This document shows, piece by piece, positions 1 to 38,758 of a stretch of DNA of 38,758 nt (position 1 is the first letter of the stretch; each line of letters opens with the position of its first letter). The position numbers were made by a program, and so were the translations under genes. Below the pieces are notes generated by a model. It was given only the letters and a program-made list of their open reading frames with translations. It was not told the origin of the DNA and did no database searches. The stretch is from Candidatus Eiseniibacteriota bacterium (GTDB lineage: Bacteria > Eisenbacteria > RBG-16-71-46): assembly GCA_016223045.1 (NCBI GenBank), contig JACRPT010000043.1, forward strand, positions 1 through 38,758. The letters are read 5' to 3'.

Positions 1-378
1 CTCGATCTCCGACTTGGTCCGGTGCGCGGCCGCCGCCAGCAGCTCATCGGCGTTCTCGGGAGTCAGGTACGGGGCCAGCAGGCCCACCGCGCTCAGGTGA
101 AGCCGGCCGTCCGCCAGGGCCTCGAAGAGGACCGGGAACTCCCGTGCCAGCCGCGCCGCCTGGATGCGCTTGTAGGCGGCATCTTCCGAGAGGCGCAGCT
201 CGTGGACGCAGTAGGAGAACATGGAAGGGTGGCCGGCCGGGGCGTACAGCCGCCGGGCATCCACTTCGGCCAGGTGGGCCAGCAACGCGGCGGTGGTGAC
301 GCGCTCCCGGGTGACCAGGGTCGCCAGATCGCGCAGCAGGACCGGGTCGGGAAGATGGGACAGCGAGTAGGTGCTCAC
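1..378 (-). CDS. HNH endonuclease-family protein, N-terminal part (runs off window)
   Basis: The minus strand reads open from a GTG at 378 to the window edge (126 codons). The protein begins MSTYSLSHLPDPVLLRDL and continues with a helical segment containing SMFSYCVHELRLSEDAAYKR and LAPYLTPENADELL. This pattern of an N-terminal helical region with 'ELRLSEDAAYKRI.AARLAR.FP' is, from memory, typical of multicopy DUF222-like proteins that carry an HNH nuclease motif (CxxC...H...N...H) at the C-terminus; that part lies outside the window, so the nuclease assignment is inferred from family resemblance only. No clear Shine-Dalgarno sequence precedes the GTG, so the start could differ by a few codons. 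The protein is probably one copy of a dispersed family, and its cellular role is unknown. Confidence 0.6.
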   Translation of the reverse strand, partial: MSTYSLSHLPDPVLLRDLATLVTRERVTTAALLAHLAEVDARRLYAPAGHPSMFSYCVHELRLSEDAAYKRIQAARLAREFPVLFEALADGRLHLSAVGLLAPYLTPENADELLAAAAHRTKSEIE

Positions 379-982
379 GGACGTGACTCCGCGGGGGCGG
401 GACGCCGGGGGCGACGCTCTCCTTCATACCATGCCCTTCTCCGGCGTTCCTGGAGCCCCGCACGCGCGCTGAAACGAAGCGCCGCGAGATCTCTCTGGTC
501 GCGGACGATCTGAGGCGGACAGCGCGCAGCCGGCGCACGCTGGCGAACGATTGCGCGGAGCGGTCGCGAGACCTCGGCGAGCACTCTCGCGAGCCTGTCA
601 AGAGGATTCTCGTTTCGGCGATCCACGCCGGCGCGCCGGGCGCCACTCACCGCGGGACCATTGAGGACCGCGCAAAGAACGCAACGGCCCCCGGTGGTCG
701 CGGGCCGCGAGTTCCGCAGGCTTCCGCGCGAGGCCGACGGCTCGTGACCACCGGCAGCCGAGACACCGGCGACATGGCTGATGCACCGACACGATTCCCC
801 GAGGAGTCTCTATCCCGATCCCCGCGGCCGGTGGTGACTGCGCCGTGACAACACGCTCCACCGGCCCTACGCCTGCCCGGCAAGCAAGCCGGTCGCGCCC
901 GAGTCGCGGAGGCGTCCGCCGCGCCGCCAGGGCGGACCTTCCGTGACCCGCTGCCGCGGGCGCGGGTCGTGGCTTGCCCGAC
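379..982. other. Gene-free stretch between the HNH gene and capA
   Basis: I find no credible coding region here; the open frames are short, arginine/proline-rich and look like GC shadows. It holds a perfect 8-bp inverted repeat, TCGCGAGA (564-571) and TCTCGCGA (585-592), with a 13-nt spacer, about 190 nt upstream of the HNH start; it could be an operator or hairpin. Two further hairpins at 914-968 lie just past the capA stop and are listed separately. No tRNA-like or rRNA-like structure is seen. Confidence 0.5.
914..968 (-). terminator. Two tandem hairpins downstream of capA
   Basis: GTCCGCC (914-920) pairs with GGCGGAC (931-937), and GACCCGC (945-951) pairs with GCGGGTC (962-968), each with a 10-nt loop. 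They begin 14 nt past the capA stop in the direction of transcription. There is no U-run, as is common in GC-rich genomes, so termination is plausible rather than shown. Confidence 0.4.
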
Positions 983-2236
983 TCAGCGCTGCCAGCCGGA
1001 GGTCGAATCGCCGGCTGCGGGAGCGGCCGGGAGCAGTTCGTCGTAGCCCGCGAGCTGGGGCAGCGTTGCCGAGAAGCCGCGCGAGAGCCCGGCCAGCCGC
1101 GCGAGCGCCCGGTCGCGCGCCGCGCCCTCCAGCACGAAGGGCTGGAACGGAGCTTCGGGCCAGCGCGTGATCTGGATGGGCACCAGGTCGGCCTCGGCCA
1201 CGCCCTCGCGTGTCAGGCGCAGCCGCGCGATCGCCGAGAGCTTGTCCTGCGGGTCCTTGTTGCCGCCGAAGACGAAGTTGCCGAGCGAGTAGAACACCGG
1301 CGCGCCGCGGTAGACCTCGACGCCCTGCAGGCGATGGGGATGCGCGCCGAGCACGGCCTTGCAGCCCAGGTCCACCGCGCGGTGCGCCAGCTCCACCTGG
1401 TAGTCCTGCACCTCGTACGAGCCCTCCCTGCCCCAGTGGAAGTACACGATCGCCGCGTCCACCGCCGGCACCAGCGACTCGAGGTCCTGGTCCAGCATCC
1501 GGCGCATGCACTGGATGCTCCTGTAGCAGCCGGCGACACCGGGCTTCTTCCGCGTCGCGTACACTGCCTTCGGCTCGAGCATGTCGGGCGGGGCCTGGAA
1601 GTAGTAGCCGAGGAAGGCGAGGCTGAGACCGTTCCGCTCGAGCACCAGCGGGCGGCGCGCGCGGGCGAGGTCCTCGCCGGCGCCGAATGCGGCGATGCCC
1701 GCATCGCGGAGCGTGGCCAGCGTCTCCACGAGACCGGGACCGCCGTAGTCCATCAGGTGGTTGTTCGCGAGCGTCACGGCCCCGACGCCGCCGGCCTTCA
1801 GGATTTCGACCAGCTCGGGCCGCGCGCTGAAGTTGAAATTCTTGGGGAGCTTCTTCCCGGCGGTGGTGAACGGGCACTCGAGGTTGACCAGCGAAAGGTC
1901 GGCAGCCGCGAGCACGCCGCGCACCCCGCCGAAGTAGAGCGGCCACAGGCTCTCCTGCGCGACGCCCGTCGCGAGCTGCTCATCGAGGTGGGCCTGCAGG
2001 TTGTAGCCGAGCGTGGTGTCGCCGGCGGCCGCGAGGGTGACGGATGGCGGCGCGGGCGGCGCCACGGCCGCTGCCCCCTCGGGCATGGCGGGCGCCGCGG
2101 CGCTGTCCTGGGGCGCCGGTGCGCGCGCGCTGTCGGGGCGCGCGGGTGGCGCGGGCGATTCCGCCATCGTCCTGCGCGCGAGCGCCAGCGCCGCGGCGAG
2201 CGCGGGCATGCCGAGCACGAACCTGCGTCGGTTCAC
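983..2236 (-). CDS. CapA-family metallophosphatase-like protein, Tat-type signal
   Basis: The protein (417 residues, GTG start) opens with NRRRFVLGMPALAAALALA, a twin-arginine-like signal followed by a hydrophobic stretch, so it is probably exported folded. An Ala/Pro-rich linker runs to about residue 65. The mature domain shows the CapA/PgsA metallophosphoesterase signature in order: AAGDTTLGYN, NLECPFT, LANNHLMDYG, and GAHPHRLQGVEVY followed by FYSLGNFVFGG. Family members are annotated as poly-gamma-glutamate capsule synthesis proteins (CapA/PgsA), but most, including stand-alone ones like this, have no demonstrated capsule role. No capB, capC or other pgs genes are nearby, so a capsule function is not supported; a periplasmic phosphoesterase acting on an unknown substrate is the safer reading. 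It stands alone, downstream of a repeat region and followed by two hairpins. Confidence 0.85.
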   Translation of the reverse strand: MNRRRFVLGMPALAAALALARRTMAESPAPPARPDSARAPAPQDSAAAPAMPEGAAAVAPPAPPSVTLAAAGDTTLGYNLQAHLDEQLATGVAQESLWPLYFGGVRGVLAAADLSLVNLECPFTTAGKKLPKNFNFSARPELVEILKAGGVGAVTLANNHLMDYGGPGLVETLATLRDAGIAAFGAGEDLARARRPLVLERNGLSLAFLGYYFQAPPDMLEPKAVYATRKKPGVAGCYRSIQCMRRMLDQDLESLVPAVDAAIVYFHWGREGSYEVQDYQVELAHRAVDLGCKAVLGAHPHRLQGVEVYRGAPVFYSLGNFVFGGNKDPQDKLSAIARLRLTREGVAEADLVPIQITRWPEAPFQPFVLEGAARDRALARLAGLSRGFSATLPQLAGYDELLPAAPAAGDSTSGWQR

Positions 2237-2290
2237 GCGCGCGATTCAACCACATCGCGCCTGCCCCGACGAGCGGCGAGGGCGGGGGAG

Positions 2291-2522
2291 TGCCATCGTC
2301 GCGCTCCTTCCCTCGCGGCGGCTGCTTTCTTCGGCAGGCTCTTCTCGCCGCTGCGCGACGAAAAGCCCTGCCTCACGCCGCCGGCCGCGAGTGCCTGTAG
2401 CGGGCAGGTGCCGCTGTCGCGCTCCTTCCCCCGCGGCGGCTGCTTTCTTCGGCAGGCTCTTTTCGCCGCTGCGCGACGAAAAGCCCTGCCTCACGCCGCC
2501 GGCCGCGAGTGCCTGTAGCGGG
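2291..2522. repeat. 118-bp direct repeat, two copies, with internal palindrome
   Basis: Two near-identical copies lie in tandem with a 118-bp period (2291-2404 and 2409-2522). They differ at only a few positions, mainly near the left end and one C/T in the hairpin. Each contains an inverted repeat; in copy 2 CTTTTCG (2459-2465) pairs perfectly with CGAAAAG (2477-2483), and copy 1 has one mismatch. The block fills the gap between the reductase stop (2533) and the capA start (2236), so it could act as a terminator for the former or sit in the capA leader. It is non-coding as far as I can tell; it may be one member of a dispersed intergenic repeat family. Confidence 0.85.
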
Positions 2523-2532
2523 GCTGCACCCG

Positions 2533-3648
2533 TTACGGCTTCACCTCCACGCTCACCTGGACGCCCATGGTCTCCATGTCGCGGAGCAGGCGCACCGGGT
2601 CCACGACGTGGCCCATCAGATGGAGGCCGGGCTTCGCCACCGTTCCATCGAGCATCTGCCGGATGCAGGCCACGGTCGGGATCGCGGTGAGCTGGTAGCC
2701 GTCGTCGTCGTCGCTGCGCACGCGGACCTGGACCGTGCGCGGCCTGCCTTCGGACTCCCCGGTCGCGGTGAGCGCGATCACGATGGCGTGCGGCGGCCGC
2801 GTGAAGGTGCGCACGCCCCAGGCCATCAGGTGCGCGAGCGGCCGCACGCCGAGGCCCTTGCGCATCGCGCCCAGCACCAGCGCCGCCGGGAACACAACCC
2901 AGTCCACGAACCAGTTGAAGCCCGCGGCGTAGAAGCCCGCCTCCCTGAGGGCGCACATGCGCGGCACGGGTTCGAGGTCCTCGTCCCACAGCGGGTAGCA
3001 GGTGCGGGTGCCGAGGTCCGGGCCGAAATCGAACTTCCGCGTGTGCGTGGAGGGCGCCCTCTGCCACGCGCCGTCCTTCCAGATCAGCATCTTGTACTCG
3101 GTGATCATCTCCACCAGCTCCACCACCGAGTCCGCGCGCGGCGTCGCCTTGATGCGGAACAACATTCCCGCGACGACGGTGTCGCAGCGCGCGAAGTGGC
3201 CGGCGGCGAAGCGGATCAGCGTCGAGGGCAGCCCCGGGTGCAGTCCGGCCTGGGTGACGAAGCAGCGTCCGTTCCCCACGATGTCGCGTTCCATGCCGCG
3301 CAGCACGTGGAGCGATCGCGCGGGGTGCACGTCCACCAGGTCGGCCCCGGCGGCGATGGCGGCGCGCGGGAGCGCCTCGGTGAAGGCGAGGGTGGGGCCG
3401 CAGTCGAGCAGGATCCGCACGCCCGCGAGCGCCGCGGCCAGGCTGGTGGGGTCGTTCGCGTCCACCTGCACCGCGCTGACGCGTCGCTCGGGGTCCCCGG
3501 CGCCGAGCTGGGCGGCGAACGCCTCGGCCTTCTCGCGGTGGCGGCCGCCCAGCACCACCCGGGCGTCGGTCTGCTTCAGCAGCCGGCGGGCGCAGGCGGA
3601 GCCCGCCGCGCCGTAGCCACCCAGGATGAGGATGGTCTTCCGCTCCAT
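2533..3648 (-). CDS. Saccharopine dehydrogenase-like NAD(P)-binding reductase
   Basis: The 371-residue protein starts MERKTILILGGYGAAGSACA, a Rossmann GxGxxG-type nucleotide-binding loop (GGYGAAGS), followed by the arrangement of the saccharopine dehydrogenase NADP-binding domain family. I chose the ATG at 3648 because GGAGGG lies 6 nt upstream; an in-frame ATG 60 nt further up has no such site. The C-terminal half (CTYPLWDEDLEPVPRM and following) is unlike the lysine-pathway enzyme and closer to the uncharacterised oxidoreductases and trans-acting enoyl reductases of this superfamily. Its divergent neighbour is aspartate kinase, a lysine-pathway enzyme, but that adjacency alone does not make this a lysine enzyme. 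The substrate is unknown. Confidence 0.75.
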   Translation of the reverse strand: MERKTILILGGYGAAGSACARRLLKQTDARVVLGGRHREKAEAFAAQLGAGDPERRVSAVQVDANDPTSLAAALAGVRILLDCGPTLAFTEALPRAAIAAGADLVDVHPARSLHVLRGMERDIVGNGRCFVTQAGLHPGLPSTLIRFAAGHFARCDTVVAGMLFRIKATPRADSVVELVEMITEYKMLIWKDGAWQRAPSTHTRKFDFGPDLGTRTCYPLWDEDLEPVPRMCALREAGFYAAGFNWFVDWVVFPAALVLGAMRKGLGVRPLAHLMAWGVRTFTRPPHAIVIALTATGESEGRPRTVQVRVRSDDDDGYQLTAIPTVACIRQMLDGTVAKPGLHLMGHVVDPVRLLRDMETMGVQVSVEVKP

Positions 3649-3917
3649 GGCGACCCTCCCTCCATTCAAGGAGCGAAGCGGCCCGGTCGCCTCCGCAGGG
3701 AGCCCCAATCTACTCCTCCACAGGGCGGGGGCGCAGCCATCTTCCGATCATCCCGGCGGAGGCGACCGGCGCGGGCTGCCGGTCCTGCCCGCTGGCGGAT
3801 CCTCCCGGGTCCCCGGAGGATCGGGAATCGGTCGCACCGCGCGGCAGGTTTCACGCCCTCCAACCCACGGGCTTCGTGTAGATTGCCCAGACCCTGGGGC
3901 GCACGGGAGACGGCGCG

Positions 3918-5279
3918 ATGATCGTGATGAAGTTCGGCGGCACCTCGGTGGGCATCCCCGAGAACTTCGAGCGGGCGGCACGGCTGGTGGTCGGGCGGCT
4001 GAGGCGCGACCCGGTGGTGGTGGTGAGCGCGCTCGCCGGGGTCACGAACCTGCTCGTGGACTTCTGCCGCGAGCCCGCGCGGCGCCGGGGGCTGGCCGAA
4101 GAGATCGCCGGGCGCCACGCGCGCCTGGTGCGCGCGACCGGACTGGCCGGCGCCGACCTCGAGCTGCCGCTCTCCGCCTGGGACGAGGAGGCGGCGCTCC
4201 ACCTCGACACGGCCGGGCCGCTGCACGGCGCGGCGCGCGACCGCGTGCTGTCGTGGGGCGAGCGGCTCGCCGCCGCGCTGTTCGCGGCGAAGCTGCGCAC
4301 GCTCGGGATCCCTGCGCGCGCCGTGGACGCGGGCGAGGCCGGGCTCGTGACCGACGAGCGCTTCGGCGCCGCGCACCCGCTGCCCGAGGCCGCGGCCCGG
4401 CTGCGCGACTCGCTCGCGCGGCGCCCCCCCGTGCCGGTGGTGACCGGCTTCATCGGACGCACGCCCGACGGCCGCGCCACCACGCTCGGGCGCGGCGGCT
4501 CGGACTTCAGCGCCGCGATCGTGGGCGCCGCGCTCGGCGCCGAGGAGATCCAGGTGTGGACCGACACCAGCGGTCTGCTCTCCGCCGATCCGCGCATCGT
4601 GCCCGAGGCGCGCCCGGTGCCGCGGCTCTCGTTCGCCGAGGCGAGCGAGCTCGCGACCTTCGGCGCCAGGGTGCTCCACCCCAAGACCCTGCTGCCCGCG
4701 ATGGAGCGCGGCATCCCGGTGCGGGTCGCGAACACCGCGCGCCCCGCCGATGCCGGCTCGCTGGTCACCGCCGAGGCCCCGCCCGACGCCGCGGCGTGGA
4801 AGGTCAAGTCCATCGCGTGCAAGAAGGGCATCAGCGCCGTCACCATCGCCTCGACCCGCATGCTGCTGGCGCACGGGTTCCTGGCGCGGGTGTTCGAGGT
4901 GTTCGGGCGCCACCACATCGTGGTGGACCTGGTCACCACCTCCGAGGTCACGATCTCGGTCACGGTGGACGACGACGCGATGCTCGGGCGGGCCATCGCC
5001 GATCTCGAGGGCATCGGCCGGGTCGAGGTGCGCCGGGACCTGGCAGTGGTGGCGGTGGTGGGAGAGGGCGCTCCTCAGCGCATCGGCCTCGCCGGGCACC
5101 TGTTCACGCTGCTGGGCGGCGTCGGCATCGGCATCGAGATGATCTCGCAGGGCGCCTCGCGGGTGAACCTGTCGTTCGTGGTGCGCGAGGAGGACGCCGA
5201 CCGCGCGGTGCGGCTGCTGCACCGCGGGCTCGGGCTGGACCTGGAGGTGGTGGAGGCAGCCGAGCCGCGGCGGGAATAA
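3918..5279 (+). CDS. lysC: Aspartate kinase (aspartokinase), LysC type
   Basis: This enzyme phosphorylates aspartate to aspartyl-phosphate, the first step towards lysine, threonine and methionine. The 453 residues match the length of monofunctional aspartokinases such as E. coli LysC. The N-terminus MIVMKFGGTSVG carries the KFGGTSV nucleotide-binding motif, and FIGRTPDGRATTLGRGGSDF near residues 175-195 is the conserved catalytic-domain segment. The C-terminal third (from about residue 300, SIACKKGISAVTIASTRML) forms the two ACT domains that bind the feedback-inhibiting amino acid; GGVGIGIEMISQGASRVNLS is a typical ACT2 stretch. There is no fused homoserine dehydrogenase. It is transcribed away from the saccharopine-dehydrogenase-like gene with 269 nt between the start codons; I see no recognisable lysine riboswitch there. 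Confidence 0.93.
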   Translation: MIVMKFGGTSVGIPENFERAARLVVGRLRRDPVVVVSALAGVTNLLVDFCREPARRRGLAEEIAGRHARLVRATGLAGADLELPLSAWDEEAALHLDTAGPLHGAARDRVLSWGERLAAALFAAKLRTLGIPARAVDAGEAGLVTDERFGAAHPLPEAAARLRDSLARRPPVPVVTGFIGRTPDGRATTLGRGGSDFSAAIVGAALGAEEIQVWTDTSGLLSADPRIVPEARPVPRLSFAEASELATFGARVLHPKTLLPAMERGIPVRVANTARPADAGSLVTAEAPPDAAAWKVKSIACKKGISAVTIASTRMLLAHGFLARVFEVFGRHHIVVDLVTTSEVTISVTVDDDAMLGRAIADLEGIGRVEVRRDLAVVAVVGEGAPQRIGLAGHLFTLLGGVGIGIEMISQGASRVNLSFVVREEDADRAVRLLHRGLGLDLEVVEAAEPRRE

Positions 5280-5510
5280 TGCTGGAGATCAAGATCCTGG
5301 CCAGGGTCCGGGCCAGGCCGGACGCAAGGCGATCCAGCCAGGTGCTGCGAGAGTGCTGCACGTTGCCGTTCACATCAGGGGTTCCCGGGGGTGTGCCGCG
5401 CGAACTTCTTGATTCTTCCTAGTCACGCGTGAAGGGCGTATCATCTCCCTGCGGCAGCCGAAGAGCCGACCAAGGCGTGCGGCCCCACAGCCGGCCATCA
5501 CGGGGGCGAC

Positions 5511-7244
5511 ATGAAGTACGGAGTGTTGAGGCGGGCGGACCTGCTCGTCCTCAAGAACAAAGCGGCCAACGATTCCGCCCAGGTACCGGCCTCCGGAGCC
5601 GCTGTGGATGTGTTCAAGGCCGGCCCGGTGGTTTCCCAGACTGCGATCCTGCTGGGTATGGAGGGACACGACCCCCCCCCACCACCGACGCAACCCATCG
5701 AGGTCCACGACATCCGCAACATCGCCGCGGGTGATGTCGTTCGCCTCGGCCCTACAGGCATCGAGCTCACGGTGGACAGCGTTGACTCCGCGCAGAACAA
5801 GATCTACGTCGAGTACTCGCTGCCGGACGACACGACCGTTCAGAACCGGACCCACCTCTACGTCGTGTCCAACCGTGCTGGGATCTACGCGGACCCCTAT
5901 GGCGAGGACACGCTCGGAACGGGCACCCTCCTCACCGACGCCTCGGGACGCACGGGCTTCTATGCGTCCGACCGCCGCGTTGATGTCCTGATCAGCAGTT
6001 CCGCCTTTCCGACGCGGGGGCTCCCGGACATCGAGGGTGGCCCCCGCGGCGGCGACGTCGCTTGGCTCAACGCACGGGACTTCCCGAGCCTGCAGGACGC
6101 AGTGAACGCCATTCCGAGCCCCGGCGGGGTCGTCTACTTGCCGGCCGGCAGCTATTCCCCAAGGACGGTGCCGGCGTTCAACCCGCCGCTGGTCCTTCCC
6201 CACAACCGTGGCGTTCGCCTGGTCGGAGACGGCATCGGCGCGACGATTCTCTGGTTCGACTACATGGAACCGGGGTGGGACCCAACCAAAGACATGATCC
6301 AAGTCACCGGCGACTCCCAGTCGGTCGAGTCCATGTGGCTCCGCCATGGCGCCATCTTCCAGGGTGGCCCCGGCGTTGGGGTGCGGGTCCGAAGGACCGC
6401 GGGCGGCCAGATCATCTACGGCGTGGTTCTCAGGGACCTCCTGATCGAGAAGCCGCCCAGCTTCGGGGTAGCGATTGACGGGACGCCGCTCGTGCCGGGC
6501 GGCCCCGAGCAGTGGGCGATCTACTGCATCTACGACAACGTCGAGGTCCGAGATGCCAAGCAGGATGGCGGGTTCTATGTGGGCGGCGGTGGGACCACGA
6601 CCCAGTACTTCCTGAACTGCCACTCCCGAAACAATGCGGGAACGGGCATGTTCATCAACAAGGCCCATGGCGTCAATCTGATCAACTGCATCCTCGAGGA
6701 GGCATACGCCACCGGGGTGCGGGTGATTGACGGAGTGAACATCCTGGTGGAGGGATGCTGGCTGGAGGGCTTGTCGGACCCGAACGTGGACATCTCGGGC
6801 GCGTCGTACGGCGTGGCAGTCAAGTCCTGCACCTTCAACACCAGCAGAGGACAGCTTCGCTGCGTGCGGATCGGGGGCTCGGCCAAGGGCGTGGAGGTCT
6901 CGAATATCCAGGTCAGCCAGACGGCGGAGCCCGTGGATCCGCACGTCGTGATCGAGGTCGGGTGCGAGACGCTCATCTCAGGCGGGGTAGTGAGCGGGCC
7001 GCTGGACGTGGCGCACGAGCTGATCGTCCAGGACGATTCGGATACGGCGAAGAGCGTGCTGGTGGGGAGCATGTGGCGCTTCCGCCTGCCGGTGCTGACG
7101 ATGGCGGAACGGGATTCGCTGCGGCAGGTGAAGCCCGGGGACATGGTCATGGTGCTGGTGCTCGGGACCGAGACCGGCGGCTATGTGGCCCAGATCTGGG
7201 ACGGCACGATGTGGCGGAGCCTGTGGGCGCCGCCGACGCCGTAG
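5511..7244 (+). CDS. Right-handed beta-helix (pectate-lyase-fold) protein without signal peptide
   Basis: The 577-residue protein starts MKYGVLRRADLLVLKNKAA, with GGGGG 4 nt before the ATG, and has no signal peptide. Residues about 1-180 contain a Pro run (DPPPPPTQP) and beta-rich sequence. From about 185, DFPSLQDAVNAIPSPGGVVY begins a pectate-lyase/GH28-like parallel beta-helix (compare the 'F.tlqdAvnaip..GGvVylPaGsY' opening of this fold), with typical rungs such as GVRLVGDGIGATILWF and GVNLINCILEEAYATGVRV. The C-terminus (about 520-577: AERDSLRQVKPGDMVMVLVL followed by VAQIWDGTMWRSLW) resembles the C-terminal adaptor of phage tail fibre or tailspike proteins. Enzyme activity cannot be judged; the fold is also used by non-enzymatic spikes. 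The next gene begins 46 nt downstream, so the two may be co-transcribed. Confidence 0.7.
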   Translation: MKYGVLRRADLLVLKNKAANDSAQVPASGAAVDVFKAGPVVSQTAILLGMEGHDPPPPPTQPIEVHDIRNIAAGDVVRLGPTGIELTVDSVDSAQNKIYVEYSLPDDTTVQNRTHLYVVSNRAGIYADPYGEDTLGTGTLLTDASGRTGFYASDRRVDVLISSSAFPTRGLPDIEGGPRGGDVAWLNARDFPSLQDAVNAIPSPGGVVYLPAGSYSPRTVPAFNPPLVLPHNRGVRLVGDGIGATILWFDYMEPGWDPTKDMIQVTGDSQSVESMWLRHGAIFQGGPGVGVRVRRTAGGQIIYGVVLRDLLIEKPPSFGVAIDGTPLVPGGPEQWAIYCIYDNVEVRDAKQDGGFYVGGGGTTTQYFLNCHSRNNAGTGMFINKAHGVNLINCILEEAYATGVRVIDGVNILVEGCWLEGLSDPNVDISGASYGVAVKSCTFNTSRGQLRCVRIGGSAKGVEVSNIQVSQTAEPVDPHVVIEVGCETLISGGVVSGPLDVAHELIVQDDSDTAKSVLVGSMWRFRLPVLTMAERDSLRQVKPGDMVMVLVLGTETGGYVAQIWDGTMWRSLWAPPTP

Positions 7245-7290
7245 CGGCGGCCCGTCGCTACGCGTGAGATGGCCGAGGACGGGGGATGAC

Positions 7291-8016
7291 ATGAGACAGA
7301 TGGCCAGACGGTGGGTGACAGCCCTGGCCGTGGTTGCGACGCTGGGCGCGCTGGTGCCGGCACGCGCCGCTGGGGCGCAGGGCATCAACCTGGCGTGGGA
7401 TTCGTGTGGCCCTTCCGGGGTGACGAACAGGGACTTCGCGTGCAACGCCAACACCGGCGCCGAGAACCTCGTGGTGTCCTATACGCCCCCGCAACTCCTT
7501 CTGGGGCCAGTGGACATCATCTCCGCGAGGATCTACATCTATGCAGTGGATGACACGGTGGTTCCCTCCTGGTGGTTATTGCAGAGCGGCGGTTGCAGGT
7601 CTGGAGCCGTGAGCATGACGACCGATGCAGGATCCGACGCCGCGTACTGCCAGCAACCCCCGGCGCCCGTGGACAGCTCCAAGGTCGTATACATCGCCCC
7701 CGACTACTATCCCAACCGATCGCTCCTGGGGGCCTACGAGGTATTCCACAGTCCGGGCGCGTCACTGCTGCCGGGTACGGAGTACTTCGGCTTTCGGTTC
7801 GCGATCGACCATGCAAAGACGATCGGGTCCGACTCGTGCGCCGGTTGCTCGAGGAGGGCAAGCCTGCTGTTGGATGAAGTCAATCTTGTTGTCGACCAAG
7901 TCCAATCGGTGGATGTGAGGACACCGCTGCGACAGAACGTGATCACCTGGCAGTACGGCCTGGTCCCGGTCCGTGCGAAGACGTGGGGGCAGATCAAGGG
8001 GCTCTACCTGCGATAG
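7291..8016 (+). CDS. Small secreted protein with C-terminal TWGQIKGLYLR tail
   Basis: The 241-residue protein starts MRQMARRWVTALAVVATLGA and has a classic signal peptide ending near ARAAGA. I chose the ATG at 7291 because it begins the signal peptide and has GGGGG 5 nt upstream. The mature part (INLAWDSCGPSGVTNRDFAC onward) has several cysteines and resembles, from memory, a family of secreted proteins in candidate-phylum bacteria with the 'INLAWDxCG' opening; no function is known. The last residues, TWGQIKGLYLR, closely match the end of the unrelated secreted protein at 12184-12744 (TWGRIKALYR), which suggests a sorting or anchoring tag. It follows the beta-helix gene by 46 nt, probably in one transcript, and is followed by a hairpin. 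Confidence 0.75.
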   Translation: MRQMARRWVTALAVVATLGALVPARAAGAQGINLAWDSCGPSGVTNRDFACNANTGAENLVVSYTPPQLLLGPVDIISARIYIYAVDDTVVPSWWLLQSGGCRSGAVSMTTDAGSDAAYCQQPPAPVDSSKVVYIAPDYYPNRSLLGAYEVFHSPGASLLPGTEYFGFRFAIDHAKTIGSDSCAGCSRRASLLLDEVNLVVDQVQSVDVRTPLRQNVITWQYGLVPVRAKTWGQIKGLYLR

Positions 8017-8029
8017 CGCGGAGCCGGAT

Positions 8030-8054
8030 CGTCCTCAAGGGGTGCGAGAGGACG
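8030..8054 (+). terminator. Hairpin after the secreted-protein gene
   Basis: CGTCCTC (8030-8036) pairs with GAGGACG (8048-8054) across an 11-nt loop, starting 14 nt after the stop codon at 8016. There is no following T-run, so this is a terminator candidate only. Confidence 0.4.
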
Positions 8055-8115
8055 GAACCGCGTCGCCTGCGATGGCCCGGAGGCAAGAGTGCATCGCGAC
8101 GGGATACCACGCCCG

Positions 8116-8137
8116 CGCGGGGCGTCCCTGCCCCGCG
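8116..8137. terminator. Hairpin between convergent genes
   Basis: CGCGGGGC (8116-8123) pairs perfectly with GCCCCGCG (8130-8137) across a 6-nt loop. It lies between convergent genes, 9 nt past the stop of the minus-strand YdeI-like gene, so it could terminate either transcript. It has no T-run on either side. Confidence 0.4.
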
Positions 8138-8145
8138 GCGCCGCA

Positions 8146-8637
8146 CTACGTCGGCCGCCAGGTGCCTGTTGCCAGCGCCCGCAGCGTCCGCTCGACCCGG
8201 CGCGCGATGGTCTCGGGCCGCTTCGCCTCGGCGATGTAGCCGGCGATCTCCCTGCGGTGCGAGGGCGGCAGCTTCTCGAATGCCGCCTTCGCCGTCTTCG
8301 AGCCGGCCAGCGCCTTCCTGAGCGCGGGCGGCAGGACGACGGGGCGCGACCTGGTGTCCACCTCGATCACGACCCGCGCGCGGTCGCCGGCCTCGACGCC
8401 CGCGCCCTCTCGCATCTCCCGGTTCACCATGATGTGGTGGGTGCCGCCGCTGGTGGGGAAGGCGGAGCTGCGGAAGCCGAAGTCATTGATGGTGCCGGCC
8501 ACCGGCACCCGCGCGCGCGTGCCGAGCTTCGCGCTCGCGCTCTTCGGCAGCACGATCGTGGTCCACGAGCCCGGCTCACCGCTCGGGCCCCGGCCGCCCA
8601 TCAGATCCAGCTTCGCGGTGAACTCGATCTTCGCCAT
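8146..8637 (-). CDS. DUF1905 / YdeI-OmpD-associated family protein
   Basis: The protein (about 163 residues) begins MAKIEFTAKLDLMGG and continues SWTTIVLPKSASAKLGTRAR with VPVAGTINDFGFRSSAFPTS, the DUF1905 beta-barrel domain. The C-terminal half (LPPALRKALAGSKTAKAAFE and LPPSHRREIAGYIAEAKRPE) is the 'bacteriocin-protection, YdeI/OmpD-associated' helical domain. The sequence has ATGATG at 8640-8635; the second ATG (8637) has GGAGG at a 6-nt spacing, so I prefer it. The family is widespread and of unknown biochemical function; the bacteriocin label comes from one member. It lies 40 nt downstream of the YcaQ-like gene on the same strand and may be co-transcribed with it. Confidence 0.85.
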   Translation of the reverse strand: MAKIEFTAKLDLMGGRGPSGEPGSWTTIVLPKSASAKLGTRARVPVAGTINDFGFRSSAFPTSGGTHHIMVNREMREGAGVEAGDRARVVIEVDTRSRPVVLPPALRKALAGSKTAKAAFEKLPPSHRREIAGYIAEAKRPETIARRVERTLRALATGTWRPT

Positions 8638-8677
8638 CATCGGCCTCCGGTTTCGACCTCGACGCTTCACCACCGGA

Positions 8678-10009
8678 TCACGAACTCGACCTCCGCGTGC
8701 CGCGGAGCGCGGGCGTCCGGACCCGCTCGGCGCTTCGACCGAGCGCGCGCCGCAGCGGCGCGGCGAGCCGCGCGGGTTCCACGCGACCCAGCGTGGTGCG
8801 CTCGGCCCGCGTGAACTCGGCGAGCGAGCCGACCGCATCGGCCACACCGGCGAGCACGGCGTCCAGCGCGAGCGGCCGCGCGCCGTCGGGCGCGGGCGGC
8901 GCGGCGCCCTTCACGAGCCACGGCTCGAAGTGCACGCGCCTCACCTCGAGCCGCTTCTCGGCGCGATGGAGCTTGGCGTCGAGCCGGCCGACCAGCGCGC
9001 CGTCGTGGAGGACGGGGAGCGCGTAGTAGCCGTGCATCCGCTTGTGCCCGGGGGTGTAGACCTCGATGCGGTAGTCGAAGCCGAACAGCCGCTTCGTCCG
9101 CTCGCGATGCCACAGGAAGGAATCGAAGGGGGAGAGGAGCGTGGTGCCGGCGGACACGCGCCGGCGGCGCGCCGCGGCCGCCAGCGCGGGCAGGTCGCGG
9201 GCGAGCGCGATCCACGGCCCGCGCTGGCCCGCGACCTCGATCTCGACCGCCTCGCCGGATGCGAGCAACGCCTTCAGCGCCCCGCGGCGCGCGGCCGCGC
9301 CGACGCGCGGGAAGCTGAGGTACATGCGCAGGTCGGTCTCGGTCGCGGCGCCCATCGCGTGGAGCGAGCGCACGAGGTGCCAGCGCAGGAACGCATCCGC
9401 CGCCAGCGGCTCCTCCGTCACGGCCTCCAGCAGCACGCGCTCGGCCAGGTCGTAGCGCTTCTGGAAGTGGACGCGCGAGTGCACCAGCAGCTTCCCGGTC
9501 ATCCACAGGTAGTGGAGCGCGAACGTCGCGGGCTTCCAGCTCCACCAGCCCTTGCCGCCGCGCGGCCGCGCCTGCCGGAAGTCGGCGTTGCCGAGTGGCC
9601 CGCGCTCGCGGATCGCCTGCTCGACCGCGGCCACCACCTTCGCCTGCTTGCGCAACCACTTCGACCAGCCGGTGTGGTGGAACCGGTAGTCGAGCATGGC
9701 GCGCCGCCACGCCGGGAAGTCACCGGCGGGCACGAAGCAGGCCGCGTGCGCCCAGTACTCGAACAGCACGCGGCGGCGGTAGAGGAGCCGGTCGAGCGCC
9801 GCGCGGTCGTAGGCGCCGAAGCGGCTCCACAGCGTCAGGTGGTGCGCGCGGTCCAGCACGTTGATGGTGTCGATCTGGAGCCCGCCGGCGTCGGCGACGA
9901 AGCGTTCGAGGCTCGCGGCGGTCAGGCGCCGCCCGCGCGGGCGGTCGAGGTGCTGGCGCTCGAGGAACAGCGCGGCGACGGCGCGGAGGGGGAAGGTCGG
10001 GGCCGGCAT
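8678..10009 (-). CDS. YcaQ/AlkX-type winged-helix DNA glycosylase
   Basis: The 443-residue protein has the tandem winged-helix arrangement of the HTH_42 family (E. coli YcaQ/AlkX, Streptomyces AlkZ), which unhooks interstrand DNA crosslinks and removes bulky N-alkyl adducts. Near residue 47 it has GLQIDTINVLDRAHHLTLWS. Within this, QID matches the Q-hydrophobic-D catalytic signature that separates AlkX/YcaQ enzymes from the QxQ of AlkZ. Further family blocks are HWHLVRSLHAMG-like (RWHLVRSLHAMGAATETDLR), LLSPFDSFLWHRERTKRLFG and YRIEVYTPGHKRMHGYYALP. I chose the ATG at 10009 (MPAPTFPLRAVAALFLERQH) because homologues begin with this helix; an ATG 138 nt upstream adds only low-complexity sequence. 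A repair role is inferred from family membership. Confidence 0.87.
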   Translation of the reverse strand: MPAPTFPLRAVAALFLERQHLDRPRGRRLTAASLERFVADAGGLQIDTINVLDRAHHLTLWSRFGAYDRAALDRLLYRRRVLFEYWAHAACFVPAGDFPAWRRAMLDYRFHHTGWSKWLRKQAKVVAAVEQAIRERGPLGNADFRQARPRGGKGWWSWKPATFALHYLWMTGKLLVHSRVHFQKRYDLAERVLLEAVTEEPLAADAFLRWHLVRSLHAMGAATETDLRMYLSFPRVGAAARRGALKALLASGEAVEIEVAGQRGPWIALARDLPALAAAARRRRVSAGTTLLSPFDSFLWHRERTKRLFGFDYRIEVYTPGHKRMHGYYALPVLHDGALVGRLDAKLHRAEKRLEVRRVHFEPWLVKGAAPPAPDGARPLALDAVLAGVADAVGSLAEFTRAERTTLGRVEPARLAAPLRRALGRSAERVRTPALRGTRRSSS

Positions 10010-10124
10010 GGGGCGACATTCAATCACAACGCGCGGCGACGCGGGAGCCGCGCGGCCCGCCGTGCTGCCGTGCGGGCTGCGCGGTGGTCGGTTCACGGGA
10101 GCGCCGGGCCGCCGGCTCGGCGGA

Positions 10125-11552
10125 TCAGGCGTGCGGCGCCCCCGCACTCCGGGGCGCCGGGTATGCCTCCGCCAGCACCTCGACCAGATGGACCATGCGC
10201 GCGTCCAGCCCGCGCGCGCGGGCGCCGCGCGTCATGTGGAGCAGGCAGCCCGGGTTCGCGGCCACGACGACCTCGGGCGCCACCTGCGCGATCGAGTCGA
10301 GCTTCTGCTCGAGCTGGGCCTCGGCCATCTCCGGGTGCGTGAGGTTGTAGACGCCGGCGCTGCCGCAGCACCAGTCGGAGTCGGGCAGCTCCACCAGCTC
10401 GACGCCCGGGATGCGCCGCAGCAGCGCGCGCGGCGCGTTGCGCACGCCCTGCGCGTGCGCCAGGTGGCAGGGGTCGTGGTAGCCGACGCGCAGCGGCTTC
10501 GCGGGATCGCGCGCCGAGTGGAGCGCCACCGGCTCGGGCAGCCCGAGCCTTGCCAGCACCTCCGAGATGTCGCGCACCCGCGCCGCGAAGCCCGCAGCCT
10601 CGCCGGCGAGCGTGTCCTCGCGCAGCAGATGTCCGGACTCGCGCAGCGCCGCGCCGCAGCCCGCCGAGTCCGTCACCACGAAGTCGCAGCCGCCGGGCTC
10701 GAACGCCTGCACGTTGGCGCGGGCGAGGGCGCGCGCCTCGTCCCGGAGCCCGGCGTGGGCGTGGAGCGCGCCGCAGCAGGTCTGGGCCTGCGGCACCGTG
10801 ACCTCGCAGCCCGCCAGCAGCAGCAGCCGCACGGCGTCGTGGTTCGTGTGCGGGAACATGGTCTCCATGACGCAGCTCGTGAAGAACGCGACGCGCGCCC
10901 GCGCCACGCCCGCGGGATGGAACACCAGCGCGCCGGCCCGCGTCTCCATCGTGGCGCCGGGCGGGAGGGAGTCCGCGACGCGCTCCAGCGCGCGCTCGCG
11001 GCGCGGCGCGATGGGCGGCGTCAGCTCCCAGCCCCGGACTGCGAAGCGCGGCAGCAGCCGCCGCGCGAGGGCCCAGCGCAAGAGCGCCGCGAGCGGCGCG
11101 CTCTGCCCCAGGCGCAGCAGGTCGGCGGCCAGGTGCATGCGGCCGCGGTCGGGGAAGAGCGTGCGCAGCGCCCAGCGACCGAGGCGGCGCGCCAGCGTCG
11201 GGCGCACCGCGCGGCGCTCGAGCTGGGCGCGCGACTCCTCGAGCAGACGACCGTATGGCACGCCGGCCGGGCACACCGTCTCGCAGGCGCGGCAGGCGAG
11301 GCAGTTGTCCAGGTGCTCGAGCAACGGATGGCTCGGCGCGATGCGGCCCTCGGCGAGCCCGCGCATCAGGTAGAGCCGCCCGCGCGGCGAGTCCGGCTCG
11401 AGCTTGAGCGTGCGGTAGGTCGGGCAGGCGGTGAGGCAGAGTCCGCAGTGGATGCAGGTGCGCAGGTCGGCGCGCGCCGGCGCGTCGCGGTCGTCGAACC
11501 AGTTGAGATCCTGCGCGCGGTGGAGGGGCTCGCCACTCATGGCGTGCAGCAT
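10125..11552 (-). CDS. glcF: Glycolate oxidase iron-sulfur subunit (GlcF-like, CCG-domain protein)
   Basis: The protein (about 475 residues) carries two 4Fe-4S clusters of the GlcF type: CIHCGLCLTACPTY near the N-terminus and CLACRACETVCPAG about 50 residues later. Two cysteine-rich CCG domains follow, with TCCGALHAHAGL and DWCCGSAGVYNLTHPEMAEA. GlcF passes electrons from the flavin subunits GlcD/GlcE to the quinone pool during glycolate oxidation to glyoxylate. No glcD or glcE lies in this window, so the partner is elsewhere or the protein serves another 2-hydroxyacid oxidase. I prefer the ATG at 11552, which has GGAGGT 10 nt upstream; the in-frame ATG at 11540 is possible. Confidence 0.85.
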   Translation of the reverse strand: MLHAMSGEPLHRAQDLNWFDDRDAPARADLRTCIHCGLCLTACPTYRTLKLEPDSPRGRLYLMRGLAEGRIAPSHPLLEHLDNCLACRACETVCPAGVPYGRLLEESRAQLERRAVRPTLARRLGRWALRTLFPDRGRMHLAADLLRLGQSAPLAALLRWALARRLLPRFAVRGWELTPPIAPRRERALERVADSLPPGATMETRAGALVFHPAGVARARVAFFTSCVMETMFPHTNHDAVRLLLLAGCEVTVPQAQTCCGALHAHAGLRDEARALARANVQAFEPGGCDFVVTDSAGCGAALRESGHLLREDTLAGEAAGFAARVRDISEVLARLGLPEPVALHSARDPAKPLRVGYHDPCHLAHAQGVRNAPRALLRRIPGVELVELPDSDWCCGSAGVYNLTHPEMAEAQLEQKLDSIAQVAPEVVVAANPGCLLHMTRGARARGLDARMVHLVEVLAEAYPAPRSAGAPHA

Positions 11553-11641
11553 AGCATCCGGGACCTCCGCGTTCGGAGCTCCCGGGGCCGCGCCCCTCGG
11601 CGTTCCGCCGATGCCCGGTTCCGCTCCTGCACGGCCGTCTG

Positions 11642-12043
11642 TCAGCCCGGTCCGGGCCTGTCGTCCTCGATCTCGAGATGGAAGCGGTGGAGGAAGCGGT
11701 GGTAGACGGGCGCGAGCATCACGCCGACGATGACCAGGAACGCGATTCCCGAGAACAGCGCGTAGAACGAGGCGAACCACTTCTCCGCGTCGGGCACGAC
11801 CGGCCGGTTGTCCACCGGGCCCATGCCGCCGAGGATCATCGAGGCGTTGTAGAGCGAGTCGAGCCAGGAGAGCCCGCCCGTGACGTGGTAGCCGACCACG
11901 CCGATTCCGAGCGCGCCGGCGATGACCGCGAGGCCGAAGAGCAGACCCCGCAGCATCCGTCCGAGGAACTCGTGGTACGGGAGCAACGGCTCGGCCCGAT
12001 GCTCGAACGGCATCATGCGCTCGCGGCGTCTGTGCTGCTTCAT
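11642..12043 (-). CDS. Small membrane protein, two hydrophobic helices flanking a pore-loop-like segment
   Basis: The 133-residue protein has an Arg-rich N-terminus (MKQHRRRERMMPFEHRAEPL), a first membrane helix (about residues 30-52, LLFGLAVIAGALGIGVVGYH), a central segment SWLDSLYNASMILGGMGPVD, and a second helix (about residues 93-115, FYALFSGIAFLVIVGVMLAP) ending in a basic tail, HRFLHRFHLEIEDD. The TM-loop-TM plan, with a short helix plus Gly-rich turn between two membrane helices, resembles two-TM ion-channel pores, but the K+ filter TxGYG is absent (GGMGP instead). I know of similar conserved hypotheticals but no function. It is about 90 nt upstream of glcF on the same strand. The start has only a weak ribosome-binding site. 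Confidence 0.65.
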   Translation of the reverse strand: MKQHRRRERMMPFEHRAEPLLPYHEFLGRMLRGLLFGLAVIAGALGIGVVGYHVTGGLSWLDSLYNASMILGGMGPVDNRPVVPDAEKWFASFYALFSGIAFLVIVGVMLAPVYHRFLHRFHLEIEDDRPGPG

Positions 12044-12128
12044 GGCACCGGCAGGATACTCCCGAGGCGCTCGCGCGCCTCCATGCAATCGTCAGCGCGG
12101 CGACCGCGCTCACGGACGACGCGCAACG

Positions 12129-12162
12129 CGACGACCACCCCCGCGAACGAGGGTGGTCGTCG
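12129..12162 (-). terminator. Strong hairpin after the 186-residue secreted-protein gene
   Basis: CGACGACCACCC (12129-12140) pairs perfectly with GGGTGGTCGTCG (12151-12162) across a 10-nt loop. It starts 22 nt beyond the stop of the minus-strand gene at 12184. The 12-bp perfect stem makes a transcription terminator likely even without a U-run. Confidence 0.6.
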
Positions 12163-12183
12163 TGGACTTCGGGGCACTCCAGA

Positions 12184-12744
12184 TCACCGATAGAGCGCCT
12201 TGATCCGTCCCCAGGTCGTCGTTTGCGCGGGCGTCGCGGTCAGCTCGGTCGTGACGCCGGACTCGGACCCGCCGTCATTGATCGCATCGTAATTCTGCAC
12301 CCCCGGGACGGTCGGGCCCGTCCAGTCGAAGGTGACCGAGCAGGCCAGCACGCCGTTGGCCGGGATCTTGGCGCCCGCGACGGTGGTGCGGAAGCGGATC
12401 TTGTAGTTGAAGTTCGGCGCCACCGGGCCGAGCTTGGTGATGACCCAGTTGGCGGGCGCCGAGCCCGAGACGTAGTGGGCGTTGTCCACGTTGTCGGAGT
12501 TGAAATACACGGTCCAGGTATTGAGCGGGTTCGCCGACTTGTTGAGCGCCCGGTAGTCGTACCGCCACCGGTTGTTCGGCGGCACATTGCTCCCCGTGGG
12601 GAGCTGGCTGGTGGAGAGCACCGGCACGTCGCCGCCCGGTGCGAGGTAGTACAGCACGAAGTCGGCATCACTGAGCGTGCCCGCGGCCGCCGCTCCGGCC
12701 AGCATCAACAGCACCGCCGCCCACGCGAGTCGCATTGTCCTCAT
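12184..12744 (-). CDS. Secreted protein with C-terminal TWGRIKALYR tail
   Basis: The 186-residue protein has a signal peptide (MRTMRLAWAAVLLMLAGAAA, cleaved near AAAAG) and a beta-rich body. The body shares a domain with residues 30-165 of the neighbouring protein at 13006-14853. Corresponding segments are RYDYRALNKSANPLNTWTVY with NSD, YVSGSAPANWVI, and ACSVTFDWTGPTVPG; the neighbour has RFDYALTNTGEPLG, FFNSD, FVSSGAPAAWGDV and FSVTFDWNDPTTIPP. The last residues, TWGRIKALYR, match the tail of the secreted protein at 7291-8016. GGGAGAG lies about 6 nt before the ATG at 12744. A perfect 12-bp hairpin follows the gene. Its function is unknown; surface display or secretion is likely from the signal peptide. 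Confidence 0.75.
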   Translation of the reverse strand: MRTMRLAWAAVLLMLAGAAAAGTLSDADFVLYYLAPGGDVPVLSTSQLPTGSNVPPNNRWRYDYRALNKSANPLNTWTVYFNSDNVDNAHYVSGSAPANWVITKLGPVAPNFNYKIRFRTTVAGAKIPANGVLACSVTFDWTGPTVPGVQNYDAINDGGSESGVTTELTATPAQTTTWGRIKALYR

Positions 12745-12771
12745 TGGCTTCTCTCCCGTGCTCGTGATCTC

Positions 12772-12812
12772 GCCGCGCGCGCTCCCGCGGGGGGCAGGAG
12801 CACGCGCGCGGC
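12772..12812 (-). terminator. GC-rich hairpin between the two related secreted-protein genes
   Basis: GCCGCGCGCG (12772-12781) pairs with CGCGCGCGGC (12803-12812), and CTCC/GGAG extends the stem inwards past a 2-nt bulge. It lies 28 nt upstream of the start of the 186-residue protein gene and beyond the palindromic element, so it may end transcription from 14853 or form part of the next leader. Confidence 0.4.
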
Positions 12813-12826
12813 GAGCCTTCCTGTCG

Positions 12827-13009
12827 CTAGCCCGGACTATTCATGAGCCCGCCGCCTGCGAGCGCGATCTGCCCGGCATCGGCTGCGCAGTTCGGTCGGC
12901 CGCTTCCTCGACGTGTTGATAACACGACTCCGTCGCGGCCGACCGAACTGCTTGCCGCTGCCAGACATCTCGCACTCTCGGCTGGCGGTTCATGAATAGT
13001 CCGGGCTAG
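12827..13009. mobile_element. 183-bp nested palindrome, MITE-like, with CTAG ends
   Basis: The outer arms are perfect 20-bp inverted repeats (12827-12846 and 12990-13009) beginning CTAGCCCGGACTATTC. They continue imperfectly inwards (GCCGCC-rich). A second perfect pair of 17-bp arms, GCAGTTCGGTCGGCCGC (12887-12903) and its complement (12935-12951), lies inside, and a 6-bp hairpin (CGTGTT-GAT-AACACG) marks the centre. The element encodes nothing convincing. Size, terminal inverted repeats and CTAG at both ends fit a miniature inverted-repeat transposable element; CTAG could be a 4-bp target duplication of the kind some IS5-group elements make, though being palindromic it could also belong to the repeat. 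The right CTAG contains the TAG stop codon of the 14853-13006 gene. Confidence 0.75.
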
Positions 13010-14853
13010 TCCCAGGTCAGCTGGTGCGTGCCGGCGCCGAACCTGCCCTGCGCGACCCTGCGGACCACGCGACCGTTGATGTCGAAGACGTCCAGCGCCG
13101 CCTGTCCTGCGCGCGCCAGCGAGAACCCGAGCGTCACCACGCCGCCGCGCGACGGGTTCGGGTACGCGGGCATGAGCCGTAGCGCGGGGGTCTCGCCGCG
13201 AACATCGCCCAGGCGATAGGTGATGATGCGTGTCGAGACCGGCACCATGCCGCTGGGCACCTTCTCGCCTTCGTTGATGCGTTCCGCGATGGTCTTGGCG
13301 GTCTCGTCGTTCGACGTGATCCCGTCCTGGATCAGATCGTTGGCATAGGTGATCGCCTGCGACACCGTGGCCCCGTCGTTGCTGATGACCTCGGTCTGCG
13401 CGATCTTGGCCGAGACGACGTTCAGCAGCAGCGCCAGCAACTGCTGCTTCGCACGATCGAGCGCAGTGCCGCCGCGGTTGACCGTGAGCAGCTGCTGCAG
13501 CTTCCGCAGGCGGTCGCCGGGGATGTTGGATTCGGGCAGGTAGATCAGGACCGGGTTGACGATGTTCTGGTTGAAATGGACGAGCAGCAAGTCGGTGTAG
13601 CTCAGCATGTCGGCGAGCGACTCCTGCGTCTTGCCCTTGCCCTTGCCCGTGAGATGCGTGTTCACCTGGTGCTTCCAGTACCCGAGCGACCGCGGGTGGG
13701 ACTCGATGGCCTGGCAGCTCAGGTGGAACGTCGCGTCCACGGTCGCGCCGGCCGCGGTGACCTGCACCTGCCGGCTGCCGGCGTCCGCGATGTAGCCCAG
13801 CGGCGTGACGATGACGACGCGGTAGTCGCCGAGCGCCACGCCCGGGAAGCTGTACGCTCCGGACGCGTCGGTCGCAGTGACCGCGAGCAGCACGTCCTCG
13901 CCATCGGCGCCGACACCGAACAGGTCCACCGTCACGCCCTGGAGACCGGTCGTGGTCTCCGCGCACGTGCTGGCCCGGGCGTCGTCATCGTCACAATCGC
14001 CGTCGTCGTCGCAGTCGCCGTGACCTCCGCAGGTGCCGGTGACCAGCCCGTTGATGGTCCCGAGCAGGCACGTCATCGAGAAGTCGGCGGCGAGCACCTG
14101 GTCCACCTGCGTCAGCGAGACGACCTGGTTGTCCGCGACCGTGCCGTATCCCGGGGGCGGGACGATGACCACGGTGTACGTGCCGACCGGGATGCCCGGG
14201 AACGAGTAGCCCCCGCCCGCGTCGGTGTTGGCGCTGGCGAAGACCTGCGAGTCGTGCAGCAGCATGACGAGCACACCGCTCGCGGGCCCGCTCGGACCCC
14301 CGCACGATGCGGTGACGTGCCCGCCGACGGTGCCATTGAGATCAATGAGACCGACGACCTGCGTGAATCCGTCGTGCGCGGAGCCGTTGCTGGCCTGCGC
14401 GTGCTGGTACGGCGGGATGGTCGTCGGGTCGTTCCAGTCGAAGGTCACCGAGAAGCCCGGAAGTGACTCGCCGAGCAGGAGCGGTCCGGGCGGGCTCACG
14501 AAGTCGTAGTTCCACTCCAGGTACCACTGTCCGTTTGCGTTCTTCGGGAGCACGAAGACATCGCCCCAGGCGGCGGGAGCGCCCGAGGAGACGAACGTGG
14601 CCCTGTCGCCGGAGGGCAGCTGCGTCACCGGGTCGGAGTTGAAGAACACCCGGAACGCGGAGAGCCCGAGCGGCTCACCGGTGTTGGTGAGGGCGTAGTC
14701 GAAGCGGAAGCGCTGCTGTCCGCCCACCGCGCCGAGGTAGCTGAGGGTGCCGGTCGCGTCGAACGCCGTCGCACTGGCCTGCGTCGAGGGGAGCGCGAGG
14801 CAGGCGGCGACGGACACGAGGAAACGGGTGGCCAGGCGGAACGGATGGCGCAT
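13006..14853 (-). CDS. Multidomain surface protein with a truncated FlgD/type IX-like sorting domain
   Basis: The 615-residue protein has a signal peptide (residues 1-29) and GGAGG 9 nt before its ATG. Domains in order: a beta domain at 30-165 shared with the neighbour at 12184; two carboxypeptidase-regulatory/SdrD-B-like beta sandwiches at about 172-258 and 263-378, each with a 'GxYSFPGIPVGxYxVVI' strand; an acidic insert (CDDDGDCDDDD, 281-291) that may bind calcium; a mostly helical region at 380-545 opening with SLGYWKHQVNTHLTGKGKGK; and from 558 PAYPNPSRGGVVTLGFSLA, the start of a FlgD/Ig-like C-terminal sorting domain. That domain stops at GTHQLTWD, where relatives continue with about 30 more residues, so it is cut short. 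The stop is in the CTAG end of the palindromic element. Loss of the tail may leave the protein secreted to the periplasm but not attached. Confidence 0.8.
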   Translation of the reverse strand: MRHPFRLATRFLVSVAACLALPSTQASATAFDATGTLSYLGAVGGQQRFRFDYALTNTGEPLGLSAFRVFFNSDPVTQLPSGDRATFVSSGAPAAWGDVFVLPKNANGQWYLEWNYDFVSPPGPLLLGESLPGFSVTFDWNDPTTIPPYQHAQASNGSAHDGFTQVVGLIDLNGTVGGHVTASCGGPSGPASGVLVMLLHDSQVFASANTDAGGGYSFPGIPVGTYTVVIVPPPGYGTVADNQVVSLTQVDQVLAADFSMTCLLGTINGLVTGTCGGHGDCDDDGDCDDDDARASTCAETTTGLQGVTVDLFGVGADGEDVLLAVTATDASGAYSFPGVALGDYRVVIVTPLGYIADAGSRQVQVTAAGATVDATFHLSCQAIESHPRSLGYWKHQVNTHLTGKGKGKTQESLADMLSYTDLLLVHFNQNIVNPVLIYLPESNIPGDRLRKLQQLLTVNRGGTALDRAKQQLLALLLNVVSAKIAQTEVISNDGATVSQAITYANDLIQDGITSNDETAKTIAERINEGEKVPSGMVPVSTRIITYRLGDVRGETPALRLMPAYPNPSRGGVVTLGFSLARAGQAALDVFDINGRVVRRVAQGRFGAGTHQLTWD

Positions 14854-15107
14854 GGTGCGAATCCTCCGATGTCGAGCAGATTCGCCAGTGGGTGTTGCGT
14901 CCCGCTGGCGTGCGCCGTAGGGCGTGCGGCCAGGATGACCGGGCCAAGACAGCGGACCCCGGCCCCCCGAAACGTGTCCATCGTGCGTCCGGGAAGCTGG
15001 CCAGCACCGTTGATACTAGTCCCGGCTCCGTACCTCAGTCCACGACAGAATCGGTCCGCGGGGCGGAAAAGCGCGGGCGCTCCGGGGAGCCGCGCGGGCA
15101 ATGGGAC
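14854..15107. other. Non-coding leader region upstream of the surface-protein gene
   Basis: No credible gene is present; the open frames are short and compositionally biased. The segment must hold the promoter of the minus-strand gene starting at 14853, but I see no convincing -35/-10 pair. It runs directly into the 35-bp tandem repeat. Confidence 0.4.
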
Positions 15108-15275
15108 GGGGCAGGGGCCCGGGCCGGACGAGGCAACGGGGTGGGGCAGGGGCCCGGGCCGGGTGAGGCAACGGGGCGGGGCAGGAGCCCGGGCCGGACG
15201 AGGCAACGGGGTGGGGCAGGGGCCCGGGCCGGGCCAGGTCACGGGCCGGGGCAAGGGGCCGGGCCGGATCCGCCG
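15108..15275. repeat. 35-bp tandem repeat, about 4.8 copies
   Basis: Units begin with GGGGCAGG at 15108, 15143, 15178, 15213 and (GGGGCAAG) 15248, an exact 35-bp period. Each unit contains GGCCCGGGCCGG and a variable part such as ACGAGGCAACGGGGT or TGAGGCAACGGGGC. The period is not a multiple of three, so it does not encode a peptide repeat. It lies between the alcohol dehydrogenase stop (15298) and the surface-protein gene. Confidence 0.9.
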
Positions 15276-15297
15276 GCCGGCGGGAGAGCAGCCGCCC

Positions 15298-16326
15298 TCA
15301 GAGCACGAGCACGATCTTCCCGAAGTGTTCGCGCGCTTCCATGCGCGCGTGCGCGCGGCGGGCATCCGCGAGCGGCATCACCGAATCCACGACCGGCCTG
15401 AGCTTCCCCGCGCGGATGAACTCCAGCACCTCGGCCATGTCGGCGCGGCCCCCCATGTAGGAGCCGTGCAGGCTCAGGTGCCGGCCGAACAGCACGTTGA
15501 GGTCCACCTTCGCCTCCTTGCCGGCGGTGGCGCCGCAGGTCACGAGCCGCCCGTTCCTGGCGAGCGCGGCGACCGCGCTCTCGAACACCGCGCCGCCCAC
15601 GTGCTCGAACGCCACCTCGACGCCCTTCTTCCCGGTCAACGTGCGCACCTCGGCAGCGATATCCTGCCGGCCGTGGTGGATCACGTGGTCCGCGCCGAGC
15701 GCCTTCGCACGCTCGAGCTTCCCGTCGCTGCCCGCGGTGGCGATGACGCGCGCGCCGAGGAGCTTCGCGATCTGGATCGCCGCGCTCCCCACGCCGCTGC
15801 CCGCGCCGACCACCAGCACGTCCTCGCCGGGCCTGAGCCGCGCGCGCCGCACCAGCATGTGCCACGCCGTGAGGAACACCAGCGGCATCGCTGCGGCCTG
15901 CTCCCACGGCAGGCGCTCGGGGTAGGGCAGGCAGTTCGCGCCGGGCACGGAGACGAGCTGCGCGCAGCCGCCGTTCCTGCGCCGGCCGAGCACGTCGTAG
16001 TCGCGGCACAGGTTGTCGTCGCCGGCCAGGCACGCCGGGCAGGCGCCGCACGAGAGCATCGGGTTCACCAGCACCTTCCCGCCGGGCCTGACGTGGTGCA
16101 CCACCTCGCCGACGGCGCGCGCGATGCCCACCACGTCGTTGCCGAGCACGTGCGGCATCTCCAGGTCGAGACCGCGCAGGCCCTGCCGCACCCACAGGTC
16201 GAGGTGGTTGACGCCGCACGCCTTCACCTCGACCAGCACCTCGTCCGCGCGCGGCGCCGGGTCGGGCGCGTCGCGGTACTCCAGCACCTCGGGGCCGCCG
16301 AAGCGGTCGAACACGATCGCCTTCAT
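15298..16326 (-). CDS. Zinc-containing alcohol dehydrogenase / quinone oxidoreductase family (MDR)
   Basis: The 342-residue medium-chain dehydrogenase starts MKAIVFDRFGGPEVLEYRDA. It has a catalytic-domain cysteine (KACGVNHLDLWVRQG), the four-cysteine structural zinc loop CGACPACLAGDDNLC, and a Rossmann nucleotide-binding loop VVGAGSGVGSAAIQIAKLLG. These place it in the MDR superfamily, with resemblance to both zinc alcohol dehydrogenases and NADPH:quinone reductases; the substrate cannot be read from the sequence. The ATG at 16326 lies 4 nt after the stop of the DUF2339 gene, and the upstream AGGTGAGG sequence spans that stop codon, so the two are translationally coupled. Downstream is the 35-bp tandem repeat. 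Confidence 0.88.
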   Translation of the reverse strand: MKAIVFDRFGGPEVLEYRDAPDPAPRADEVLVEVKACGVNHLDLWVRQGLRGLDLEMPHVLGNDVVGIARAVGEVVHHVRPGGKVLVNPMLSCGACPACLAGDDNLCRDYDVLGRRRNGGCAQLVSVPGANCLPYPERLPWEQAAAMPLVFLTAWHMLVRRARLRPGEDVLVVGAGSGVGSAAIQIAKLLGARVIATAGSDGKLERAKALGADHVIHHGRQDIAAEVRTLTGKKGVEVAFEHVGGAVFESAVAALARNGRLVTCGATAGKEAKVDLNVLFGRHLSLHGSYMGGRADMAEVLEFIRAGKLRPVVDSVMPLADARRAHARMEAREHFGKIVLVL

Positions 16327-16330
16327 GGCC

Positions 16331-18265
16331 TCACCTGTCCGGCCGCGGGGTGGATCCCCCGCCGAGTCGCACCCGGCGCTGGTAGAGGTACGAGACCGCG
16401 AGCAGCGCCGCGCCCACCACGATGGCGATGAGGAAGCGCCAGAACACGTCCACGTTCTGCAGGTCGAAGAACACGAACTTGACCACGGTGAAGCCGAACA
16501 GCCCGAGCCCGAGCCAGCGCAGGAACGCCTCGTCCTGCCGCCAGCCGAGCGCGAGCAGCACGATGGCCTGGGCCACCCACGCCGCACTGGTCACCACCGG
16601 GGCGAGCATCCGCATCTCCTGCGCCGCGGGCAGGCCGGTGATGGAGGGCGGCCGCGCCCAGCGCCCGCCGGTCCCGTGGAGCGCGTGCGCGAGGTGCGAG
16701 GCCTCGACCGCCGACCACACCAGCACGAGCAGGTTCACCCCCGCGGTCCACAACCGCGCGACCGTACGCTCGGTGACCGAGAGCGCGGCGCGCCGGCGGC
16801 CGATCACCACAGCGGTCGCGACCAGCGCGGCGAGCGCGGCCAGGTTGCGGATGCCGCCGGGGTAGAGCACCGGCATCAGGTCGTTGCTCCAGCCGGTATC
16901 CGTCGCCAGCATCACGAAGACGCGCAGCGCGCCCAGGAACGCGACCCCGTAGCCGCAGGCGCGCAGCCAGCCGCGCCAGCGCAGGCCGATCCACACCAGC
17001 GCGAAGCCTTCCACGCACCACACCATCGGCGTGGACTCGGTCCCGACCGCGCGCTGCAGCGCGGCGGTGAGGAACACCACCGCGGCGCCGATGAGCGGGC
17101 GCCACAACTGCTCGTCCGCGCGCCGCGGCTCCACCCACACCGCGGCGAGCAGCCACGCCAGCGCCATCGCCGCGAGCAGCGCGCCGCCCGCGGCGGGCGT
17201 GACGTAGACGATGAACGGCCATGCCGCGGCGAGGAAGGCGAGCGGCGCGAGCGTCACCACCGCGACGTGCACCGCGCGCACGCGGCCCGGCTCGGCCGCG
17301 AGCCGCGGCAGCGCCGCCAGCCCGAGCCCGGCGTAGAGCGCGCAGAGCCCGGCCTGGACCCCCCAGCCCCAGCGCAGGTCGTGGTAGGAGAGCAGCCAGG
17401 TCGAGGTGGTGAGCAGCAGTGTCGCGAGATCGAGCGTGCCCCACGCCTCGCGCGCGGCGAGCGCGAACACCGCGGCATTGACCGCGGCGAGGTAGGCCAG
17501 CATCTGCAGCGGCGCGAGGCTGAAGCCCTGCATCGGCAGCCAGGTCGCGAGCAGCTGCGGCGCGAAGGCCCCGAGTACGCCGAGCGCCGCCACGGTCTGC
17601 GAGCGGTAGAAGAGCCCGGTCGCCACCGTGCCGAGCGAGACCAGCGCGAGCAACGCGAACGCCGCGCGCAGGTCGAGCGCGTGGAGCGTGAAGTGCCCGA
17701 GGTAGAACGCGAGGTACACCACGCCCAGGCCCACGCCGATCAGGGCGTGCCCGAACGCGGGCACGCTCTTCGTGAGCCGGTCGCCGCGCCACCCCAGCGC
17801 GAGCCCCAGCGCGACGCCCGCCACCACCAGCACGCCCGGGCCGAAGCGCCCGCTGGTGTAGCCCCACAGGATGAGGAAGAACACGCCGAGCAGCAGCAGC
17901 ACCGCGCCGACGTTCTGGAGCCACAGCCCGCCGATCACCTGCTCGATCGAGCGGCCCGCGGGTGTGGCCGTCGTGGCGGCCCTGGTCGCCGGCGCCGGCG
18001 CCCCGGGCGGCGTGGTTGCCGGCGCCGGAGCGGCCGCTGCCGGACGCTCGAACGGGATCGGCTGGGGCGGCGGCGCCGGGGCGGGCGCATCCGGCGCCGG
18101 CACCGCGACCAGCGCGGCGCCGCGCCCGGCGGCCTCGCGCTCGAGGCGCGCCAGGCGCTCCTCGAGGTGCCTGATCCGGCGGCGCTGTCCGAGCGCGGTG
18201 GCGAGCGCCCACCACGGCACGATGAGCGCCGCGAGCACGAGCAACCCGAGGGCGACGAAGGTCAC
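16331..18265 (-). CDS. DUF2339 polytopic membrane protein
   Basis: The 644-residue protein has an N-terminal membrane helix (TFVALGLLVLAALIVPWWAL), a short coiled coil (RHLEERLARLEREAAG), an Ala/Pro-rich linker of about 60 residues, then many membrane helices from VIGGLWLQNVGAVLLLLGVF onwards. This plan (helix, coiled coil, Pro-rich linker, long polytopic region) is that of the DUF2339 family, which has no established function. I chose the GTG at 18265 because GGAGG lies 4 nt upstream; another GTG at 18298 has no ribosome-binding site. The gene is coupled to the downstream alcohol dehydrogenase (4 nt between stop and ATG). A cell-envelope or transport role is possible but unsupported. Confidence 0.85.
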   Translation of the reverse strand: MTFVALGLLVLAALIVPWWALATALGQRRRIRHLEERLARLEREAAGRGAALVAVPAPDAPAPAPPPQPIPFERPAAAAPAPATTPPGAPAPATRAATTATPAGRSIEQVIGGLWLQNVGAVLLLLGVFFLILWGYTSGRFGPGVLVVAGVALGLALGWRGDRLTKSVPAFGHALIGVGLGVVYLAFYLGHFTLHALDLRAAFALLALVSLGTVATGLFYRSQTVAALGVLGAFAPQLLATWLPMQGFSLAPLQMLAYLAAVNAAVFALAAREAWGTLDLATLLLTTSTWLLSYHDLRWGWGVQAGLCALYAGLGLAALPRLAAEPGRVRAVHVAVVTLAPLAFLAAAWPFIVYVTPAAGGALLAAMALAWLLAAVWVEPRRADEQLWRPLIGAAVVFLTAALQRAVGTESTPMVWCVEGFALVWIGLRWRGWLRACGYGVAFLGALRVFVMLATDTGWSNDLMPVLYPGGIRNLAALAALVATAVVIGRRRAALSVTERTVARLWTAGVNLLVLVWSAVEASHLAHALHGTGGRWARPPSITGLPAAQEMRMLAPVVTSAAWVAQAIVLLALGWRQDEAFLRWLGLGLFGFTVVKFVFFDLQNVDVFWRFLIAIVVGAALLAVSYLYQRRVRLGGGSTPRPDR

Positions 18266-18386
18266 GCGGCCTCCGTCGGGGTGCGACGCGCGCGCCACGG
18301 CAAGTCGAGCGCGGCGATGATAGGCGGGGCCGCGGCGCGGGAATCCCCGCGGCCCTCAACGCGGGTGGCGAGATCCCGGCGTCCCG

Positions 18387-18854
18387 TCATGCCGGCTCGA
18401 GTGGCAGCACGACCTCGGTCTGCCACTTCGTGGAGTCTTTCACTTCGCCGGGGTCGGTCCAGTAGACCTGCCACGCCGGCCCGGCGGCCTTGCGGCCCGC
18501 GCTCCTGGTCCAGGCCTCGAGCGCCGCGCGTGCTTCGGGCAGGCCGTCGTACGGGCCGACGTGGGTCGTCACCACCACCTCGCCGCCCGGCAGCTCGCCG
18601 GTGTGGATGCGCCCGCCCGGCGGCAGCGCGTTCTCCACCGGCACGCCGCCCTCGAGGTCCACGGCGCCGTCGTGCGCCCCGTGGAAGCGCGTGAACGGCG
18701 GCCCCACGATCCGCCCGCCCTTCTGCTGGACGTAGCCCCACGCCTCGCTGAGGAACTCGGCGATCTTCCCGGGGATCGCGTGGGCCGCGGCGGGACCGCG
18801 GATGCTCATGACGGGTTGAGGCTTCAGCACCTTCAACGTGCATGTGTAGGCCAC
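18387..18854 (-). CDS. GyrI-like small-molecule-binding domain protein
   Basis: The protein of 155 residues has the GyrI-like/AraC effector-binding (SHS2) fold: TCTLKVLKPQPVMSIRG as the opening strand, then AAHAIPGKIAEFLSEAWGYV, a central GPPFTRFHG and LPGGEVVVTTHVGPYDGLPE, ending LEAWTRSAGRKAAG with PAWQVYWTDPGEV. Stand-alone members bind hydrophobic ligands or act as gyrase or antibiotic modulators; here only the fold is supported. I chose the GTG at 18854 because GAGGTGA sits 5 nt upstream and the first beta strand would be lost with the ATG at 18812. It is on the same strand as the DUF2339 gene with 121 nt between them. Confidence 0.8.
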   Translation of the reverse strand: MAYTCTLKVLKPQPVMSIRGPAAAHAIPGKIAEFLSEAWGYVQQKGGRIVGPPFTRFHGAHDGAVDLEGGVPVENALPPGGRIHTGELPGGEVVVTTHVGPYDGLPEARAALEAWTRSAGRKAAGPAWQVYWTDPGEVKDSTKWQTEVVLPLEPA

Positions 18855-18983
18855 GAAGGTCACCTCGTCGGGGGAAGGTGGCGCGACTGTTTCGTTCTTC
18901 TCGCGGCCGTCAACGCACCGCTTCTGCCGCGCGCGCAACGCGTGCGTCGGCGGCAAGCGGCGGTTTGGCGTCCCTCTCTCGCC

Positions 18984-19406
18984 TCATCGCTTCGCACGCG
19001 TCTGCTCTCGTCCCATGCTCGCAAACTCGACCAGCGGCACGGGGTTCTTCTGGTCATCAAATGCGAGGTGTCTTCTCTCCTCCGGCACTGCATCCAGGTC
19101 AACCAGGCCGAGCACAACAAACTGAATGTCGCGCGCGAACCCCATGCCGAACACAGCGGATTCCTCGAAGATGCTGTGCTCCAGCACAACGACCGGGCAT
19201 TGTTCGCAGAAGTGTCCGCCATCGTTGCCTACGACGAATGGCTGGATGTCCCCGCGTTGTCGCACAGCCATCACGTACGTGTGCCTCTCACGTTCCAGCC
19301 TCTTCCTGCACTCGGGACATGTCGAGCAGCCGCCCGCTTCCGTGGACCAGTACATCCTTCTTGGAGTTGATGCCGAGAATCTCTTCAAGATCAATCCTCC
19401 GCCCAA
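18984..19406 (-). pseudogene. Zinc-ribbon conserved hypothetical, probably frameshifted
   Basis: The open frame from 19320 leftwards encodes CPECRKRLERERHTYVMAVR, then FVVGNDGGHFCEQCPVVVLE and VVLGLVDLDAVPEERRHL, ending at 18984. Paired CxxC motifs (CPEC and CEQC) suggest a metal-binding ribbon. Upstream in that frame the sequence is low-complexity, whereas another frame (19395 to about 19316) reads IDLEEILGINSKKDVLVHGS then GRLLDMS, which has the look of the true N-terminus and runs straight into the CPEC part. The switch is near 19315-19323, within GACATGTCCC, and needs one extra or two missing bases. The N-terminal frame also lacks a clear start codon. It lies 54 nt downstream of the PLD-SNF2 helicase gene. 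If there is no shift, it is a 140-residue protein with a TTG start. Confidence 0.5.
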
Positions 19407-19460
19407 CGCATCGCCAATGAGCAGCGGGTACCGGATGTGACCGGCTGCCCCATCGGCTTG

Positions 19461-22400
19461 CTAGCCGGCACCCTCCGCGTTCTCTCGCTCGATCGCCATC
19501 CAGGTGATCAGATGGATCTCCTCCGTCTCGATGGGCGGCAGGGGCTCGGGTGTGTGAAACGGCTCGGCCCCGATGCGCTCGACCTCCTCGACAAGGTGAC
19601 GGGCTCTTTCGGCGCTCGTCTGGAACTCTTGCTCCCAGGCCAGGCGCAACAGGTTCTCTTCGCGGCGGGGCCAGGGGGACTCGACCGCGTCGAGGCAGCG
19701 GTGCAGCCGTTCCTGCTCGACGTCCGCGGCCGGGTTCTCGCGCAGGAACGCGGCGACATCGCGGTTGAGCTTCCTGATCCTGGGTTGCAGGTTAGCGGGG
19801 TCGGTCTCGAAGGTCCACGCGTCGAAGATGCTCTGGCGCGCCTTGACCCAGGACTCGTAGGCCGCCAGCGCCATCTCCGCGCTCAGGACCCACGGCGTCT
19901 CCTCGGTGCACTCGAGCAGGCGCAGGCACGTTCCCAGCTCGCTGACGATCTCGCCCGCGGACTCACGCGGCACGAACCGAAGATAGATCCGCGCCGGCGG
20001 TTCGTCGTCCCTATCGCGTCGCGTCGCCGGACCCACCGTCGCACAGAAGAGGTGGCCCGCCCGCTCCCCCTTGCGCATCCCGGAGCCCGACCGCCAGGGC
20101 AGGTCGCGGATCGCGTCGCCGTACCTTGCCAGCGCGCGCCGCAGCTCCTGCCGGTACTCTTCGCCCGTCTGTGCGGCTCCCTCGGTGCCGCCGGCCTCGT
20201 AGATGGACGCGTCCTGGCGATGGAGCTTCTCGATCTCCTCGCGCGTCTCGGCGAACGACTGCTCGCCCGTGGCGCCCCGCTCGATGGGCGCCTCCTCGAC
20301 GCCCACGGATGCCGCAGCCTGCGCGAGCTTGCGGCGCACGCGCCCCTCCAGGTTCAAGAGCGCGTCGAGCTGTGCGTCCGGGAAGAAGGTGCGCAGGAAC
20401 ACCTTGAGGTGCGGGCTGCCGATCCGGTCCACGCGGCCGTGGCGCTGCACCAGACGCATCGGGTTCCAGGGCAGGTCGTAGTTCACGACGTTGCGGCATT
20501 GCTGCAAGTTCATCCCTTCGGCCAGCACGTCGGTGCAGAGCAGCAGATCGAACCGGTCCTCGCTGTCGGGGGGGAGCGCGCCGGTGGAGACTGGCGCGAA
20601 GCCGTGCAGCGCCTTCTCCCGCGCGATCCCGCCGCGCACCTCGGCCCCGCTCACCGACGCGACGCGACCGCGGTACGCCGCAAGGCGCGGGTCGGCCGCG
20701 ATCCTCTGGCGCAGGCGCTCTTCGACCCAGTCGATCGTGTCCTCGTAGTGGGAGAAGACGAGTACCTTGCGCTTCTGGCGCGCGTCGTCCTCGTCGAGCG
20801 CCTCCCCGGCCGCCTGCTTCGCGATCGCGGCCAGCTCCTCGACGAGCGCCGCGAGCTTCGGGTCGCCGTCCGGGCGGACCTTGGCCGCTTCGGTCGCCAT
20901 CTCCTGCAGGAGCGCCAGGTCCGACCGCACATCTGCCCCAAGCCGCGCCAGGTCGTACGCCGCCGCAGCCTCGGCGTGCTCGCTCGCTTCGAGGATCTCC
21001 TCGATCTCTCCCTCGTCCTCGGCGGCCGACAGCTCCCGGAAGAACTCCTTGCGCACGACGTACCCGCGCGCGAGCGCCTCGAGGAAGGACTCGTGCTCGC
21101 GGATCATCCTGCCCACGGTGCGCCGGAAGGCCTCGGCCGACGACTCGAAGCGCTTGAGCAGCGCGGATCGCAAGAGCCCGACGAGCGCCGTGTCCTCGCC
21201 CGCATCGCCCCCGCCGTCCGGGTAGCGCTCGGGCTGGTAGCGAGCCATGCGCAGCAACGGATGCCCGTTCTCGGGCATCAGGATCTCCTCGAGCCTCGCG
21301 AAGAAGCCGGGGAGCGCCGCGTCGAGGTCGTAGCCGATCGAGGAAGCGACGGGCTTCGGGAAGCGGATGGGGACCATGCGCCCGTCCGGTCCGCGGATCA
21401 TGTCGTTCGCGTAGTGCTTCTGGATGAAGCGCCGCGTGCGCTTGACCGTGGTCGCGTCGATGATCGGGTAGAGCAGGTCCGGGCTCAGGTTGAACGGGTC
21501 GGCGCGCATGGCGTGCTCGAAGCGCTCGCGGATCGAGAGCACGCCGCGCTCGGCGAGCCAGGCGTCCTGCTTCATGAAGAAACGCAGCAGGTGGTAGAGA
21601 TCCCACAGCGAGTTGTTGACGGGGGTTGCTGTCAGCATCAGGAGGTCGCGTCGCTTGCCGGCGAGCAGCCGGCGCAGGATCGCGGCGCGTTTGGCGGTGT
21701 CGGGGTTGCGGTAGTTGTGCGCCTCGTCCACCACCACGAGCGCGTAGTCGTCGAGCGGGTTCTTGAGGTGCTGCTTCTCGCCGCCGAGCTGCGCGTCGTT
21801 CGCCAGCTCCTCGTAGGAGCGGGACTCGACGAGGAGCTGGTGGTCGTTCAGGAACCGCTCCCAGGTGGTGTCGCGCAGGCTGGCCGGGCAGACGAGCAGC
21901 ACGCGCTGGCGCCGCTCGCGGTAGTCGCGGATGATCTCGCCGGCCGTGAAGGTCTTCCCGAGTCCCACGCCGTCGGCAACCATGACGCCGCCGTACCTGG
22001 CGAGGATCTTCCGCGCCCGCCACACGCCGTGCTTCTGGAACGTCGTGATCGGGATCCGGCCCGTCTCCTTCTCCTCCTCCTCCAGCTCGGCGTGGTAGAG
22101 GTGCCAGAGGACCTTGAGGTAGACGAGATAAGGGGGCACCTCGGCGTAGAGCTCCGCGTAGATCGCCGCGAGATCGAAGGGGGTGGCGTCCCGCCAGAGC
22201 GACTCGAACCACTCCTCGACGCGCGCGACCAGCGGGTCCTCGTGGTGGCCGAGCACTAGCTCGAGGTTGGTCCGGAGACCGGCGCGCGTGAGGTTTGCGG
22301 ACCCCGCGAGGATGCCCCGCTCGGCGCCGCGGAAGAGGAAGGCCTTGGCATGCAGGAAATGCCTCTCGTAGCGGCGCACCTCGATCCGCCCCGAGCGCAG

Positions 22401-22808
22401 GAACTCGAGGAGGTTGCGGATTGCGCGGTCCTCCTCCAGGTCGAAGGGCAAGAGGTCGCGGTCGCGCTTGAGCCCGCGCTCGAGCTGCGCGAGCTCCTGG
22501 CACACGCGCCGGCGCGTGAACTCGGGCTCCGTCGGATCGTACGGCGTGCGCCGCGGCAGGAGCGCCTCGGGGGTTGGATCCGCGCCGAGCAGGAGGCGGA
22601 TGCGCGGGACGTGCTTCGCCTCGCTCGCGATCAGCTCCAGCCCCTGCGGGTTGAAGTAGCAGCTCGCCACGCACAGCTCGGCGGGCGTGCGGGCCTGCTG
22701 CCGCAGCGCAGCGAGGTGCGTCGTGATCGCGCGGGCGAGCGTATTCCCGTCACGGTTGTCCACGAAGACGGGCCTCACGGTCTCCGTGCTGCGCGGCCGG
22801 TCGCTCAT
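19461..22808 (-). CDS. PLD-like nuclease fused to SNF2 helicase, defence-associated
   Basis: The 1115-residue protein joins a phospholipase-D-type domain to a SNF2/HepA helicase. The PLD part has HAKAFLF at about 153-159 and GSANLTRAGLRTN from 169, the HxK...GSxN pattern of single-copy PLD nucleases, which dimerise. The helicase has VADGVGLGKT (277-286, Walker A), VVDEAHN (359-365), LTATPVNN (393-400) and QRHGRVDRIGS (788-798, motif VI). In DISARM these functions are split between DrmC (PLD) and DrmD (SNF2). The ATG overlaps the stop of the AlbA_2 gene (ATGA), and this is the last gene of the coupled operon. A role in recognising, translocating along or cutting invading DNA is inferred. Its first 60 residues are duplicated as a fragment at 25774-26037. 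Confidence 0.85.
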   Translation of the reverse strand: MSDRPRSTETVRPVFVDNRDGNTLARAITTHLAALRQQARTPAELCVASCYFNPQGLELIASEAKHVPRIRLLLGADPTPEALLPRRTPYDPTEPEFTRRRVCQELAQLERGLKRDRDLLPFDLEEDRAIRNLLEFLRSGRIEVRRYERHFLHAKAFLFRGAERGILAGSANLTRAGLRTNLELVLGHHEDPLVARVEEWFESLWRDATPFDLAAIYAELYAEVPPYLVYLKVLWHLYHAELEEEEKETGRIPITTFQKHGVWRARKILARYGGVMVADGVGLGKTFTAGEIIRDYRERRQRVLLVCPASLRDTTWERFLNDHQLLVESRSYEELANDAQLGGEKQHLKNPLDDYALVVVDEAHNYRNPDTAKRAAILRRLLAGKRRDLLMLTATPVNNSLWDLYHLLRFFMKQDAWLAERGVLSIRERFEHAMRADPFNLSPDLLYPIIDATTVKRTRRFIQKHYANDMIRGPDGRMVPIRFPKPVASSIGYDLDAALPGFFARLEEILMPENGHPLLRMARYQPERYPDGGGDAGEDTALVGLLRSALLKRFESSAEAFRRTVGRMIREHESFLEALARGYVVRKEFFRELSAAEDEGEIEEILEASEHAEAAAAYDLARLGADVRSDLALLQEMATEAAKVRPDGDPKLAALVEELAAIAKQAAGEALDEDDARQKRKVLVFSHYEDTIDWVEERLRQRIAADPRLAAYRGRVASVSGAEVRGGIAREKALHGFAPVSTGALPPDSEDRFDLLLCTDVLAEGMNLQQCRNVVNYDLPWNPMRLVQRHGRVDRIGSPHLKVFLRTFFPDAQLDALLNLEGRVRRKLAQAAASVGVEEAPIERGATGEQSFAETREEIEKLHRQDASIYEAGGTEGAAQTGEEYRQELRRALARYGDAIRDLPWRSGSGMRKGERAGHLFCATVGPATRRDRDDEPPARIYLRFVPRESAGEIVSELGTCLRLLECTEETPWVLSAEMALAAYESWVKARQSIFDAWTFETDPANLQPRIRKLNRDVAAFLRENPAADVEQERLHRCLDAVESPWPRREENLLRLAWEQEFQTSAERARHLVEEVERIGAEPFHTPEPLPPIETEEIHLITWMAIERENAEGAG

Positions 22809-24568
22809 TCGGTGCCCTCGGCGATCCTTGGCCCCGGCAAGTACCGCGCAGCCCGACGCTCGCCCTCCATGTGCAGGTAGCCTTCCTGGACCAGGCGGCG
22901 CAACTCCCGCAGCGCAGCATCGCGCTCGAGGTCGAAGAGCTCTCGGTAGTCCGCGTTCTTCAGGAACCGGTGATCGACCAGGTAGGCCCGGAGGCCTGGC
23001 AGCCGCTCCGCGACCCAGGGCGGACTGCCGCCGGTATGCGTGGTTTGGATCGCATTCTTCGCATTCGCATTCCGCGCATAAGCCTCAGCCCTCTGTTCGA
23101 CAACCTCACGCACCACGCGATAGGCCGCACCGCGCCCGGGTGCCTCCGGCGGGAGAACGATTCCGAACGTCAGCATGCCTTGGATCTGCCGGTAGGCCTC
23201 GTCCCGGTCCACGCCGTTCAGGCGCCGATAGTCCTCGTTCGTGAAACCGTCGGGATGGGCGAGGAGCACGCGCCGCTGCGCGAGCGACAAGGGCAGACGG
23301 CGAACCATGGCCTGCCACTCAGCGCTCACGCCCGCGAAGATCGGCTCGTTTAGCAGCGTCACCGTGAGGGTGGCCGCCTCCATCGCAAACTCGGGCGCGT
23401 TCAGATAGGACGCCTCCATCTCCTCGAACATTCGAAGGATACCTTCGCCCTCCTCCCGCATGAGGCCCGCCTCGACCAGCACGCGAACGACCAGTGGATT
23501 GCGGCTTGAGTGCACCGGCGTCCGGCTCCGCAGCAGGTCGAGCGTGACCGGCGGGACGAGGTCGCCCGGGCTCTTCACCTCCATCCGGTCCTCGAAGAAC
23601 CACACCTCGATCTCCCGCGCCTGGTCCTCGTAGTCACGGTGAGCGAAGGCGTTGACGATCGCTTCCTGCCAGGCGAATTCCGGGTACTCCGGCATCTCGC
23701 GGAAGAAGAGGTCGTGGAGCTTCTCGGAGCGGCGGACGTAGTCCCTGCCTTGCCGATACGCCTCCGGGAGCGCAGAGGCGATCGGCGGATCGATTCGCGC
23801 GAGCTGCGTGACATTGCGCTCTGCGCCATGCCGTCGCTCTCTCCCGGCCACCCGGAAGAAGCGGATGCCGGCACGAGGATGCCACCGGAGGACCGGCGAC
23901 TTGCCGAAGAGAAGGAGCGCCGCGTTCGTGACCGCTGGCGTGCCCGCTTGCGGGAGGATCAGCCCGAACCGGGCGAGCAGCTCCTCGGCGCCCCGGCCGC
24001 GGAAGACCGTGCCGCTCAGAAAGCGGACCGCGAGATCCAGGTCCAGATCCTCGATCGTCGCCTCGGTGCGGATCCGCTGCTCGAATCCGACGCGGCGGTA
24101 GGCCACCTTGCGCGCGTTGATGACCTCCTGCGGCTCGCGCACGACGTGATCGCCCACGCGATAGGGGAAGCCGTTCGCCTCGACCATCACGGCTTCGGGC
24201 GCGATCGGCACCTGCACGATGAGGATCTCGCTGCCGTCGAGGTTCATGCGCTGCGTTCGGCAGCGGACCGCGGGGCGCAGCCGGCGTTCCGGCACGGCGA
24301 GGAGGTCGGCGACAGCCTCGGCCGGATACCTGTGACCCGAGGGCGTGCCGTCGTCCTCGACGCCGAGGAGCAGGGTTCCCCCGTCGGCGTTGGCGAACGC
24401 TGCCACGTGCTCGGCCACTATGTCGCGCACCTGCCGCCGGTCGAGGACGCGCCGTGAGTCCCCCGACAGCTCCCACAGCGACTTGAACTCGAGGAACTGG
24501 CCCTCCTCCCGTTCGAGCAGCGCGCGCAGCTCGGGCTCGCTGAAGAGGGTGTGGTCCGCGGTCGCCAT
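22805..24568 (-). CDS. Schlafen AlbA_2 domain / RecG C-terminal-like protein
   Basis: The 587-residue protein opens with FLEFKSLWELSG (about 26-37) and AFANADGGTLLLGVEDDGTP, the AlbA_2 (Schlafen) nucleic-acid-binding domain. The middle contains FAWQEAIVNAFAHRDYEDQA with EVKSPGDLVPP, the ATPase-like RecG C-terminal domain usual in this family. Two helical segments at the C-terminus (FTNEDYRRLNGVDRDEAYRQ and HRFLKNADYRELFDLERDAA) look like winged helices. Such proteins are described as transcription regulators, but AlbA_2 proteins are also enriched in defence islands and may act as RNases. The ATG at 24568 follows the DUF4411 stump by a single base, with GGAGGAG upstream; its stop overlaps the PLD-SNF2 start. 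It is one of the operon's least predictable parts. Confidence 0.85.
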   Translation of the reverse strand: MATADHTLFSEPELRALLEREEGQFLEFKSLWELSGDSRRVLDRRQVRDIVAEHVAAFANADGGTLLLGVEDDGTPSGHRYPAEAVADLLAVPERRLRPAVRCRTQRMNLDGSEILIVQVPIAPEAVMVEANGFPYRVGDHVVREPQEVINARKVAYRRVGFEQRIRTEATIEDLDLDLAVRFLSGTVFRGRGAEELLARFGLILPQAGTPAVTNAALLLFGKSPVLRWHPRAGIRFFRVAGRERRHGAERNVTQLARIDPPIASALPEAYRQGRDYVRRSEKLHDLFFREMPEYPEFAWQEAIVNAFAHRDYEDQAREIEVWFFEDRMEVKSPGDLVPPVTLDLLRSRTPVHSSRNPLVVRVLVEAGLMREEGEGILRMFEEMEASYLNAPEFAMEAATLTVTLLNEPIFAGVSAEWQAMVRRLPLSLAQRRVLLAHPDGFTNEDYRRLNGVDRDEAYRQIQGMLTFGIVLPPEAPGRGAAYRVVREVVEQRAEAYARNANAKNAIQTTHTGGSPPWVAERLPGLRAYLVDHRFLKNADYRELFDLERDAALRELRRLVQEGYLHMEGERRAARYLPGPRIAEGTE

Positions 24569-24569
24569 G

Positions 24570-24632
24570 TCAGCCGCTCCTCCGTTTCCGCGCTGGTCGC
24601 AGAGAGGCTTTCCTGTCGAGCAGGTACGCCAT
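24570..24632 (-). pseudogene. 20-codon stump of a DUF4411 (PIN-like) toxin gene
   Basis: The ATG at 24632 overlaps the stop codon of the ImmA gene (TGATG) and reads MAYLLDRKASLRPARKRRSG before a TGA at 24572-24570. Only MAYLLD matches the start of DUF4411 PIN-like proteins, which open with YLLDANVFI after the Met; the catalytic Asp and everything after are lost. HTH-ImmA proteins are commonly paired with a downstream DUF4411 gene, so the position fits. The remaining sequence does not look like any conserved protein. The case rests on six residues plus gene order, so it is suggestive only. Translation through this stump may couple ImmA to the AlbA_2 gene, which begins one base later. Confidence 0.5.
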
Positions 24633-25777
24633 CAGAGCACCACTCCCAGGCTCCGCCCAAGCTCCTGGAAAGTGCTGAGCTTCGAGAAGCCGAGCATGCG
24701 GAAAGCGTCCCGATGGAGCGTCTGGCCTTCGAGCGTGCTCACGACCAGCGCGCGGGCGAAGCGCTTGCTTACCCGCGCTGCCTGCGTCAGGTAGAAATCG
24801 CCGCCGCTGCCCCTTGGAAGCGCGCGCAACCGTTCGAGCTCCTCAGCGTACGCCTGCCAGAGCTCCTCACGCGTGAGGCCACCGACATCGTGGATCCTGC
24901 GCAGGACAACCAGGGTGCTGACTTTGAATCGCTGCGCCAGACGGGCCACCTCGACCTGCAGTTCGGCGCTCTCGTCGTACACGTCACGCAGGGCAGCGAG
25001 CGGCACGAGAAGCTCGGCCGCAACCCGGTTGCACCAAAGCTCCACCGCGTGCTCCGGCATCCAGGCTGCCTGTGCGTCGGAGACCGCGGACTGGCCGAGC
25101 CAGATGTGGGCCAGCTCGTGCGCCAGCGTGAACATCTGGGCCGCCTTGGTGTCCGCGCCATTGATGAAGATCACTGGGGCGAGGTCGTCGGCCATCGTGA
25201 AGCCGCGGAACTCTTCCGGATCGAGGTGGCGCTGGTTGTTGTTGAGCACGACGCTGCTGCACATGACGAGGATTCCCAAGGTGTCCGCCTGCTCGATGAA
25301 GCGGCGCAGGGCGTCGGTCCACGTGGACATCCGGCGTCGCTCCTCGAGGTCGAAGCCGATCGCGTGGCGCATCGTCGTGGCGGCCGCCTCGACGTCGCTC
25401 CCGATTCGCGTGGACCCCACGAAAGCAAGCGGCTCTTCGCCCGCGGACCGGGCGAAGTCGCGATACCACTCTTGGCGCTGCTGGCAGACGTAGACCGTGT
25501 CCAGAAGGTCCGGGCTCGGATGCCCGACATGTACGTTGCCAACGGTGCGGAAGTCAGGGATCGGAATGCTCTCAACAGGAGGCTCTTGCAGGAACAGAAA
25601 GCCGACGGGCGTGTAGGTGGCCTTGGCGAAGCTCTCGAGCTGCTTCAGCGTGGGTCGGGCCTCGCCGCGCTCCCAGGCTCCAAGGTGAGGGAATCGCCGA
25701 GTGAGCGCGGAGACACTGAAGCCGGCGCGCTCTCGCGCCCAGCGCAACAGCTCGGGTTGGACTTCGACGCGGATCAT
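24632..25777 (-). CDS. HTH plus ImmA/IrrE metallopeptidase protein
   Basis: The 381-residue protein starts MIRVEVQPELLRWARERAGF, a Cro/C1-type helix-turn-helix (about 8-60, including LGAWERGEARPTLKQLESFA). The ImmA/IrrE peptidase domain (about 150-300) has the HExxH zinc site HELAH at 220-224, with E246 (HAVELWCNR) a possible third ligand. IrrE-like proteins cleave a repressor; ImmA does so for ICEBs1, and HTH-ImmA proteins also act as antitoxins or regulators. Here it probably regulates the operon or pairs with the decayed DUF4411 gene. GGGAGGT sits 5 nt before the ATG, which overlaps the stop of the PLD fragment (ATGA). The substrate repressor is not visible in the window. Confidence 0.85.
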   Translation of the reverse strand: MIRVEVQPELLRWARERAGFSVSALTRRFPHLGAWERGEARPTLKQLESFAKATYTPVGFLFLQEPPVESIPIPDFRTVGNVHVGHPSPDLLDTVYVCQQRQEWYRDFARSAGEEPLAFVGSTRIGSDVEAAATTMRHAIGFDLEERRRMSTWTDALRRFIEQADTLGILVMCSSVVLNNNQRHLDPEEFRGFTMADDLAPVIFINGADTKAAQMFTLAHELAHIWLGQSAVSDAQAAWMPEHAVELWCNRVAAELLVPLAALRDVYDESAELQVEVARLAQRFKVSTLVVLRRIHDVGGLTREELWQAYAEELERLRALPRGSGGDFYLTQAARVSKRFARALVVSTLEGQTLHRDAFRMLGFSKLSTFQELGRSLGVVL

Positions 25778-26037
25778 GCGCGACCTCCCATTCCGGTCGC
25801 AGCGAGCCTGCTGCCTCCCATTGTCGGTAGTCCCGAAGTCTCGGGCTCAAGCCCATGCGGGTTGAAGTAGCAGGTCGCCACGCACAGCTCGGCGGGGATC
25901 CGGCCCTCGCCCCGCAGCGCCTCGAGGTGCCTCGTGATCGCGCGGGCCAGCGTGCTCCCGTCCCAGTTGTCGACGAAAACGGGCGGCGAGGAATCCGCCG
26001 TACCATCCGCCCCGATTTGTTGGTTGAGGGAGATCAA
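25774..26037 (-). pseudogene. N-terminal fragment of a second PLD-SNF2 helicase gene
   Basis: The fragment (87 residues from TTG at 26037; the TTG overlaps the helicase stop as TTGA, with GGGAG just upstream) contains PVFVDNWDGSTLARAITRHL and ELCVATCYFNPHGLE. These align with residues 13-57 of the intact PLD-SNF2 protein (PVFVDNRDGNTLARAITTHL, ELCVASCYFNPQGLE). The match stops at GLE; the last 30 residues are unrelated, and the frame ends on a stop overlapping the ImmA start. By hand the nucleotides at 25857-25983 and 22646-22772 agree at about 108 of 127 positions. The homologous DNA covers only the first 50-odd codons, so no PLD or helicase active site remains. Confidence 0.8.
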
Positions 26038-29000
26038 GATTCTCCCTCGATGATCGCCCAAACTCGATGGTATGCGCTCCCGATTCCTCCCATGGCCTCA
26101 GTCCAGGGCGCTTCGCCGGCATCTCGCAGCCTCGATCGCACGCTAGAGAGAGGCTCGCCCGCATGCATCGCGAACACTCCGCTCAGCGGCTGTGCTGCGC
26201 TCCGCGGCACCCCCAAGAGGCGAAGCGCCACCGCCTCGTCCGAGTTGACGCCGTAATAGACCCGAGCCGGTAGGTTCCGAAGCGTTTGCTGTTCGGCCGG
26301 GGCCAGCTCATCGAAACGATCTCCAAACGTCAGCGACTGCAGTGCTGCGAGCCCCCACGACGCGGTCTGAACGAGGCGCCCGAAGACGCTCTGGCAGCAC
26401 CTGGTCATCGCCTCGACCGGATCCATCTCGCGGTCGCCGCTCTCTCCGAAGTACTCGCGCGCCATCTCCTGGAGCGAGCGCCCACCCACCCAATCGCAGA
26501 CCATCCGCGCCAGCGTGTTGCCGTCGGGCCGGCGTGCCATCGTCGCCCCGATCAGATTCTCGCGCAGCTCGGGGACCTGGAGCAGAACACCCATCATCCT
26601 CTGGAGCGTGGAGCGATCACCGCCGAAGAGATCCGGACCCCAGGCTTCCTCCCGGATGTGCTGTTCGGCCAGTCTGGCCAGAGTCGCATTGACGGACTCC
26701 CACGAAAAGCCGGTGCTGTCCACCAACTTCAGGGGCTGGCCCCTCAGGCGCTCGGCGTAGGCATACACGCCCTGGACGAGCTGGCCCGCCGAGGAAGGCT
26801 GGCTCTGGCGCAACGCCTGGAATCCCAAGGTGCCCCGCAGCACTTGCTCGACCTCCGCGGCGAAGCGCTCGTGGTCTCCGATCTGGCGGTAGGTGTGAGC
26901 GAGGTACTGGAGGAACGATGACCAGGCTGGTTGCCAGGCCAGGGTTTCGAGATGGAGCAATGCCCCTTGTTCCGCGGCGACTCGAACCATCTCGATCAAA
27001 GTGGAGCTGAGAGCCCCGACGTTCCGGTTGACGAAGGTCTCCAGCGAGCGCGCCCTTTGGGCGTCCGTGGCAACCAGGGCAATGATCCCCAGGTCCCCCT
27101 GGTCGACCCGGCCGGCCCGCCCGGCGATGTTCCAGAAGTCCTCCGGAGGCATGTCCTGACTGAAAGGGTGCCGAGCACTTGGATACTGATGGCTGGCAAG
27201 GACGATGCCCGAGACGGGGAAGTTGACGCCTTGCGCGATCGTCGTGGTGGCCACTAGAACGTCTAGATGACCGTTCTCGGTCAGCCATTCTACGAGAGCT
27301 CTCGCGTCGTGAGACATTCCGCTGTGGTGAACTCCGACGCCGTGCTCGATCAGGTCGCACAGGGGATAGTCCTCCCCAAACTCGTGGGCTAGGAACGTGC
27401 GCGCATAGCCCACATCCTCGGACGCGGAAGGAGCGCGCTCCGTCGCCGAGTTCTTGAGGGCATTGGCGACACCCCAGCTATGGTCCGGCTGCCTCACGAG
27501 TACGATCACCGGCCCACGACGGCGCAGGATCTCGGCGGTCGCCGCGGCGAGCTTCCCCGGGGAGTTCGCAACATCCGACCAGGACAACCCCAAAGGGCGC
27601 TCGTCGGGCAGCGGAAGAGAATCCGGGATCGTGAGCGTGTCCTTCGAGGTGTGCAGCGTCCGCAATGCGACCCTGAAGACACCCCGCCGCACGCGCTCGG
27701 GCTGGGCGATCACGATGGCTCGGTCGTTCGGAGACCAATCGAGAGCGAGCCCCACGTCCATGTGGCTGTCGGGAGCCAGCCAGCGGGCGATCTCCTCGGC
27801 GTTTCGAACGAACGGCGTCAGCAACAGGAACTGGGCGTGCCGGCACTCCCGGTTGATCGTGGCGAGCAGGAGTTCGAGCTTGATGCCTCGGCCCTGCGAT
27901 GCGAGGTTGTGCGCCTCGTCCACGACCACAAGCGTCAACGGCCTCCCGATCTCCCCCTCCCAGCCCCCCCGCAGCATGAGATCAAGCTTCTCAGGAGTCG
28001 TGACGAGGACGCGGAACTGGCTGTCGCCGTTGCGATCGGTGAGCAACCCCGCTTCGAGCCCGTCGACTTCCAGCGCCGGGCTCACACGTTCGCAGATGAT
28101 CCTTAGGGGAGCGAAATCGCGCCGCAGCTTCACCGCGATCTGGTTCACCAGGGCACGGGTCGGCGCGAGATAGGCCACCCACCCGCGCTCGTCTTCGAAC
28201 TGGTTGAGGGCTTGCAGGATGCGGAACTCCGCGATGAGGGTCTTGCCGCTCGAGGTCGGAAGGCTCACGACCACCGACCGCTGGGCCGATCCGAGCAGCC
28301 CCGCTTCCCGCAGTGTCACCCGCTGCGGGGGAAGCATCTCGAAGAGCGGCCGCTGCGCCGCGCGGGAGACGATCTCCCGCACGAAACGGGTGACCCGGCT
28401 ATTCACCGCGCGCGTGACGGTCCAGATGCTATTCTCCACCAGCGTCCGAGCAGTGCGCGCCAGCAATCGCGCCAGAGATTCGAGCTCGATCAGACGACCG
28501 CGCGCGCAGGCACCGAGCGCCCGGTCGAACTGAGCCTCGAGCTGCTGCCGGATGTCGTAGTGTCCCTCGGATTCCCCTTGCGTCACGAAGACTGCGAGGA
28601 TCTCGGCGGCCTTCGCCAAGTGGTACTGGGCGACGAGCCGCCAGGCTGGCGCCGCGGTTCCTGCCACCTCGGCTGCGCTCAGGAACCCTGGCTCGTAGGA
28701 TGCCTGAGCCCCGCGCAGGGCCACCACGCGCCCCTGCACAGCCTCGAGATCCGCCCAGCCGTGCTTGCGAAGCAGACGCAGCCACACGTCGAGGATCCCA
28801 GCCCAGACCCGCTCTCCCCACTCCGCGCTTTCCACCGGAAGGTCCGGAATGTCGGTCTCGATCAGCCAGCGCCTGATGTCGGCGCCACGGTCGCCGAGGA
28901 CGGCGAGACATCCCAAGCGGAGTAGCCATGCACCTCGCTCCACCGAATCATCGGGGAGCTCGATGACCCGTGCGATCTGGAAGGCATGCGCGCTCGCCGA

Positions 29001-29210
29001 GCGAAGCGCGTCGCGGCGGCCCTCGTCGCCCAGGAGGTCGTAGACCTGGAGCTCCAGCGCGTTCGCCACGGCGCGAAGCTCGGGATCCTCAATGCCGCCG
29101 TCCTGTCCGAGATCGAACGCTGCGCGCAGGCGCCGCCGGGATGCCTCGATCGCAGCCGCCTCCACCCTCCCCGAGCCGAGAGCATCGATGACCCAAGAGT
29201 CGGGCGTCAT
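26034..29210 (-). CDS. Ski2-like DExH helicase (HamB/AbpB-like), defence-associated
   Basis: The 1058-residue protein has a helical N-terminal region of about 300 residues followed by a superfamily 2 helicase core: LPTSSGKTLIAEF (317-329, Walker A), LAPTRALVNQ (348-357), TTPEKLDLM (404-412), VVDEAHN (429-435) and NIAGRAGRVDQGD (694 onwards; the AGRAGR form is typical of Ski2-like helicases). Motif III is LLTPFVRN rather than SAT. A C-terminal extension of about 350 residues has no recognised domain. It is coupled to the nuclease-like gene before it (ATGA at 29210/29207). The nuclease-plus-Ski2-helicase pair resembles HamAB of Hachiman and AbpAB, so it may sense or unwind DNA and control the nuclease. 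Which named system, if any, needs a profile search. Confidence 0.82.
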   Translation of the reverse strand: MTPDSWVIDALGSGRVEAAAIEASRRRLRAAFDLGQDGGIEDPELRAVANALELQVYDLLGDEGRRDALRSASAHAFQIARVIELPDDSVERGAWLLRLGCLAVLGDRGADIRRWLIETDIPDLPVESAEWGERVWAGILDVWLRLLRKHGWADLEAVQGRVVALRGAQASYEPGFLSAAEVAGTAAPAWRLVAQYHLAKAAEILAVFVTQGESEGHYDIRQQLEAQFDRALGACARGRLIELESLARLLARTARTLVENSIWTVTRAVNSRVTRFVREIVSRAAQRPLFEMLPPQRVTLREAGLLGSAQRSVVVSLPTSSGKTLIAEFRILQALNQFEDERGWVAYLAPTRALVNQIAVKLRRDFAPLRIICERVSPALEVDGLEAGLLTDRNGDSQFRVLVTTPEKLDLMLRGGWEGEIGRPLTLVVVDEAHNLASQGRGIKLELLLATINRECRHAQFLLLTPFVRNAEEIARWLAPDSHMDVGLALDWSPNDRAIVIAQPERVRRGVFRVALRTLHTSKDTLTIPDSLPLPDERPLGLSWSDVANSPGKLAAATAEILRRRGPVIVLVRQPDHSWGVANALKNSATERAPSASEDVGYARTFLAHEFGEDYPLCDLIEHGVGVHHSGMSHDARALVEWLTENGHLDVLVATTTIAQGVNFPVSGIVLASHQYPSARHPFSQDMPPEDFWNIAGRAGRVDQGDLGIIALVATDAQRARSLETFVNRNVGALSSTLIEMVRVAAEQGALLHLETLAWQPAWSSFLQYLAHTYRQIGDHERFAAEVEQVLRGTLGFQALRQSQPSSAGQLVQGVYAYAERLRGQPLKLVDSTGFSWESVNATLARLAEQHIREEAWGPDLFGGDRSTLQRMMGVLLQVPELRENLIGATMARRPDGNTLARMVCDWVGGRSLQEMAREYFGESGDREMDPVEAMTRCCQSVFGRLVQTASWGLAALQSLTFGDRFDELAPAEQQTLRNLPARVYYGVNSDEAVALRLLGVPRSAAQPLSGVFAMHAGEPLSSVRSRLRDAGEAPWTEAMGGIGSAYHRVWAIIEGES

Positions 29211-30013
29211 GGCGCTCTCCTCCTGAGGAGGTCAGCCCACGCAGCGATCGGAATCGGCAGGTACCAGGCCGTGACCTCCACACGAGTCGGCGCTTCGAGC
29301 TGTCTTGCCAAGGCCGACGCTCGGCCGCTGATATCGCGCTCGCTCGGCTCTGTATCGCGCAGCAGGAGACCGACGATGAGGATCTCCTTGCCTCCCGAAC
29401 TCAGGTAGCGGGTAACTGCCGAGCGGTACAGCTCGACCAAGTCGGTGGTGTTGCAACGCGCGCGCAACCAACGAAGGAGGGCGTGCTGGACGTCCAACCT
29501 CGTGGCGTTCTCCTGGAGCTGCCAGATCAGGCCGGTGTTGCCGTACATGACTCCCGGCGGTGTGTTCCTGTCCTCGGACGTTTTCACCTCGCCGAACAGA
29601 AGCAGGGCCTCGCCGTCCATGCGACAGAAGCCGACAAGATCCGCCCCGGGCAGGCTGGCGCGCGGAGTGCGCCGGTCGCGGTTGGCGTTCCACGGCCAGA
29701 CGATCTCGCGCTCGGAGTCTTCGGTAAGGAGGCATTCGGCAACGGCCTCCCCCACGGCCCAGCCCGGTTCATCAGGGACGGCGGCGAGAAAGCGCCGCAG
29801 GAACTCCGAGGCCATGCCCGTTGTGACCAGCCCGCGAAGCTCAGCCTCGAAGTCGTCGCTCGCTTCCGCATCGTGCAGTCTGGCCCGGACGGGGCCCGTC
29901 AGGAAGCTGTGGAACCGGGCTTCGTCCGCCACGTGGTAGCCGGCCCAATCGACCACGCCGTCGTTGCCCCGGTAGGGAACCGTGGCGGGCAGGTCTGCAA
30001 CGGACATGGTCAC
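29207..30013 (-). CDS. PD-(D/E)xK nuclease-like protein (HamA/AbpA-like)
   Basis: The 268-residue protein contains GADLVGF (Asp at about 125) followed, 16 residues later, by LLLFGEVKTSE (Glu142, Lys144). This D...ExK spacing and the strand-Asp, strand-ExK order are those of PD-(D/E)xK nucleases, including the HamA (DUF1837) and AbpA effectors. The next helix, NTGLIWQLQENATRLDVQHA, is a plausible partner. Its coupling by ATGA to a Ski2-like helicase supports a nuclease-helicase pair. I set the start at the GTG (30013), because it overlaps the stop of the micro-ORF (GTGA) and GAGGAG lies 8 nt upstream; the ATG at 30007 is the alternative. That it cuts DNA is inference; family assignment to DUF1837 is unconfirmed. 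Confidence 0.72.
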   Translation of the reverse strand: MTMSVADLPATVPYRGNDGVVDWAGYHVADEARFHSFLTGPVRARLHDAEASDDFEAELRGLVTTGMASEFLRRFLAAVPDEPGWAVGEAVAECLLTEDSEREIVWPWNANRDRRTPRASLPGADLVGFCRMDGEALLLFGEVKTSEDRNTPPGVMYGNTGLIWQLQENATRLDVQHALLRWLRARCNTTDLVELYRSAVTRYLSSGGKEILIVGLLLRDTEPSERDISGRASALARQLEAPTRVEVTAWYLPIPIAAWADLLRRRAP

Positions 30014-30096
30014 GGGCGCGGCTCCTCGATGCGCAGCCACTTGTGGGAGGCTTCCGCGACGCGACGCATGCGCTGATTCTCGCCCTTCCTGCTCAC
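30010..30096 (-). CDS. 28-residue micro-ORF coupling methyltransferase and nuclease genes
   Basis: The frame GTG (30096) to TGA (30012-30010) reads MSRKGENQRMRRVAEASHKW and continues LRIEEPRP. Its GTG overlaps the methyltransferase TGA (GTGA), an AGGAGG lies 8 nt upstream of it, and its own TGA overlaps the nuclease GTG (GTGA). Both ends are thus locked to its neighbours. It is strongly basic in the middle and has no membrane segment. It may be a small defence component, or only a device that carries ribosomes from one gene to the next. An ATG inside it (codon 10) gives a shorter alternative. Confidence 0.55.
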   Translation of the reverse strand: MSRKGENQRMRRVAEASHKWLRIEEPRP

Positions 30097-33000
30097 GCTT
30101 GTCTCCTCCTCTTCCACGTTCCGAAATGGGCGAGCGTCGCGCGCAGGCGGGCCTCGTGGTCCGAGCCCTCGTGGAAGGTCTCGAAGATGTGGACGAGGTG
30201 CTTCTCGGTGAGGCCGTAGAGGTGCGCGACGACAGCGTCGAGCTCGTGGATCATGTCCTCCTTCTCGTCCGGGCCGAGTGGGCCACAGGCGACGCCGGCC
30301 TCCTTCGCCCACGCAGTGAAGCGGTCGTCGGGAGAGGCGAGGCGGCCCGCCAGTGCGACGGCGCGGCGGCGGAGGGGATGGTCGGCAGGCGGGCGGGGGA
30401 CGGGGAGCGGGTCAACGACGTGAAAATCCATGTGCGTCTCGACGAAACGACGCGCGTACCAGTCAAGGATGAGCGAAGACATCACGCCCAGGAGAAGTGC
30501 TTCGTCCGCTGCCGAACCACGGGGCCAAAGGAAGTACGGCGCAACATCCGTGAAGATGAGCTCAGGTGGAACGAGAGCAACGCGAATCGTGCGGGTGTCA
30601 GTAGCACGCGAAATCCGCCGGAACGCTATCCTCGGCCGCAGGCAGGACAGCGTCTTCGGATCGCGCAGCCACTTCGGGTCGAACTCGGCGAAGGGCGAGT
30701 TCTTGCTCCGCCCGCCGCGCAGGCGCTTCTGCTGGAGGTGCGGCAATACCTTCTTCGGGTCGGCCCATGCGTAGTAGGTGCCGGTGTCCGGCGTCCAGAG
30801 GTCGAACGACTCACCCTTGAAGACGGGCCAGAAGCCCTTCGGACATTCCTTGGACTTAAGGTCCATGAGCGGCTTGCCCGTCGTCGAGTTGAGATCGCCC
30901 TGGAGCGGCCGCGCGCGCCACGACTTGCCGTCGTCTAGGTCCAGCCGGGGTGCCTCGCGAAGCTGCGTGAAGACATCGACCGACTCGTCGGTGGGAAGGA
31001 GCGGCAGCGACGCGGTGTCGTTCCAGCTCTGAATCTGGTCGCCGTAGAAGACGGCCGGCTCGCGGACGACGCCGCCCGTGTAGCGATCGAGGCTCGGATA
31101 CGGCCCGCGCAGGGCCACTTGTGGGGCAGGCATCTTGCCTGCCACGGCCTCCCGCCGGGCGAGGGCGACGAGGCCAATGGTGTACTGCGGGTGGACGTCC
31201 TCGAAGAACCACTGCTTGTTGTTGAGCAGCATCGTGACGTCCACGCCCTCGGCGTGCGAAAGCACCTCGCGCCGGAACCCCGTCGAGCCCTTGGCCGCGA
31301 GCGCCGAGCGCGGCAGCACCACGCCGATCCGGCCGCCGTCCTCGCAGACGAGATTCCAGAAGCGCCAGCAGAAGGCCTTGTAGAGGTCGGGATGCCCGGC
31401 ACCCATACCGGGGTAGGGTCCAGACATCAGAGCGGCCCGAAGTTCTTCCTGGCCCTCGACCTCACTCTGAAGAAGCTTGACGAGATCCGGCCGCTCGCGC
31501 CGGAGCGTGTGGTAGAGCCGCTCCCGCTCCGACTGACTAGCTGAGCGCAATCCGGGCTTGTACCGCGCCCAGAACTCGTGCTCCTCCACTTGCGTTTTCT
31601 CCCACGGCGGGTTCCCCACGATCACATCGAACCCCGGCCGCTCGCGCAGGAAGACCTCGGGGAACGCGACCGGAAAGTGGAAGACGTGGAGCCCCGCGAG
31701 GCGCTCGCGCGCCGCCCGGTGCTCCTTCGAGCCGGGCAGGCGGTCGCGGACCTCCGCCCACTTGTCGAGGTTCACCGGCACCTTCTCACCCGCGAGCCGC
31801 GCCGCGGTGACGAGATCGCACAGCGCCGCCGCGGGAGCGACCGCCGCGAGCGCCGCATCCTGCGCCTTGCGCGCCCGCGCGAGGTCCGAGGGCGTGGCGT
31901 CGGCGAGCCGGGCGAGGCGCCGGAGCGGCTCGGCCGCTTCGCCGAGGAGATGCGCCGCGTCGATCGGGAAGAGCGGCAGGCTGCCCTCCTCGATCTTCTC
32001 CCTCACCTCCTCGAGCCGGCCGATCCCCACGAGCGAGTTCCCGCGCACGAGATTGTGGTCGAGGAGCGAGAGCGGGAGCCCCGGCACGAAGGTGTGGATC
32101 CAGACCGACAGGCGCGCGAGCTGCACCGCCGTCGGGTTCAGGTCCACGCCGTAGATCGAGCGGCGCGCGATGAGCCGGCGCAGGAGCTGGGTGTCCTCGA
32201 TCTCGACCTGGTCGGCGAGCGGCCCCAGCGCATCGAGCGCCGCGGCGCGCAGGCTCGAAAGTTCCGCCGCGACGGCTGGCATCCGCCGGCGCGAGAGGCA
32301 GCCCGTGAGCGCGCGCTCGATCCGGTCGATCGCGGCGACGAGGAAGTGCCCCGAGCCCATCGCGAGGTCCGCGACGCGGAAGTCGAAGAAGCGCTCGCCC
32401 GCCTCGTCCTCGCCGAGCGCGTCGAGCCGCGCCAGGTGCTCTTTGAGCGCGGGTTCGAGCGAGCGTTCGAGCAGGTGCTCCACAGCAAACGACTTCGTGA
32501 AGTAGGAACCCGTGGACTTGCGGGCGCCCGAGGCGTCGTGCAGGTAGACATCGCCGCGCCGGACGAGCGGTTCCTCGCCCTTCTTACACGGCCGCCAGGC
32601 GCCGCTCTTGTCCACGGCGAGGTCGCTCTCGGCGACCGACAGGTCGCTTTCGAGGAGCCCCTCGTAAATCGTCCCGAACTCGCGCACGCCGAGGCTGCGG
32701 AAGTCCACGGGGCCGAGCCCTTCGGAACCCTCGACGAGGAGGAGGCCCGCGAGCGCCGGGCCGAAGACCGTGTTTGGGAGCGTGACCCCGGCCAGGTGCG
32801 CGCCGGCGGGCGAGATCTCCCGTTCTTCCGAGAAGAGCTCGCCGTCGTAGGCCGGCACGCCCCACTCGCGGTTGCCGCGGTCCACGGCGCGACAGAGACG
32901 CGCGACCTCCTCCCAGAGCGTGTCGCCGGCGTCGAAGGCGGCGCCGCCGCGGGCCAGCTCGGCCAGCTCCTGGGCCTTGGTCTTGAGCGAGCGGCGCTGG

Positions 33001-34169
33001 TAGAGGCCGTTCCAGCGGTAGGGCAGGAGGTCCTTGTCCTCGGCGTAGGCGATGAAGAGGAGCCGGAAGAGGACGGTGAGCGCCATCTCGTAGGTGTCGG
33101 CGAGATCCTGCGCGCTCGGCTTGGTGAGGCCGCGCGCCGCGACGATCCCCTGGGCCAGGCTCGGCACGACCGACTGGTAGATGCGCTCTCGCAGGCGCTC
33201 GGCGAGGCCCCCGGCGAAGCGGCCCGAGGCCTCCAGGATCTGCTCGAGGCTTCCGCCCGGGGCGAGCGCCTCCGCCGAGCAGAGAAGCCACAGGTACGCG
33301 GCGTCGGCGTCGGGCAGGAGCCCCGCGTGGCACTCGACGAAGGTCTCGGTGCGGCCGCGCCGGCCCACGCCCACCCCGACCCGCGCCGGATACACACGCA
33401 CCTTCGCGCCATGCTGGACGACCACCCAAGGAAGGTTCTCGCGGTCGGCCACGGTGAGCGCGTATGTGATCGGCGAGAGGCCAGAGAAGCGCTCGCCCGA
33501 AAGCTCGGGCGACTCGTCGCGCGCGAGGAGGACCGCGACCGCGACCTTGCGGTCGCCGGCGCGCAGGATCGAGGTCACGCGATCGTGGGGCTCGATGCCG
33601 AAGCCGAGGGCGTGGAGGAGGTCGCTCCCGCGCTTCGCGAGCGCTGGGCGGGCCTTGCGGCTCGAGGCCTCCCAGTCGGCGCGCTGCCGGGCGCCGGCGA
33701 GAAGCTCGTGAGTGGCGAGAAAGCCTTCGTTGCGGAGTCCCGCGAGGTCCGATTCGAGCGACGGGAGAACGTCGCGCAGCGCGCGCAACGCCGCGTGGCG
33801 GTCGGGTTGCTCGAGCGCCTCGCGGCAGAGGCGCTCGACCTGGCCGCGGTCGAGCGCAAGATACGCGGGCGGATCGTCGCCCGCCGGACCGCAGAGCGAG
33901 GCGCGATCGCCGTGCAGCACGACCAGCAGCAGGGGCGCCGCGCGGCCCGCATTGCGCGCCTTCCATGCCGAGCGGAGCGCCGTCGGGTTCGGCGTGGTCG
34001 CGATCGAGGCTACGACCACCTCCAGGGGGGACGTGCCCTGGCCGAGGGCCAGGCCGACGGCACTGAAGGGGACCCCGGAAGGCAGCGCTACTGGTCGGAG
34101 CGCGACCCCGTCGAGGAAGCGCGCCTCGTGACCGGCCTCCTCTGTGCTACGTGCGTTCCCGTGCGGCAT
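30093..34169 (-). CDS. Large N6-adenine DNA methyltransferase (Eco57I/PglX/DrmMI-like)
   Basis: The 1358-residue protein has an N-terminal region of about 340 residues with possible nuclease-like or regulatory character, then FRLLFIAYAEDKDLLPYRWN (about 368-387), a segment usual in PglX/Eco57I-type enzymes. The methyltransferase core follows: DLAMGSGHF (601-609, SAM-binding motif I), YGVDLNP (673-679) and VGNPPWE (851-857, catalytic NPPW). A C-terminal half of target-recognition type follows. Adenine N6 methylation of host DNA as a self mark is the expected role. GAGG lies 4 nt before the ATG at 34169. It is the first large gene of the operon; no separate restriction nuclease motif is obvious, so cutting is probably done by later genes. 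Confidence 0.88.
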   Translation of the reverse strand: MPHGNARSTEEAGHEARFLDGVALRPVALPSGVPFSAVGLALGQGTSPLEVVVASIATTPNPTALRSAWKARNAGRAAPLLLVVLHGDRASLCGPAGDDPPAYLALDRGQVERLCREALEQPDRHAALRALRDVLPSLESDLAGLRNEGFLATHELLAGARQRADWEASSRKARPALAKRGSDLLHALGFGIEPHDRVTSILRAGDRKVAVAVLLARDESPELSGERFSGLSPITYALTVADRENLPWVVVQHGAKVRVYPARVGVGVGRRGRTETFVECHAGLLPDADAAYLWLLCSAEALAPGGSLEQILEASGRFAGGLAERLRERIYQSVVPSLAQGIVAARGLTKPSAQDLADTYEMALTVLFRLLFIAYAEDKDLLPYRWNGLYQRRSLKTKAQELAELARGGAAFDAGDTLWEEVARLCRAVDRGNREWGVPAYDGELFSEEREISPAGAHLAGVTLPNTVFGPALAGLLLVEGSEGLGPVDFRSLGVREFGTIYEGLLESDLSVAESDLAVDKSGAWRPCKKGEEPLVRRGDVYLHDASGARKSTGSYFTKSFAVEHLLERSLEPALKEHLARLDALGEDEAGERFFDFRVADLAMGSGHFLVAAIDRIERALTGCLSRRRMPAVAAELSSLRAAALDALGPLADQVEIEDTQLLRRLIARRSIYGVDLNPTAVQLARLSVWIHTFVPGLPLSLLDHNLVRGNSLVGIGRLEEVREKIEEGSLPLFPIDAAHLLGEAAEPLRRLARLADATPSDLARARKAQDAALAAVAPAAALCDLVTAARLAGEKVPVNLDKWAEVRDRLPGSKEHRAARERLAGLHVFHFPVAFPEVFLRERPGFDVIVGNPPWEKTQVEEHEFWARYKPGLRSASQSERERLYHTLRRERPDLVKLLQSEVEGQEELRAALMSGPYPGMGAGHPDLYKAFCWRFWNLVCEDGGRIGVVLPRSALAAKGSTGFRREVLSHAEGVDVTMLLNNKQWFFEDVHPQYTIGLVALARREAVAGKMPAPQVALRGPYPSLDRYTGGVVREPAVFYGDQIQSWNDTASLPLLPTDESVDVFTQLREAPRLDLDDGKSWRARPLQGDLNSTTGKPLMDLKSKECPKGFWPVFKGESFDLWTPDTGTYYAWADPKKVLPHLQQKRLRGGRSKNSPFAEFDPKWLRDPKTLSCLRPRIAFRRISRATDTRTIRVALVPPELIFTDVAPYFLWPRGSAADEALLLGVMSSLILDWYARRFVETHMDFHVVDPLPVPRPPADHPLRRRAVALAGRLASPDDRFTAWAKEAGVACGPLGPDEKEDMIHELDAVVAHLYGLTEKHLVHIFETFHEGSDHEARLRATLAHFGTWKRRRQA

Positions 34170-34198
34170 TCGTCCTCATCCAAGTCCGTCGTCATGTG

Positions 34199-34471
34199 TC
34201 ACTCCGACCCGACCGCTCGCTCCGTGCGTGCCGCCATCGCGTGCGACCTGCCGCTGTCGTGTTGCTGCCCAACGCCGCGGCCAACCCGCGGCCCGCAGAG
34301 CTGGATCCCGCGGCGAGCATACCCCCGAACCTCAACGGTAGCGTGCCCCGGCATTGAACGCGGCAAGGGCGCTCTCGAGCAATCCGCCACTGCGGCAAGA
34401 ACGTCGTGACCGGCCGCGCGCAGAGCCCGGATGCTCGCGAGCGGGATGCTCTCGTCGGCCAGGAGCCGCAC
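34199..34471 (-). pseudogene. Truncated DUF5615 PIN-like toxin gene
   Basis: The GTG start (34471) overlaps the DUF433 stop by one base and reads MRLLADESIPLASIRALRAA then GHDVLAAVADC, a good match to the opening of DUF5615 toxins, including the first catalytic Asp (LADE). From about residue 32 the sequence loses all resemblance; the usual C-terminal part with a second acidic motif (V..T.D.DF) is absent in every frame before the methyltransferase start. The remaining 58 codons look like random read-through. It is therefore an inactive remnant, probably from a deletion. Confidence 0.7.
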
Positions 34472-34710
34472 TAGACGGCTCGGCGCCGCAGCGGATGGAA
34501 CACGTCCTCGCCGAGAGTCTCGGCCGCGAAGGCGAATACCGCCCGGAGGGATTCAGGCGTGAGCTGGGGGTAGTTCTCCCGGACCTGGGCCTCCGTCCAT
34601 CCGGCGGCGAACAGGCCGAGAAGAAAGTCAACCGCCAGTCTGGTCCCACGGACCACCGGCTTGCCGGCGAGGACTTCGGGGTCGCCCACGATGTGCTCAC
34701 GCCAGTCCAT
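34471..34710 (-). CDS. DUF433 antitoxin-like protein
   Basis: The 79-residue protein reads MDWREHIVGDPEVLAGKPVV RGTR as its opening, with GKPVVRGTRL being the DUF433 hallmark, then an MNT/VapB-like helical part (AGWTEAQVRENYPQL, LTPESLRAVFAFAAETLGED). DUF433 proteins are the usual partner of DUF5615 toxins in VapBC-like pairs. GGAGG lies 4-5 nt before the ATG at 34710, which I prefer to an upstream in-frame start. Its toxin partner is truncated while this gene is intact. It is the first gene of the operon; a TATTCT at 34767-34762 could be a -10 box, but no good -35 box is seen. Confidence 0.85.
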   Translation of the reverse strand: MDWREHIVGDPEVLAGKPVVRGTRLAVDFLLGLFAAGWTEAQVRENYPQLTPESLRAVFAFAAETLGEDVFHPLRRRAV

Positions 34711-34851
34711 CTGTCCTCCGACTTCCCGCGGCAGTCTCCGCGTGCGGCACACGCGCCCGGGAGAATACGACAAGAGGGGACCGGGTGCAGAGACGATTCG
34801 GCGGACCGCTGGCGGGAGCCGTCCGGCGGAATCTCGCGGCTCTGCGCCTCG

Positions 34852-35976
34852 CTACTTCTTCGCTTCCGCCGCCGCCGCCCGGCCGCTCTCGAGGTACGCG
34901 CGCTTGAGCTTCTCCATCAGCTCGCCGCGGCGGTCGTAGAGGCGCTTGAGCTTCCGCGGCGCGTGGCGCGCCAGCGCGTAGGCGGTGAGCAGCGGCAGCC
35001 CGATGGTCGCGTCGGCGTAGCAGATCACGGTGCCGGGGAGCTGCTCGGGATCGATCTTGCCCCAGCTCACCGCCTCGGACGGCGTGGCGCCGGAGAGCCC
35101 GCCGGTGTCGGGGCGCGCGTCGGTCACCGCCAGGAAGTAGTCGTGACCCTTCTCGCTGATGCCGAGCACCTCCTGGATCTGGGGCTCGGTCTGGAGCAGG
35201 AAGTTCTTGGGGCTGCCGCCGCCCAGGATCCACACCGCGCTCCTGCCGCCGTGCGCCTTGGCGTCCCACACGATGGCCGCGGTCTCGTTGACGTCGGCGT
35301 TCACGTCGAGCAGCAGCCGGTTGCCCTCGAGCGCCTTCGCCGCGACGTTCATGCCGATCGAGGAGTCGCCGGGCGACGAGGTGTAGACGGGCACGCCGAA
35401 CTCCCACGCGGCCGCGAGCAGCGAGCGGCGCGTGAGCCCGAGCGCCTGCTCGCTCGCGCGCACGTACTTCCCGCACAGGTGGTGGAACTCGGCGCTGCTC
35501 ATGGCGCGCTGGAACTCGGGCCCGGCGATGATCCCGCGGAAGAACGCGTCGGTGTCGAGCAGCACGTGGTAGTCGAAGAAGATGTCGTAGATGCGCACCA
35601 CCCCGTCCTCGCGCAGCTCCACGTCGTCGGCCTGGAAGGTGCCGCGGTGCATCGCGAGCCCCAGCCCGAAGTGGACGTCGTGGTAGAGGTTCGCGCCGGT
35701 CGAGACGATCCAGTCCACGAATCCCGCCTCCATGAGCGGGATGATGGCGCTCATGCCGAGCCCGGCGGGGGTGAGGGCGCCGGTGAGCGAGAGCGCCACG
35801 GTGACGTCGTCCTCGAGCATGCGCTCGGCCAGCAGCCGCGCGCCCTCGCGCAGGCGCGCGCCGTTGTAGGCGAGGAACGCGCGGTCCACCAGCTCGGCCG
35901 CGGTCTCGCGGCCGGTGATGGGCGGCGGCTCGATGCGCGGGCCGCTCAGGTGGCGCTGGCTCTTGTCGGCGGTCAT
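34852..35976 (-). CDS. Deoxyhypusine synthase-like protein
   Basis: The 374-residue protein belongs to the deoxyhypusine synthase family: [37 protein letters not shown] and, near the C-terminus, [20 protein letters not shown]. The last contains the conserved EAVSWGK whose lysine forms the enzyme-aminobutyl intermediate from spermidine. In archaea and eukaryotes the enzyme modifies IF5A; bacteria lack that protein, and bacterial homologues are thought to make homospermidine or modify another amine. AAGGAG lies 2 nt before the ATG at 35976. It is upstream of the defence operon on the same strand, with 141 nt between its stop and the DUF433 start; there is no functional link. Confidence 0.88.
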
Positions 35977-36128
35977 GGCTCCTTCGAAGGACGGCGCAGA
36001 CGGAGTGGAGGCGGCACTGTAGCGCGGGCGGTCCGGGACTGTCGAGAAGGGCGCTCCAGGTGGGTTTCGTGTGGAGGTGCCCCTGGTGGATCGGGTCATG
36101 CGTCTCAACCAGACGCCGCGGTGCAGCG

Positions 36129-38108
36129 TTAGCGCGACACGATCCCTTTGGCGAGCAGACGACGACCCGCCTGCGCGAGGCGCACCCAGTAGACACCCGG
36201 ATTCAGCCCGGTGGCGTCGTCCAGCCGCAGCACGTGATTCCCGGCGCCGAGCGTGCCCACCTCGCGTGTGACGATCCGCCGGCCGCTCACGTCCAGTAGC
36301 TCGAGCGTGGCCGGCTCCGCGCCGGGCAGCGCGAAGCCCACCCGGAGCGCGCCGCCCGGCGCCGGGTTGGGCTGGAACCCCGCCAGCGCCAGGCGAACTG
36401 CCGCCGGCACCTCGACCCAGCTTTCGGCGCTGAATTGTTCGGTCGCACCAGCGCCGTAGCCCAGCCGGTAGGCGTAGCGCTCGCCGGGGGTGACGTCGCG
36501 ATCCTCGTAGCGCAGGCGGTCCGCTCCGTCGGCAGTCGGGGCGCCGAGCCGCGTCCACTCGCCGGTCGCGCTGCGGCGGTAGACGGCAGCGACCAGGCTG
36601 CCCGCTCCCGGCCCCTGCCAGGTGAGGCTCACGCGATCAGGTTGGGCATCCGCGCTCACCAGCGACACCAGCACCGGCACGGGCCCGTCCGGCACGAAGC
36701 GCTGGGCGAAGAGGCCGAGCCGGCTGCAGGTGCCATCCCGCTCCTCCCAGACCGCAATCGCACCGCCGGCGGCGTCCGGGACGAGTTGGGGCGTGAACTG
36801 GGCGCAGGTCGAGGCGAGCCGGACCCCGTACTGTCTCCAGCCTGACGCAATCGATCCGCCAGGCGCGATGTGCTGTACGAATGAAGGGTAGTCTACCTGC
36901 CAGGCGAAGTACGCTCCGCCAATGCCGTCGGGGGCGATCGATGCGTCGTAGACATAGGGTTGGCTGGGATCACTTACCAACAGGCCGCCGGCAGGCCAGC
37001 CGGGCGCCAGCGTGCCTGCCGGGAGCACGCGCGCCCCGTACTCGTTGCAGCCGGCGCCGCAGCCCGCCCAGGCCACCAGTACCCCACCCATGCCGTCCCC
37101 CACCGCGTGGAAGTCGTAGCTCACCGGGCCTGAGAACAACTCCGGACCGCCCCACACCTGCACCCCGCCGGCGGGCCAGCCGGGCGCCGGCATTCCGTCC
37201 AGCGTGAAGCGCTGCACGTAGAGATTGCCGTCGGTCGCCGAGGCCGTCGGGCTGGCCGAGACCAGGTAGAATCTCCCGGCGCTGTCGGGCAGCAGGATCG
37301 GCGTCCACTGCCCCGGCACCAGCAACGAGCCGTTCTCGCTCCAGCCCGCCGCGCGGGTCCCATCCGGGCTGAGCCGCACCCCGTAGATGTCGAAGCCGTC
37401 GGGGGCGATCCCGCCGCGCCGGAAGTCCCGCCAGGCGACCACCGCTCCTCCGGTCGAGTCAGGAATGATACTCATCTCTACGCCGGAGGTCTGGGTGCAC
37501 ACCGTGTTCCCGTAAGGGGACCAGCCCGGAGCGGGCACGCCCGCTGCGGTCAGGTGCTGGGTCAGCACCAGGCCGAAGACGATCTCCCAGACCAGGAACA
37601 CCCCGCCGACACCATCGGCCGCCAGCCTCACGCTGCCCTCGGGAGCGGGGTTGAGCGAAACCGGCACGCCATTCACGGGCCAGCCGGGGGCCAGGCTCCC
37701 GTCGGCCAGGACGTGCTGGGCGTAGATGTCGGCGTAGCTGGTGGCGTTGTTCCGAAAGTCCTGCCAGGCGGTGAAGAAACCGCCCGCGCCGTCGGCGACG
37801 ATGGCCGGGTGGCCTTGGTCCGATGGGTGGGTGCAGATCGGGAACTCGTCTATAGGCCACCCGGGAGCAAGGTCGCCGCTTGCGCTGAGATGCTGCGCAT
37901 AGATGTCAGCGTAGTTCGTCGTGGGGACGCTTCTACTGTCCTCCCAGACCACAAAGACGCCCCCCGCCCGATCGGGCGCGATGACGGGATTCCCCTCCTG
38001 GCAAGGCGGATAAGTGCACACCGGCGAGCCGTCGGGGAGCCACTCCGCCAGCGCTCGACTGCACAGGGTTGACAGGATGATCAGAGCCGCAACGAGGGGA
38101 CGCAGCAC
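36129..38108 (-). CDS. Large secreted repeat protein with intact FlgD/type IX-like sorting domain
   Basis: The 659-residue protein starts at a GTG (38108, GGAG 8 nt upstream) with the signal peptide [20 protein letters not shown]. An ATG at 38174 adds 22 residues and is less likely. The body has about seven to eight repeats of roughly 60 residues of the form 'P.IV.DGAGG.F.AWqD.R...YADIYAQH...DG..APGWP', probably a beta-propeller. A fibronectin-like stretch ([20 protein letters not shown]) follows, then residues about 585-659 with [34 protein letters not shown] and [20 protein letters not shown]: a complete FlgD/Ig-like C-terminal sorting domain. It is divergent from the gene at 38309. The protein is probably displayed on or released from the cell surface. 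Confidence 0.82.
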
Positions 38109-38308
38109 GGAACGAACTCCGGCGGCCGGATCATGCCCTGGGGTCGCGGCGACAATCTGGACCCGGGCTTTCATGCTGACTCGACTGAAACATGTTGACG
38201 CCTTCGGGAGAGCAGAGCAAGGTCCTTTTCGGGCCGCCATCTCCCTGGGCGGCAGCTCCCCCAGCGACCGCCGCTCTCTTCGTCCTCGCCCCTCCTGAGG
38301 AGGTCGCC

Positions 38309-38758
38309 ATGGCTCCCCGGCCCCGGCGGCGCGCGCCGCGCGTCGCATTCCCATCCGTTCTGCACCAGCCCTTCCTCACGTTGGTCCTCGCGCTCGCGAT
38401 TCTCGGTGGACCTCGTCCGGCCCTGGCCACGGGTGACGTCACCGGCCAGTGGAGCCCGAATGCGGATTCCAGCCGGGGCCAGCCGGGCCGCTACGCCATC
38501 CACCTGGTGCTGCTGCGCGGCGACGCCCAGCCCTATCACAGCCGCATCCTGTGGTGGTCCGGGGACAGGTTCGGCAGCTTCAGCGGCAGTGAATGGGGCT
38601 GGCGGCCGGCGAGCCCCGGCTGCGATGCCTTCCCGGACACCAGCAGCCTGAGCGCGATCTACGTGCCGCCCTCGGGGATCAACGAGTTCTGCGCCGGCCA
38701 CGTTCCCATCAACGGGAGGCTGTTCGTGGCCGGCGGGACCGACTCGCTCACCGGGGCC
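38309..38758 (+). CDS. Secreted galactose-oxidase-like protein, N-terminal part (runs off window)
   Basis: The ATG at 38309, with AGGAGGT 6 nt upstream, opens 150 codons to the window edge. An Arg-rich start (MAPRPRRRAPRVAFPS) precedes a hydrophobic segment (LTLVLALAILGGPRPALA), a probable signal peptide. The mature part has TGDVTGQWSPNADS, YAIHLVLLRG, RILWWSGDRFG and FCAGHVPINGRLFVAGGTDS. The order 'aIHmvlL.(n)Gkvl.wsG', then 'CaGHv.l.nGrLfvaGGt', is that of galactose-oxidase/glyoxal-oxidase beta-propellers; whether the copper ligands are present cannot be seen. The SD lies inside the palindrome CCTCCTGAGGAGG (38290-38302). Confidence 0.7.
   Translation, partial: MAPRPRRRAPRVAFPSVLHQPFLTLVLALAILGGPRPALATGDVTGQWSPNADSSRGQPGRYAIHLVLLRGDAQPYHSRILWWSGDRFGSFSGSEWGWRPASPGCDAFPDTSSLSAIYVPPSGINEFCAGHVPINGRLFVAGGTDSLTGA

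Follow-up and report, generated by a model that had tools for sequence, protein, structure and literature searches.

In this study, we examined a palindrome within a 38,758-nucleotide stretch of a Candidatus Eiseniibacteriota genome (the window) and found that it is, very probably, a non-coding, 175-bp MITE mobilised in trans by a DDE transposase of the IS1380 family. As a class, MITEs are already known; what is new here is a hairpin core that occurs across phyla and between two kinds of ends. Re-examination of the sequence placed the palindrome at 12827-13009 (183 bp), exactly where a preliminary description had reported a nested palindrome with CTAG ends, and its DNA fold of -73.9 kcal/mol is far more stable than that of dinucleotide shuffles (-35.2, sd 3.2; z = -12, with 0 of 200 shuffles as stable). 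The outer 20-bp arms (12827-12846 and 12990-13009) are perfect, as described earlier, but they are not terminal repeats over their whole length: the outermost 4 bp of each, CTAG at 12827-12830 and 13006-13009, are a target duplication that is itself palindromic, so the true terminal inverted repeat is 16 bp long. The element proper thus spans 12831-13005 and is bounded by perfect copies of CCCGGACTATTCATGA at 12831-12846 (plus strand) and 12990-13005 (minus strand), the two occurrences of this 16-mer in the window at up to 3 mismatches, where 0.12 would be expected. Between them lies the conserved hairpin core (12849-12988, plus strand), which matches R2, a covariance model of 142 positions, with 117.9 bits (E = 3.8e-21) and contains, on the same strand, two perfect 17-bp inner arms (12887-12903 and 12935-12951) and an apical hairpin, CGTGTT-GAT-AACACG (12912-12926), within a conserved CTCGACG...ACG.CT motif. 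The structure is that of a MITE, which is defined by terminal inverted repeats, a length of 50-400 bp and a lack of coding capacity: the repeats are perfect, the length is 175 bp and the reading frames that cross the element are incidental. A search of the element against Rfam gave no family above its gathering score. Just outside the element, upstream of the start of the 12184-12744 reading frame, a separate perfect 13-bp inverted repeat, CTCGCCGCGCGCG, occupies 12769-12781 and 12803-12815 with a 21-bp loop.

The element belongs to a dispersed, multicopy family. Searching for the arms in the genome, as the preliminary description had proposed, returned 37 matches to CCCGGACTATTCATGA with at most 3 mismatches in the 3.88-Mb assembly (164 contigs), compared to 2 for a reversed control pattern. 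The element itself is present in about 14 copies, either full or cut off by a contig end, and in additional fragments, the near-full copies lying on contigs C3, C18, C19, C40, C58, C68 (two), C91, C127, C138, C146, C163 and C164 (two), those on C58 and C138 being incomplete; copies of 183, 184 and 204 bp, including target duplications, are among them. The 16-bp repeat is exact in many of these copies as well as in MITEs of several phyla. The exact 20-mer turns up in no fewer than 116 stretches from bacterial genomes, for the most part as an inverted pair with a spacing of 58-297 bp, and the matches listed include Planctomycetota, Nitrospira, Eisenbacteria, Acidobacteria, Thermoanaerobaculales, Rokubacteria, Myxococcota, Gammaproteobacteria and others. 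Copy number is erratic within the family of the window genome, where one genome (G006) has 238 arm matches and another of the same genus (G004) has 0. The perfection of the arms had been taken as a sign of recent activity; perfection alone is no proof of this, as all members of the family tend to be near-perfect palindromes. Recent spread is nevertheless suggested by the C138 copy, which is 100% identical over 141 bp, and by the wide range of arm matches (238 to 0) in a single related genus.

Several further occurrences of the arm were seen. The 238 matches of G006 all lie within a single 4.7-Mb MAG and have the look of a burst. Palindromes of 34 bp, in which two terminal repeats are fused end to end between CTAG flanks without a core, occur at L113:378-411 and L123:1957-1990 and in L172 and L175, and are minimal derivatives found in several genomes. 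In IMG/VR, the arm occurs once, at a contig end (L179:20-35; UViG 3300020198_001001), on what is possibly a bacterial contig or else a phage-borne copy. Copies seem often to lie at contig ends (e.g., L065, L083, L114, L126 and L160), and the palindrome seems to break short-read assemblies.

That CTAG is a target duplication is supported by a comparison of empty and occupied sites, in line with the duplication that had been predicted. We joined the flanks of 16 Nitrospira elements and searched for them in 29 Nitrospira genomes, which yielded several empty sites that carry a single 4-mer in place of the pair seen in the occupied allele. The 4-mer was CTAG for L102, L096 and one L082 comparison, TTAG for the L110 site, and TTAA for a second copy in L099, which ends in TTAA on both sides. 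Among 91 copies found by the core model, a set that is therefore unselected for CTAG, 40 are flanked by CTAG on both sides, and others carry matching TTAG/TTAG, TTAA/TTAA or CTAA/CTAA ends. The single 4-mer at empty sites, together with the matching 4-mers other than CTAG, indicates a 4-bp target duplication with a strong preference for CTAG. For the copy in the window, flanks joined in silico gave short FlgD-domain similarities and no orthologous site in 20 genomes of the family, so that its duplication is deduced from sister copies.

HUH elements produce no target duplication. The 4-bp duplication at the empty sites hence speaks against a reading of the palindrome as a REP-type element processed by a RAYT or IS200-IS605 HUH transposase, as do its length (175 bp rather than 20-40 bp) and terminal repeats of 16 bp identical to the ends of a DDE element of the IS1380 family. 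What the element does have in common with REP and REPtron elements, which comprise GTAG and CGTC repeats, is palindromy, high copy number and a tetranucleotide at the foot, the GTAG tag of REPs having its counterpart in the CTAG seen here (PMC3733652). Given that its ends are of the DDE type and unlike RAYT-processed hairpins, we find this alternative scarcely credible. The element also resembles bacterial MITEs, of which RUP, NEMIS and ERIC are listed examples (PMC3733652), in having a length within 70-300 bp, terminal repeats, no coding sequence and a presumed mobilisation in trans. It differs from them in that its hairpin covaries over its whole length, its motifs recur in several phyla and its core has a homologue between unrelated ends.

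The preliminary description had classed the element as a non-autonomous transposon without naming a transposase, and had proposed a search for complete insertion sequences that carry its ends; such elements exist. A full IS of 1.68 kb (L148:1547-3234) carries the same ends around a transposase that matches PF13701 (2.3e-128) and NF033539 (1.3e-108), and the IS1380 identity of the cognate transposase is set by NF033539 matches of 1.3e-108 and 5.1e-110, above the cut-off of that NCBIfam model. The same 16-20-bp ends with CTAG flanks are found on IS1380-family elements in L148, L218-L224, L420 and L424, one of which (L223) is an internally deleted IS copy of about 0.6 kb. In contrast to these IS, the window element is geneless and only 175 bp long, and its core has no counterpart in their interiors, as R2 has no match in L148 or L218-L224. 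When the L148 protein was searched in 40 MITE-bearing genomes, all seven matches had a recognisable end on one or both sides, with 1-4 mismatches to the 20-mer in six and 6 mismatches for the one of 39% identity. In the family of the window genome, G003 encodes an intact transposase ORF of 436 aa with the end CTAGCCCGACCTATTCATGA, and among 12 MITE arms listed from G003, 11 show this two-base variant as well, a correspondence between IS and MITE that lends indirect support to an IS1380 transposase acting on these ends. We consider the IS1380 (DDE) subfamily that carries the same ends to be the most likely mover, an identification based on the ends, and presume it to be active on the element. 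In the window genome itself, we saw a frameshifted C-terminal transposase remnant on C91 (∼70% identity over ∼100 aa) and no intact cognate transposase in an assembly whose 164 contigs may miss IS copies; the element may therefore be stranded in this genome, or an intact copy may have been lost in assembly gaps. A MITE need not be accompanied by an intact transposase of its own kind. Other IS1380 copies of this genome were considered as the mover and set aside, since two of the better-preserved ones have different ends (CCCGGATTTCGCARGGGTG) and the others have no usable repeats.

Taken together, the dispersed arms, the IS1380 elements with the same ends and the 4-bp duplication at sister sites bear out the classification as a non-autonomous transposon. 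In the mechanism that we propose, the IS1380 transposase would bind the 16-bp ends, excise the element and insert it, in a cut-and-paste fashion, at CTAG-like sites, where cuts staggered by 4 bp would lead to duplication of the site. Because CTAG sites frequently fall at stop codons, copies would often come to lie at the exact ends of genes, each gene keeping its TAG stop.

The copy in the window is such a case. The element abuts a 615-aa gene on the minus strand (13006-14853) with SdrD_B, CarboxypepD_reg and FlgD_ig domains, whose in-frame TAG stop codon is provided by the right CTAG and thus lies inside the target duplication. On the other side, a 186-aa reading frame without a Pfam match (12184-12744), also on the minus strand, starts 82 bp beyond the element. 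The C-terminal FlgD_ig domain of the 615-aa gene is incomplete (profile positions 19-55 of 79), and the match ends exactly at the element. Insertion at a pre-existing stop codon is the simplest reading, because the duplicated CTAG had to precede the insertion; given the incomplete domain, the gene may also have been truncated beforehand or shortened by a neighbouring deletion. In the first set of elements, 57 of 89 have an open reading frame of 100 or more codons that ends at the duplication on one or both sides; the figure for ordinary CTAG sites is 188 of 438 (Fisher p = 0.0003), and that for the core-model set is 53 of 91. The targeting of CTAG accounts for most of this placement at gene ends, and a modest enrichment comes on top of it.

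The element sits precisely in the gap that separates two genes of one strand, after the stop codon of 13006-14853 and ahead of the start of 12184-12744, and its hairpin is very stable. Both traits could also be expected of a structure with a fixed regulatory role, for instance a bidirectional terminator or an attenuator for the flanking gene pair. A single copy at a conserved position in relatives had been named as the observation that would point that way. We find the opposite, namely, a dispersed, multicopy element whose copy number differs between related genomes and for which 20 genomes of the family yielded no orthologous position; in addition, no T-run adjoins it. A fixed regulatory structure is accordingly very unlikely, while a secondary effect of the element on its flanking genes is possible.

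MITEs are usually seen as genome-specific leftovers with decaying interiors, a picture that does not fit the core described here. An alignment of 24 diverse copies shows common motifs and a single long hairpin in which 89% of the cells are paired. Compensatory changes affect 38 of 49 pairs across phyla. The compensated cells number 250, whereas shuffling of columns leaves 90.5 and sliding 41-68. In 95 distinct sequences, 33 of 34 pairs are compensated, in an alignment fitted to a covariance model; owing to such fitting, alignments A2 and A4 lean towards the model structures, whereas A1 was not fitted. The unpaired motifs are conserved as well, with CTGCTGCGA opposite CTCGCGACG, and CTCGACGT...ACGCCTGCG, and R2, which models the core without the ends, has matches in 32 of the 39 genomes searched with it.

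The R2 matches include elements with unrelated ends, CTAG-GAGTCTGTCCGAGTCAT, which either adjoin IS1380-type copies or stand apart from them. A sequence-only profile trained solely on cores with IS1380-type ends gave ten of these other-end copies 22.7-46.4 bits, compared to at most 5.3 bits for 1,000 shuffles that preserve the hairpin; scores so far above the shuffles show that the core is homologous across the two kinds of ends. The elements with the second kind of ends are Nitrospira IS1182-like MITEs, mostly 187-189 bp with flanks, that have the homologous core and a CTAG-type target in common with the window element and differ from it in their ends. Their ends resemble those of an IS1182 element in L148 (GAGTCTG ends, CTAG flanks, NF033551 at 1.2e-105), a resemblance that suggests a lead to their cognate transposase and no proof of it; in a scan of the collected loci for IS-size pairs with IS1182-like ends, L148 was the one hit.

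The covariation across phyla, the recurring unpaired motifs and the high scores of the core-only profile on copies with other ends raise the possibility that the core is a conserved functional module, either a structured RNA or a DNA hairpin or cruciform bound by a host factor, that has been captured by different transposon ends and benefits the host or the element. Such a module is compatible with a MITE, as it concerns the interior. Constraint at the RNA level would favour G-U over A-C, and we observe no excess of G-U in the model orientation, where A-C equals G-T at the coarsest clustering and is otherwise at least as frequent. The A-C excess, which amounts to G-U on the other strand, has p = 0.004 at fine clustering with one non-Watson-Crick pair left out and disappears at coarse clustering. 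The orientation of the core relative to abutting genes shows no clear bias (28 compared to 17, p = 0.14), and there are short derivatives of 26-70 bp that consist of ends only, which likewise speaks against such a module. Moreover, template-switch correction of palindromes could also create compensations, yet such correction would be expected to erase the conserved mismatched motifs. On balance, we regard a functional module as possible but rather doubtful. With similar reservation, we speculate that an ancient module, kept for a putative function of its own, may have been re-packaged between unrelated ends (IS1380-type, IS1182-like and perhaps a third) and, in this form, have reached several phyla as a structure that settles at the stop codons of genes.

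In the papers searched, we found neither the arm sequence nor a description of IS1380 or IS1182 elements with CTAG or of a MITE of theirs. The persistence of a covarying, motif-bearing hairpin in a geneless element over several phyla, and the occurrence of a homologous core between the ends of two different transposon types, make it a testable question whether the interior of a MITE is a spacer or a selected part with a role in transposition, replication or gene ends. In practical terms, the present work names a likely transposase and a CTAG target rule for a repeat often located at the ends of contigs in assemblies of environmental genomes.

Two minor observations concern the ends. In L148:1-3380, an IS1182-family element is situated between IS1380-type ends, with CTAG common to each boundary, and the two IS families apparently have a target in common. 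At L076:3380-3515 and L121:80-213, weaker matches to the core model apparently have other ends (CTAG-flanked GGCAGGATGCG... and GGCGGCT-AAAATGGCCG..., respectively), which are possibly a third and a fourth type around a related core.
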